Below, piece by piece: positions 1 to 64,000 of a stretch of DNA of 64,000 nt (position 1 is the first letter of the stretch; every line of letters begins with the position of its first letter). Under the pieces are notes generated by a model. That model worked only from the letters and a program-made list of their open reading frames with translations. It was not told where the DNA came from and searched no databases. Made by a program: the position numbers and the translations under genes. The stretch spans positions 6,903,501 through 6,967,500 of the forward strand of contig JAQISU010000057.1 of the NCBI GenBank assembly GCA_029339505.1, given 5' to 3'. This DNA is from Unio delphinus (Eukaryota; Mollusca; Bivalvia; Unionida; Unionidae).

Positions 1-1249
1 TTGTTATTCCTGGAAACATTTCGGCACTAAATACTGCAGAGTTGCACCGTTTGAACTGTGAACGACCCAGATGGATGGGGTCTGACAGTCTTTCTACTTT
101 CCACATTGGATGCAGAATGTTGTCAGCAGCTTGGAAGCCAGCAGCACCCTGTGCATCTCCATCTGTAGTTACATGTTTAATGAGAATCTCTTGCAGCACA
201 AATTTGTTTCCAATTTCTTTTGCCATCTCATACTCAGAATGTGGTGCAACTGGTGACAGATTTGATGTGCAGTCAACATGGCCTCCTGGACATTTCACAT
301 CAAAACCTTTCCCCTTCAGCCATGCTCCAGTCCAGCAGAGCTTGTTTTCTACTGTACAACCCACAATGTACTGCTTCTCTGTTACAGTTTCACAGGCAAT
401 TCCAACAGCTTGTGATGAACTTTGGCCAGGTTTCTTTTCATGTCCAAAGCTAAAGGCATTATATCTGGCATCAAAAGCAACATTTATTTGTTCAGGATGC
501 TGAACTCCACGCATGACATTAACCTGTCGGACTAGTTTAAGTTTGTTTGTCATATCAATTTCATTGAGCTCAACGGTTGCTTTGCCTACAATGTTGGATG
601 CTCTTTGCATAGATGATCTGCTAGGTGGTGGAATGTCAGTGGCTGCAAGCAAGTATCTAGCTCTGGTGTTGCCCATAGGGGTATCTTGTAGTCCAGCTTG
701 AAACATCAGATTAACAGCAGCAGGATTTGGCCCAGGTTTATCTGTTTTTATCTCCTCATATAACTTGTACTCTGGTGACTTAAAACTGCAGTTTTTGCAC
801 ATCATAGTCTGCTTCCAAGCAAGTCCCCATTTTCTTTCATCAGCAATTTGGAACTCTGGCCTGTCACACATGTCGAATTGATGACCATGGCGATGAATGA
901 TATCATTCCACATTTCAACATTTTTTTTCATGCATATGATTCGTGTTCCATCTTGCTCATTTAATTCTATCTTTTTCAGGTCCAGTTTTGATTTGGATAA
1001 TGGTTGTAGAGTTTTTGCAGACCCTGGTTTGGCATTAGAGTCTGGAACCTGAGCAGATGAAAGAGACCCATTTGTCGGCTTTGTCACTGCTATCAGTGAG
1101 AACTTGTCTGCTTCCATTCTTCTGGTCACTGGGACTGATGCAGCACTGGAAATTGGTAGAGTATCATCCGTCAGATATCAGACTCCTTTGTTATGTGGAA
1201 TATTTCCAGGTTTAAAATAAATTTTCTGCCTCTTCTTGTACCCCTTCAT
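1..1249 (-). pseudogene. DDE transposase, copy 1 (cut by window edge; nonsense codon 24)
   Basis: Only the N-terminal two thirds is inside the window; the start codon complement is at 1247-1249. Codon 24 (1178-1180) is TGA instead of the AGA (Arg) of intact copies. Translation could restart at Met45, which would drop the basic N-terminus but keep the catalytic domain. Codon 190 is Thr, as in intact copies, so this nonsense allele sits on a different background from copies 3 and 8. Confidence 0.85.
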
Positions 1250-1982
1250 GGTTTCCGTTACAATAACTGCATGTAAATGACAAGAATTATCCTCTTTCCA
1301 TCAGTTTTATAACTAGGAAAAGGCCAGTTTGCTAGGTTTTAGATTCCTGCACCAACTCTTCAATCTGATTGGAAGCCTACCATAAGGGTTCCTCCCCTTC
1401 ATGACTGTATATATTGTCATATAGGTGTTAAGTACCCCTAGCTACCTTTGTTTTGATGATTTCAGATTTCAGGGTGTTACATTTGATTGACAGACCCTGG
1501 TTTTATTGCATCACAACTGATAAGGAAAACCCTTGATGTTTATAATTAAGGAATGGAGAGACTTTGACATAGAACAAACTTTGTCAACTTTTGGCTTCAA
1601 ATTTTTATTAAAATTTAAATTAAATTTAAATTTTCTTATAAAAATATGTATCATTTTTTAAAATTACATTTTCTAAGAAAGTTTCACAGTGAAGCTTAAT
1701 TTCTAGTAATTTCCAGATTGTTGCTAGAACTAAAAACTAATTACAGTTTATTTGAAGTGATTATCTTGATTAATAAACTCACAATTAAACTTTAAGTTTT
1801 GAGCATTTTTGCCATGCGGCCATTTGGAATGGGCTGGTTTTTGTGTTACAGTGGTGTCAGCTAAAAGCCTGTAACTATTCTATTCATTGATGAAATTCCT
1901 TCAAACTTTGCAGAAGTATTTCAGACATATTGATTTGATCATGGATGGAAGTTTGGTCCCTTGAGGTGAAATTGTCTAACCC
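1250..1982. promoter_or_regulatory. Transposase 5' leader / divergent spacer, part 1
   Basis: This is a 733-bp stretch between the transposase start and the first 458-bp subrepeat. It recurs at 5974-6706, 10698-11430, 15422-16154, 20146-20878, 26228-26960, 30952-31684 and 35676-36408. It has no ORF of note. It holds a near-palindromic A/T block at about 1601-1634 made of AAATTT/TTTAAA words. Because both genes point away from this spacer, any promoters for them should lie here or in the subrepeats; I see no clear TATA box that I would defend. Copy 5 has a private G-to-T change at about 20,589. Confidence 0.5.
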
Positions 1983-2898
1983 TGTTAGGAATCGCACCAC
2001 AATTAATACTTCCAGTTCAGTACCCACGAATGTAGTTCCAGTCTATTTTTAGAACATTTTTTCCTCTCTCATTTTGGTGGTGATAGAAGAGTTATATTGA
2101 TCCATATTTGGTAGGGATTTAAAGGTAATTGTTTATTCTTAAGAATATGAGCAGAGAGATTGGTTGTCAGTGTGTAATTTGGCGACAGTGCAAATGGAGT
2201 AATAAGGCCTTGGTGATGATCCGGAAGTGAAATATGTGTTCTGTTTACATGCTGCTATGTTTACAGTGCTGCAGCTCAAAAAAATGCCGATCAACCCCTG
2301 ACAAGATTTTCACCGTGAAGTCATCTTTGGAGGTATTTTGGATTAACATATGATTTGTATTGATTGTCACACTGTGGAAAGGTCAGTACTGAGAAATATA
2401 TGTAGAGAACATATAGTAAAATTAATTGTGGTCTATGTCCTGTTAGGAATTGCACCACAATTAATACTTCCAGTTCAGTACCCACGAATGTAGTTCCAGT
2501 CTATTTTTAGAACATTTTTTCCTCTCTCATTTTGGTGGTGATAGAAGAGTTATATTGATCCATATTTGGTAGGGATTTAAAGGTAATTGTTTATTCTTGA
2601 GAATATGAGCAGAGAGAGTGGTTGTCAGTGTGTAATTTGGCGACAGTGCAAATGGAGTAATAAGGCCTTGGTGATGATCCGGAAGTGAAATATGTGTTCT
2701 GTTTACATGCTGCTATGTTTACAGTGCTGCAGCTCAAAAAAATGCCGATCAACCCCTGACAAGATTTTCACCGTGAAGTCATCTTTGGAGGTATTTTGGA
2801 TTAACATATGATTTGTATTGATTGTCACACTGTGGAAAGGTCAGTACTGAGAAATATATGTAGAGAACATATAGTAAAATTAATTGTGGTCTATGTCC
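1983..2898. repeat. 458-bp subrepeat pair, unit 1
   Basis: Two direct copies (1983-2440 and 2441-2898). Each begins tgttaggaat and ends ctatgtcc. Near both edges lies an 11-bp perfect inverted repeat: ccacaattaat at the left and attaattgtgg at the right, so each copy looks like a small element with terminal inverted repeats plus a short linker. The two copies are consistently distinguishable: the first has aatcgcacc and ttcttaagaa, the second aattgcacc and ttcttgagaa. No coding potential is seen. Confidence 0.92.
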
Positions 2899-3003
2899 TG
2901 TACAGGCAGTATTGATGAAACTTTAATTTGCTATACAATTTTTATTATTAATGATAGACAGCTGAAATTTTGACACCTGGTGTATATTCACTGTAGAAAT
3001 TGG

Positions 3004-3077
3004 AAATTAAAAAAAAAATTAAAAAAATTTAATTTATTTTTTTTTAAATTAATTTTTAAAATTTTTTTTAAAAAAAA
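3004..3077. other. 74-nt pure A/T tract
   Basis: An uninterrupted run of A and T built of oligo(A) and oligo(T) blocks that can fold back on itself. It lies about 100 bp upstream of the endonuclease start codon in every unit (next copies near 7728, 12452, 17176, 23258, 27982 and 32706). The copy in the expanded unit differs slightly in run lengths. It would melt easily and could serve as a promoter-proximal or replication-related element; this role is inference. Confidence 0.7.
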
Positions 3078-3175
3078 GTAATTTTTACCCTATAAATGTA
3101 CAGAAATGGCATCTGACGGAGAGATAACTCATTAGTATTAGCAGCAATGTATTCCTACACCAAATTAAAGTTGCA

Positions 3176-3553
3176 ATGGAGGCTTTTTTTCAAAACTTGT
3201 CAGCCAAAATTTCTTTAAATTCTGTCCTAGCACATAATAGTGATTGTCGAATATGGACTGGAAATGTAACTTCCAATGGATTATATGGCCTATTATCATA
3301 TAGGGACCCTGAGACAAACACATGGAAGAAAAAGCATGTCCACAGACTGGCATTAATGGTCAAGTTAAGAAGTCTGACTATTCCAAAGGAGCTTGATGCA
3401 TCCCATTTATGCCATAATAGTTTGTGTGTGAATACGGATCATCTAAATCTAGAACCGCATTCCATCAATAATAATAGGCAGTGCTGCAAAGGTTATGGGC
3501 ATTGCATTGGCCATGGTGACTTTCCAGACTGCATGATGAAGTTGAAATTATAA
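3176..3553 (+). CDS. His-Cys box (I-PpoI-like) homing endonuclease-type protein, copy 1
   Basis: A 125-aa protein matching the zinc-binding-loop / His-Me finger endonuclease family. The spacing of key residues parallels I-PpoI. C24 in DCRIWTG, C79, C84 and H89 form the expected first zinc site. H77 in SHLCHNSLC is the expected general base. N98, nine residues after H89, is the expected metal ligand. C104, C110, H113 and C119 form a second zinc site. The family cuts DNA, classically at a specific site that homing then repairs with a copy of the element. The start has good context (G at -3 and +4). The frame stays open for over a dozen codons upstream, so a longer or spliced N-terminus is possible. 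It converges on the transposase gene of the same unit. All seven copies in the window encode an identical protein, which suggests constraint or very recent amplification. Its target site is unknown. Confidence 0.88.
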   Translation: MEAFFQNLSAKISLNSVLAHNSDCRIWTGNVTSNGLYGLLSYRDPETNTWKKKHVHRLALMVKLRSLTIPKELDASHLCHNSLCVNTDHLNLEPHSINNNRQCCKGYGHCIGHGDFPDCMMKLKL

Positions 3554-3625
3554 CAATGAATAATACAGGTATCATGATATATCCTGTACACCCACCCACA
3601 TCCATGTTGAATTATGCCTGGCATT

Positions 3626-3649
3626 GATGGATGGATGGATGGATGGATG
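3626..3649. repeat. (GATG)6 microsatellite
   Basis: Six tandem GATG tetramers in the 425-bp gap between the endonuclease and transposase 3' ends. The same six repeats appear in each later unit (for example 8350, 13074, 17798, 23880), so this usually unstable tract has not diverged between units. Confidence 0.9.
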
Positions 3650-3787
3650 TAGTGAGTAAGGAGGAGAAAAGAGAGTGTAGTCTTTATTTTAGTATGTCAT
3701 TCATACTGGTATAAAACTGCTCTTTTAGATTCATTCATTCCTTATTTATTTTGCTTTTTAATTTCTTTATTTGTGTCTTCATAGTCA

Positions 3788-3894
3788 GAAAAACTGTTTC
3801 GACCCCTCCATGGGTCTCATCAGGTGGTAGTAAGTAACACAACTGCACATAACATGCGTTGTGTTACATACGGATTTCCCCACTACAGTTTTCC
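3788..3894 (-). ncRNA. Type III hammerhead ribozyme, unit 1
   Basis: Read on the minus strand, all core elements occur in the right order. The 5' strand of stem III (3894-3885, GGAAAACUGU) is followed by cleavage nucleotide A (3884). Stem I follows: GUGG (3883-3880) pairs with CCAC (3827-3824), and beyond an internal loop GUAACACAAC (3867-3858) pairs with GUUGUGUUAC (3843-3834). Then come CUGAUGA (3823-3817), stem II GACCC/GGGUC with loop AUGGAG, GAAA (3800-3797), and the 3' strand of stem III (3797-3788, ACAGUUUUUC), giving about 10 pairs including one G-U. The predicted cut is GUA, between 3884 and 3883. It lies about 85 nt past the transposase stop on the same strand, so it would cut the transposase mRNA tail or read-through transcripts. 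Hammerheads are known in retrozymes and Penelope-like elements of animals. I know of none in a unit of this composition. Confidence 0.85.
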
Positions 3895-3978
3895 CATGTG
3901 TTCTTTTTTGTTTCTTTTAACAACATTCATGTTGCACATGGAATTAAATCAATCTTTTCTCTCTGCAGTGTCCCTTGG

Positions 3979-5973
3979 CTAAACCTGTGCATAGGAGTGA
4001 TCATCCTTTTTGTCCAGAAGTCCTTTGCAGTAGTCAGACTTTCTACTGCCTTGCTGAGTCCTGTACCTCAGATGAGCCTGGATCATTTTTCCTCGTCTTG
4101 ATAGGAGACGTCGCCTAGTTTGTGGACTCTTTTGATACAACTGATGGTAAGTGCATCGTTTATCCATTGTATCCAGTGATCGCAAAGTCCTTGATGACAG
4201 TTGACCTTTCAAGTGTGTCACCTTGGCTTTCAGTGATGATCCCAAGCTATTATTGAGTCTGTGTATTGTTGAATGCACTCTTGCCTCAAAGTTTCTGGAA
4301 TAGTTCACATTTTTGGGTAAGGAAACACTGATTGATCTGTTCATAGCCTCACATTTCTGTGTGTTTGTATTCAGTCGCAGTCTTTGTACAGCATCACAGG
4401 AGAGTTTCATTTTGAGAACTTCTAACAGGATTGTCTTATCATTTTCTGTCATGTTAAGATGAGTCACTTTATGAGGGCCTAGGTATGCTGATCGCATCCA
4501 CCAGTTGTTAGTACTTCCTCCCCCACAAACCTTGGAATAACGCCGGCATTTTGAGCAGTCCCCTGAATAACAGCGCAGAGTGGCATCCAGTACTTGTGGA
4601 AGTTGACCTTTAATTTTTATAACATCACCTCTGTTATCCTCCATCAGTTGTTTGAAGATCAAACTGCACCGAGCTTTGATGTCTTGACTGATAATTTTCT
4701 GTTTGAGCCTTTTTCCTTCTCTTGTTGTTATTCCTGGAAACATTTCGGCACTAAATACTGCAGAGTTGCACCGTTTGAACTGTGAACGACCCAGATGGAT
4801 GGGGTCTGACAGTCTTTCTACTTTCCACATTGGATGCAGAATGTTGTCAGCAGCTTGGAAGCCAGCAGCACCCTGTGCATCTCCATCTGTAGTTACATGT
4901 TTAATGAGAATCTCTTGCAGCACAAATTTGTTTCCAATTTCTTTTGCCATCTCATACTCAGAATGTGGTGCAACTGGTGACAGATTTGATGTGCAGTCAA
5001 CATGGCCTCCTGGACATTTCACATCAAAACCTTTCCCCTTCAGCCATGCTCCAGTCCAGCAGAGCTTGTTTTCTACTGTACAACCCACAATGTACTGCTT
5101 CTCTGTTACAGTTTCACAGGCAATTCCAACAGCTTGTGATGAACTTTGGCCAGGTTTCTTTTCATGTCCAAAGCTAAAGGCATTATATCTGGCATCAAAA
5201 GCAACATTTATTTGTTCAGGATGCTGAACTCCACGCATGACATTAACCTGTCGGACTAGTTTAAGTTTGTTTGTCATATCAATTTCATTGAGCTCAACGG
5301 TTGCTTTGCCTACAATGTTGGATGCTCTTTGCATAGATGATCTGCTAGGTGGTGGAATGTCAGTGGCTGCAAGCAAGTATCTAGCTCTGGTGTTGCCCAT
5401 AGGGGTATCTTGTAGTCCAGCTTGAAACATCAGATTAACAGCAGCAGGATTTGGCCCAGGTTTATCTGTTTTTATCTCCTCATATAACTTGTACTCTGGT
5501 GACTTAAAACTGCAGTTTTTGCACATCATAGTCTGCTTCCAAGCAAGTCCCCATTTTCTTTCATCAGCAATTTGGAACTCTGGCCTGTCACACATGTCGA
5601 ATTGATGACCATGGCGATGAATGATATCATTCCACATTTCAACATTTTTTTTCATGCATATGATTCGTGTTCCATCTTGCTCATTTAATTCTATCTTTTT
5701 CAGGTCCAGTTTTGATTTGGATAATGGTTGTAGAGTTTTTGCAGACCCTGGTTTGGCATTAGAGTCTGGAACCTGAGCAGATGAAAGAGACCCATTTGTC
5801 GGCTTTGTCACTGCTATCAGTGAGAACTTGTCTGCTTCCATTCTTCTGGTCACTGGGACTGATGCAGCACTGGAAATTGGTAGAGTATCATCCGTCAGAT
5901 ATCTGACTCCTTTGTTATGTGGAATATTTCCAGGTTTAAAATAAATTTTCTGCCTCTTCTTGTACCCCTTCAT
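3979..5973 (-). CDS. DDE transposase (Mutator/Kolobok-like), copy 2, intact
   Basis: A 664-aa single-exon protein. N-terminus: basic, with FKPGNIPHNKG at 12-22, a motif resembling DNA-binding modules next to HNH nucleases. Residues 128-154: C128 and CKNC (151-154), a likely zinc ribbon, in a region like the start of the Mutator-like transposase domain family. Catalytic candidates: D260 in AFDARYNAF, D363 or D365 in TTDGDAQGA, and E542 in NTQKCEAMNRS. Further Cys pairs: C320/C327 and C468/C473/C476/C483, the latter probably zinc-binding and inserted before the catalytic Glu. The C-terminus is Lys/Arg-rich (590-640). Such enzymes cut and join transposon ends in the nucleus. The start is the first ATG, with A at -3. 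The gene converges on the endonuclease gene and is followed by the hammerhead ribozyme. Family placement rests on motif recognition; Kolobok is the main alternative name for a closely related type. Confidence 0.88.
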   Translation of the reverse strand: MKGYKKRQKIYFKPGNIPHNKGVRYLTDDTLPISSAASVPVTRRMEADKFSLIAVTKPTNGSLSSAQVPDSNAKPGSAKTLQPLSKSKLDLKKIELNEQDGTRIICMKKNVEMWNDIIHRHGHQFDMCDRPEFQIADERKWGLAWKQTMMCKNCSFKSPEYKLYEEIKTDKPGPNPAAVNLMFQAGLQDTPMGNTRARYLLAATDIPPPSRSSMQRASNIVGKATVELNEIDMTNKLKLVRQVNVMRGVQHPEQINVAFDARYNAFSFGHEKKPGQSSSQAVGIACETVTEKQYIVGCTVENKLCWTGAWLKGKGFDVKCPGGHVDCTSNLSPVAPHSEYEMAKEIGNKFVLQEILIKHVTTDGDAQGAAGFQAADNILHPMWKVERLSDPIHLGRSQFKRCNSAVFSAEMFPGITTREGKRLKQKIISQDIKARCSLIFKQLMEDNRGDVIKIKGQLPQVLDATLRCYSGDCSKCRRYSKVCGGGSTNNWWMRSAYLGPHKVTHLNMTENDKTILLEVLKMKLSCDAVQRLRLNTNTQKCEAMNRSISVSLPKNVNYSRNFEARVHSTIHRLNNSLGSSLKAKVTHLKGQLSSRTLRSLDTMDKRCTYHQLYQKSPQTRRRLLSRRGKMIQAHLRYRTQQGSRKSDYCKGLLDKKDDHSYAQV

Positions 5974-6706
5974 GGTTTCCGTTACAATAACTGCATGTAA
6001 ATGACAAGAATTATCCTCTTTCCATCAGTTTTATAACTAGGAAAAGGCCAGTTTGCTAGGTTTTAGATTCCTGCACCAACTCTTCAATCTGATTGGAAGC
6101 CTACCATAAGGGTTCCTCCCCTTCATGACTGTATATATTGTCATATAGGTGTTAAGTACCCCTAGCTACCTTTGTTTTGATGATTTCAGATTTCAGGGTG
6201 TTACATTTGATTGACAGACCCTGGTTTTATTGCATCACAACTGATAAGGAAAACCCTTGATGTTTATAATTAAGGAATGGAGAGACTTTGACATAGAACA
6301 AACTTTGTCAACTTTTGGCTTCAAATTTTTATTAAAATTTAAATTAAATTTAAATTTTCTTATAAAAATATGTATCATTTTTTAAAATTACATTTTCTAA
6401 GAAAGTTTCACAGTGAAGCTTAATTTCTAGTAATTTCCAGATTGTTGCTAGAACTAAAAACTAATTACAGTTTATTTGAAGTGATTATCTTGATTAATAA
6501 ACTCACAATTAAACTTTAAGTTTTGAGCATTTTTGCCATGCGGCCATTTGGAATGGGCTGGTTTTTGTGTTACAGTGGTGTCAGCTAAAAGCCTGTAACT
6601 ATTCTATTCATTGATGAAATTCCTTCAAACTTTGCAGAAGTATTTCAGACATATTGATTTGATCATGGATGGAAGTTTGGTCCCTTGAGGTGAAATTGTC
6701 TAACCC

Positions 6707-7622
6707 TGTTAGGAATCGCACCACAATTAATACTTCCAGTTCAGTACCCACGAATGTAGTTCCAGTCTATTTTTAGAACATTTTTTCCTCTCTCATTTTG
6801 GTGGTGATAGAAGAGTTATATTGATCCATATTTGGTAGGGATTTAAAGGTAATTGTTTATTCTTAAGAATATGAGCAGAGAGATTGGTTGTCAGTGTGTA
6901 ATTTGGCGACAGTGCAAATGGAGTAATAAGGCCTTGGTGATGATCCGGAAGTGAAATATGTGTTCTGTTTACATGCTGCTATGTTTACAGTGCTGCAGCT
7001 CAAAAAAATGCCGATCAACCCCTGACAAGATTTTCACCGTGAAGTCATCTTTGGAGGTATTTTGGATTAACATATGATTTGTATTGATTGTCACACTGTG
7101 GAAAGGTCAGTACTGAGAAATATATGTAGAGAACATATAGTAAAATTAATTGTGGTCTATGTCCTGTTAGGAATTGCACCACAATTAATACTTCCAGTTC
7201 AGTACCCACGAATGTAGTTCCAGTCTATTTTTAGAACATTTTTTCCTCTCTCATTTTGGTGGTGATAGAAGAGTTATATTGATCCATATTTGGTAGGGAT
7301 TTAAAGGTAATTGTTTATTCTTGAGAATATGAGCAGAGAGAGTGGTTGTCAGTGTGTAATTTGGCGACAGTGCAAATGGAGTAATAAGGCCTTGGTGATG
7401 ATCCGGAAGTGAAATATGTGTTCTGTTTACATGCTGCTATGTTTACAGTGCTGCAGCTCAAAAAAATGCCGATCAACCCCTGACAAGATTTTCACCGTGA
7501 AGTCATCTTTGGAGGTATTTTGGATTAACATATGATTTGTATTGATTGTCACACTGTGGAAAGGTCAGTACTGAGAAATATATGTAGAGAACATATAGTA
7601 AAATTAATTGTGGTCTATGTCC
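6707..7622. repeat. 458-bp subrepeat pair, unit 2
   Basis: Copies 6707-7164 and 7165-7622, of the same first/second types as in unit 1. No copy-specific change was noticed. Confidence 0.92.
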
Positions 7623-7899
7623 TGTACAGGCAGTATTGATGAAACTTTAATTTGCTATACAATTTTTATTATTAATGATAGACAGCTGAAATTTTGACAC
7701 CTGGTGTATATTCACTGTAGAAATTGGAAATTAAAAAAAAAATTAAAAAAATTTAATTTATTTTTTTTTAAATTAATTTTTAAAATTTTTTTTAAAAAAA
7801 AGTAATTTTTACCCTATAAATGTACAGAAATGGCATCTGACGGAGAGATAACTCATTAGTATTAGCAGCAATGTATTCCTACACCAAATTAAAGTTGCA

Positions 7900-8277
7900 A
7901 TGGAGGCTTTTTTTCAAAACTTGTCAGCCAAAATTTCTTTAAATTCTGTCCTAGCACATAATAGTGATTGTCGAATATGGACTGGAAATGTAACTTCCAA
8001 TGGATTATATGGCCTATTATCATATAGGGACCCTGAGACAAACACATGGAAGAAAAAGCATGTCCACAGACTGGCATTAATGGTCAAGTTAAGAAGTCTG
8101 ACTATTCCAAAGGAGCTTGATGCATCCCATTTATGCCATAATAGTTTGTGTGTGAATACGGATCATCTAAATCTAGAACCGCATTCCATCAATAATAATA
8201 GGCAGTGCTGCAAAGGTTATGGGCATTGCATTGGCCATGGTGACTTTCCAGACTGCATGATGAAGTTGAAATTATAA
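7900..8277 (+). CDS. His-Cys box endonuclease-type protein, copy 2
   Basis: Its protein is identical to the copy at 3176, with all predicted zinc ligands and catalytic His77/Asn98 present. It pairs with the transposase at 8703-10697. Confidence 0.88.
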   Translation: MEAFFQNLSAKISLNSVLAHNSDCRIWTGNVTSNGLYGLLSYRDPETNTWKKKHVHRLALMVKLRSLTIPKELDASHLCHNSLCVNTDHLNLEPHSINNNRQCCKGYGHCIGHGDFPDCMMKLKL

Positions 8278-8511
8278 CAATGAATAATACAGGTATCATG
8301 ATATATCCTGTACACCCACCCACATCCATGTTGAATTATGCCTGGCATTGATGGATGGATGGATGGATGGATGTAGTGAGTAAGGAGGAGAAAAGAGAGT
8401 GTAGTCTTTATTTTAGTATGTCATTCATACTGGTATAAAACTGCTCTTTTAGATTCATTCATTCCTTATTTATTTTGCTTTTTAATTTCTTTATTTGTGT
8501 CTTCATAGTCA

Positions 8512-8618
8512 GAAAAACTGTTTCGACCCCTCCATGGGTCTCATCAGGTGGTAGTAAGTAACACAACTGCACATAACATGCGTTGTGTTACATACGGATT
8601 TCCCCACTACAGTTTTCC
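8512..8618 (-). ncRNA. Type III hammerhead ribozyme, unit 2
   Basis: Core and all three stems are the same as in unit 1. The predicted cut lies between 8608 and 8607 on the minus strand. Confidence 0.85.
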
Positions 8619-8702
8619 CATGTGTTCTTTTTTGTTTCTTTTAACAACATTCATGTTGCACATGGAATTAAATCAATCTTTTCTCTCTGCAGTGTCCCTT
8701 GG

Positions 8703-10697
8703 CTAAACCTGTGCATAGGAGTGATCATCCTTTTTGTCCAGAAGTCCTTTGCAGTAGTCAGACTTTCTACTGCCTTGCTGAGTCCTGTACCTCAGATGAG
8801 CCTGGATCATTTTTCCTCGTCTTGATAGGAGACGTCGCCTAGTTTGTGGACTCTTTTGATACAACTGATGGTAAGTGCATCGTTTATCCATTGTATCCAG
8901 TGATCGCAAAGTCCTTGATGACAGTTGACCTTTCAAGTGTGTCACCTTGGCTTTCAGTGATGATCCCAAGCTATTATTGAGTCTGTGTATTGTTGAATGC
9001 ACTCTTGCCTCAAAGTTTCTGGAATAGTTCACATTTTTGGGTAAGGAAACACTGATTGATCTGTTCATAGCCTCACATTTCTGTGTGTTTGTATTCAGTC
9101 GCAGTCTTTGTACAGCATCACAGGAGAGTTTCATTTTGAGAACTTCTAACAGGATTGTCTTATCATTTTCTGTCATGTTAAGATGAGTCACTTTATGAGG
9201 GCCTAGGTATGCTGATCGCATCCACCAGTTGTTAGTACTTCCTCCCCCACAAACCTTGGAATAACGCCGGCATTTTGAGCAGTCCCCTGAATAACAGCGC
9301 AGAGTGGCATCCAGTACTTGTGGAAGTTGACCTTTAATTTTTATAACATCACCTCTGTTATCCTCCATCAGTTGTTTGAAGATCAAACTGCACCGAGCTT
9401 TGATGTCTTGACTGATAATTTTCTGTTTGAGCCTTTTTCCTTCTCTTGTTGTTATTCCTGGAAACATTTCGGCACTAAATACTGCAGAGTTGCACCGTTT
9501 GAACTGTGAACGACCCAGATGGATGGGGTCTGACAGTCTTTCTACTTTCCACATTGGATGCAGAATGTTGTCAGCAGCTTGGAAGCCAGCAGCACCCTGT
9601 GCATCTCCATCTGTAGTTACATGTTTAATGAGAATCTCTTGCAGCACAAATTTGTTTCCAATTTCTTTTGCCATCTCATACTCAGAATGTGGTGCAACTG
9701 GTGACAGATTTGATGTGCAGTCAACATGGCCTCCTGGACATTTCACATCAAAACCTTTCCCCTTCAGCCATGCTCCAGTCCAGCAGAGCTTGTTTTCTAC
9801 TGTACAACCCACAATGTACTGCTTCTCTGTTACAGTTTCACAGGCAATTCCAACAGCTTGTGATGAACTTTGGCCAGGTTTCTTTTCATGTCCAAAGCTA
9901 AAGGCATTATATCTGGCATCAAAAGCAACATTTATTTGTTCAGGATGCTGAACGCCACGCATGACATTAACCTGTCGGACTAGTTTAAGTTTGTTTGTCA
10001 TATCAATTTCATTGAGCTCAACGGTTGCTTTGCCTACAATGTTGGATGCTCTTTGCATAGATGATCTGCTAGGTGGTGGAATGTCAGTGGCTGCAAGCAA
10101 GTATCTAGCTCTGGTGTTGCCCATAGGGGCATCTTGTAGTCCAGCTTGAAACATCAGATTAACAGCAGCAGGATTTGGCCCAGGTTTATCTGTTTTTATC
10201 TCCTCATATAACTTGTACTCTGGTGACTTAAAACTGCAGTTTTTGCACATCATAGTCTGCTTCCAAGCAAGTCCCCATTTTCTTTCATCAGCAATTTGGA
10301 ACTCTGGCCTGTCACACATGTCGAATTGATGACCATGGCGATGAATGATATCATTCCACATTTCAACATTTTTTTTCATGCATATGATTCGTGTTCCATC
10401 TTGCTCATTTAATTCTATCTTTTTCAGGTCCAGTTTTGATTTGGATAATGGTTGTAGAGTTTTTGCAGACCCTGGTTTGGCATTAGAGTCTGGAACCTGA
10501 GCAGATGAAAGAGACCCATTTGTCGGCTTTGTCACTGCTATCAGTGAGAACTTGTCTGCTTCCATTCTTCTGGTCACTGGGACTGATGCAGCACTGGAAA
10601 TTGGTAGAGTATCATCCGTCAGATATCAGACTCCTTTGTTATGTGGAATATTTCCAGGTTTAAAATAAATTTTCTGCCTCTTCTTGTACCCCTTCAT
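8703..10697 (-). pseudogene. DDE transposase, copy 3 (nonsense codon 24)
   Basis: Full length apart from TGA at codon 24 (10626-10628). The next in-frame ATG is codon 45, giving a 620-aa product without the basic N-terminal motif. It also carries Thr190Ala (near 10130) and a silent change in codon 248 (GGA to GGC), both shared only with copy 8. Catalytic residues are intact, so it may be an N-terminally shortened form rather than a dead gene. Confidence 0.85.
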
Positions 10698-11430
10698 GGT
10701 TTCCGTTACAATAACTGCATGTAAATGACAAGAATTATCCTCTTTCCATCAGTTTTATAACTAGGAAAAGGCCAGTTTGCTAGGTTTTAGATTCCTGCAC
10801 CAACTCTTCAATCTGATTGGAAGCCTACCATAAGGGTTCCTCCCCTTCATGACTGTATATATTGTCATATAGGTGTTAAGTACCCCTAGCTACCTTTGTT
10901 TTGATGATTTCAGATTTCAGGGTGTTACATTTGATTGACAGACCCTGGTTTTATTGCATCACAACTGATAAGGAAAACCCTTGATGTTTATAATTAAGGA
11001 ATGGAGAGACTTTGACATAGAACAAACTTTGTCAACTTTTGGCTTCAAATTTTTATTAAAATTTAAATTAAATTTAAATTTTCTTATAAAAATATGTATC
11101 ATTTTTTAAAATTACATTTTCTAAGAAAGTTTCACAGTGAAGCTTAATTTCTAGTAATTTCCAGATTGTTGCTAGAACTAAAAACTAATTACAGTTTATT
11201 TGAAGTGATTATCTTGATTAATAAACTCACAATTAAACTTTAAGTTTTGAGCATTTTTGCCATGCGGCCATTTGGAATGGGCTGGTTTTTGTGTTACAGT
11301 GGTGTCAGCTAAAAGCCTGTAACTATTCTATTCATTGATGAAATTCCTTCAAACTTTGCAGAAGTATTTCAGACATATTGATTTGATCATGGATGGAAGT
11401 TTGGTCCCTTGAGGTGAAATTGTCTAACCC

Positions 11431-12346
11431 TGTTAGGAATCGCACCACAATTAATACTTCCAGTTCAGTACCCACGAATGTAGTTCCAGTCTATTTTTAG
11501 AACATTTTTTCCTCTCTCATTTTGGTGGTGATAGAAGAGTTATATTGATCCATATTTGGTAGGGATTTAAAGGTAATTGTTTATTCTTAAGAATATGAGC
11601 AGAGAGATTGGTTGTCAGTGTGTAATTTGGCGACAGTGCAAATGGAGTAATAAGGCCTTGGTGATGATCCGGAAGTGAAATATGTGTTCTGTTTACATGC
11701 TGCTATGTTTACAGTGCTGCAGCTCAAAAAAATGCCGATCAACCCCTGACAAGATTTTCACCGTGAAGTCATCTTTGGAGGTATTTTGGATTAACATATG
11801 ATTTGTATTGATTGTCACACTGTGGAAAGGTCAGTACTGAGAAATATATGTAGAGAACATATAGTAAAATTAATTGTGGTCTATGTCCTGTTAGGAATTG
11901 CACCACAATTAATACTTCCAGTTCAGTACCCACGAATGTAGTTCCAGTCTATTTTTAGAACATTTTTTCCTCTCTCATTTTGGTGGTGATAGAAGAGTTA
12001 TATTGATCCATATTTGGTAGGGATTTAAAGGTAATTGTTTATTCTTGAGAATATGAGCAGAGAGAGTGGTTGTCAGTGTGTAATTTGGCGACAGTGCAAA
12101 TGGAGTAATAAGGCCTTGGTGATGATCCGGAAGTGAAATATGTGTTCTGTTTACATGCTGCTATGTTTACAGTGCTGCAGCTCAAAAAAATGCCGATCAA
12201 CCCCTGACAAGATTTTCACCGTGAAGTCATCTTTGGAGGTATTTTGGATTAACATATGATTTGTATTGATTGTCACACTGTGGAAAGGTCAGTACTGAGA
12301 AATATATGTAGAGAACATATAGTAAAATTAATTGTGGTCTATGTCC
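11431..12346. repeat. 458-bp subrepeat pair, unit 3
   Basis: Copies 11431-11888 and 11889-12346, in the usual first/second pair types. Confidence 0.92.
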
Positions 12347-12623
12347 TGTACAGGCAGTATTGATGAAACTTTAATTTGCTATACAATTTTTATTATTAAT
12401 GATAGACAGCTGAAATTTTGACACCTGGTGTATATTCACTGTAGAAATTGGAAATTAAAAAAAAAATTAAAAAAATTTAATTTATTTTTTTTTAAATTAA
12501 TTTTTAAAATTTTTTTTAAAAAAAAGTAATTTTTACCCTATAAATGTACAGAAATGGCATCTGACGGAGAGATAACTCATTAGTATTAGCAGCAATGTAT
12601 TCCTACACCAAATTAAAGTTGCA

Positions 12624-13001
12624 ATGGAGGCTTTTTTTCAAAACTTGTCAGCCAAAATTTCTTTAAATTCTGTCCTAGCACATAATAGTGATTGTCGAAT
12701 ATGGACTGGAAATGTAACTTCCAATGGATTATATGGCCTATTATCATATAGGGACCCTGAGACAAACACATGGAAGAAAAAGCATGTCCACAGACTGGCA
12801 TTAATGGTCAAGTTAAGAAGTCTGACTATTCCAAAGGAGCTTGATGCATCCCATTTATGCCATAATAGTTTGTGTGTGAATACGGATCATCTAAATCTAG
12901 AACCGCATTCCATCAATAATAATAGGCAGTGCTGCAAAGGTTATGGGCATTGCATTGGCCATGGTGACTTTCCAGACTGCATGATGAAGTTGAAATTATA
13001 A
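12624..13001 (+). CDS. His-Cys box endonuclease-type protein, copy 3
   Basis: Its protein is identical to the other copies. It converges on transposase copy 4 (13427-15421). Confidence 0.88.
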   Translation: MEAFFQNLSAKISLNSVLAHNSDCRIWTGNVTSNGLYGLLSYRDPETNTWKKKHVHRLALMVKLRSLTIPKELDASHLCHNSLCVNTDHLNLEPHSINNNRQCCKGYGHCIGHGDFPDCMMKLKL

Positions 13002-13235
13002 CAATGAATAATACAGGTATCATGATATATCCTGTACACCCACCCACATCCATGTTGAATTATGCCTGGCATTGATGGATGGATGGATGGATGGATGTAG
13101 TGAGTAAGGAGGAGAAAAGAGAGTGTAGTCTTTATTTTAGTATGTCATTCATACTGGTATAAAACTGCTCTTTTAGATTCATTCATTCCTTATTTATTTT
13201 GCTTTTTAATTTCTTTATTTGTGTCTTCATAGTCA

Positions 13236-13342
13236 GAAAAACTGTTTCGACCCCTCCATGGGTCTCATCAGGTGGTAGTAAGTAACACAACTGCACATAA
13301 CATGCGTTGTGTTACATACGGATTTCCCCACTACAGTTTTCC
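13236..13342 (-). ncRNA. Type III hammerhead ribozyme, unit 3
   Basis: No base change from the unit-1 ribozyme was noticed. The predicted cut lies between 13332 and 13331. Confidence 0.85.
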
Positions 13343-13426
13343 CATGTGTTCTTTTTTGTTTCTTTTAACAACATTCATGTTGCACATGGAATTAAATCAA
13401 TCTTTTCTCTCTGCAGTGTCCCTTGG

Positions 13427-15421
13427 CTAAACCTGTGCATAGGAGTGATCATCCTTTTTGTCCAGAAGTCCTTTGCAGTAGTCAGACTTTCTACTGCCTT
13501 GCTGAGTCCTGTACCTCAGATGAGCCTGGATCATTTTTCCTCGTCTTGATAGGAGACGTCGCCTAGTTTGTGGACTCTTTTGATACAACTGATGGTAAGT
13601 GCATCGTTTATCCATTGTATCCAGTGATCGCAAAGTCCTTGATGACAGTTGACCTTTCAAGTGTGTCACCTTGGCTTTCAGTGATGATCCCAAGCTATTA
13701 TTGAGTCTGTGTATTGTTGAATGCACTCTTGCCTCAAAGTTTCTGGAATAGTTCACATTTTTGGGTAAGGAAACACTGATTGATCTGTTCATAGCCTCAC
13801 ATTTCTGTGTGTTTGTATTCAGTCGCAGTCTTTGTACAGCATCACAGGAGAGTTTCATTTTGAGAACTTCTAACAGGATTGTCTTATCATTTTCTGTCAT
13901 GTTAAGATGAGTCACTTTATGAGGGCCTAGGTATGCTGATCGCATCCACCAGTTGTTAGTACTTCCTCCCCCACAAACCTTGGAATAACGCCGGCATTTT
14001 GAGCAGTCCCCTGAATAACAGCGCAGAGTGGCATCCAGTACTTGTGGAAGTTGACCTTTAATTTTTATAACATCACCTCTGTTATCCTCCATCAGTTGTT
14101 TGAAGATCAAACTGCACCGAGCTTTGATGTCTTGACTGATAATTTTCTGTTTGAGCCTTTTTCCTTCTCTTGTTGTTATTCCTGGAAACATTTCGGCACT
14201 AAATACTGCAGAGTTGCACCGTTTGAACTGTGAACGACCCAGATGGATGGGGTCTGACAGTCTTTCTACTTTCCACATTGGATGCAGAATGTTGTCAGCA
14301 GCTTGGAAGCCAGCAGCACCCTGTGCATCTCCATCTGTAGTTACATGTTTAATGAGAATCTCTTGCAGCACAAATTTGTTTCCAATTTCTTTTGCCATCT
14401 CATACTCAGAATGTGGTGCAACTGGTGACAGATTTGATGTGCAGTCAACATGGCCTCCTGGACATTTCACATCAAAACCTTTCCCCTTCAGCCATGCTCC
14501 AGTCCAGCAGAGCTTGTTTTCTACTGTACAACCCACAATGTACTGCTTCTCTGTTACAGTTTCACAGGCAATTCCAACAGCTTGTGATGAACTTTGGCCA
14601 GGTTTCTTTTCATGTCCAAAGCTAAAGGCATTATATCTGGCATCAAAAGCAACATTTATTTGTTCAGGATGCTGAACTCCACGCATGACATTAACCTGTT
14701 GGACTAGTTTAAGTTTGTTTGTCATATCAATTTCATTGAGCTCAACGGTTGCTTTGCCTACAATGTTGGATGCTCTTTGCATAGATGATCTGCTAGGTGG
14801 TGGAATGTCAGTGGCTGCAAGCAAGTATCTAGCTCTGGTGTTGCCCATAGGGGTATCTTGTAGTCCAGCTTGAAACATCAGATTAACAGCAGCAGGATTT
14901 GGCCCAGGTTTATCTGTTTTTATCTCCTCATATAACTTGTACTCTGGTGACTTAAAACTGCAGTTTTTGCACATCATAGTCTGCTTCCAAGCAAGTCCCC
15001 ATTTTCTTTCATCAGCAATTTGGAACTCTGGCCTGTCACACATGTCGAATTGATGACCATGGCGATGAATGATATCATTCCACATTTCAACATTTTTTTT
15101 CATGCATATGATTCGTGTTCCATCTTGCTCATTTAATTCTATCTTTTTCAGGTCCAGTTTTGATTTGGATAATGGTTGTAGAGTTTTTGCAGACCCTGGT
15201 TTGGCATTAGAGTCTGGAACCTGAGCAGATGAAAGAGACCCATTTGTCGGCTTTGTCACTGCTATCAGTGAGAACTTGTCTGCTTCCATTCTTCTGGTCA
15301 CTGGGACTGATGCAGCACTGGAAATTGGTAGAGTATCATCCGTCAGATATCTGACTCCTTTGTTATGTGGAATATTTCCAGGTTTAAAATAAATTTTCTG
15401 CCTCTTCTTGTACCCCTTCAT
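13427..15421 (-). CDS. DDE transposase, copy 4, intact
   Basis: A 664-aa open frame with Arg24. Its only coding difference from the consensus is Arg241Gln (LVQQVN), about 20 residues before the first catalytic Asp, caused by a C-to-T change near 14700 on the plus strand. Confidence 0.88.
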   Translation of the reverse strand: MKGYKKRQKIYFKPGNIPHNKGVRYLTDDTLPISSAASVPVTRRMEADKFSLIAVTKPTNGSLSSAQVPDSNAKPGSAKTLQPLSKSKLDLKKIELNEQDGTRIICMKKNVEMWNDIIHRHGHQFDMCDRPEFQIADERKWGLAWKQTMMCKNCSFKSPEYKLYEEIKTDKPGPNPAAVNLMFQAGLQDTPMGNTRARYLLAATDIPPPSRSSMQRASNIVGKATVELNEIDMTNKLKLVQQVNVMRGVQHPEQINVAFDARYNAFSFGHEKKPGQSSSQAVGIACETVTEKQYIVGCTVENKLCWTGAWLKGKGFDVKCPGGHVDCTSNLSPVAPHSEYEMAKEIGNKFVLQEILIKHVTTDGDAQGAAGFQAADNILHPMWKVERLSDPIHLGRSQFKRCNSAVFSAEMFPGITTREGKRLKQKIISQDIKARCSLIFKQLMEDNRGDVIKIKGQLPQVLDATLRCYSGDCSKCRRYSKVCGGGSTNNWWMRSAYLGPHKVTHLNMTENDKTILLEVLKMKLSCDAVQRLRLNTNTQKCEAMNRSISVSLPKNVNYSRNFEARVHSTIHRLNNSLGSSLKAKVTHLKGQLSSRTLRSLDTMDKRCTYHQLYQKSPQTRRRLLSRRGKMIQAHLRYRTQQGSRKSDYCKGLLDKKDDHSYAQV

Positions 15422-16154
15422 GGTTTCCGTTACAATAACTGCATGTAAATGACAAGAATTATCCTCTTTCCATCAGTTTTATAACTAGGAAAAGGCCAGT
15501 TTGCTAGGTTTTAGATTCCTGCACCAACTCTTCAATCTGATTGGAAGCCTACCATAAGGGTTCCTCCCCTTCATGACTGTATATATTGTCATATAGGTGT
15601 TAAGTACCCCTAGCTACCTTTGTTTTGATGATTTCAGATTTCAGGGTGTTACATTTGATTGACAGACCCTGGTTTTATTGCATCACAACTGATAAGGAAA
15701 ACCCTTGATGTTTATAATTAAGGAATGGAGAGACTTTGACATAGAACAAACTTTGTCAACTTTTGGCTTCAAATTTTTATTAAAATTTAAATTAAATTTA
15801 AATTTTCTTATAAAAATATGTATCATTTTTTAAAATTACATTTTCTAAGAAAGTTTCACAGTGAAGCTTAATTTCTAGTAATTTCCAGATTGTTGCTAGA
15901 ACTAAAAACTAATTACAGTTTATTTGAAGTGATTATCTTGATTAATAAACTCACAATTAAACTTTAAGTTTTGAGCATTTTTGCCATGCGGCCATTTGGA
16001 ATGGGCTGGTTTTTGTGTTACAGTGGTGTCAGCTAAAAGCCTGTAACTATTCTATTCATTGATGAAATTCCTTCAAACTTTGCAGAAGTATTTCAGACAT
16101 ATTGATTTGATCATGGATGGAAGTTTGGTCCCTTGAGGTGAAATTGTCTAACCC

Positions 16155-17070
16155 TGTTAGGAATCGCACCACAATTAATACTTCCAGTTCAGTACCCACG
16201 AATGTAGTTCCAGTCTATTTTTAGAACATTTTTTCCTCTCTCATTTTGGTGGTGATAGAAGAGTTATATTGATCCATATTTGGTAGGGATTTAAAGGTAA
16301 TTGTTTATTCTTAAGAATATGAGCAGAGAGATTGGTTGTCAGTGTGTAATTTGGCGACAGTGCAAATGGAGTAATAAGGCCTTGGTGATGATCCGGAAGT
16401 GAAATATGTGTTCTGTTTACATGCTGCTATGTTTACAGTGCTGCAGCTCAAAAAAATGCCGATCAACCCCTGACAAGATTTTCACCGTGAAGTCATCTTT
16501 GGAGGTATTTTGGATTAACATATGATTTGTATTGATTGTCACACTGTGGAAAGGTCAGTACTGAGAAATATATGTAGAGAACATATAGTAAAATTAATTG
16601 TGGTCTATGTCCTGTTAGGAATTGCACCACAATTAATACTTCCAGTTCAGTACCCACGAATGTAGTTCCAGTCTATTTTTAGAACATTTTTTCCTCTCTC
16701 ATTTTGGTGGTGATAGAAGAGTTATATTGATCCATATTTGGTAGGGATTTAAAGGTAATTGTTTATTCTTGAGAATATGAGCAGAGAGAGTGGTTGTCAG
16801 TGTGTAATTTGGCGACAGTGCAAATGGAGTAATAAGGCCTTGGTGATGATCCGGAAGTGAAATATGTGTTCTGTTTACATGCTGCTATGTTTACAGTGCT
16901 GCAGCTCAAAAAAATGCCGATCAACCCCTGACAAGATTTTCACCGTGAAGTCATCTTTGGAGGTATTTTGGATTAACATATGATTTGTATTGATTGTCAC
17001 ACTGTGGAAAGGTCAGTACTGAGAAATATATGTAGAGAACATATAGTAAAATTAATTGTGGTCTATGTCC
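16155..17070. repeat. 458-bp subrepeat pair, unit 4
   Basis: Copies 16155-16612 and 16613-17070, of the usual types. Confidence 0.92.
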
Positions 17071-17347
17071 TGTACAGGCAGTATTGATGAAACTTTAATT
17101 TGCTATACAATTTTTATTATTAATGATAGACAGCTGAAATTTTGACACCTGGTGTATATTCACTGTAGAAATTGGAAATTAAAAAAAAAATTAAAAAAAT
17201 TTAATTTATTTTTTTTTAAATTAATTTTTAAAATTTTTTTTAAAAAAAAGTAATTTTTACCCTATAAATGTACAGAAATGGCATCTGACGGAGAGATAAC
17301 TCATTAGTATTAGCAGCAATGTATTCCTACACCAAATTAAAGTTGCA

Positions 17348-17725
17348 ATGGAGGCTTTTTTTCAAAACTTGTCAGCCAAAATTTCTTTAAATTCTGTCCT
17401 AGCACATAATAGTGATTGTCGAATATGGACTGGAAATGTAACTTCCAATGGATTATATGGCCTATTATCATATAGGGACCCTGAGACAAACACATGGAAG
17501 AAAAAGCATGTCCACAGACTGGCATTAATGGTCAAGTTAAGAAGTCTGACTATTCCAAAGGAGCTTGATGCATCCCATTTATGCCATAATAGTTTGTGTG
17601 TGAATACGGATCATCTAAATCTAGAACCGCATTCCATCAATAATAATAGGCAGTGCTGCAAAGGTTATGGGCATTGCATTGGCCATGGTGACTTTCCAGA
17701 CTGCATGATGAAGTTGAAATTATAA
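17348..17725 (+). CDS. His-Cys box endonuclease-type protein, copy 4
   Basis: Its protein is identical to the other copies. It is the last copy before the expanded unit. Confidence 0.88.
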   Translation: MEAFFQNLSAKISLNSVLAHNSDCRIWTGNVTSNGLYGLLSYRDPETNTWKKKHVHRLALMVKLRSLTIPKELDASHLCHNSLCVNTDHLNLEPHSINNNRQCCKGYGHCIGHGDFPDCMMKLKL

Positions 17726-17959
17726 CAATGAATAATACAGGTATCATGATATATCCTGTACACCCACCCACATCCATGTTGAATTATGCCTGGCATTGAT
17801 GGATGGATGGATGGATGGATGTAGTGAGTAAGGAGGAGAAAAGAGAGTGTAGTCTTTATTTTAGTATGTCATTCATACTGGTATAAAACTGCTCTTTTAG
17901 ATTCATTCATTCCTTATTTATTTTGCTTTTTAATTTCTTTATTTGTGTCTTCATAGTCA

Positions 17960-18066
17960 GAAAAACTGTTTCGACCCCTCCATGGGTCTCATCAGGTGGT
18001 AGTAAGTAACACAACTGCACATAACATGCGTTGTGTTACATACGGATTTCCCCACTACAGTTTTCC
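17960..18066 (-). ncRNA. Type III hammerhead ribozyme, unit 4
   Basis: The core and stems are preserved. The predicted cut lies between 18056 and 18055. Confidence 0.85.
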
Positions 18067-18150
18067 CATGTGTTCTTTTTTGTTTCTTTTAACAACATTC
18101 ATGTTGCACATGGAATTAAATCAATCTTTTCTCTCTGCAGTGTCCCTTGG

Positions 18151-20145
18151 CTAAACCTGTGCATAGGAGTGATCATCCTTTTTGTCCAGAAGTCCTTTGC
18201 AGTAGTCAGACTTTCTACTGCCTTGCTGAGTCCTGTACCTCAGATGAGCCTGGATCATTTTTCCTCGTCTTGATAGGAGACGTCGCCTAGTTTGTGGACT
18301 CTTTTGATACAACTGATGGTAAGTGCATCGTTTATCCATTGTATCCAGTGATCGCAAAGTCCTTGATGACAGTTGACCTTTCAAGTGTGTCACCTTGGCT
18401 TTCAGTGATGATCCCAAGCTATTATTGAGTCTGTGTATTGTTGAATGCACTCTTGCCTCAAAGTTTCTGGAATAGTTCACATTTTTGGGTAAGGAAACAC
18501 TGATTGATCTGTTCATAGCCTCACATTTCTGTGTGTTTGTATTCAGTCGCAGTCTTTGTACAGCATCACAGGAGAGTTTCATTTTGAGAACTTCTAACAG
18601 GATTGTCTTATCATTTTCTGTCATGTTAAGATGAGTCACTTTATGAGGGCCTAGGTATGCTGATCGCATCCACCAGTTGTTAGTACTTCCTCCCCCACAA
18701 ACCTTGGAATAACGCCGGCATTTTGAGCAGTCCCCTGAATAACAGCGCAGAGTGGCATCCAGTACTTGTGGAAGTTGACCTTTAATTTTTATAACATCAC
18801 CTCTGTTATCCTCCATCAGTTGTTTGAAGATCAAACTGCACCGAGCTTTGATGTCTTGACTGATAATTTTCTGTTTGAGCCTTTTTCCTTCTCTTGTTGT
18901 TATTCCTGGAAACATTTCGGCACTAAATACTGCAGAGTTGCACCGTTTGAACTGTGAACGACCCAGATGGATGGGGTCTGACAGTCTTTCTACTTTCCAC
19001 ATTGGATGCAGAATGTTGTCAGCAGCTTGGAAGCCAGCAGCACCCTGTGCATCTCCATCTGTAGTTACATGTTTAATGAGAATCTCTTGCAGCACAAATT
19101 TGTTTCCAATTTCTTTTGCCATCTCATACTCAGAATGTGGTGCAACTGGTGACAGATTTGATGTGCAGTCAACATGGCCTCCTGGACATTTCACATCAAA
19201 ACCTTTCCCCTTCAGCCATGCTCCAGTCCAGCAGAGCTTGTTTTCTACTGTACAACCCACAATGTACTGCTTCTCTGTTACAGTTTCACAGGCAATTCCA
19301 ACAGCTTGTGATGAACTTTGGCCAGGTTTCTTTTCATGTCCAAAGCTAAAGGCATTATATCTGGCATCAAAAGCAACATTTATTTGTTCAGGATGCTGAA
19401 CTCCACGCATGACATTAACCTGTCGGACTAGTTTAAGTTTGTTTGTCATATCAATTTCATTGAGCTCAACGGTTGCTTTGCCTACAATGTTGGATGCTCT
19501 TTGCATAGATGATCTGCTAGGTGGTGGAATGTCAGTGGCTGCAAGCAAGTATCTAGCTCTGGTGTTGCCCATAGGGGTATCTTGTAGTCCAGCTTGAAAC
19601 ATCAGATTAACAGCAGCAGGATTTGGCCCAGGTTTATCTGTTTTTATCTCCTCATATAACTTGTACTCTGGTGACTTAAAACTGCAGTTTTTGCACATCA
19701 TAGTCTGCTTCCAAGCAAGTCCCCATTTTCTTTCATCAGCAATTTGGAACTCTGGCCTGTCACACATGTCGAATTGATGACCATGGCGATGAATGATATC
19801 ATTCCACATTTCAACATTTTTTTTCATGCATATGATTCGTGTTCCATCTTGCTCATTTAATTCTATCTTTTTCAGGTCCAGTTTTGATTTGGATAATGGT
19901 TGTAGAGTTTTTGCAGACCCTGGTTTGGCATTAGAGTCTGGAACCTGAGCAGATGAAAGAGACCCATTTGTCGGCTTTGTCACTGCTATCAGTGAGAACT
20001 TGTCTGCTTCCATTCTTCTGGTCACTGGGACTGATGCAGCACTGGAAATTGGTAGAGTATCATCCGTCAGATATCTGACTCCTTTGTTATGTGGAATATT
20101 TCCAGGTTTAAAATAAATTTTCTGCCTCTTCTTGTACCCCTTCAT
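18151..20145 (-). CDS. DDE transposase, copy 5, intact
   Basis: A 664-aa consensus protein without coding changes relative to copy 2. Its upstream spacer is the one that carries five subrepeats, so its transcription start region, if it lies in or beyond them, is about 1.36 kb longer than elsewhere. Confidence 0.88.
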   Translation of the reverse strand: MKGYKKRQKIYFKPGNIPHNKGVRYLTDDTLPISSAASVPVTRRMEADKFSLIAVTKPTNGSLSSAQVPDSNAKPGSAKTLQPLSKSKLDLKKIELNEQDGTRIICMKKNVEMWNDIIHRHGHQFDMCDRPEFQIADERKWGLAWKQTMMCKNCSFKSPEYKLYEEIKTDKPGPNPAAVNLMFQAGLQDTPMGNTRARYLLAATDIPPPSRSSMQRASNIVGKATVELNEIDMTNKLKLVRQVNVMRGVQHPEQINVAFDARYNAFSFGHEKKPGQSSSQAVGIACETVTEKQYIVGCTVENKLCWTGAWLKGKGFDVKCPGGHVDCTSNLSPVAPHSEYEMAKEIGNKFVLQEILIKHVTTDGDAQGAAGFQAADNILHPMWKVERLSDPIHLGRSQFKRCNSAVFSAEMFPGITTREGKRLKQKIISQDIKARCSLIFKQLMEDNRGDVIKIKGQLPQVLDATLRCYSGDCSKCRRYSKVCGGGSTNNWWMRSAYLGPHKVTHLNMTENDKTILLEVLKMKLSCDAVQRLRLNTNTQKCEAMNRSISVSLPKNVNYSRNFEARVHSTIHRLNNSLGSSLKAKVTHLKGQLSSRTLRSLDTMDKRCTYHQLYQKSPQTRRRLLSRRGKMIQAHLRYRTQQGSRKSDYCKGLLDKKDDHSYAQV

Positions 20146-20878
20146 GGTTTCCGTTACAATAACTGCATGTAAATGACAAGAATTATCCTCTTTCCATCAG
20201 TTTTATAACTAGGAAAAGGCCAGTTTGCTAGGTTTTAGATTCCTGCACCAACTCTTCAATCTGATTGGAAGCCTACCATAAGGGTTCCTCCCCTTCATGA
20301 CTGTATATATTGTCATATAGGTGTTAAGTACCCCTAGCTACCTTTGTTTTGATGATTTCAGATTTCAGGGTGTTACATTTGATTGACAGACCCTGGTTTT
20401 ATTGCATCACAACTGATAAGGAAAACCCTTGATGTTTATAATTAAGGAATGGAGAGACTTTGACATAGAACAAACTTTGTCAACTTTTGGCTTCAAATTT
20501 TTATTAAAATTTAAATTAAATTTAAATTTTCTTATAAAAATATGTATCATTTTTTAAAATTACATTTTCTAAGAAAGTTTCACAGTGAATCTTAATTTCT
20601 AGTAATTTCCAGATTGTTGCTAGAACTAAAAACTAATTACAGTTTATTTGAAGTGATTATCTTGATTAATAAACTCACAATTAAACTTTAAGTTTTGAGC
20701 ATTTTTGCCATGCGGCCATTTGGAATGGGCTGGTTTTTGTGTTACAGTGGTGTCAGCTAAAAGCCTGTAACTATTCTATTCATTGATGAAATTCCTTCAA
20801 ACTTTGCAGAAGTATTTCAGACATATTGATTTGATCATGGATGGAAGTTTGGTCCCTTGAGGTGAAATTGTCTAACCC

Positions 20879-23153
20879 TGTTAGGAATCGCACCACAATT
20901 AATACTTCCAGTTCAGTACCCAGTCTATTTTTAGAACATTTTTTCCTCTCTCATTTTGGTGGTGATAGAAGAGTTATATTGATCCATATTTGGTAGGGAT
21001 TTAAAGGTAATTGTTTATTCTTGAGAATATGAGGAGAGAGAGTGGTTGTCAGTGTGTAATTTGGCGACAGTGCAAATGGAGTAATAAGGCCTTGGTGATG
21101 ATCCGGAAGTGAAATATGTGTTCTGTTTACATGCTGCTATGTTTACAGTGCTGCAGCTCAAAAAAATGCCGATCAACCCCTGACAAGATTTTCACCGTGA
21201 AGTCATCTTTGGAGGTATTTTGGATTAACATATGATTTGTATTGATTGTCACACTGTGGAAAGGTCAGTACTGAGAAATATATGTAGAGAACATATAGTA
21301 AAATTAATTGTGGTCTATGTCCTGTTAGGAATTGCACCACAATTAATACTTCCAGTTCAGTACCCACGAATGTAGTTCCAGTCTATTTTTAGAACATTTT
21401 TTCCTCGCTCATTTTGGTGGTGATAGAAGAGTTATATTGATCCATATTTGGTAGGGATTTAAAGGTAATTGTTTATTCTTGAGAATATGAGCAGAGAGAG
21501 TGGTTGTCAGTGTGTAATTTGGCGACAGTGCAATGGAGTAATAAGGCCTTGGTGATGATCCGGAAGTGAAATATGTGTTCTGTTTACATGCTGTTATGTT
21601 TACAGTGCTGCAGCTCAAAAAAATGCCGATCAACCCCTGACAAGATTTTCACCGTGAAGTCATCTTTGGAGGTATTTTGGATTAACATATGATTTGTATT
21701 GATTGTCACACTGTGGAAAGGTCAGTACTGAGAAATATATGTAGAGAACATATAGTAAAATTAATTGTGGTCTATGTCCTGTTAGGAATTGCACCACAAT
21801 TAATACTTCCAGTTCAGTACCCACGAATGTAGTTCCAGTCTATTTTTAGAACATTTTTTCCTCTCTCATTTTGGTGGTGATAGAAGAGTTATATTGATCC
21901 ATATTTGGTAGGGATTTAAAGGTAATTGTTTATTCTTGAGAATATGAGGAGAGAGAGTGGTTGTCAGTGTGTAATTTGGCGACAGTGCAAATGGAGTAAT
22001 AAGGCCTTGGTGATGATCCGGAAGTGAAATATGTGTTCTGTTTACATGCTGCTATGTTTACAGTGCTGCAGCTCAAAAAAATGCCGATCAACCCCTGACA
22101 AGATTTTCACCGTGAAGTCATCTTTGGAGGTATTTTGGATTAACATATGATTTGTATTGATTGTCACACTGTGGAAAGGTCAGTACTGAGAAATATATGT
22201 AGAGAACATATAGTAAAATTAATTGTGGTCTATGTCCTGTTAGGAATTGCACCACAATTAATACTTCCAGTTCAGTACCCACGAATGTAGTTCCAGTCTA
22301 TTTTTAGAACATTTTTTCCTCGCTCATTTTGGTGGTGATAGAAGAGTTATATTGATCCATATTTGGTAGGGATTTAAAGGTAATTGTTTATTCTTGAGAA
22401 TATGAGCAGAGAGAGTGGTTGTCAGTGTGTAATTTGGCGACAGTGCAAATGGAGTAATAAGGCCTTGGTGATGATCCGGAAGTGAAATATGTGTTCTGTT
22501 TACATGCTGTTATGTTTACAGTGCTGCAGCTCAAAAAAATGCCGATCAACCCCTGACAAGATTTTCACCGTGAAGTCATCTTTGGAGGTATTTTGGATTA
22601 ACATATGATTTGTATTGATTGTCACACTGTGGAAAGGTCAGTACTGAGAAATATATGTAGAGAACATATAGTAAAATTAATTGTGGTCTATGTCCTGTTA
22701 GGAATTGCACCACAATTAATACTTCCAGTTCAGTACCCACGAATGTAGTTCCAGTCTATTTTTAGAACATTTTTTCCTCTCTCATTTTGGTGGTGATAGA
22801 AGAGTTATATTGATCCATATTTGGTAGGGATTTAAAGGTAATTGTTTATTCTTGAGAATATGAGCAGAGAGAGTGGTTGTCAGTGTGTAATTTGGCGACA
22901 GTGCAAATGGAGTAATAAGGCCTTGGTGATGATCCGGAAGTGAAATATGTGTTCTGTTTACATGCTGCTATGTTTACAGTGCTGCAGCTCAAAAAAATGC
23001 CGATCAACCCCTGACAAGATTTTCACCGTGAAGTCATCTTTGGAGGTATTTTGGATTAACATATGATTTGTATTGATTGTCACACTGTGGAAAGGTCAGT
23101 ACTGAGAAATATATGTAGAGAACATATAGTAAAATTAATTGTGGTCTATGTCC
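20879..23153. repeat. Expanded block of five 458-bp subrepeats, unit 5
   Basis: The copies are 20879-21322 (444 bp, lacking 14 bp just after cagtaccca), 21323-21779 (457 bp), 21780-22237, 22238-22695 and 22696-23153. Copies 1 and 3 share gagaatatgaggaga. Copies 2 and 4 share cctcgctc and ctgttatg. The fifth is the ordinary second type. The pattern A-B-A-B-C shows amplification as dimers of about 915 bp, probably by unequal exchange within the block. A 74-aa frame at 21409-21633 (minus) is created only by the 1-bp deletion in copy 2 and is not a gene. Confidence 0.93.
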
Positions 23154-23429
23154 TGTACAGGCAGTATTGATGAAACTTTAATTTGCTATACAATTTTTAT
23201 TATTAATGATAGACAGCTGAAATTTTGACACCTGGTGTATATTCACTGTAGAAATTGGAAATTAAAAAAAAATTAAAAAAATTAAATTTATTTTTTTTAA
23301 AATTAATTTTTAAAATTTTTTTTAAAAAAAAGTAATTTTTACCCTATAAATGTACAGAAATGGCATCTGACGGAGAGATAACTCATTAGTATTAGCAGCA
23401 ATGTATTCCTACACCAAATTAAAGTTGCA

Positions 23430-23807
23430 ATGGAGGCTTTTTTTCAAAACTTGTCAGCCAAAATTTCTTTAAATTCTGTCCTAGCACATAATAGTGATTG
23501 TCGAATATGGACTGGAAATGTAACTTCCAATGGATTATATGGCCTATTATCATATAGGGACCCTGAGACAAACACATGGAAGAAAAAGCATGTCCACAGA
23601 CTGGCATTAATGGTCAAGTTAAGAAGTCTGACTATTCCAAAGGAGCTTGATGCATCCCATTTATGCCATAATAGTTTGTGTGTGAATACGGATCATCTAA
23701 ATCTAGAACCGCATTCCATCAATAATAATAGGCAGTGCTGCAAAGGTTATGGGCATTGCATTGGCCATGGTGACTTTCCAGACTGCATGATGAAGTTGAA
23801 ATTATAA
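23430..23807 (+). CDS. His-Cys box endonuclease-type protein, copy 5
   Basis: Its protein is identical to the other copies, although its upstream A/T tract differs by a few bases (one fewer A and one changed base near 23270-23300). Confidence 0.88.
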   Translation: MEAFFQNLSAKISLNSVLAHNSDCRIWTGNVTSNGLYGLLSYRDPETNTWKKKHVHRLALMVKLRSLTIPKELDASHLCHNSLCVNTDHLNLEPHSINNNRQCCKGYGHCIGHGDFPDCMMKLKL

Positions 23808-24041
23808 CAATGAATAATACAGGTATCATGATATATCCTGTACACCCACCCACATCCATGTTGAATTATGCCTGGCATTGATGGATGGATGGATGGATGG
23901 ATGTAGTGAGTAAGGAGGAGAAAAGAGAGTGTAGTCTTTATTTTAGTATGTCATTCATACTGGTATAAAACTGCTCTTTTAGATTCATTCATTCCTTATT
24001 TATTTTGCTTTTTAATTTCTTTATTTGTGTCTTCATAGTCA

Positions 24042-24148
24042 GAAAAACTGTTTCGACCCCTCCATGGGTCTCATCAGGTGGTAGTAAGTAACACAACTGC
24101 ACATAACATGCGTTGTGTTACATACGGATTTCCCCACTACAGTTTTCC
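24042..24148 (-). ncRNA. Type III hammerhead ribozyme, unit 5
   Basis: The core and stems are preserved. The predicted cut lies between 24138 and 24137. Confidence 0.85.
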
Positions 24149-24232
24149 CATGTGTTCTTTTTTGTTTCTTTTAACAACATTCATGTTGCACATGGAATTA
24201 AATCAATCTTTTCTCTCTGCAGTGTCCCTTGG

Positions 24233-26227
24233 CTAAACCTGTGCATAGGAGTGATCATCCTTTTTGTCCAGAAGTCCTTTGCAGTAGTCAGACTTTCTAC
24301 TGCCTTGCTGAGTCCTGTACCTCAGATGAGCCTGGATCATTTTTCCTCGTCTTGATAGGAGACGTCGCCTAGTTTGTGGACTCTTTTGATACAACTGATG
24401 GTAAGTGCATCGTTTATCCATTGTATCCAGTGATCGCAAAGTCCTTGATGACAGTTGACCTTTCAAGTGTGTCACCTTGGCTTTCAGTGATGATCCCAAG
24501 CTATTATTGAGTCTGTGTATTGTTGAATGCACTCTTGCCTCAAAGTTTCTGGAATAGTTCACATTTTTGGGTAAGGAAACACTGATTGATCTGTTCATAG
24601 CCTCACATTTCTGTGTGTTTGTATTCAGTCGCAGTCTTTGTACAGCATCACAGGAGAGTTTCATTTTGAGAACTTCTAACAGGATTGTCTTATCATTTTC
24701 TGTCATGTTAAGATGAGTCACTTTATGAGGGCCTAGGTATGCTGATCGCATCCACCAGTTGTTAGTACTTCCTCCCCCACAAACCTTGGAATAACGCCGG
24801 CATTTTGAGCAGTCCCCTGAATAACAGCGCAGAGTGGCATCCAGTACTTGTGGAAGTTGACCTTTAATTTTTATAACATCACCTCTGTTATCCTCCATCA
24901 GTTGTTTGAAGATCAAACTGCACCGAGCTTTGATGTCTTGACTGATAATTTTCTGTTTGAGCCTTTTTCCTTCTCTTGTTGTTATTCCTGGAAACATTTC
25001 GGCACTAAATACTGCAGAGTTGCACCGTTTGAACTGTGAACGACCCAGATGGATGGGGTCTGACAGTCTTTCTACTTTCCACATTGGATGCAGAATGTTG
25101 TCAGCAGCTTGGAAGCCAGCAGCACCCTGTGCATCTCCATCTGTAGTTACATGTTTAATGAGAATCTCTTGCAGCACAAATTTGTTTCCAATTTCTTTTG
25201 CCATCTCATACTCAGAATGTGGTGCAACTGGTGACAGATTTGATGTGCAGTCAACATGGCCTCCTGGACATTTCACATCAAAACCTTTCCCCTTCAGCCA
25301 TGCTCCAGTCCAGCAGAGCTTGTTTTCTACTGTACAACCCACAATGTACTGCTTCTCTGTTACAGTTTCACAGGCAATTCCAACAGCTTGTGATGAACTT
25401 TGGCCAGGTTTCTTTTCATGTCCAAAGCTAAAGGCATTATATCTGGCATCAAAAGCAACATTTATTTGTTCAGGATGCTGAACTCCACGCATGACATTAA
25501 CCTGTCGGACTAGTTTAAGTTTGTTTGTCATATCAATTTCATTGAGCTCAACGGTTGCTTTGCCTACAATGTTGGATGCTCTTTGCATAGATGATCTGCT
25601 AGGTGGTGGAATGTCAGTGGCTGCAAGCAAGTATCTAGCTCTGGTGTTGCCCATAGGGGTATCTTGTAGTCCAGCTTGAAACATCAGATTAACAGCAGCA
25701 GGATTTGGCCCAGGTTTATCTGTTTTTATCTCCTCATATAACTTGTACTCTGGTGACTTAAAACTGCAGTTTTTGCACATCATAGTCTGCTTCCAAGCAA
25801 GTCCCCATTTTCTTTCATCAGCAATTTGGAACTCTGGCCTGTCACACATGTCGAATTGATGACCATGGCGATGAATGATATCATTCCACATTTCAACATT
25901 TTTTTTCATGCATATGATTCGTGTTCCATCTTGCTCATTTAATTCTATCTTTTTCAGGTCCAGTTTTGATTTGGATAATGGTTGTAGAGTTTTTGCAGAC
26001 CCTGGTTTGGCATTAGAGTCTGGAACCTGAGCAGATGAAAGAGACCCATTTGTCGGCTTTGTCACTGCTATCAGTGAGAACTTGTCTGCTTCCATTCTTC
26101 TGGTCACTGGGACTGATGCAGCACTGGAAATTGGTAGAGTATCATCCGTCAGATATCTGACTCCTTTGTTATGTGGAATATTTCCAGGTTTAAAATAAAT
26201 TTTCTGCCTCTTCTTGTACCCCTTCAT
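24233..26227 (-). CDS. DDE transposase, copy 6, intact
   Basis: A 664-aa consensus protein identical to copies 2, 5 and 7. Confidence 0.88.
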   Translation of the reverse strand: MKGYKKRQKIYFKPGNIPHNKGVRYLTDDTLPISSAASVPVTRRMEADKFSLIAVTKPTNGSLSSAQVPDSNAKPGSAKTLQPLSKSKLDLKKIELNEQDGTRIICMKKNVEMWNDIIHRHGHQFDMCDRPEFQIADERKWGLAWKQTMMCKNCSFKSPEYKLYEEIKTDKPGPNPAAVNLMFQAGLQDTPMGNTRARYLLAATDIPPPSRSSMQRASNIVGKATVELNEIDMTNKLKLVRQVNVMRGVQHPEQINVAFDARYNAFSFGHEKKPGQSSSQAVGIACETVTEKQYIVGCTVENKLCWTGAWLKGKGFDVKCPGGHVDCTSNLSPVAPHSEYEMAKEIGNKFVLQEILIKHVTTDGDAQGAAGFQAADNILHPMWKVERLSDPIHLGRSQFKRCNSAVFSAEMFPGITTREGKRLKQKIISQDIKARCSLIFKQLMEDNRGDVIKIKGQLPQVLDATLRCYSGDCSKCRRYSKVCGGGSTNNWWMRSAYLGPHKVTHLNMTENDKTILLEVLKMKLSCDAVQRLRLNTNTQKCEAMNRSISVSLPKNVNYSRNFEARVHSTIHRLNNSLGSSLKAKVTHLKGQLSSRTLRSLDTMDKRCTYHQLYQKSPQTRRRLLSRRGKMIQAHLRYRTQQGSRKSDYCKGLLDKKDDHSYAQV

Positions 26228-26960
26228 GGTTTCCGTTACAATAACTGCATGTAAATGACAAGAATTATCCTCTTTCCATCAGTTTTATAACTAGGAAAAG
26301 GCCAGTTTGCTAGGTTTTAGATTCCTGCACCAACTCTTCAATCTGATTGGAAGCCTACCATAAGGGTTCCTCCCCTTCATGACTGTATATATTGTCATAT
26401 AGGTGTTAAGTACCCCTAGCTACCTTTGTTTTGATGATTTCAGATTTCAGGGTGTTACATTTGATTGACAGACCCTGGTTTTATTGCATCACAACTGATA
26501 AGGAAAACCCTTGATGTTTATAATTAAGGAATGGAGAGACTTTGACATAGAACAAACTTTGTCAACTTTTGGCTTCAAATTTTTATTAAAATTTAAATTA
26601 AATTTAAATTTTCTTATAAAAATATGTATCATTTTTTAAAATTACATTTTCTAAGAAAGTTTCACAGTGAAGCTTAATTTCTAGTAATTTCCAGATTGTT
26701 GCTAGAACTAAAAACTAATTACAGTTTATTTGAAGTGATTATCTTGATTAATAAACTCACAATTAAACTTTAAGTTTTGAGCATTTTTGCCATGCGGCCA
26801 TTTGGAATGGGCTGGTTTTTGTGTTACAGTGGTGTCAGCTAAAAGCCTGTAACTATTCTATTCATTGATGAAATTCCTTCAAACTTTGCAGAAGTATTTC
26901 AGACATATTGATTTGATCATGGATGGAAGTTTGGTCCCTTGAGGTGAAATTGTCTAACCC

Positions 26961-27876
26961 TGTTAGGAATCGCACCACAATTAATACTTCCAGTTCAGTA
27001 CCCACGAATGTAGTTCCAGTCTATTTTTAGAACATTTTTTCCTCTCTCATTTTGGTGGTGATAGAAGAGTTATATTGATCCATATTTGGTAGGGATTTAA
27101 AGGTAATTGTTTATTCTTAAGAATATGAGCAGAGAGATTGGTTGTCAGTGTGTAATTTGGCGACAGTGCAAATGGAGTAATAAGGCCTTGGTGATGATCC
27201 GGAAGTGAAATATGTGTTCTGTTTACATGCTGCTATGTTTACAGTGCTGCAGCTCAAAAAAATGCCGATCAACCCCTGACAAGATTTTCACCGTGAAGTC
27301 ATCTTTGGAGGTATTTTGGATTAACATATGATTTGTATTGATTGTCACACTGTGGAAAGGTCAGTACTGAGAAATATATGTAGAGAACATATAGTAAAAT
27401 TAATTGTGGTCTATGTCCTGTTAGGAATTGCACCACAATTAATACTTCCAGTTCAGTACCCACGAATGTAGTTCCAGTCTATTTTTAGAACATTTTTTCC
27501 TCTCTCATTTTGGTGGTGATAGAAGAGTTATATTGATCCATATTTGGTAGGGATTTAAAGGTAATTGTTTATTCTTGAGAATATGAGCAGAGAGAGTGGT
27601 TGTCAGTGTGTAATTTGGCGACAGTGCAAATGGAGTAATAAGGCCTTGGTGATGATCCGGAAGTGAAATATGTGTTCTGTTTACATGCTGCTATGTTTAC
27701 AGTGCTGCAGCTCAAAAAAATGCCGATCAACCCCTGACAAGATTTTCACCGTGAAGTCATCTTTGGAGGTATTTTGGATTAACATATGATTTGTATTGAT
27801 TGTCACACTGTGGAAAGGTCAGTACTGAGAAATATATGTAGAGAACATATAGTAAAATTAATTGTGGTCTATGTCC
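26961..27876. repeat. 458-bp subrepeat pair, unit 6
   Basis: Copies 26961-27418 and 27419-27876. The number is back to two, directly after the five-copy unit. Confidence 0.92.
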
Positions 27877-28153
27877 TGTACAGGCAGTATTGATGAAACT
27901 TTAATTTGCTATACAATTTTTATTATTAATGATAGACAGCTGAAATTTTGACACCTGGTGTATATTCACTGTAGAAATTGGAAATTAAAAAAAAAATTAA
28001 AAAAATTTAATTTATTTTTTTTTAAATTAATTTTTAAAATTTTTTTTAAAAAAAAGTAATTTTTACCCTATAAATGTACAGAAATGGCATCTGACGGAGA
28101 GATAACTCATTAGTATTAGCAGCAATGTATTCCTACACCAAATTAAAGTTGCA

Positions 28154-28531
28154 ATGGAGGCTTTTTTTCAAAACTTGTCAGCCAAAATTTCTTTAAATTC
28201 TGTCCTAGCACATAATAGTGATTGTCGAATATGGACTGGAAATGTAACTTCCAATGGATTATATGGCCTATTATCATATAGGGACCCTGAGACAAACACA
28301 TGGAAGAAAAAGCATGTCCACAGACTGGCATTAATGGTCAAGTTAAGAAGTCTGACTATTCCAAAGGAGCTTGATGCATCCCATTTATGCCATAATAGTT
28401 TGTGTGTGAATACGGATCATCTAAATCTAGAACCGCATTCCATCAATAATAATAGGCAGTGCTGCAAAGGTTATGGGCATTGCATTGGCCATGGTGACTT
28501 TCCAGACTGCATGATGAAGTTGAAATTATAA
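28154..28531 (+). CDS. His-Cys box endonuclease-type protein, copy 6
   Basis: Its protein is identical to the other copies. It converges on transposase copy 7. Confidence 0.88.
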   Translation: MEAFFQNLSAKISLNSVLAHNSDCRIWTGNVTSNGLYGLLSYRDPETNTWKKKHVHRLALMVKLRSLTIPKELDASHLCHNSLCVNTDHLNLEPHSINNNRQCCKGYGHCIGHGDFPDCMMKLKL

Positions 28532-28765
28532 CAATGAATAATACAGGTATCATGATATATCCTGTACACCCACCCACATCCATGTTGAATTATGCCTGGC
28601 ATTGATGGATGGATGGATGGATGGATGTAGTGAGTAAGGAGGAGAAAAGAGAGTGTAGTCTTTATTTTAGTATGTCATTCATACTGGTATAAAACTGCTC
28701 TTTTAGATTCATTCATTCCTTATTTATTTTGCTTTTTAATTTCTTTATTTGTGTCTTCATAGTCA

Positions 28766-28872
28766 GAAAAACTGTTTCGACCCCTCCATGGGTCTCATCA
28801 GGTGGTAGTAAGTAACACAACTGCACATAACATGCGTTGTGTTACATACGGATTTCCCCACTACAGTTTTCC
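28766..28872 (-). ncRNA. Type III hammerhead ribozyme, unit 6
   Basis: The core and stems are preserved. The predicted cut lies between 28862 and 28861. Confidence 0.85.
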
Positions 28873-28956
28873 CATGTGTTCTTTTTTGTTTCTTTTAACA
28901 ACATTCATGTTGCACATGGAATTAAATCAATCTTTTCTCTCTGCAGTGTCCCTTGG

Positions 28957-30951
28957 CTAAACCTGTGCATAGGAGTGATCATCCTTTTTGTCCAGAAGTC
29001 CTTTGCAGTAGTCAGACTTTCTACTGCCTTGCTGAGTCCTGTACCTCAGATGAGCCTGGATCATTTTTCCTCGTCTTGATAGGAGACGTCGCCTAGTTTG
29101 TGGACTCTTTTGATACAACTGATGGTAAGTGCATCGTTTATCCATTGTATCCAGTGATCGCAAAGTCCTTGATGACAGTTGACCTTTCAAGTGTGTCACC
29201 TTGGCTTTCAGTGATGATCCCAAGCTATTATTGAGTCTGTGTATTGTTGAATGCACTCTTGCCTCAAAGTTTCTGGAATAGTTCACATTTTTGGGTAAGG
29301 AAACACTGATTGATCTGTTCATAGCCTCACATTTCTGTGTGTTTGTATTCAGTCGCAGTCTTTGTACAGCATCACAGGAGAGTTTCATTTTGAGAACTTC
29401 TAACAGGATTGTCTTATCATTTTCTGTCATGTTAAGATGAGTCACTTTATGAGGGCCTAGGTATGCTGATCGCATCCACCAGTTGTTAGTACTTCCTCCC
29501 CCACAAACCTTGGAATAACGCCGGCATTTTGAGCAGTCCCCTGAATAACAGCGCAGAGTGGCATCCAGTACTTGTGGAAGTTGACCTTTAATTTTTATAA
29601 CATCACCTCTGTTATCCTCCATCAGTTGTTTGAAGATCAAACTGCACCGAGCTTTGATGTCTTGACTGATAATTTTCTGTTTGAGCCTTTTTCCTTCTCT
29701 TGTTGTTATTCCTGGAAACATTTCGGCACTAAATACTGCAGAGTTGCACCGTTTGAACTGTGAACGACCCAGATGGATGGGGTCTGACAGTCTTTCTACT
29801 TTCCACATTGGATGCAGAATGTTGTCAGCAGCTTGGAAGCCAGCAGCACCCTGTGCATCTCCATCTGTAGTTACATGTTTAATGAGAATCTCTTGCAGCA
29901 CAAATTTGTTTCCAATTTCTTTTGCCATCTCATACTCAGAATGTGGTGCAACTGGTGACAGATTTGATGTGCAGTCAACATGGCCTCCTGGACATTTCAC
30001 ATCAAAACCTTTCCCCTTCAGCCATGCTCCAGTCCAGCAGAGCTTGTTTTCTACTGTACAACCCACAATGTACTGCTTCTCTGTTACAGTTTCACAGGCA
30101 ATTCCAACAGCTTGTGATGAACTTTGGCCAGGTTTCTTTTCATGTCCAAAGCTAAAGGCATTATATCTGGCATCAAAAGCAACATTTATTTGTTCAGGAT
30201 GCTGAACTCCACGCATGACATTAACCTGTCGGACTAGTTTAAGTTTGTTTGTCATATCAATTTCATTGAGCTCAACGGTTGCTTTGCCTACAATGTTGGA
30301 TGCTCTTTGCATAGATGATCTGCTAGGTGGTGGAATGTCAGTGGCTGCAAGCAAGTATCTAGCTCTGGTGTTGCCCATAGGGGTATCTTGTAGTCCAGCT
30401 TGAAACATCAGATTAACAGCAGCAGGATTTGGCCCAGGTTTATCTGTTTTTATCTCCTCATATAACTTGTACTCTGGTGACTTAAAACTGCAGTTTTTGC
30501 ACATCATAGTCTGCTTCCAAGCAAGTCCCCATTTTCTTTCATCAGCAATTTGGAACTCTGGCCTGTCACACATGTCGAATTGATGACCATGGCGATGAAT
30601 GATATCATTCCACATTTCAACATTTTTTTTCATGCATATGATTCGTGTTCCATCTTGCTCATTTAATTCTATCTTTTTCAGGTCCAGTTTTGATTTGGAT
30701 AATGGTTGTAGAGTTTTTGCAGACCCTGGTTTGGCATTAGAGTCTGGAACCTGAGCAGATGAAAGAGACCCATTTGTCGGCTTTGTCACTGCTATCAGTG
30801 AGAACTTGTCTGCTTCCATTCTTCTGGTCACTGGGACTGATGCAGCACTGGAAATTGGTAGAGTATCATCCGTCAGATATCTGACTCCTTTGTTATGTGG
30901 AATATTTCCAGGTTTAAAATAAATTTTCTGCCTCTTCTTGTACCCCTTCAT
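28957..30951 (-). CDS. DDE transposase, copy 7, intact
   Basis: A 664-aa consensus protein with Arg24 and Thr190. Confidence 0.88.
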   Translation of the reverse strand: MKGYKKRQKIYFKPGNIPHNKGVRYLTDDTLPISSAASVPVTRRMEADKFSLIAVTKPTNGSLSSAQVPDSNAKPGSAKTLQPLSKSKLDLKKIELNEQDGTRIICMKKNVEMWNDIIHRHGHQFDMCDRPEFQIADERKWGLAWKQTMMCKNCSFKSPEYKLYEEIKTDKPGPNPAAVNLMFQAGLQDTPMGNTRARYLLAATDIPPPSRSSMQRASNIVGKATVELNEIDMTNKLKLVRQVNVMRGVQHPEQINVAFDARYNAFSFGHEKKPGQSSSQAVGIACETVTEKQYIVGCTVENKLCWTGAWLKGKGFDVKCPGGHVDCTSNLSPVAPHSEYEMAKEIGNKFVLQEILIKHVTTDGDAQGAAGFQAADNILHPMWKVERLSDPIHLGRSQFKRCNSAVFSAEMFPGITTREGKRLKQKIISQDIKARCSLIFKQLMEDNRGDVIKIKGQLPQVLDATLRCYSGDCSKCRRYSKVCGGGSTNNWWMRSAYLGPHKVTHLNMTENDKTILLEVLKMKLSCDAVQRLRLNTNTQKCEAMNRSISVSLPKNVNYSRNFEARVHSTIHRLNNSLGSSLKAKVTHLKGQLSSRTLRSLDTMDKRCTYHQLYQKSPQTRRRLLSRRGKMIQAHLRYRTQQGSRKSDYCKGLLDKKDDHSYAQV

Positions 30952-31684
30952 GGTTTCCGTTACAATAACTGCATGTAAATGACAAGAATTATCCTCTTTC
31001 CATCAGTTTTATAACTAGGAAAAGGCCAGTTTGCTAGGTTTTAGATTCCTGCACCAACTCTTCAATCTGATTGGAAGCCTACCATAAGGGTTCCTCCCCT
31101 TCATGACTGTATATATTGTCATATAGGTGTTAAGTACCCCTAGCTACCTTTGTTTTGATGATTTCAGATTTCAGGGTGTTACATTTGATTGACAGACCCT
31201 GGTTTTATTGCATCACAACTGATAAGGAAAACCCTTGATGTTTATAATTAAGGAATGGAGAGACTTTGACATAGAACAAACTTTGTCAACTTTTGGCTTC
31301 AAATTTTTATTAAAATTTAAATTAAATTTAAATTTTCTTATAAAAATATGTATCATTTTTTAAAATTACATTTTCTAAGAAAGTTTCACAGTGAAGCTTA
31401 ATTTCTAGTAATTTCCAGATTGTTGCTAGAACTAAAAACTAATTACAGTTTATTTGAAGTGATTATCTTGATTAATAAACTCACAATTAAACTTTAAGTT
31501 TTGAGCATTTTTGCCATGCGGCCATTTGGAATGGGCTGGTTTTTGTGTTACAGTGGTGTCAGCTAAAAGCCTGTAACTATTCTATTCATTGATGAAATTC
31601 CTTCAAACTTTGCAGAAGTATTTCAGACATATTGATTTGATCATGGATGGAAGTTTGGTCCCTTGAGGTGAAATTGTCTAACCC

Positions 31685-32600
31685 TGTTAGGAATCGCACC
31701 ACAATTAATACTTCCAGTTCAGTACCCACGAATGTAGTTCCAGTCTATTTTTAGAACATTTTTTCCTCTCTCATTTTGGTGGTGATAGAAGAGTTATATT
31801 GATCCATATTTGGTAGGGATTTAAAGGTAATTGTTTATTCTTAAGAATATGAGCAGAGAGATTGGTTGTCAGTGTGTAATTTGGCGACAGTGCAAATGGA
31901 GTAATAAGGCCTTGGTGATGATCCGGAAGTGAAATATGTGTTCTGTTTACATGCTGCTATGTTTACAGTGCTGCAGCTCAAAAAAATGCCGATCAACCCC
32001 TGACAAGATTTTCACCGTGAAGTCATCTTTGGAGGTATTTTGGATTAACATATGATTTGTATTGATTGTCACACTGTGGAAAGGTCAGTACTGAGAAATA
32101 TATGTAGAGAACATATAGTAAAATTAATTGTGGTCTATGTCCTGTTAGGAATTGCACCACAATTAATACTTCCAGTTCAGTACCCACGAATGTAGTTCCA
32201 GTCTATTTTTAGAACATTTTTTCCTCTCTCATTTTGGTGGTGATAGAAGAGTTATATTGATCCATATTTGGTAGGGATTTAAAGGTAATTGTTTATTCTT
32301 GAGAATATGAGCAGAGAGAGTGGTTGTCAGTGTGTAATTTGGCGACAGTGCAAATGGAGTAATAAGGCCTTGGTGATGATCCGGAAGTGAAATATGTGTT
32401 CTGTTTACATGCTGCTATGTTTACAGTGCTGCAGCTCAAAAAAATGCCGATCAACCCCTGACAAGATTTTCACCGTGAAGTCATCTTTGGAGGTATTTTG
32501 GATTAACATATGATTTGTATTGATTGTCACACTGTGGAAAGGTCAGTACTGAGAAATATATGTAGAGAACATATAGTAAAATTAATTGTGGTCTATGTCC
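31685..32600. repeat. 458-bp subrepeat pair, unit 7
   Basis: Copies 31685-32142 and 32143-32600, of the usual types. Confidence 0.92.
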
Positions 32601-32877
32601 TGTACAGGCAGTATTGATGAAACTTTAATTTGCTATACAATTTTTATTATTAATGATAGACAGCTGAAATTTTGACACCTGGTGTATATTCACTGTAGAA
32701 ATTGGAAATTAAAAAAAAAATTAAAAAAATTTAATTTATTTTTTTTTAAATTAATTTTTAAAATTTTTTTTAAAAAAAAGTAATTTTTACCCTATAAATG
32801 TACAGAAATGGCATCTGACGGAGAGATAACTCATTAGTATTAGCAGCAATGTATTCCTACACCAAATTAAAGTTGCA

Positions 32878-33255
32878 ATGGAGGCTTTTTTTCAAAACTT
32901 GTCAGCCAAAATTTCTTTAAATTCTGTCCTAGCACATAATAGTGATTGTCGAATATGGACTGGAAATGTAACTTCCAATGGATTATATGGCCTATTATCA
33001 TATAGGGACCCTGAGACAAACACATGGAAGAAAAAGCATGTCCACAGACTGGCATTAATGGTCAAGTTAAGAAGTCTGACTATTCCAAAGGAGCTTGATG
33101 CATCCCATTTATGCCATAATAGTTTGTGTGTGAATACGGATCATCTAAATCTAGAACCGCATTCCATCAATAATAATAGGCAGTGCTGCAAAGGTTATGG
33201 GCATTGCATTGGCCATGGTGACTTTCCAGACTGCATGATGAAGTTGAAATTATAA
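32878..33255 (+). CDS. His-Cys box endonuclease-type protein, copy 7
   Basis: Last copy; its protein is identical to the others. There is none after the final transposase, because the array is cut in that unit's subrepeats. Confidence 0.88.
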   Translation: MEAFFQNLSAKISLNSVLAHNSDCRIWTGNVTSNGLYGLLSYRDPETNTWKKKHVHRLALMVKLRSLTIPKELDASHLCHNSLCVNTDHLNLEPHSINNNRQCCKGYGHCIGHGDFPDCMMKLKL

Positions 33256-33489
33256 CAATGAATAATACAGGTATCATGATATATCCTGTACACCCACCCA
33301 CATCCATGTTGAATTATGCCTGGCATTGATGGATGGATGGATGGATGGATGTAGTGAGTAAGGAGGAGAAAAGAGAGTGTAGTCTTTATTTTAGTATGTC
33401 ATTCATACTGGTATAAAACTGCTCTTTTAGATTCATTCATTCCTTATTTATTTTGCTTTTTAATTTCTTTATTTGTGTCTTCATAGTCA

Positions 33490-33596
33490 GAAAAACTGTT
33501 TCGACCCCTCCATGGGTCTCATCAGGTGGTAGTAAGTAACACAACTGCACATAACATGCGTTGTGTTACATACGGATTTCCCCACTACAGTTTTCC
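33490..33596 (-). ncRNA. Type III hammerhead ribozyme, unit 7
   Basis: The core and stems are preserved. The predicted cut lies between 33586 and 33585. Confidence 0.85.
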
Positions 33597-33680
33597 CATG
33601 TGTTCTTTTTTGTTTCTTTTAACAACATTCATGTTGCACATGGAATTAAATCAATCTTTTCTCTCTGCAGTGTCCCTTGG

Positions 33681-35675
33681 CTAAACCTGTGCATGGGAGT
33701 GATCATCCTTTTTGTCCAGAAGTCCTTTGCAGTAGTCAGACTTTCTACTGCCTTGCTGAGTCCTGTACCTCAGATGAGCCTGGATCATTTTTCCTCGTCT
33801 TGATAGGAGACGTCGCCTAGTTTGTGGACTCTTTTGATACAACTGATGGTAAGTGCATCGTTTATCCATTGTATCCAGTGATCGCAAAGTCCTTGATGAC
33901 AGTTGACCTTTCAAGTGTGTCACCTTGGCTTTCAGTGATGATCCCAAGCTATTATTGAGTCTGTGTATTGTTGAATGCACTCTTGCCTCAAAGTTTCTGG
34001 AATAGTTCACATTTTTGGGTAAGGAAACACTGATTGATCTGTTCATAGCCTCACATTTCTGTGTGTTTGTATTCAGTCGCAGTCTTTGTACAGCATCACA
34101 GGAGAGTTTCATTTTGAGAACTTCTAACAGGATTGTCTTATCATTTTCTGTCATGTTAAGATGAGTCACTTTATGAGGGCCTAGGTATGCTGATCGCATC
34201 CACCAGTTGTTAGTACTTCCTCCCCCACAAACCTTGGAATAACGCCGGCATTTTGAGCAGTCCCCTGAATAACAGCGCAGAGTGGCATCCAGTACTTGTG
34301 GAAGTTGACCTTTAATTTTTATAACATCACCTCTGTTATCCTCCATCAGTTGTTTGAAGATCAAACTGCACCGAGCTTTGATGTCTTGACTGATAATTTT
34401 CTGTTTGAGCCTTTTTCCTTCTCTTGTTGTTATTCCTGGAAACATTTCGGCACTAAATACTGCAGAGTTGCACCGTTTGAACTGTGAACGACCCAGATGG
34501 ATGGGGTCTGACAGTCTTTCTACTTTCCACATTGGATGCAGAATGTTGTCAGCAGCTTGGAAGCCAGCAGCACCCTGTGCATCTCCATCTGTAGTTACAT
34601 GTTTAATGAGAATCTCTTGCAGCACAAATTTGTTTCCAATTTCTTTTGCCATCTCATACTCAGAATGTGGTGCAACTGGTGACAGATTTGATGTGCAGTC
34701 AACATGGCCTCCTGGACATTTCACATCAAAACCTTTCCCCTTCAGCCATGCTCCAGTCCAGCAGAGCTTGTTTTCTACTGTACAACCCACAATGTACTGC
34801 TTCTCTGTTACAGTTTCACAGGCAATTCCAACAGCTTGTGATGAACTTTGGCCAGGTTTCTTTTCATGTCCAAAGCTAAAGGCATTATATCTGGCATCAA
34901 AAGCAACATTTATTTGTTCAGGATGCTGAACGCCACGCATGACATTAACCTGTCGGACTAGTTTAAGTTTGTTTGTCATATCAATTTCATTGAGCTCAAC
35001 GGTTGCTTTGCCTACAATGTTGGATGCTCTTTGCATAGATGATCTGCTAGGTGGTGGAATGTCAGTGGCTGCAAGCAAGTATCTAGCTCTGGTGTTGCCC
35101 ATAGGGGCATCTTGTAGTCCAGCTTGAAACATCAGATTAACAGCAGCAGGATTTGGCCCAGGTTTATCTGTTTTTATCTCCTCATATAACTTGTACTCTG
35201 GTGACTTAAAACTGCAGTTTTTGCACATCATAGTCTGCTTCCAAGCAAGTCCCCATTTTCTTTCATCAGCAATTTGGAACTCTGGCCTGTCACACATGTC
35301 GAATTGATGACCATGGCGATGAATGATATCATTCCACATTTCAACATTTTTTTTCATGCATATGATTCGTGTTCCATCTTGCTCATTTAATTCTATCTTT
35401 TTCAGGTCCAGTTTTGATTTGGATAATGGTTGTAGAGTTTTTGCAGACCCTGGTTTGGCATTAGAGTCTGGAACCTGAGCAGATGAAAGAGACCCATTTG
35501 TCGGCTTTGTCACTGCTATCAGTGAGAACTTGTCTGCTTCCATTCTTCTGGTCACTGGGACTGATGCAGCACTGGAAATTGGTAGAGTATCATCCGTCAG
35601 ATATCAGACTCCTTTGTTATGTGGAATATTTCCAGGTTTAAAATAAATTTTCTGCCTCTTCTTGTACCCCTTCAT
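33681..35675 (-). pseudogene. DDE transposase, copy 8 (nonsense codon 24)
   Basis: TGA at codon 24 (35604-35606), Thr190Ala and the silent codon-248 change, all as in copy 3, plus a private Tyr661His near the C-terminus (A to G at about 33695). Its upstream subrepeat has the 14-bp deletion otherwise seen only in unit 5. The last unit is therefore a mosaic of copy-3-like coding sequence and unit-5-like spacer. Confidence 0.85.
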
Positions 35676-36408
35676 GGTTTCCGTTACAATAACTGCATGT
35701 AAATGACAAGAATTATCCTCTTTCCATCAGTTTTATAACTAGGAAAAGGCCAGTTTGCTAGGTTTTAGATTCCTGCACCAACTCTTCAATCTGATTGGAA
35801 GCCTACCATAAGGGTTCCTCCCCTTCATGACTGTATATATTGTCATATAGGTGTTAAGTACCCCTAGCTACCTTTGTTTTGATGATTTCAGATTTCAGGG
35901 TGTTACATTTGATTGACAGACCCTGGTTTTATTGCATCACAACTGATAAGGAAAACCCTTGATGTTTATAATTAAGGAATGGAGAGACTTTGACATAGAA
36001 CAAACTTTGTCAACTTTTGGCTTCAAATTTTTATTAAAATTTAAATTAAATTTAAATTTTCTTATAAAAATATGTATCATTTTTTAAAATTACATTTTCT
36101 AAGAAAGTTTCACAGTGAAGCTTAATTTCTAGTAATTTCCAGATTGTTGCTAGAACTAAAAACTAATTACAGTTTATTTGAAGTGATTATCTTGATTAAT
36201 AAACTCACAATTAAACTTTAAGTTTTGAGCATTTTTGCCATGCGGCCATTTGGAATGGGCTGGTTTTTGTGTTACAGTGGTGTCAGCTAAAAGCCTGTAA
36301 CTATTCTATTCATTGATGAAATTCCTTCAAACTTTGCAGAAGTATTTCAGACATATTGATTTGATCATGGATGGAAGTTTGGTCCCTTGAGGTGAAATTG
36401 TCTAACCC

Positions 36409-36852
36409 TGTTAGGAATCGCACCACAATTAATACTTCCAGTTCAGTACCCAGTCTATTTTTAGAACATTTTTTCCTCTCTCATTTTGGTGGTGATAGAA
36501 GAGTTATATTGATCCATATTTGGTAGGGATTTAAAGGTAATTGTTTATTCTTGAGAATATGAGGAGAGAGAGTGGTTGTCAGTGTGTAATTTGGCGACAG
36601 TGCAAATGGAGTAATAAGGCCTTGGTGATGATCCGGAAGTGAAATATGTGTTCTGTTTACATGCTGCTATGTTTACAGTGCTGCAGCTCAAAAAAATGCC
36701 GATCAACCCCTGACAAGATTTTCACCGTGAAGTCATCTTTGGAGGTATTTTGGATTAACATATGATTTGTATTGATTGTCACACTGTGGAAAGGTCAGTA
36801 CTGAGAAATATATGTAGAGAACATATAGTAAAATTAATTGTGGTCTATGTCC
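36409..36852. repeat. Single terminal subrepeat, end of array
   Basis: One complete 444-bp copy of the deleted, gaggaga type found as the first copy in unit 5. It ends with ctatgtcc exactly where other copies join the next tgttagg. Non-array sequence follows immediately, so the array boundary coincides to the base with a subrepeat boundary. Confidence 0.92.
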
Positions 36853-36932
36853 ACCTGATCGCGCCCGCTTAATATTCAAGAACAACGCGCTGAATGGAAT
36901 ACTGCACTCTCATTGGCCAACCGAAAATTACG
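36853..36932 (+). repeat. Left 80-bp terminal inverted repeat
   Basis: Begins acctgatcgcgcccgctt and ends gaaaattacg. It abuts the last array subrepeat directly. Confidence 0.93.
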
Positions 36933-38329
36933 TACGCATCTATTTATAAGTTAGTCCGGGAAATTTAAATTGCTCGATTGTCCAAAAGAAGCAGACGAAA
37001 TAAGAATAAAATATGACGGAATCACACATTGTTTCATGGTAAGAATTATCAAAATGTGAAGACCATCTTTTGTTTTAAATTTATTAAACAATAAAGATCA
37101 CAACTGTTTGCAAATATATATACTCCTGAAAATGGTATATGATTATATGATTGTTGTCATTACTATGTGTCAATAATAGAAAATGTAAATAAAAGAGATC
37201 CTCTCCGTTTCTGAAAAATCTCTGCAGCTTGCATAAAGCACCATTTCAGATTTAAGATTTAAAGTATGCATTGTTACATGTATCATTGTATATGACAATT
37301 CATCTCAAGAATACCCTTCCTTTCCTCTTATATTTTCAATTTAGTCATAATCATTTCTAATATAAATTATGTGAATCTTTTCTGTATTTGTTTGCAGAAT
37401 GCAACAAAAATATCCATAAAGGCTGAAACACATACTTCAGTGTGGGGCTTCAGTATAGTATTAAATAACTATATTTACAACATGTATTTTACAGATTTCT
37501 AAGGTTGTAATTATTTGGTACCAAATGAAGGGTGGTTAATCTGTTTGAGAAATTTCACATTTCCTATAGGTATTCCAGCTATATTGGGGCAGTGTTAGAA
37601 GTGCTATCCAACTAACTGCATTTTTAAACTTTAAGATTTTAAGCATAATATCTTTATAAAGTATTCCTTTAGTACACTAGATTACCAAAGTTTAGTTGTC
37701 ATTGAGTCATTTCATCAGGGTCTTTGATCACATCTCAATCTCTATTTTGATGAGAATATTTTATTATAGTATTTTTTTAAAAAGATTACACAGGGGATAC
37801 TGTCACAGCCTATGTACCATTCTATCAATCCATAATTATATTAATAAATGTACAGAATCTCCTTTAACACTGCTTAATATAATGACATGACATTATGGAA
37901 TATGATTGATGTTCATCAGAAATACAAGTTTTAGAATTTTATATTATCTCTTATGTGGAGAAAAGTGGATAAGACACTGTTTTTCAGAATCTTCAAATTT
38001 GTATGCATCATAATTGAGAGCCATGATATTACCTTTATAATGGAATTTAGGATAAATGTATAAATAATGTATACACAAATTTTGCATGTTGCAAGTTTTA
38101 ACTAACTCCATATTATAATATACTGAATGCATGTAGGTCATAAATATAACACTGATCCAAACACTGTAGACACATATTTCCATAGCATGAAGTTGCTCCC
38201 ATTGACATAGCTGGGAAGCACAGGGATTTGCAATTATGAGAAAAAAATGAAAATTCTAATGCACTTACTGGTAGTACTTGAACTAATAAAAAATGACATT
38301 GCCGATATTATTCCTTTATGATGTTACCC
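36933..38329. other. Non-coding interior of the inverted-repeat element, left part
   Basis: AT-rich sequence without a recognisable gene. Short open frames (37696-37890, 37944-38183) show no domain or similarity that I can name. Confidence 0.4.
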
Positions 38330-39446
38330 GAAAATCTATAGTCTGGACATATCCATTCCTCCTCCTGAAGTTCGTGTTCATCTCTGAGCAAACCAATGCA
38401 CTCATAATGATGCCATGTATCACACATGTCACAACAAACACTATCAACTACACAGTCCTCCTAACATCTTCCACATGGCCACTTAGTTGTCTTTGATCGT
38501 TTCCCTTTTCCCTTTCCTGTCTTTTTCTTTACTGCTTTTCTTTTTACTAATTTATTCAGGCTTCCTTGCTTTACGGAGGTGGAAGAATAATCTGATCTGT
38601 CTTTCCTCAACTGACTTTGCTTAGAACTAGAGCTTACTTGTGCTTCGGAAGAAGATTTTACTTTACTGTCTCTTCTCATTTGAATTTGCTTCCTGTGTGC
38701 TTCTTCTTTCCTAGCCTTAACTTTTAGCTTGAATTCTCGTCTAAACTGCAGATGACATTAACAAATACTTACTCACTACCTCCTCTTTTAACTTCTGAAC
38801 ATGTAGAGAGAAATATTCATCATCTTCAGTGTTAAAGATCTGTGACCACTGTTGGTTCAGTGTCTCATTTAGAAGAACCCTTGATGTTACAAAGTCATAA
38901 AAGCTTTTGCCATATAAATTTACATTTTCCACAGTTTCAAGTTTTCTGATGACCTTGTCTAACTCTTGGAAGAAATGAAAGGCTTTATCACATACACAGC
39001 ACAGACCACTCCTTACATTTTGCATCTCTGTATCTCAGTCATGGAAACCTTATCTTCTGATGTTTCCATTAGGTCACTTTCATATTGGATGAGTGTATCT
39101 AACATTATTGCTTGGTAATACAGTTTGTTCACATAATCCCTGGAATTATTGCTGTACAAGTTTTTTCTTACAGCACTTCTTTGTCTGTGTCTAAGTGTTG
39201 CAACACACCAACCGGCTATATATCTCAATTTTGCTCTTCCACTGCTTGTATCTTCAGTTCTATTGTGTTTGCTTTTAATGGGTCAGAGATATCAGCCACA
39301 AGTTTTGCTCTCAGCTTCATTAATATCCCAAATGCATCTATATAATGGTTCGGTTTGAGATCTGTGCACACAAAAAGCTGCGTTACATAATTTCTGTACT
39401 CTTCTGTACTGATAAAATTTGTGACTGCAGCATAAAATAAAGTCAA
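38330..39446 (-). pseudogene. Broken PHD-finger protein of the inverted-repeat element
   Basis: Open segments follow each other on the minus strand with overlaps: 39446-39225, 39228-39013, 39025-38741 and 38679-38461. The breaks look like frameshifts or stops in one decayed protein or in exons of a spliced gene. Visible parts: RYIAGWCVATLRHRQRSAVR near 39228, a long helical middle region, a Ser/Lys-rich basic tract (KAVKKKTGKGKGKRSK, near 38500), and at 38480-38335 a C-terminal PHD-type zinc finger. The PHD runs WPCGRC, one in-frame stop, EDCVVDSVCCDMCDTWHHYEC, then WICPDY, where the last Cys is Tyr. PHD fingers read histone tails, and transposons sometimes carry them. The upstream part is not recognised as any transposase I can name. 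Confidence 0.6.
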
Positions 39447-40424
39447 TGTTTTGTTCCTGATGTTTCATTCTGAGAATGTACCCCTTAAGTCAATTTCATT
39501 CACATGCATACATTTTTTTCTCAATGATCAGTCATTTTATATATGGTAACAGTGTGAATCTCAATAGTTTATAAGTTCTGACAAAAGGGATATGACCCTT
39601 GCGTACAGACACTGACCTATGTGGACAAGTCATCTGCATGATTTTATTTGTCTCTAAATGGTGATTAATTCTATAAATGGTTATATGATGTGGATTTCAT
39701 TGTTATAATTAGGTTTGCAAAATAAGCATTATATATAATACCTCTTATGCAAATCTGTACTAACCCATTTTGATCATATCTGTAACCAACTATACATAAA
39801 TCATAATATGTGTGAATGTTTATGCATATATATTACTTTGCATCCATCCCATCTCTGTCTCTCTCACACTCACACACATGTACTCCTTTGAACTGAGTCC
39901 AAGTTGTTGTGGATAACAGTGTAAGACACTGAATTACAGGTGTGAAAATCAGAGAAAGTAAAAATATGGTATGAAATGAAGATGAAATTACTGATTGAAA
40001 CATATGTTGTCTATTTCAAGTATCCTTAAACAGGAGTGTGTATATAATTTTTGTAATAGTTTATTGTTAACAACTAGTTCAAAGAAAAATGATATTGTCA
40101 CTGGTGATAAACTGATAATATCATTCCTATGGATGGTATCTCAAATAAAAACTGAGTGATCATTGCTATTCATTGATGCAAAATGTTACAAATTTAGGAA
40201 TTTCAGGACTACATGTATTACTGTCTGAGAACTTAGTATATGTGTGTGTGTGTGTGTGTGTTGAAGTTTTTACACATATACATCCAAATATTGGTGAAAA
40301 TGATAAACAGAACAGGAAAAAAAAATTCAAAGAAAAGGAAGATTTTTAAAATTGTGCTTTATCTTATCCTCTTTTAATCACACGAGGTCTGTTATTAAAA
40401 TACAATGTTCAAATTACCTTCTGT
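39447..40424. other. Gap between helicase and PHD fragments
   Basis: No coding signal. It contains a (TG)n microsatellite at about 40240-40262. On the minus strand a GTAATT just past the helicase fragment could be a splice donor, so part of this may be intron. Confidence 0.4.
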
Positions 40425-40903
40425 TCATCTATGTACTTCTGACAAAACATAATGATGTGGAATCAGGCTGTGAATCTTCTCATAACTGATAAAGATTTCT
40501 AATCTGTCATGGTACACATCATTTGGCACAGGCTTCAGTTGAAAGAAATCACCAGAAACAATGATCTGAATGCCACCAAATGGGAAATTGCTTTCCTTTA
40601 CTGTTCTGAGCACCTTCTCTATTTGCAGAAATGATTTCAGAGATAGCATGGAAATTTCATCGATAAAAAGAGTGTCAACATTCATAATCCTTCTTTTAAT
40701 ATCTATCATATCATCATTATTTTTATTCTTATCTATCAAAATATCATCGGGGAAACGACCGTCCTGAATGCCCGAAAACTTGTGTATTGTCATTCAGTGC
40801 AACTGAGAAGCAGCTATACCTGTACTGGCTGTTAAGTAAACTGTTTTCCCTATTTCTTTCAGTCTTTTGCTTAAATTCTTAACTAGGAAGCTTTTACCAT
40901 ACT
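40425..40903 (-). pseudogene. Pif1-family DNA helicase fragment
   Basis: Read from the right: the tail of a Walker A motif (YGKSFLVKNL, 40902-40873), LTASTGIAAS (motif Ia), a stop, THIKFSGI-type sequence written here as TIHKFSGIQDGRF, Walker B with VDTLFIDEISML, motif III as VSGDFFQLKPV, and LSEVHR (motif IV region). These are Pif1/RecD-like superfamily 1B helicase signatures; the family unwinds DNA 5' to 3'. The gene is truncated just before the first glycines of Walker A, where unrelated sequence begins at about 40,905. A TGA interrupts it near 40796, and the C-terminal half is missing or spliced away. The open part (40425-40793) is 122 aa. It is a dead or exon-level remnant belonging to the inverted-repeat element. 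Confidence 0.8.
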
Positions 40904-41005
40904 AGTGTAACGTAGTCGAGCCGACCCTTTGAGATTAGGTTGGGTTTTGAAGAAATAACAAACACGTTTGTTCAAATACAAATTATATTATAAAAAAAAA
41001 TCATG

Positions 41006-41008
<3 letters not shown>

Positions 41009-41038
<30 letters not shown>
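41009..41038. repeat. (AT)n microsatellite
   Basis: About 15 AT dinucleotides, next to the 78-bp duplication. Confidence 0.95.
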
Positions 41039-41039
<1 letters not shown>

Positions 41040-41064
41040 GAGCACACGATACACACAAATGAAT

Positions 41065-41220
41065 CTATGGTTGTACACTGCTGTACTATTTTTCTATAGT
41101 TATACACTACTGTATTATTTCTATAGATATACACTACTGTATCTATGGTTGTACACTGCTGTACTATTTTTCTATAGTTATACACTACTGTATTATTTCT
41201 ATAGATATACACTACTGTAT
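41065..41220. repeat. 78-bp tandem duplication
   Basis: Two near-identical copies (41065-41142 and 41143-41220). Each is itself built of variants of a tatacactactgtatt word, which explains the artefactual repetitive open frames on both strands here. Confidence 0.93.
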
Positions 41221-41236
41221 TATATATGTCCCGTCA

Positions 41237-41418
41237 CCTCTGTCTGCGTGGGTTCGAGTCTAAGATTCGGCTAACGTAGTTATGTGAGAAAGCTTGCCAG
41301 TAGCTTCTCGAGGGTCGGTGGTTCTTTCCGGGAGTTTTCCGGCTTCTTCCTCCACCATTATTACTGGCCGCCATGTATAGCCTAAATTGTGCTTAAAAAT
41401 GGCGTTAAAACCATACAA
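41237..41418 (+). mobile_element. SINE, 5'-truncated, with 15-bp target duplication
   Basis: The element is flanked by perfect 15-bp direct repeats, atatatgtcccgtca, at 41222-41236 and 41419-41433. It starts within the tRNA-derived head; the B-box-like GGTTCGAGTC is at about 41251. It continues into the conserved body (agaaagcttgccagtagctt ... ggccgccatgtatagcct) and ends in aaaatggcgttaaaacc. A second copy lies at 54764-54922 in the opposite orientation. Confidence 0.85.
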
Positions 41419-41433
41419 ATATATGTCCCGTCA

Positions 41434-42456
41434 TATACTACCAACGTAGCATGATATTGACTATTGATACGATATCAATATCATAAGGGTTAATTGACAA
41501 CATACTACTTGTGTCACACACGCAAAATATAATCAATGAAAACCCAATAATATTATCAAATTGACTTAACACGCTATTCGTGCTTTACATAATGAAGCAG
41601 ACGTAGGGTTTTATTGACTGACGAACACGCTATTCGTGTTTTACAAAATAAAGCAGTCAATAAAACAAACCACGTGTGTTAACAATACACTTCCCTCCGG
41701 TGTGACAGTAATTCATTGTCCGTCTCCATTCCACCGGTCAACATTGGTCTTGAATACACATCTATTCACACGACCGGCGAGCTGAATATAAAAATAGACA
41801 GTTTCCCAAATAATAAAAATGAATTAACACAATACATAATAAAATAACACAATACATAATAAAATAAACGTGCTGTTACGAAACTGAATATTCACCTGAA
41901 ACAAGAAACCAAAAAGGAATGTATTTAACTCACCCAACTTTTTGGCTCTAAAAATCCGACAAATGGTAACGTTTAGAGGTCTGCTCTAATGTCCAATGTG
42001 TCTTGAAAAGACCCTGCACTGTACTTATATATTAGTTGGCCGTACTTGTAAAAAAGTAATTCGCGTGAATTATCCGCGCGGCACGTGCAACTCGCTGTAT
42101 AGGACAATTCACGTTGAGGAGTATGGTGTACCCTCTTCGCCATATCGGATATTGCGTAACGAGCTTAAAAATAATCCATGAAATACAGAACGTCGACAAA
42201 CACATTATATGACAAAAATTAATGTTTAAAATATAGCTTAGAGGAGTATAGTGTATCCTCCATGCGGGCATTTCGTAAGAACTAGCCTGCCCTAATATCA
42301 TGATATTGTGACCTGACATTGCGGCGTGTACGATATCCTCCATCATGCAAACACGTGCCAGCATCAGCAACACTTCGATCCAAGTGAAAACACCCGCCAT
42401 ATGTCAATGTATTTCAGCCAATCAAAATATTACGATTAAAACTCTAAGCCAACATG
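41434..42456. other. Non-coding interior of the inverted-repeat element, right part
   Basis: No gene recognised. It holds two copies about 56 bp apart of aacacgctattcgtg followed by tttaca (from 41569 and 41625), and a diverged direct repeat beginning gaggagtat at about 42116 and 42241. Confidence 0.45.
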
Positions 42457-42536
42457 CGTAATTTTCGGTTGGCCAATGAGAGTGCAGTATTCCAGTCAGC
42501 GCGTTGTTCTTGAATATTAAGCGGGCGCAATCAGGT
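42457..42536 (-). repeat. Right 80-bp terminal inverted repeat
   Basis: Reverse complement of the left end apart from two positions; the outer end is atcaggt at 42530-42536. Confidence 0.93.
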
Positions 42537-43094
42537 ACGTGTCAAGCGGTACCGTGGGAAAATGATTTGGCATTCCTTAAAGGTATGATATTTAGTCAAA
42601 CTGCTGACAGGGATACATAGTCAAATGTCTGAGCTAAATATCGGTACCCAATTTATTACTCTAGGCGAAATGTGGCTTGAAATAACAGCGTTTATTCTTA
42701 AATAGGTCGTGCGAGAAAGGAGAGAAGTGTCCTCCCTTGTAGTTATTATATAGTATATGTAGGACCGGTCGATTGTAAGCAACGATACGAGCCCCTGTGA
42801 TCCGTAGTACAGGATGACGATATTACCTCTTAAGAGACTCACCTGTTATAATTGGTCAAACGTTCACTGGACTTTAACATCGGAAACAGAAAGGTCGAAA
42901 GTTAATAGCCTCAAAGGAGAGAATTTATGGTCGAAAGTGTGAAACCCCCCTTCGGGAATTTAAAGGGAACAAACTACTGGTGAAAGTTTATTGTTGATGT
43001 TAAAATTCAGTTCTTAGATACTAACACATATTTTTTTATTACTATCCAACACATTTTTTATATACTATCCAACACGTCTTTATTACTATCCAAT
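42537..43094. other. Unannotated spacer
   Basis: No gene or repeat is recognised. A 73-aa frame at 42621-42842 (minus) has no visible domain. Confidence 0.4.
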
Positions 43095-44085
43095 AGCTGT
43101 TTGTTTCATTAATTTACTACTACTACTACTACTACTACAACTACTACTACTAAAATATAGCGAGGACATAGTAAAGAGCGCTTTACAGTATTGGTAACAC
43201 TATAAGGAAACATATAGAGACAAAATTACAAGAATAAACACGATGAAAATGCAAAAAAGAAAACAACCTATGATGAGTCATTGTGAATTCTTAAGGTTTT
43301 CTGCGGTCGAGAAAGGCGAGTTTCAAGAGTGCTATGCAGAATGAGATCACAGTGTTATTGTATCTAAGGTCAACAGGGCAATTTATTTATAGCATGTGAG
43401 CCTGGTACGCAACAGGACGTTGTCCGTACGACTTCGTTTTGATTGTGGGGATAATGAGAATACGGTTGACAGAAGAATAGCGTAAGTATCTAGGAGTGTA
43501 AAAGTAGCTGAGGGCGGATAGTAAGTATGGACTGGAGGTAGTCAACCTAATGTAGCATAATGGAGCGAAGGTACATAGCCCGGGAAATTAGTGCACGATT
43601 ATTGATACTCCAAGGATGAGCAGCTGTTGAGACAAACCAAATTGAAGAGAATTACAATAGTCCAGTATATAAAACACAAATGAAGGCACGTATTTTAGTG
43701 GCATCAACTGAAAGAACGTTGCCAATGGAGCTCATATGTTTGAGCTAGATTTATGTTGATGGCATGCTGGGATAATGAAAGAGTACTGTCGAGAGTGACA
43801 ACATGGTTTGGCATTGATTATGTGAATTTAATGTGGATGTTACTGACACTTAATGTTTGAGGTAAAGGATGGGAATGAGAAATCATTTGCATGGTGATCA
43901 AACTGGCTTCTGTTTTATTGTTTTCATAACTCAGATCAGAAATGCACGTCTCTACGGCTTGGATGAAAGCATCAACTTCAGTTGGATAAATAGATTTACA
44001 ATAGATGAAACAGCGGGTGACGATATAGGAAACTTGACATTTGATAGCAGGGCCGCGGACAAGATAGGCAATCAAGGACATAATT
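43095..44085 (-). mobile_element. LINE 3' end (L2/CR1-type), decayed
   Basis: Minus-strand pieces follow the order of the RT C-terminus in L2/CR1-type LINEs. First is a segment with CISDL ... NKTEASLITMQM and NIHIKF (44081-43818). Then come VTLDSTLSLSQHAINI, YILDYCNSL, RILIIPTIKTKSYGQRPVAY and LRYNNTVISF (near 43350). The tail finishes in a (TAG)n-type microsatellite (43110-43152), as expected for this group. Several frameshifts and stops make it inactive. No TSD was sought beyond a glance, and none was seen. Confidence 0.78.
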
Positions 44086-45204
44086 CAATGGCTCACAACG
44101 GTCAGGGGTTATCCGCCGTCACAATTTGTAATTCATAGGGGTCTACTGCATACATGCTCCTGGTGCTCACATATCTTGTCAGCGGCCCTACATGAGAGTG
44201 TAGAGAATTTAGATACAACGTTTCCAACAATACGGAGATCAGTCGTTGTATGTGTGGGGTCATACCATAATTATATAGGCGCCGTAGATTTGCATGGAAA
44301 TGCCACTTTGCGGGTCAAATCGTAGTTATATAGTTTCCATAGCTTTAACATGGGAATGGCATTATGGGGTTGAAGTTGTTTATGCGTCCTAACGGGAACG
44401 GTAATGGTAAGGATTTTAAGTTATATATTGTTGTTATCAACATAGACATCGCCTAACAAACACAAAATAGACAAAGCCAAAACCCAAATGGTAATTAATG
44501 AGCAGTATTTCTCTTTTAGAGATGTCGGTGTCCCGGAAAAGGGACATTTTATTTCTTTTATTTATTCTTTATCCCTGACCACAATTTCTTCCATGATGAC
44601 TTCGTGGAGACTATCGGTTCTTCTGTCCCCTCAGTAACGATCTAATTTGGATGGCCCAAGTTTTAAATTTGTTCCTGGACCTTCGTACAGTCGTCATTGC
44701 GATGTTGAAAGTTGATCTCTTTCTTATGTCGCGCCTCAAGTACTTTATTCACTCCTTCCAGGTGGCCTTAATCTCCTCTGCTCCCTCCGCTATCAGTTCT
44801 TCAACAAAACTCTTTGCTGATTGAAGCGCATCCACTTCCATGTGAACACGACTTTGGGTGAACTATTGAGCCTATATTTTTTCTAGCTTCTCCAACACCA
44901 CCATCAGATTCATTGCTTCCTTTAACTTTTCTACATTACGGTGTTTTTTCAACTTTCGTAATTCTTCTTGGTTGAGGACGAATGGTACAGCTATCTGTCT
45001 CTCTGTTTTGGAGTTAAATCGCGTGCGGAAATTAGGCCATGCGCGACTGGGAAGTGTACACAATGCATAATACTTAATTTGTCCTCAATGCTACACGGTT
45101 ATAGCGGCAATCAACAATTTAATGTATGTGCCGTATACGTTTAAAATTGCATTTGAATATTCAACTCGCAATCAGTAGGACCACCAGAAATGCGCACATA
45201 AACA
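44086..45204. other. Unannotated spacer
   Basis: No recognisable gene. A 63-aa frame at 44872-45063 (minus) is rich in Glu/Lys and could be a short coiled coil or chance. Confidence 0.4.
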
Positions 45205-46765
45205 GTTAATTTGATCAACGATCAGAATATCAACGTCTTATCCCTGAGAAAAAAAACATGGCTAAAAACATCAGGCGATGAGCCCAAGTGCACGGATCTA
45301 ACACCCGCCGACTATTCAATCAAGTCGTTCCACTGCCACTCTCACAAAGGTGGAAATGCTGGCTGTCATCACAAAGAATTCCATGACAAATTGTCTTAAA
45401 CACAACACAACCTTCAGTTTCTGCCACACATAGTTGGAACTAGTCCAAACAACACTCATGCTGCAACAAAGGTTAATTAATTTTTTTCTGCCTCTATCTC
45501 CCTACTCCTAGTAGAAAACACAAGCTGACTGAATATCTCTTTTTGAAGCACTTTCCGAATCGCCTGGCGTATGGAAATTTGATAGATGGCAACCTGATTA
45601 TTCTTGGAAATTTCAACTTTCACTTTGATTGTCCTGGAAACCTATACACATAAAAACTCCTAAATTTAATTCATGTTTTCAACAGTCATTTAACCACCCC
45701 AACTATAAACGTGGTCATATTTTAGACTGGATTCTTCATAGACCTGATGATAATATTCAATGGTCCACTCTTTGTGTCCCTCGAACTTGCGTCAGATCGC
45801 CTCTGCATTATATGCCATCTGGACATATCAGTCCCTAACCCTCCACCTTTATTTGCTACTAAGTGAAACCTCTGTATGATAAATAGAACCAAACTAATGC
45901 ATGGCATCCAAGCAAAACTAACAACTCCAACAGCAGAATAACTCGATAACTGCCTGCGTTCATTGCTTCAAAAACATGCCCCAGCCACCAAGCGCAGAGT
46001 ATCAATTCAAAAGTCTTCTGCGTGGTATAGTGGTGTCAGTGACTAGCTTCACACTGCTAAAAGAGACCGCCGTAACGCTGAGAGGCTTTGGATTTCCACC
46101 AGACTCACTATTCATAAACATGTCTATGAAGCCGCTAAGAAGAATATCAAAAAACATAGCCCATGTATCAAAATTATCCAACCACAGTACTAAGATCACT
46201 GAGAGTTCCAGCTGCAAAGAGCTCTTCGAGATTACTACCAAACTAATGTCAAAGAGCCACTTTCAAGTGCATTCTCTCAGTAGACCTTCCGGACCTATTT
46301 GCAAATGTATTCCGTGACAAGGTACAAAAAAACCCATTAGAGATAAGGTTGACAACACAATTTCAATTGACCTGTCGTCACCATACAGTTGCGATACAGA
46401 ATATCAGCGACAACCGTTAGCAGCATTTGAACCTGCCTATATGGATTTAGTACGGACAATCGTAATGAAGAGTGCACCAAAGTCATGCAAACTAGATCCA
46501 ATTCCATCATCACTGCTACTTGAGTGCTTGGATCCAATATTGTCTTCACTAACTGATATTACTAATACCTCTCTCTCATCCGGGAAATTCCCATCATTTT
46601 TCAAACCTGCCACTGTAAAGCCTCTGCTAAAGAAATCAACACTAGGCGATAACGATTTAAAAAACTACCGCCCAGATTTTAATCTCACTTTCATATAAAA
46701 AATCTTAGAAAGTTGTTCTAACCCAACTTGTATCTCATCTGAGTTCAAACAGTGTTTATACGCAT
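45205..46765 (+). mobile_element. LINE fragment: endonuclease and start of RT (L2/CR1-type), decayed
   Basis: Plus-strand pieces in order. An endonuclease segment at 45211-45399 has GDEPKCTDLTPADY. ILGNFNFHFDCPGNP at about 45600-45650 is the GDFN motif with Asp changed to Asn. Then KRGHILDWILHRPDDN (45710-45760), and an RT N-terminus at 46441-46698 with KSCKLDPIPSSLLLECLDPI, TVKPLLKKSTL and LKNYRP. Between these lie several stops and frame changes. Similarity ends near 46,765, before the catalytic RT core. These enzymes nick DNA and prime reverse transcription at the nick. This copy cannot. Confidence 0.82.
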
Positions 46766-46997
46766 GCGTATAATGAATTGGTTTGCACGTCTATACATAC
46801 CAATATTTCTGTGTTACGCATGCGTATAATGATTTTCAAAGATTTTTTTTGTGTAAATTTCACCAAGCAAATTTAAATTATATTTGCTAGTAAAATTACT
46901 AAAACAATTGTTGTTTCCATAACAGATATTTTAAGGATAGTGTAGCAATTTTACCCTGCATCGTAAGCAGGCCGTTTTGATAGGTATCCTCGTGTGG

Positions 46998-47200
46998 AAC
47001 ACAATTAATTTGACTATATATTCTCTATAGACCATTCTTAGAATATATAAGAATGGTCTATACTTGTTTCTCAGTACTGAACTTTCCACAGTGTGACCAT
47101 CAATAAAAACCGTATATTAATCGAAAATACTTCAAAGATGACTTTACGGTCGGGCAAGTTCTTGCTATAGGTTCACCAGCATTTTTTGAGAGGCTGAGAG
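46998..47200 (-). repeat. Diverged inverted copy of the array's 458-bp subrepeat (partial)
   Basis: Reverse complement of the right-hand part of the array subrepeat. Shared blocks include cacaattaatt, actatat-ttctcta, tttctcagtactga, tttccacagtgtgac, aaagatgactt-acggt and gcatttttttgag. It starts at the subrepeat's inverted-repeat edge and carries an extra 37-bp block containing a perfect hairpin. The other end of the subrepeat is missing. This shows that the subrepeat exists outside the array and has a discrete end. Confidence 0.8.
47026..47062. repeat. Perfect 15-bp hairpin within the diverged subrepeat
   Basis: tatagaccattctta (47026-47040), 7-nt loop, then its exact reverse complement (47048-47062). 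It is absent from the array copies of the subrepeat. Confidence 0.95.
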
Positions 47201-48879
47201 CGATCACGAGCCCTGGGGTAAGAAACACCCAGGCCGCTCCTAGTTTATGTTTAAGCAAAATGTTTCTTTTATCAAATTAAAAAGTGTTGTTCGGTACGGG
47301 CTCCCTTACGGGCCAGGGTCTCAGGGATATATCTCACAAGGACAAAAAAAATCCTTATATTTAATCTGTAAATGCAAATATATAAAATAAACAATTCTAC
47401 AGTAATACTATCTTGTCAAGCCAATATCAGTATTGTTTTTTTTTTGGCCCCGGTCGTGGAATAATAACAAGTGTAAGGACCCTCGGATCGCTGTTTACTC
47501 AAAAGTATATATAAAATTATTTACACACTATATATTGCATATCATAAATATGATTTATAATTCATCAGATTTACTTTAGCTTTTACTGAGGTTTAAGGAA
47601 TGCGAACAAAAGACTACAAAAGATCGGGAGGTTGTATACCATAAAGAATAATATGTTATAATAAGATGTTAGACATGTATAAAATTTTCTTCTATTGAAG
47701 TTGTGAACAATGGCCATAATTAACAAAGAGCGATTTGTTTCTTTTTATTTCTGTTATTGAAAAACGACTTGATGTGGCCCAACCTATTCACATAATTATT
47801 TCCTTTACTTAATTCATAAGTGGCATTGAAACAAACCGTTAATATAAAGTTATATGTTTTTAAATAATTGGAATAGTCGTAATGAATAAATGCAATCACA
47901 TTGAATAATGTCATTAAAGCTTCAGAAAAACCTGAGGTTTTATGCATTGCTGAACTGTATACAATCGTTTATACGGGAGATGGTCGACCCTATCTCTTAG
48001 TCGTTTATCGACAAAATAGATAACATGCTCTTTTGCCTTTAGTTCGTCATGTTCAACATGCCGTCATCATGCGTATGGTACGTACAGGTCCAAGTTTTGT
48101 CGACTCTAAGTTGACACTTTCACGAACTGCCTTCCTTGATTGGGGCCAGTCTCTCCTGGCGCATCAAAAACGCATAACGATTTACTGCGACCAAGATAAT
48201 GTAAATGTACTATTTTATGGCTCGGATGTAGTCATGTGATATTAGTAGCTATGTTCAATCAGAACTCTTGATGCAGCCAGCTGCATTGCTGTTCTCGTTT
48301 TCTGTCCCGGTGAATTTTGCTTTGCACAAAATCCATGTCTCTAGTACAGCAACGAGACAGCTTGTCTAAAATTTGACTAAGTAATAACCTTTTCTGATCT
48401 TTTCTACAGGTTTTCTGATACCAATATGTCTTCCTCTGTGTACAATATGTAGACCACCAGTTTGCTTTTTTTTCTTGGAACAATAACATGATTTTAATTT
48501 TATTCTCTTCTTTAGACTCTTACTTGTGACAGAGTATGGCAATCTTTATCTCTATAATTGACCCGAGAGACTCTTGATCATCATGTAATATATTTTGACT
48601 TCTTTCCACGGTGGTTGGTACTCTCTTTCAACCTAGTCTTGAACAATTGCGACATCATCGTCAGATTGTTTAGTTTCGGCGATTTCGTTGCTCCTACAGT
48701 TGTGTTGTAGTTCCAGACATATCAATCGGAACATTTCGTTCTTTGTACTTCGTAGGATTGGCATAACCAACCTTCTGTCTCTTCGTTCTCAGATGATGTT
48801 CGTACTTGTAAACCGCACCGTTTATATGTTTTAAGAAAAACACAGGATTTTAGCGTTGTGATGCGATCGTCATGACAAT
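47201..48879. other. Unannotated spacer
   Basis: No recognised gene. Frames at 47720-47947 and 48259-48489 (minus) have no domain I can name; the latter lies downstream of the gypsy pol relic and may be its unrecognisable continuation. Confidence 0.4.
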
Positions 48880-49890
48880 GATGATCTCAAACTGATACAA
48901 GGACTGGAGATCTTGCAAGTTTTCTTCTATATTAGTGAAGAAAAAATACCTTCCATTGCAGGTAATGCTTAAGATAATTCAGAAATAATATTCGACAACA
49001 TCTTTTTGTGACGCAGCATCTTTTTTTTTAGCTTTAGTTACACCAATAGGCAAGCGTAACTCATAACCCTCTCGCATGTTTTTTTTCTTTCTTCTTCTTC
49101 TCGAAAGGCCCGAAGTCCAATATCCCTCACGTTAGTGTCAATAATGATGGGCATTCCATAGTTCCAAGGCGTTCCAAGGTTGGAAAACGCTAAGACAAGG
49201 CAACGTTATTCGCCTCGAAGGAAGACTGAAAATGTTAAGCCAGATAGAAATTTTTATCTTTTTTATCAGTCAGTGTAGGATGTCGGCAATATCAGCAAAG
49301 TCCCTGACGAATCAACATTATTATTAGTGAAATCCTGCAATGTTCTCTCTGCGACGTCGGATTTCTCTAGTCGACGACGGCTGAAACTTCCCTTGATAGG
49401 CACACATCCCTTCTTTGACAAAATGTGTTCCAAATATTTGACATCTTGCGCAAGTAAGTGATATTTATTAACACTGAGATTTAAGCCAGCTTCCAGAATC
49501 CTGTAAAACAAACTAGTCGAGGCGATCCACTTCCTTTTAGAAGGTGCTTCCAAAGATTACTATGTCGTTGAGATACAAAAGCATCTCTGCCATTAGATCC
49601 CCACCAAAGCTGCGTATTTCGGTCTTTGGGTTTTTACGGACACGTTACCTAGCCCAAACGGCATAACATTTAACTCGTATGAACCTTTCTAGTTGGGAAT
49701 CTTTATCCGATCCTCATATTCCATTTCTACCAACTCATTAAAGTCTAATGTCGAGAACTATGTCACTATTGGATGCTAGTTAAGAAACCCATCTATCTAT
49801 CTTAGGTACAGTGTATTTGTCTTTCATTGTTTTTGTTTCCAAAATATCGATGAATCATCCTTTTTATTCACTAAAACTACTGGCAACTTA
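48880..49890 (-). pseudogene. Ty3/gypsy-type pol relic (RT and part of RNase H)
   Basis: Minus-strand blocks from right to left. VVLVNKKDD lies near 49870. KDKYTVPKID follows, then LNVMPFGLG near 49660. LLYLNDIVIFGS at about 49590-49550 is the YxDD box with the first Asp changed to Asn. RILEAGLNLSVNKYHLLAQD then VKYLEHILSKKGCVP at 49510-49395 is the typical segment after the active site. Further down, NYLKHYLQWKVFF near 48950 resembles the RNase H region. Many stops and frameshifts are present. The order and motifs identify a Ty3/gypsy-type retroelement. The active-site change and breaks show it is dead. Confidence 0.75.
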
Positions 49891-50535
49891 CATGGCTGCA
49901 ATTTGATTTAATGGTCATTTTCTTCAACACGATGTTCACATATTTGTTAATCTCTTGCCTCGAATGAAGTTGAGCACTTTTGGAGAGCACTTTCAAGGGT
50001 CTTCTGCTACTCATTTCAATTTGGTTTCACATCTGTATATATTTATCACATGAAACAGATACATCAAGATTCGTCTGTGACCCGCAGAGCAACGTATCCA
50101 TCTCTCTCCTGTTCCTTGATGCCAGGACCGGATCTTTTAAAGATGAGATTGCTAAGCCATGTCTCCCTATTCTGATGGCAATGAATATCTGCAAGTCAAC
50201 GACCTATTGGACTACATCTAGACAAGCATTTCTTTCCCCAGCATAGTGTATGCTTATCTATAGTCTCATTCATTAATCATCTTGACAAATTCTTATCCTC
50301 AACTCTGACCAGTGACCATTAGATAATGATATCGTTATGTTGTCGTAGAGTCTGATAATGCACAGCCGTTCAATTTTCCAGCACTAATAAAGCAGCAGCT
50401 GGTCTGATTTTTTTTCTGTATTAATCATTTTGCGTATCACTGGAACCTTCACCGTTCCAGCGGCACTTATTCGAGTGCATCATATTTGTCCTTCAAAATG
50501 TACAAGGTAAGTTGATTGTACCAAGTGAAATTAAG
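49891..50535. other. Spacer upstream of the pol relic
   Basis: Minus-strand text contains faint RT-upstream-like sequence (EINKYVNIVLKKM, near 49930), so the pol relic may extend to about 50,000. Nothing else is recognised. The 88-aa plus-strand frame at 49980-50246 has no domain. Confidence 0.35.
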
Positions 50536-50605
50536 GGGCCCCGAGTGGCCGAGTGGTCTAAAGCGCTCTCCGCTACGGATCATTGCCATCTCACCCCTGT
50601 CTTAA
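50536..50605 (+). repeat. tRNA-Leu/Ser-like SINE head fragment
   Basis: gagtggccgagtggtctaaa followed by gcgctctccgct resembles the acceptor/D-arm of a class II tRNA and contains an A-box-like TGGCCGAGTGG. No anticodon arm or B box follows in register, so it is not a tRNA gene. It is probably the 5' part of a tRNA-derived SINE, possibly the family whose bodies occur at 41237 and 54764. Confidence 0.55.
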
Positions 50606-50869
50606 ATTTTCACAAGCTTGCTATTTTCACTTCTTTCTATATTGCTGCTTATTCGAGCCTAAGCACGTAACAGCACGGGAAGGTGGGTTAAAAAGAACAT
50701 ACATCAAAGGGTAGGAGAATGGGGTCGATATTTAGGTAATTTTTTGCGTAAGTACTAAATGGACTAAATGGCCCCATACCTGATTAAAATTTCAATGTTG
50801 TTTAGCCTTGGACAGTTATTAGGGTTAGGCTTTTTGTTAATCTTATAATTTTACGTCATATAGAATTAA

Positions 50870-51346
50870 GGAATTAATTTTGTTCCCCAAATTTGCATTA
50901 CAATCTGTGTTTTTTGCTCTTGTAGCCTCTCTTGTGTTAACTTTTGTTGTTTTAGTGGGGTTTTTTTTGTTGCTTTTGTTATTGACGTATTGGTTTCCAT
51001 GTACTCTATTTGTGTCTTGATTTGTCGAGCATTACGATGGTGTGTGTCCTGTTTTCCCACATCTACTGCATTTTCGATTGTATATGCACCCTTTGTACCA
51101 GTTATGTGCTAGAAATCCAAACATATAAAAGGCCTTCTTTATCTCTTTCAGTTTTGTCTTATCTGTTTCTAGTATCCGTGTCCCGTTGTAGGTTGTTGTA
51201 TTGGGAATCGTCGCTAGTCTATACGATATTACTTTAATTCCGACTTTCTCTTCAGATTTTTTAGCTATGGCCTTAATACGAATTTCCAACGGGATGTCCG
51301 AGACGTGTAGGTTCCCGGTTTGTTTCTTTATTTTCCTAAGTGTCAC
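50870..51346 (-). pseudogene. Zinc-knuckle gag/ORF1-like fragment
   Basis: A 104-aa frame (51346-51032) ends in KCSRCGKTGHTPS, then a stop, then C. Read through the stop, this is a perfect C-X2-C-X4-H-X4-C zinc knuckle. The preceding GFLAHNWYKG and NTTTYNGTRILE resemble the region before the knuckle in retroelement ORF1/gag proteins. A basic, Lys/Thr/Gln-rich tail continues in the next frame (51060-50866). It could be the ORF1 of a LINE or the gag partner of the neighbouring pol relic; order and strand fit the latter. Confidence 0.6.
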
Positions 51347-51870
51347 AGAATTAGGCGAAAATTGAATTTATTTCTTCTTGAATTACAAACTAATTTCACC
51401 ATTTTTTTTGTTTCGTCGTACATGCGTTACCTGGGGTGAATAAGTGGTTTTTCCCAAGGTAAGCGGCGTGTAACGATTTGCATGTGCCTGACTTCGTATC
51501 ACTTGAAGTCAGGAACATTAGAATCACGGGGCGCACAGTAATTTTGCCGTGAATTCTGCTCACCTATTTGAGGATATATAAGGCAGAATATTTCTGATAA
51601 TATTACGGGACCAAACGTATCTTATCACAGGAAAGATAGCTCGTCATTCTTTCTCCAGCCAAAGGGGTGAGTGTTAAATTTTTATTTCGTTTTTTTTGTG
51701 AATTTTATTCAGTTTATCATTTCATGTAATGATGCCTTTATTACAATGCAGATTTAAAACGTGGATTATTTGGAATTACGAGTCACTATTAGACTTTAAA
51801 TGCAATAGTGTAATCTAAGTTGTAGATTGTTTTAGAAAAAATTATTATTAGTTTGGTCTCTTTATTGTAG
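51347..51870. other. Possible promoter region with TATA-like box
   Basis: No ORF. tatataagg at 51575-51583 follows GC-richer sequence and precedes the 22-bp minisatellite. It could be an old LTR promoter. No paired repeat was found to prove it. Confidence 0.3.
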
Positions 51871-52010
51871 CTGATATTGTAGCGGAGCATCTCTGATATT
51901 GTAGCGGAACGTCTCTGATATTGTAGCAGAGCATCTCTGATATTGTAGCTGAACGTCTCTGAATTGTAGCTGAACGTCTCTGAATGTCTCTGAATTGTAG
52001 CTGAATGTGA
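51871..52010. repeat. 22-bp minisatellite
   Basis: Copies of ctgatattgtagcggagcatct, with alternating cggagcat and cggaacgt variants. The first four are full length; the last are shortened (ctgaattgtagctgaacgtct, ctgaatgtct). Confidence 0.9.
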
Positions 52011-52236
52011 TTGATTGTGCCGTGATTGTGCTGTTTAATTGTGCGATCGAATTGAGGTATCTGACTGTCTGTCCGTCTACATCTGTTGTGATGTGTAAAT
52101 ATCCGGAAATCTAGAAGTCTGAGTGTCGGAGCTGTCTAGAGGTGTAAACATCCGGGGTGGCATCTATTCTAGGTATTTGGGACCGTTGGTTCTAGTAGAT
52201 GCTGTATGCTGTCTGTACGTATAACTGTGGTGGATC

Positions 52237-52348
52237 TGTTATGTAAGAGTTTCTTTTATGTAGTATGTTGTGATTAGCTTTACATAACCTTCTTCTCATT
52301 TCTTGCTATGAGAAGGAATTACTCGTAAGTTAGGAAGCGTCGATATCC

Positions 52349-52432
<84 letters not shown>

Positions 52433-53215
52433 AGAAGAAGAAATCAGGCTCTCTTAAACGCGTGCTGCCACGATGATAAGACAGCTACACTGAATGATAT
52501 TCGCCAGCCACCAGCTATATCTGAAATGATAGCCGCCGCCGCGATGATAAACAGCTGCACTACATCAGCTATATCTGTAATGAGAGACAAAACATCTATT
52601 TCTTTTGTCGGTACGGAACTGACCTGACCCTTAAATGCGTGGTCTTTTATATGCATCCTGTGTCAGGTTAACGTACCCCTGGACATAGATGTTTTATTCT
52701 CAACAAGTAAAGATCAGTTTTTCCTGGTCTAAACCGGCTTAATTTGACGTCATCTGACATAAGGTACAACTCAGATTTGTAGTTCGTTTGGCATTAGTTA
52801 CGTCCGAACATGATAATCCCTAAATATTCTAAATCAGGAACATGTTTAATATATTTAAGCCAGCAGCAATGTCCGTCAAACATTAGATACTGTCCAACAT
52901 TAGACAAGAACCATTCTGTATTTACGTCAGTACGGAAGCTTGTTCTGTGTTTTACCGATAAGACTTTTAGGGGTTGACTGACTTCAGTAAGATTTTTGCC
53001 AATGCCTGGTTTTACAAAATATACGTTTCACTGATAAGACTTAGAAGCTGACTGACTTTTGCTTTATAACCTATTTTCACACAATAGTGTATATTCCTAT
53101 AGCTAATGATTTAAGTTGCCAACGTTTTGCTATAAATGAATAAAACATTGCTTTAATAATACAATTTAAAGAAAATATCAATCTTATTAATTTTACTACA
53201 AATTCAATCCTAACA
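52237..53215 (-). repeat. LTR, left copy (979 bp)
   Basis: Longer than its partner. It holds a (GA)n run at about 52352-52428 and a partial internal duplication of its cgatgataa ... cagctatatctg segment (about 52470-52535) that the right LTR lacks. Confidence 0.88.
52352..52428. repeat. (GA)n microsatellite inside the left LTR
   Basis: About 38 GA dinucleotides. In the right LTR the matching place has only a short GA stretch, so this grew after or during insertion. It generates a spurious poly-Arg/Glu open frame. Confidence 0.95.
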
Positions 53216-53353
53216 ATACCCTTTGATTTATTTGAGCCGAGTCCTCGAGGCTCGAAAAGAAAAATAAATTTTATTCATCAAAACAAGATAAAAGGTGAAA
53301 GATCAAAAATACAATGATAAAAGAAAATTGCGAGACATTTCGCAAAGTTTAAA

Positions 53354-53585
53354 GATACAATGTAAACACTGCAAATTCATTGCAAAATACCAGGTAAAGT
53401 ACAAAAAATACAATGAGAAAGTACATTGCAAAATACTCAGTCAAATTCAAAAAGTACAGTACAATGTAAAATATGTGATAAAATTCCCAAAAAACACAAT
53501 GGAAGTGTATTGCACAATACTCAGTCAAATTCAATAAAAAGTACAATGCAAAAATCGTGATAAAATTTAACCAAAAACAATGGAA
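53354..53585. repeat. Imperfect repeats of a tacaatg-gaaaatac word in the LTR element interior
   Basis: Diverged copies of agtacaatgcaaaatact and ctcagtcaaattcaa recur about every 45-120 bp. No coding role is visible. Confidence 0.7.
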
Positions 53586-54758
53586 GAAAACTTAGCAACA
53601 TTGGATACCTTCATAAAATACAGTAACGTAACGTGGTACGACATTAGATAAAAATTAAAAGTTTACGTAGACTTAAACAGCTTTACAATATAAAATTCTA
53701 CAAAACCTACATAGAAACTAGTCTTGTCAAACGATTGTAACACAAAATAGTAGCATGCAGTTCTTGGTATCTTTATTTTTCTTTTTCTATTTTAGTTTAC
53801 TCTTTTTTTTATACTTTTTTTTCTTTTTATGACTTCTATTGTCTCTTCTTCTCTTTTAAATTTATTTGCATAACATCAGCAGAACATATGTATGGGTGAC
53901 TACGGTATTAGATTGGTTCAGCCAAGTGTAATGAAAGAATTCTTGTTCTTATAAATAATGCTAGTAAGCCGATATTGAGATGATCTTCCTAGTTCCACAA
54001 GAATTACCAGTATCTTTGAAGTAAGAATGGATGCAAAGACAATGGCGGACAATTTTAGTATTAATCAAGAGTTAGGAAACTGACAATTTAATGTTGTTCT
54101 AGCCTTAATAACCATGACGTATGTTCACTTGCAATCAACCTTGACCTGTGCTTGTATGAAATACGTATCGCCTTTGAATTAACCTAAGAACAATGAACAT
54201 ATCATTTAAGCGTTTTGGTACGGTATGGTCTAGTACATCTTTGAAATGTACGTGTTTATCAACGTTATCTATGACGATGGAAAGAGAATGGATTGCCATA
54301 TCGTTTTGAACTAATTTGACTCAGAAGCTGGCCGTATATAGACCAATAGCTGCTCATATCGTGAGAGCTATGCATTACGTTAACTCGGATTCGAGTAATC
54401 GCTAGGACACTTTGACTATTTTATATCATTTCAACATATATTTAAGTCAACATCAATGGATGTTGCAAAACCAGTGAAGGAAATCGCCTCTTCTAACTGG
54501 CTGATAGGTAGGCATTAAAACCGTTCCTATATGGCGAATTCACCAAGACACAGTACCATAAGGTACATAATTCATACAACGGTATGATAATTGTGAGAGA
54601 AAAACCTCTAAAACATTGTCGAACCATTTGGCTGACAAACAAAAAACATCTTAAGTCAAAAAGTTCGAGACGGCTAGGCGGAATTTACAATTCTCCCTCA
54701 GATAGGTAAATACGGTAATACTATGTTGAATGTGCTGTTAGCGTATCATGTATACGAT

Positions 54759-54763
<5 letters not shown>

Positions 54764-54794
<31 letters not shown>

Positions 54795-54922
54795 GTTTAA
54801 CGCCATTTTTCAGCACAATATATAGGCTATACATGGCGGCCAGTATTAGTGGTGGAGGAAGAAACCAGAAAAACCCGGAAAGAACCACCGACCCACGAGA
54901 AGCTACTGGCAAGCTTTCTCAC
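54764..54922 (-). mobile_element. SINE, 5'-truncated, with poly(A) tail and 15-bp target duplication
   Basis: The reverse complement matches the body of the SINE at 41237 from about its gagaaagcttgcc onward and ends in an A tail (T run 54764-54790). Perfect 15-bp repeats tgtatacgatagttt flank it at 54749-54763 and 54923-54937. It is inserted inside the LTR element, so it is the younger insertion. Confidence 0.88.
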
Positions 54923-56080
54923 TGTATACGATAGTTTCAGATTTCAGTACGAACAGAGTTTTTGATAGCGTAGGCAAAGGATACAAGAAACGTCAGTTGT
55001 TTCATTCAAGCTCTAGGCAGAACATTATAACTGTGAGAAATTTTACTTGAGTAGATATAAGCAATAATTATGTTACTACATAAGAAATACAACAAAAATT
55101 AGATCAGTTCTTTAGGAATATCAATTAATGCATTAACCTTATAATATTTGTATCATAAGAACAAAATAAGATAGAGCAAAAAAACATACCTGTGTGAATT
55201 ACAACAGTCCAGACATATTCTTCCTATGAATGAATTGTATATGAAGAAAATAGTAAACAATACACGTATTGTCTGTAATAATGAAATAGTTCAAATTGTA
55301 AAAAGTTCAAGTCACTGTCACTGGAAAGAAAAATGTCTGCGGCTGTAGTTGACTCTGGGTCTGGCGGAGATGTTGCTGTTAGGTCAATGGAAATCTGGAT
55401 CTATGGCATAGGTGTATTTCAGTCTGGATTGCGGTAGCTTGATTTCAGCACTGGACTAGGTATATATACGTTCGACATGTGGGATGTTTCAAACGATACT
55501 GTGGGAAGAATACTCATCGGCGATGTATATGCATGTTATGATGGTAAATGTCTTAGTTGTACATGTTGTTATTCCCATGTGATGATATTGGCGCTGATGT
55601 CTTAGAACTGACCCTTCGTGTGGGCGAAAAAATACGAAAATCACAGAAGAGTTGTTCTGTCATTCCTGAGTTCACGTAGTGTAGCTGACGGCGTAATGTC
55701 TCATGATAGCAAAGATGTTGGTGCGAGTCTCTCCCATGGATTATAGTTAAACGTGTGACAGCTTTATTCATGATGTTGTCTTCTCCAACTTTTATGAGAA
55801 CTTTTGTTGGAATATCAACTCAGGAAGATAGGAAGAAGAGAAGAATGAGTTCCGGATAAAAAATGTCACATGATGGAGATGCTTTGGGGAAAGGTACGGA
55901 ATCGAGGCTGTAATGAGACTCTTGCTGTTACGGAAAACTTTATGAAGATGTTAGTCCACTAATGTCGTTTTATCCTTAGTCTCTTCTCCATTAATTTTAT
56001 GAAAACACTCCTTCAAAAGAAATAATCACTCCACTGGCTTTGCGAGAGGGTCCAGGGATCTGTAACATTCTCCATCCACT

Positions 56081-56842
56081 TGTTATGTAAGAGTTGTTGT
56101 AATCATCACAAGGGAGAGAGAGAGAGAAGAAGGAAGAGAGAGGGCTCTGTTAAAAGAGCTACCGCCGCGATGATAAACAGCTGCACTACATCAGCTATAT
56201 CTGTAATGAGAGACAAAACATCTATTTCTTTTGTCGGTACGGAACTGACCTGACCCTTAAATGCGTGGTCTTTTATATGCATCCTGTGTCAGGTTAACGT
56301 ACCCCTTGGACATAGATGTTTTATTCTCAACAAGTAAAGATCAGTTTTTCCTGGTCTAAACCGGCTTAATTTGACGTCATCTGACATAAGGTACAACTCA
56401 GATTTGTAGTTCGTTTGGCATTAGTTACGTCCGAACATGATAATCCCTAAATATTCTAAATCAGGAACATGTTTAATATATTTAAGCCAGCAGCAATGTC
56501 CGTCAAACATTAGATACTGTCCAACATTAGACAAGAACCATTCTGTATTTACGTCAGTACGGAAGCTTGTTCTGTGTTTTACCGATAAGACTTTTAGGGG
56601 TTGACTGACTTCAGTAAGATTTTTGCCAATGCCTGGTTTTACAAAATATACGTTTCACTGATAAGACTTAGAAGCTGACTGACTTTTGCTTTATAACCTA
56701 TTTTCACACAATAGTGTATATTCGTATAGCTAATGATTTAAGTTGCCAACGTTTTGCTATAAATGAATAAAACATTTCTTTAATAATACAATTTAAAGAA
56801 AATATCAATCTTATTAATTTTACTACAAATTCAATCCTAACA
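56081..56842 (-). repeat. LTR, right copy (762 bp)
   Basis: Probable 5' LTR if the element runs on the minus strand. It lacks the long GA run and the internal duplication of the left copy. Confidence 0.88.
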
Positions 56843-58454
56843 GATCCGTGAAGGGCAAACGGCCGATAAAAGTATTGGTCAACCCTAGGTATTCGGGGAA
56901 GCTGGGCGGCGATTCAACAGTTGGTGAATCGTACGGTTATACAGGGTCGAGACATGTGTGTGTTGCAATTGTAGTACAATTGAATACATTGTTATATTTA
57001 CATAGTTACTTCAAATCACAATAGTATTTCAAGGGATTACATGAACTCAATAAAAGTTAGCAACTTGATTAAATACATGTATATGTTCGTGCTAGTTGTC
57101 GCAATCCATACGTGCGATAGTATAGTTTGATGTTTTGTATTTGTTATCGCAATTTATACTTGCGGTAATATAACTTTTGTAAAGGTTTCTTGGATCTGTG
57201 TATAGTCCAAGAGATTCCTTTGTATCTGTGTTTTATTTTGTATTAAATTTATTCATGTATTGTGAATGGTTGTGAGTGTAATTGTGGGTTGAACGCATGA
57301 GTTATTGTGTTGATACATCATTTTTTTTTTCATTAATAATTTATTTCATAAATTTATATTATCTTTCACATATTGTGTTTGTGTTGTTCATTTAATCCAC
57401 CATCCACTCGGTAACAATTCTGTTACACTAAGTACTGGTGTAGGTTCTCTTACAGTGATTCTGTTTTATACAATAGTCATTTCTCCGGATGGGGTTGTTC
57501 CTTTAGGTTTTATAGTATATCCCTTATAGCCGTTTGGGTTTATTGAGTAGAGTTTTTTTGTGTGTAGTCTTCATTTATCATTTTCAAGGCAATCGTCACC
57601 TTTGCGGTTCCCGGTTATTCATTTCTCAATATAGTTGACATGTCCAACTTCTGTGTTCCTTTCTTATATTCGCACCTTAGGTAGCTGTCCCCCTCTATCT
57701 ATATTCTTCTTATTTATGAAGAATTTTTCCAGCTCACGTATGTTTTCTTAGTAGCGGCCATTTTTTCTATGACTCTCGTGGTTGTACACTCACTTATTTT
57801 TCGATCTATTTCTTCCTCTTCTTAGTTATATTATTCTTTTTAGTATTATTCCATTTTTTGTATTGTCACTCCATTAATTGTTTGGCATTTCGTACTCGGT
57901 ACTCCGTGTTTGTAGTCTCCGCTATTTAAGATCAATTTCAAGTTTCGTACGCGCCATTTTATGCCTAAATTTGCCACGATTCATTTAAGAATCACCAATA
58001 CAGAATAAAGAAAGCAAGAAATGTGCAGTATTTAAGCTTTGTTTCAAAACGAGTGACGATGTCAGGAACATTAAGATTATATATTTTGCAATTGATTGCT
58101 GGTAATTAACAGTGATGGTTTTTTTTTTACAGACTGTCTAGTTATAAATAAAACTCATCCTATTTCCAAGATAAACAAACAACAACATGCCGCCAATTGT
58201 CAGTACTCAATCTGAAGACAAAAAAAAGTCGAGGCTGATTTTAGCAGGTTGCTGGTTAACAAATAGTAATAGTTCTAATTTGCACATCTGTAATAGTGCA
58301 GTTTATTATTTTTTTTTATTTTGTTCATTAGATTACATAATTATTTTATTCGTTTTATATCATTAACCAGTCGGAACGGATACTCATCACGTGAAATTTT
58401 ATTTCGGCTGAATCGAAATTTAGTTGAGCATGTGGTTCTGATTTAGTATATAAC

Positions 58455-58456
<2 letters not shown>
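56843..58456. other. Unannotated AT-rich spacer
   Basis: No gene recognised. Around 57085-57180 a loosely repeated segment (tgtcgcaatccatacgtgcg and ttatcgcaatttatacttgcg) occurs twice. Confidence 0.4.

Positions 58457-58526
<70 letters not shown>
58457..58526. repeat. (GA)n microsatellite
   Basis: About 35 GA dinucleotides; not part of the LTR element. Confidence 0.95.
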
Positions 58527-58527
<1 letters not shown>

Positions 58528-58620
58528 AATTCAAAGAATCAGTTGAAAACGATCAGACACCAGATTTAAAACAGATAAGTTAACTATATCAACATTGGTG
58601 CTGAATTGGATTTCTCCTTA

Positions 58621-58712
58621 GCATATTTCTATATACATGTGCATCCAAGGATTAAAGCCAAAGGTAGCATATTTCTGTATACATATGCATCCAAGGATTA
58701 AAGCCAAAGGTA
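58621..58712. repeat. 46-bp tandem duplication
   Basis: Two copies (58621-58666 and 58667-58712) of gcatatttct-tatacat followed by gcatccaaggattaaagcc, with two base differences. Confidence 0.92.
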
Positions 58713-59578
58713 ACGAATTTGCACATCCTACGTGTTGGTGTTTTTTTTTTTTTTTTATTGTATCACTTAACATTATATCTCCGTGTGTATGTGTGTGTCG
58801 TCAGAGTCTAGATTTTTTTTAAGCAGAAATAAACATCAATTAAATAAAAGAAAAAAATTTGACCACACAAAGGCCAGTCCAGACACAGAAACTAGATAGC
58901 AGACAAAACATAATAGCATATACATAGCAAAACTCGTTGGCCACGATCACTGGAAATAAGGACTATCTTATTTAATTATTCACAGATAAATATGTCATTG
59001 GGCGATAGTACAAAACATATAACAAGTTATTAATGTTATAGAATAACGCAATCAAGTATTGGGAGAGGGAGAAATTAGGTGCATGTATATACAGGAACCT
59101 CAGATAACGATTCATCCAAGAAAGTAGCAGATTTATTAATTAAGAAAACCATAGCAACTATAAACGATCATAAAAACAAATTTTCTATTAAAAAATCTGG
59201 TTGATTTTTTTTATACGACCCCCCCCCCCCATAAATATCAGAGTGTGGGAACAGGAACACACGTCTTTGAATGTTTTGAACAAAGAGCCATGGCCAATAG
59301 CTAATTATATCTAAATGTTGAAGGTGTTTCCACAAATAAAAATTAATATTATTGTAGAATATAGATATCTGCAATTAAGTATGCAGATTAAGGACATATA
59401 CATGTCGTCCCGGACATACATGGATAATATCCGAGCAAATGGTAATTAATGTTCGAAACGTTTCGTACAACGAATTTCTAGTTGCTTTAGTCATTTAACG
59501 TATTTAATTTGACCCAGAACTTGACAATGAATTAAAAATTTACTTAGTAGTAAATGTATCACGTACTTGTCTCTGGAC
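58713..59578. other. Unannotated spacer
   Basis: Contains a T run (58740-58757) and a C run near 59220. No gene recognised. Confidence 0.4.
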
Positions 59579-59672
59579 AGTATTTGGGTAGTGTTTGGGA
59601 GTATTTGGGTAGTGTTTGGGAGTATTTGGGTATATTTGGGCAGTATTTTGGTATATTTGGATGTATTTGGGT
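59579..59672. repeat. Short minisatellite of agtatttgggtagtgtttggg
   Basis: Roughly 20-bp units, increasingly degenerate to the right (tatatttgggcag, tatatttggatg). They give a repetitive but meaningless reading frame. Confidence 0.85.
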
Positions 59673-60443
59673 AAATCGTTCCACCCCATTATTACAGTTT
59701 ATCATATATTTGTACTTTGATGACATTGTTAACAAGTGAATGTCACAACCCTTAGATTCACTTTAAACCGATGAAAGCGAGGGGAAAATATAATTACTTT
59801 ATGCTTTAACTTCGCCAATTTCGCTGATAAATTATTGCCGAAACCTACAATATCTTGAACTTTCCCATTCAGAATATTGAATACATTATTGACAAACAAA
59901 TTCGTCACATATTTATTTGTAGCATTGTTGCTTAAGTATTTTTCTGTGCAAAACGATTCAAAAATATTTATATCAAAATTCTCCATTCTTAACACTCGAA
60001 CGAAACTCACGCTAAGCCAGCAGCTCGGTCTAATTATATCAGTTTCGCAAGGTCACGCAATTTCTCGAGAAAAAGCGCAACAACTCGGGATTCCAAGTTT
60101 TTCGTAATTCTAAGTTGGAGCCCACACGCAGCTTCATAAGGTATCGCATTACCTCCTTGCAAAGCCATTTTAACTTTAATGCTTATGCAGAAACAATATA
60201 TTTTGCTTATAAATAAATGAAACCGAAGTTGACAAATACAACTTAGAAATGCAGTCGATATATTGAAAGAGAGAGTTGGTTAGTGTTTTAATTGCTGAGT
60301 GGTGCTGCCTCAGCTGGTTCCCCGGGCACTAGTTCGTTATAGTCCTACAATGTAAGCCCCGACGCTGATATTTATGTTTGCTCGCGTCGTAGCACTAAAA
60401 TCGAGATCAACATGTGATACGTCTTACGGGTAGGACTATTGTT
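59673..60443. other. Unannotated spacer
   Basis: A 93-aa frame at 59729-60010 (minus) and a 76-aa antisense frame overlap; neither shows a domain I recognise. Confidence 0.4.
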
Positions 60444-60585
60444 GGTTACAAAAAAAACCCAAAGAAAATTAGGAGTATCTCCATGAATCAAGGGATGAAA
60501 TGGGTGGGTGTTATATTGTTACAGGTTAGACCCCCTCCCCAATCCCTTAATTTATGAACGGATACTCCTAATTTTCTTTGTAACC
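60444..60585. repeat. Foldback (inverted) repeat
   Basis: The left arm ggttaca...gaaaattaggagtatc is mirrored by gatactcctaattttctttg then taacc at the right. Inner stretches (atgaatcaaggga / tcccttaatttat) also pair imperfectly. It is a small palindromic, MITE-like structure of about 142 bp. Confidence 0.75.
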
Positions 60586-60734
60586 AGCCCCTGTGTTGGT
60601 TTCTTATCAATAAAAACCAAGAAGCATTCGAAGCACTAAAATGTCAATAAAAACACCAAAAAGTAAAAAAGAACACCAAATGCAGAAAGGCACTAAAATG
60701 TACCGACAGTAAATGAAAATCTCAGATTGTTCTC

Positions 60735-61720
60735 TAAGTAACTCTGCAGCAAAATGTGTTTAACTTGATCCAATTCCAGCATCATTGCTTCTTGAGTTGT
60801 CAGAACCAGTATTGCCTTCAGTAACTGATGTTATTAATAACTCTCATTTTTCAAAATTGCCATTGTAAAGCCTCTGCTGAAGAAACCAACACTCGACCAT
60901 AACAATTTAAAGAACTACTGCACAGTTTCTAATCTCCCCATAATATTAAAAATCTTCAAAAGAGTTGTTCTATCCCAACTTGTATATCATCTGAATTCAG
61001 GGAGTCTTTTTAGCATTGTACAGTCTGCATATCGGCATTGCCACAGTACTGAAACTATTCTTCTGAAAGTAGCGAATGACCTTCTCTCTGCTTTGGATAG
61101 CGGAAAAAATGAAAGTCCTCGCCCTTTTTTGATTTGATTGTTGCATTTGACACAATATAGACCATGATATGTTACTTAACTACCTCCAGCATGTATTTGG
61201 CATTCATGACACAGCCTTACTGTGTTTAAGTCCTAGTTGGTGAAAAGGACACAAATTGTGTCTGCAAATGGAATACACTCCAGCCCAGTTGATCTATGTT
61301 GTAATATTCTGCAGGGGTCTGTTCTTGGACCTGTTCTCGGTCCTGTTCTCTTCCTTCTATACACTCAAATGCTCTGAAGTGTCATAGATCATCATCCATT
61401 TTCTCCCCAATTGTACACTGATGACAACCAAATATAAAAATTTAGCCATCCAAGGTGTATAGGTGTGCATTTCTTATGTGAAATCATGGATGACATGTAA
61501 CAAGCTGTAGAGGAATGATGATAAAACTGAGGACATTCTGATTACAACACAAAGACTTTCTCATTCACATCCTTTAACTTAATAAATGTCAGCAAAACCA
61601 ACATTAAATTCACACAGTATGAATCCTAGGTGTTACTCCAGACAGTACACTCACATTACACCAACATGTCATCAACATATGCCAGACTGCGTATCTTGAG
61701 CTGAGAAAAGACCAGCTTGT
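60735..61720 (+). mobile_element. LINE RT relic (L2/CR1-type), decayed
   Basis: Plus-strand fragments in correct RT order. DPIPASLLLEL lies near 60,770, then QSAYRHCHSTET near 61,025. FDLIVAFDTI, followed by a stop and DHD, is near 61,130. A CRGLFLDLFSVL frame carries the GSVLGPVL region near 61,315. YTDDNQI at 61414-61434 is the YADD box, and LGVTPDSTLTLHQHV is near 61,635. Several frameshifts and stops make it inactive. The motif set resembles the LINEs at 43-47 kb, so they probably belong to one family. Confidence 0.8.
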
Positions 61721-62423
61721 AAGTAGGGAGTATAATCTGATAATGCCAGAACATTAATATTGGAGCACCTCAGATCTTACAGATTATGCTGGGATCACCC
61801 CAAGTCAGTAGCATATTAGAATAAGGGGTATAGTAAGGCTGGTATCGACCAGCCTTGGGCCAATTTCTTTTTTCTTCAAGTGAGTAACCCCCAGAGAAAA
61901 GCCAGATTTATTTTTTTTTCAATATATTGGGGAAGGTTTTCCAAATTCTAGAGTAACCATTATGATGTTTGAAAGTCATGATACATGTATTTAGAATTAG
62001 ATAATAATTTGTTTACATGATTAGGATATTCTAGTTTCCTTTGCCTAGAGAAACAGGTGCACGTTATTTTATGTAGTTAATCACAGAATATTCTCATATA
62101 TATATATATGTCACATTGTGTGTGTGTGTGTGTCTAGTTAAATGGGACAAAAAGCCTGACATGCAGAATTTTATTGTAAATTTAGGAAATTTATTAGTTT
62201 GCGTATATAATCTATCCCTACGATTTTTGTTTCATTGCATCTATTGTATTTGCACAAACATTTCATGAAAAGTACTGTCCTGTATTCCGAGATGAAATGG
62301 AAAAAGTACCTGCTGCGAATTTGTCAGATCTCTTCCATACATATAGGATGTGACGTCATTTGAGATGCTTAACATATAAGAGTCATATTCAGTTTATGCA
62401 GCGAAGTTTTAAGTAGACACAAG

Positions 62424-62640
62424 ATGGTTCAATGCGCAGCTCTGAATTGTGTGAATAATGGTAGTTCCGGACATAAGATTATTTTTTTTCACATTTCCAA
62501 AGGACCCTAAAGTGAGATCTGTATGGGCAATCAAATAAAAGAGGGAAGGCTTTATGCCAACTCAATACACCAGGTTGTGCCATTTTGAGACTGAATGTTT
62601 CTGTAAAGTTCCAAAATCAACTCCATTGTCAGAAATCTAA
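62424..62640 (+). pseudogene. THAP zinc-finger domain, frameshifted
   Basis: The frame opens with MVQCAALNCVNNGSSGHKII (C2 half of the THAP C2CH finger). It then shifts by one base in a run of eight Ts and continues FTFPKDPKVRSVWAIK, one stop, and RLCHFETECFC. That is the Pro/Trp core and the C..HF end of a THAP domain, here with the two residues between Cys and His missing. THAP fingers bind DNA and occur in P-element-like and Kolobok transposases as well as host genes. No transposase domain was recognised downstream, so the source is open. Confidence 0.72.
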
Positions 62641-64000
62641 TGACTCCTGTTAATCTTTGTCGCTCGAATCTGTCATGTAAGGTTGGATGTTAGTGGAATT
62701 ATCTACTTCAGGAATGTCATCCACATCATTGTCATCATTGACAGAGGTCTCACTAGGATTTTAAAACTAGGAGTCCAGGACTCCCATTTTGGTAATAATT
62801 GGAATCCCACCAGCAAAAGTTGCAGTCTCATCCCAGACAATGTTGAACGTTGCAGATTAGAAGAACTGATGATTGCCAATGTGTTTAATTTCCACATTCT
62901 TTATAACACTGACATGTACAACTGTGTCAGCGTATTCGGTGTGTCTGGTAATTCTGCACAAGGATATGTCATTTCTGTAAACAATGGATCAGATGTTGTT
63001 TTGGTTGAAAATTCAATTTTTGGCTAAATTGCCAGAAAGAGTCCAAAGTAATGTATTTCATTTCCATAGCCTGATGCATAAACATTACATCTTTTGAAAG
63101 CTATGCTCAGACTAGGCCGCCATATCTTGAGTCGTGGAATTATAGGGGTGATATCCCATTTGTCCAAACTTTGTATTATTTTGAATATAATATTCTGGTG
63201 ATAATTGCAGCTTTTCAATTGGTAAGCATTGCAGAATTTTATTTTCATCAATTTAATTCGAAATGGGTTTTGTGCCAAAATTGGAGACTTTAGATGCACA
63301 GAATAGCCTGACAGTGGTGTAACTCTTATTGGTCCATTCAGAGTGAGGCTGATTTTTGTCAGTCCAATGAATGATTGTATTCCAAACACTATGCCAGGCA
63401 TCACACACTTTCTTACTTTTGGCTAATATTCCATCCAAACTGTCAGTTCTAGAACCTATGCACTCTTCTGAATCTCATTAAAATCTTTTTCAGTTTGCCA
63501 TTTAACCCCAAACACCAGATTTGCAAACAATATTTTGTCCAACTCTTGATATGTTTTGATTTCGAGGTCGCATGCACTATTTATTTGGCTATTATCAGAA
63601 ATGAACACAATAATGGAAGCTAAAGTTCTGGTGTACTCGTACAATATTATAATAATAATAACAACATGTATGTCTCTGGATCTTTCCATCTCTGAATTCA
63701 GTTGTAAATTTCAGCACATTTTCCCACCCAAGCTGCTAGTCAAAGTCTTTGAACTTGCCACCCAGCTATTACATGTTTTTTTGATGTACTCTTATAAATA
63801 CAGCAGACACATCTGGGGGCAATTTTAAATTCTGTCATTGTAAATATCAGCACAGCTAAAATGATAAAAGTAATCAACGTATTCTCACTCAGTAGGTTGT
63901 TGAATCAGGGCTGTCAAATCTTTGAATTTGCTGCCCAGCTATTTGCATGCGTATGGAGGACTCCTATACGGGTGATTTTCAATCAAGTGCAGCCAACTCA
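62641..64000. other. Right end of window, no gene recognised
   Basis: Several moderately long frames on the minus strand (63404-63024, 126 aa; 63689-63456, 77 aa) and one on the plus strand (62683-63027, 114 aa) have no domain I can name. They may be decayed parts of the THAP-bearing element. Confidence 0.35.

Follow-up and report, generated by a model that had tools for sequence, protein, structure and literature searches.

A Predicted Type III Hammerhead Ribozyme Downstream of the Transposase Gene in a KolobokP DNA Transposon of Unio delphinus: A Putative 3′-UTR Element

Introduction

In the available parts of the relevant literature (PMC7229834, PMC7761336, PMC7936874, PMC6155905), hammerhead ribozymes are associated with retroelements and RNA replicons, and also with satellite DNA and a small number of genes. 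In the retrozymes, the ribozyme differs with the host lineage, type III hammerheads being found in the LTR retrozymes of plants and type I in those of the metazoans, according to the accessible text of the respective papers (PMC7229834, PMC7761336). Type III hammerheads with a long stem are described, in the available portion of another study, from the HDV-like RNAs of a toad and a termite, and from fly and termite genomes (PMC7936874). In the mammals, the Clec2 genes carry a discontinuous, atypical type III hammerhead in the 3′ UTR, for which a part in the choice of polyadenylation site has been suggested, with the function of such 3′-UTR hammerheads being given as still unknown in the accessible text of a 2017 review (PMC6155905).

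The KolobokP elements, in turn, are DNA transposons that generate target site duplications of 3–5 bp and form multimers, as set out in the available text of their description (Kojima and Bao 2022, PMC9587614). No hammerhead associated with Kolobok, or located in any DNA transposon, was found in the literature searched, which mostly excludes subscription papers and was judged from passages of PMC8490949 and, for the other papers on DNA transposons, from their listing entries. Given this, what appears to be new in the locus described here is that the hammerhead is carried by a class II transposon, KolobokP itself being already known.

The Host Element

The window, that is, the whole stretch of 64,000 nucleotides of Unio delphinus DNA that was analysed, is occupied at positions 1–36852 by a tandem array, the right end of which coincides with the end of a terminal direct repeat (LTDR) at 36852, while more copies lie to the left of the window. 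The array is composed of units of 4,724 bp and one unit that additional terminal repeats bring to 6,082 bp; the units are 99.9–100% identical where fully aligned. Each unit encodes a transposase, of 664 amino acids in the first unit (3979–5973, minus strand; PF20700, E = 7.2e-74, 249 bits), and, convergent with it, a His-Me finger nuclease of the I-PpoI-like type (3176–3553, plus strand; PF05551, E = 2.9e-9), which also matches the I-PpoI chains in the PDB weakly, with a best E value of 0.019. The Pfam search of three open reading frames of the unit recovered the transposase, the nuclease, and nothing else, with no match to a reverse transcriptase. The residues D260, D365, D390xxH393, and E542 are invariant in 36 aligned sequences, and are probably the catalytic and signature residues of a Kolobok-type DDD/E transposase.

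The LTDR is 453 bp long (1988–2440), runs from GGAATCGC to ATGTCC, and has ACCACAATTAAT in inverted orientation near both ends; it is followed in the first unit by a second, abutted LTDR (2446–2898), separated from it by the 5-nt spacer TGTTA. A PF20700 transposase, a His-Me nuclease on the complementary strand downstream, terminal direct repeats of approximately 450 bp with terminal inverted repeats in the configuration 5′-RR...YY-3′ (here 453 bp, GG...CC, with the inverted ACCACAATTAAT), and (LTDR-INT)n multimers are the features by which KolobokP is recognized, and all of them are present. Judged from its sequence organization, the DNA transposon that hosts the ribozyme belongs to KolobokP. 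An assignment to MULE/Mutator proper was rejected, the resemblance being one of Pfam name only and the anatomy that of KolobokP. Of the two flanks that would show a target site duplication, the right one is visible in the window, and the array continues to the left of it.

A number of other features of the array and its surroundings were observed. One unit has five LTDRs in a row (20884–23153), while two LTDRs with the TGTTA spacer occur at 1988–2898 and at homologous places, and these abutted repeats may be the trace of circle junctions, or of the insertion of one LTDR beside another. The same change, close to codon 24 of the transposase, is present in three units (10628, 35606, and 1180, the last cut by the start of the window). 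The two complete ones have a shorter listed reading frame, of 624 amino acids, and the five other units are open over 664. Several transposase copies elsewhere in the genome have single stops. Outside the array, a minus-strand segment (47067–47187) matches part of the LTDR at approximately 80%, and is probably an old LTDR remnant, while positions 40425–40793 carry a fragment of a PIF1-like helicase (PF05970, E = 1.8e-13), possibly from a Helitron. No Pfam family was recovered from 10 open reading frames to the right of the array.

Related transposases are abundant in public data, with at least 155 proteins, 120 of them listed, and identities of up to 88% among the matches listed, where the named sources are Haliotis, Patella, Mizuhopecten, and Mytilus, together with a few bacterial metagenome-assembled genomes (MAGs), in which the transposases probably represent host contamination. 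A single DNA record from outside the genome was available for comparison, at 48% identity (L001). This contig, catalogued under a bacterial MAG (Chromatiales), carries a KolobokP transposase, and is probably contamination from an animal host; the matches named Sedimenticola and Thiodiazotropha resemble this case. No relatives were found in IMG/VR, either with one protein or with an alignment as the query, nor in phages or plasmids.

The Hammerhead Motif and Its Fold

The minus strand at positions 3788–3894 contains, from 5′ to 3′, the 5′ side of stem III, UA, stem I, CUGAUGA, stem II, GAAA, and the 3′ side of stem III, an arrangement that presents the CUGANGA, GAAA, and UH elements in the type III order. 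Stem I has 4 bp plus a distal hairpin, stem II has 5 bp, and stem III has 11 bp. The scan of the 64 kb with a type III descriptor recovered one copy in each of the seven complete units of the array and nothing else, with H17 at 3884, 8608, 13332, 18056, 24138, 28862, and 33586. Given the H17 at 3884, the predicted cut in the first copy falls between 3884 and 3883. The six other copies (8512–8618, 13236–13342, 17960–18066, 24042–24148, 28766–28872, and 33490–33596, the last at 6936990–6937096 of the contig), all on the minus strand, are supported by the unit alignment, the descriptor scan, and the genome match, and the first by its sequence, Rfam score, fold, and the descriptor scan. A relaxed scan of the window, which allowed one core mismatch and included types I and III, returned only the same seven places, and neither scan found a ribozyme on the plus strand.

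The preliminary description of this DNA had already recognized the type III order, the GUA cleavage site, the location after the transposase stop codon, the presence in all seven complete units, and a cut between 3884 and 3883, and each of these points agrees with the present sequence reading and scans. It had also drawn attention to the lack of visible change among the seven copies, which do indeed match, but this sameness carries no weight because the whole units are nearly identical throughout, and the identity of the window copies was rejected as a sign of selection on the same grounds.

When folded with RNAfold, the 116-nt region has a minimum free energy (MFE) of −43.7 kcal/mol (z = −4.56), equaled by none of 200 shuffles, and the three helices meet at the core in both the MFE and the centroid structures, which represent the hammerhead three-way junction itself. 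The helix pair probabilities are 0.79–1.0 in this RNA, while in longer transcripts, competing folds reduce them to 0.04–0.71 for stem III and 0.22–0.65 for the proximal stem I, depending on the pair and the stretch considered.

The covariance-model search, by which the preliminary description had proposed to check the motif, does return a match to the Rfam type III hammerhead (RF00008), with an E value of 0.03 in a search of 501 bases, but its score of 22.2 bits lies below the gathering cut-off of 48.5 bits, an outcome partly against the preliminary description, and the 5′ strand of the actual stem I is missing from the alignment. The low score is probably due for the most part to the unusual length of stem I in comparison with a model of only 54 nt. 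This shortfall, together with the fact that the plus strand of the region also folds well (z = −3.73), would suit a chance fold, or a feature acting at the DNA level, such as a cruciform or a transposase site, that merely resembles a hammerhead. The simulations point in the other direction. Dinucleotide shuffles of the unit, amounting to 1.89 Mb, contained no match to the descriptor, and 4,000 Mb of first-order Markov sequence, modelled on the unit and on the right part of the window and scanned on both strands, yielded 152 matches with stems of at least 4/4/4 bp, two with a stem II of at least 5 bp and a stem III of at least 7 bp, and none with summed stems of at least 20 bp, the observed sum being 4 + 5 + 11 = 20. 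In the genome, the pattern of catalytic letters has 157 matches, against 7 for the reversed pattern, and the inverted repeats that would serve for transposase binding lie at the ends of the LTDRs, away from the ribozyme. A chance origin is excluded at the observed strength of the motif, and a mere resemblance of either kind is very improbable. On the basis of its core, fold, and rarity in simulated sequence, the feature can be considered, with high confidence, to be a genuine hammerhead competent to cut.

The terminal loop of stem II, AUGGA, can pair with UCCGU in the internal loop of stem I (−4.9 kcal/mol, five pairs), a value reached by 5.7% of random hexamer loops, and this pairing is, on its own, only mildly unlikely. 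All five loop–loop pairs are kept in 34 of the 39 distinct copies recovered from the genome, and at least four in all 39. The ribozyme may belong to the type III hammerheads of the long-stem-I class, with a predicted pseudoknot between loops I and II, in which case the pseudoknotted type III class known from some HDV-like RNAs gains another DNA home.

The Tandem Array and the Processing of Its Transcripts

The head-to-tail arrangement of units with one ribozyme each led the preliminary description to suggest a process like that of the retrozymes, which use hammerheads for such processing according to the available text of the relevant papers (PMC7229834, PMC7761336). In the wider version considered here, transcripts reading through the array, or through an extrachromosomal circle, would be cut into units of 4.7 kb, and perhaps circularized. 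In its fullest form, the hammerhead would be a working part of the life cycle of the transposon and would cut transcripts of arrays or of circular LTDR-INT molecules into unit-length or circular transposase RNAs, with the formation of the array and the processing of its RNA being parts of one system; if true, this combination of ribozyme and array would resemble the rolling-circle RNA agents, but in the setting of a class II transposon. The accessible text of the KolobokP description includes a discussion of circular DNA intermediates (PMC9587614).

Several observations weigh against this scheme. The retrozymes are short, non-coding, and non-autonomous, and their hammerheads sit in the terminal or tandem repeats at their borders, whereas the unit here has 4,724 bp and two protein genes, lacks a reverse transcriptase among its Pfam matches, is a transposase-based DNA transposon, and carries the ribozyme in its internal region (3788–3894), with the LTDRs at 1988–2898. 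Three AAUAAA signals lie downstream of the ribozyme on the same strand (3683–3771, minus strand, starting at 3771, 3750, and 3688), so that many transcripts should end before the next unit, and monomers could only be formed by reading past all three. The motif is also kept in copies scattered over many contigs, a distribution noted here without regard to whether each of these copies is single. To our knowledge, the production of monomers serves no known step of DNA transposition. The making of monomers in the manner of a retrozyme is not supported; it is less likely than a role in the 3′ UTR and improbable overall, although it may occur in transcripts of circles or arrays.

Copies Across the Genome

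The assembly searched comprises 2.5 Gb in 1,246 contigs, and the retention of the ribozyme elsewhere in it goes beyond what the preliminary description could see. With the ribozyme as the query, 40 scored matches were obtained among 195 candidates, at 98–100%. For the pattern of catalytic letters, the first 100 of the 157 matches were listed; 13 of these 100 were unrelated by eye, and 35 were fetched. A separate search used a transposase from Haliotis as the query, and gave 67 scored places among 3,127 candidates; the ribozyme was found in the 3′ flanks of all 20 of these places that were fetched, and its core is intact in 19 of them. Nineteen of the 20 lie on contigs that were new in relation to the ribozyme query, where the presence of the ribozyme was not known beforehand, and one copy (L063, on C121) was already known. 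A second transposase query (P0056) returned the same family among the 66 of 3,511 candidates that were scored, so that the copies compared here represent this one family of KolobokP in the genome.

The core is also intact in 33 of the 35 rows of the set gathered by ribozyme similarity or neighbourhood, and in 31 of the 33 rows of the pattern set, in which the pattern itself fixes most of the core letters. Core changes are present in L033, L037, L058, L068, and L098, the last with a 5′ part unlike the rest. The alignment of these 88 rows (35 + 20 + 33) contains 39 distinct sequences, with L026/L040 and L010/L063 being the same copies counted twice, and it leaves out L002–L007, the matches spanning less than 86 nt of the query (including the partial L071 and L078, and the fragments of L042), and those running off the locus. 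Spacings of approximately 3.97 and 4.4 kb in arrays elsewhere represent shorter variants of the unit, in which the ribozyme is kept.

Divergence and Pairing Constraint

Among the 39 distinct copies, standard pairs occupy 96.5% of 1,469 pair cells, against 96.2 ± 0.1 in the shuffles, 21 of 500 of which reached the observed value, while sliding the partners left at most 54.5% paired. The covariation score was reached by 19 of 500 shuffles, and the number of pairs changed on both sides (two, one sequence each: GC to AU in stem I and GC to UG in stem II) compares with 1.2 expected and was reached by 168 of 500. The covariation signal is weak, given that the shuffles nearly equal the observed pairing. 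The closing pair of stem II occurs as CG, UG, and UA, pair 28–61 as GC, GU, and AU, and an 8-nt deletion in L074, L076, and L097 leaves the distal part of stem I still pairable by inspection. In the RNAalifold consensus of the same 39 copies, stem II is reproduced, together with the greater part of stem III and a large portion of the distal stem I, and the proximal stem I is shifted to a different register in which core bases take part.

Divergence was compared at 52 loci, each of which offered 60 or more ribozyme positions for comparison, with the positions that the search pattern itself determines set aside. In the dispersed copies, the ribozyme differs from the window copy by 6.0% and the flanks by 8.3–10.0%, while in the array copies, the ribozyme differs by 4.7%, the 5′ flank by 2.1%, and the 3′ flank by 5.6%; in only 29 of the 52 loci has the ribozyme changed less than the flanking sequence. 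The clearest apparent sign of constraint is provided by five diverged loci (L072, L074–L076, and L097), in which 7–13% of the ribozyme is changed in comparison with 24–27% of the flanks (Fisher p = 7e-5 to 0.02), the five being non-independent, with L074 and L097 identical over 534 bp. In L074, for example, 6 of 81 positions are changed in the ribozyme and 58 of 213 in the flanks. Subfamily recombination could also produce a contrast of this type. In a further comparison, of 11 copies, two older ones in L032 have a ribozyme less changed than the flanks (4.7 vs. 12.2%, p = 0.010, and 1.9 vs. 7.1%, p = 0.018), and in the remaining 9 it is not slower (p = 0.7–0.98).

These figures lend themselves to a serious rival reading, in which this KolobokP lineage acquired the hammerhead a single time, with an HDV-like RNA or a retrozyme as one conceivable origin, and has since multiplied it along with its own copies, the ribozyme having little function or none. 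Most of the copies are young and nearly identical, for which reason an intact core is partly to be expected in any case; in 23 of the 52 loci, as in the 9 copies just mentioned, the ribozyme is not slower than its flanks; and some copies have broken cores. The motif is also absent from the outside relative, L001, where the 714 nt that follow the match to the transposase contain no hammerhead, so that the ribozyme is not universal in KolobokP. The preliminary description had held that relatives lacking the paired stems would speak against its interpretation, and this one relative does so in part. Passive carriage accords less well with the intact core in 19 of the 20 transposase-anchored loci, the many structure-compatible changes among the copies, and the contrast in the five diverged loci, and it is considered to be the less probable account, albeit one with a substantial minority share.

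A Possible Role in the 3′ UTR of the Transposase

From the stop codon of the transposase, it is 84 nt to the start of the ribozyme and 95 nt to the predicted cut, with the three AAUAAA signals just beyond, a position that would place the ribozyme within the expected 3′ UTR. No read-through into the ribozyme was found among 7 of 17 nuclease relatives or in the tails of 33 of 121 transposase relatives. In the copies of L008–L041, there are approximately 150 bp more between the ribozyme and the nuclease (at window position 3743), past the first two AAUAAA as counted from the ribozyme.

The reading preferred here is that the hammerhead, of the long-stem-I, pseudoknotted class, is an element embedded in the 3′ UTR of KolobokP that cuts the transposase RNA in cis, and a probability of roughly 0.55 is attached to this statement as a whole, including the structural class and the effect on expression. 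It supposes that the segment is transcribed as a 3′ UTR, that the ribozyme is catalytically active, and that it acts in cis in vivo. The cut would fall after the stop codon of this RNA and ahead of its poly(A) signals, and the coding part would then end 95 nt past the stop, with a 2′,3′-cyclic phosphate and without a poly(A) tail, while the downstream fragment, with a 5′-OH, would be released and would continue as antisense to the convergent nuclease gene. The output of transposase may be held down in this way, and the overlap of sense and antisense RNA between the two convergent genes reduced. A cut in cis in the 3′ UTR appears to be the most likely role in view of the short distance from the stop codon to the cut, the closeness of the poly(A) signals that follow it, and the separation that it would bring about of the coding RNA from both its tail and the nuclease antisense.

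If the transposase 3′ UTR does retain a hammerhead, a class II element would be able to control its own enzyme through the self-cutting of its RNA, and the locus would provide a tractable system for the study of what the 3′-UTR hammerheads do.

Comparison with Known Systems

The element shares with the KolobokP of the published description a PF20700 transposase, a convergent His-Me nuclease of the I-PpoI-like type, tandem multimers, and LTDRs of approximately 450 bp with short terminal inverted repeats, starting with GG and ending with CC, as far as these are given in the accessible text (PMC9587614). It differs from it in that no ribozyme or hammerhead is mentioned in the available main text on KolobokP, while the element of the window carries one, and in having two abutted LTDRs per unit, an 'LTDR-LTDR' arrangement being absent from that text.

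With the retrozymes of plants and metazoans, as portrayed in the available parts of their literature (PMC7229834, PMC7761336), the locus shares the presence of hammerheads in repeated mobile DNA, although the retrozymes are non-autonomous retroelements and the unit here is a DNA transposon with two genes. A structural likeness is found in the long-stem type III hammerheads of HDV-like RNAs and insect genomes, which, in the accessible text, have the same type III order, a short first part of stem I, an internal loop, an extra hairpin, and Watson–Crick or wobble pairing of the internal loop with loop II, a contact represented here by complementarity (PMC7936874). In those ribozymes, however, the first part of stem I has 5 bp and stem II has 6 bp, in contrast with 4 and 5 bp here, and they occur in RNA replicons or as isolated genomic copies, rather than in a DNA transposon.

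The nearest precedent for the proposed role in the 3′ UTR is the hammerhead of Clec2, which is likewise an atypical type III ribozyme in that position. According to the available text of the review (PMC6155905), the helix I of the Clec2 ribozyme spans 150–1500 nt and its home is a host gene, whereas the ribozyme of the window is compact and lies in a transposon.
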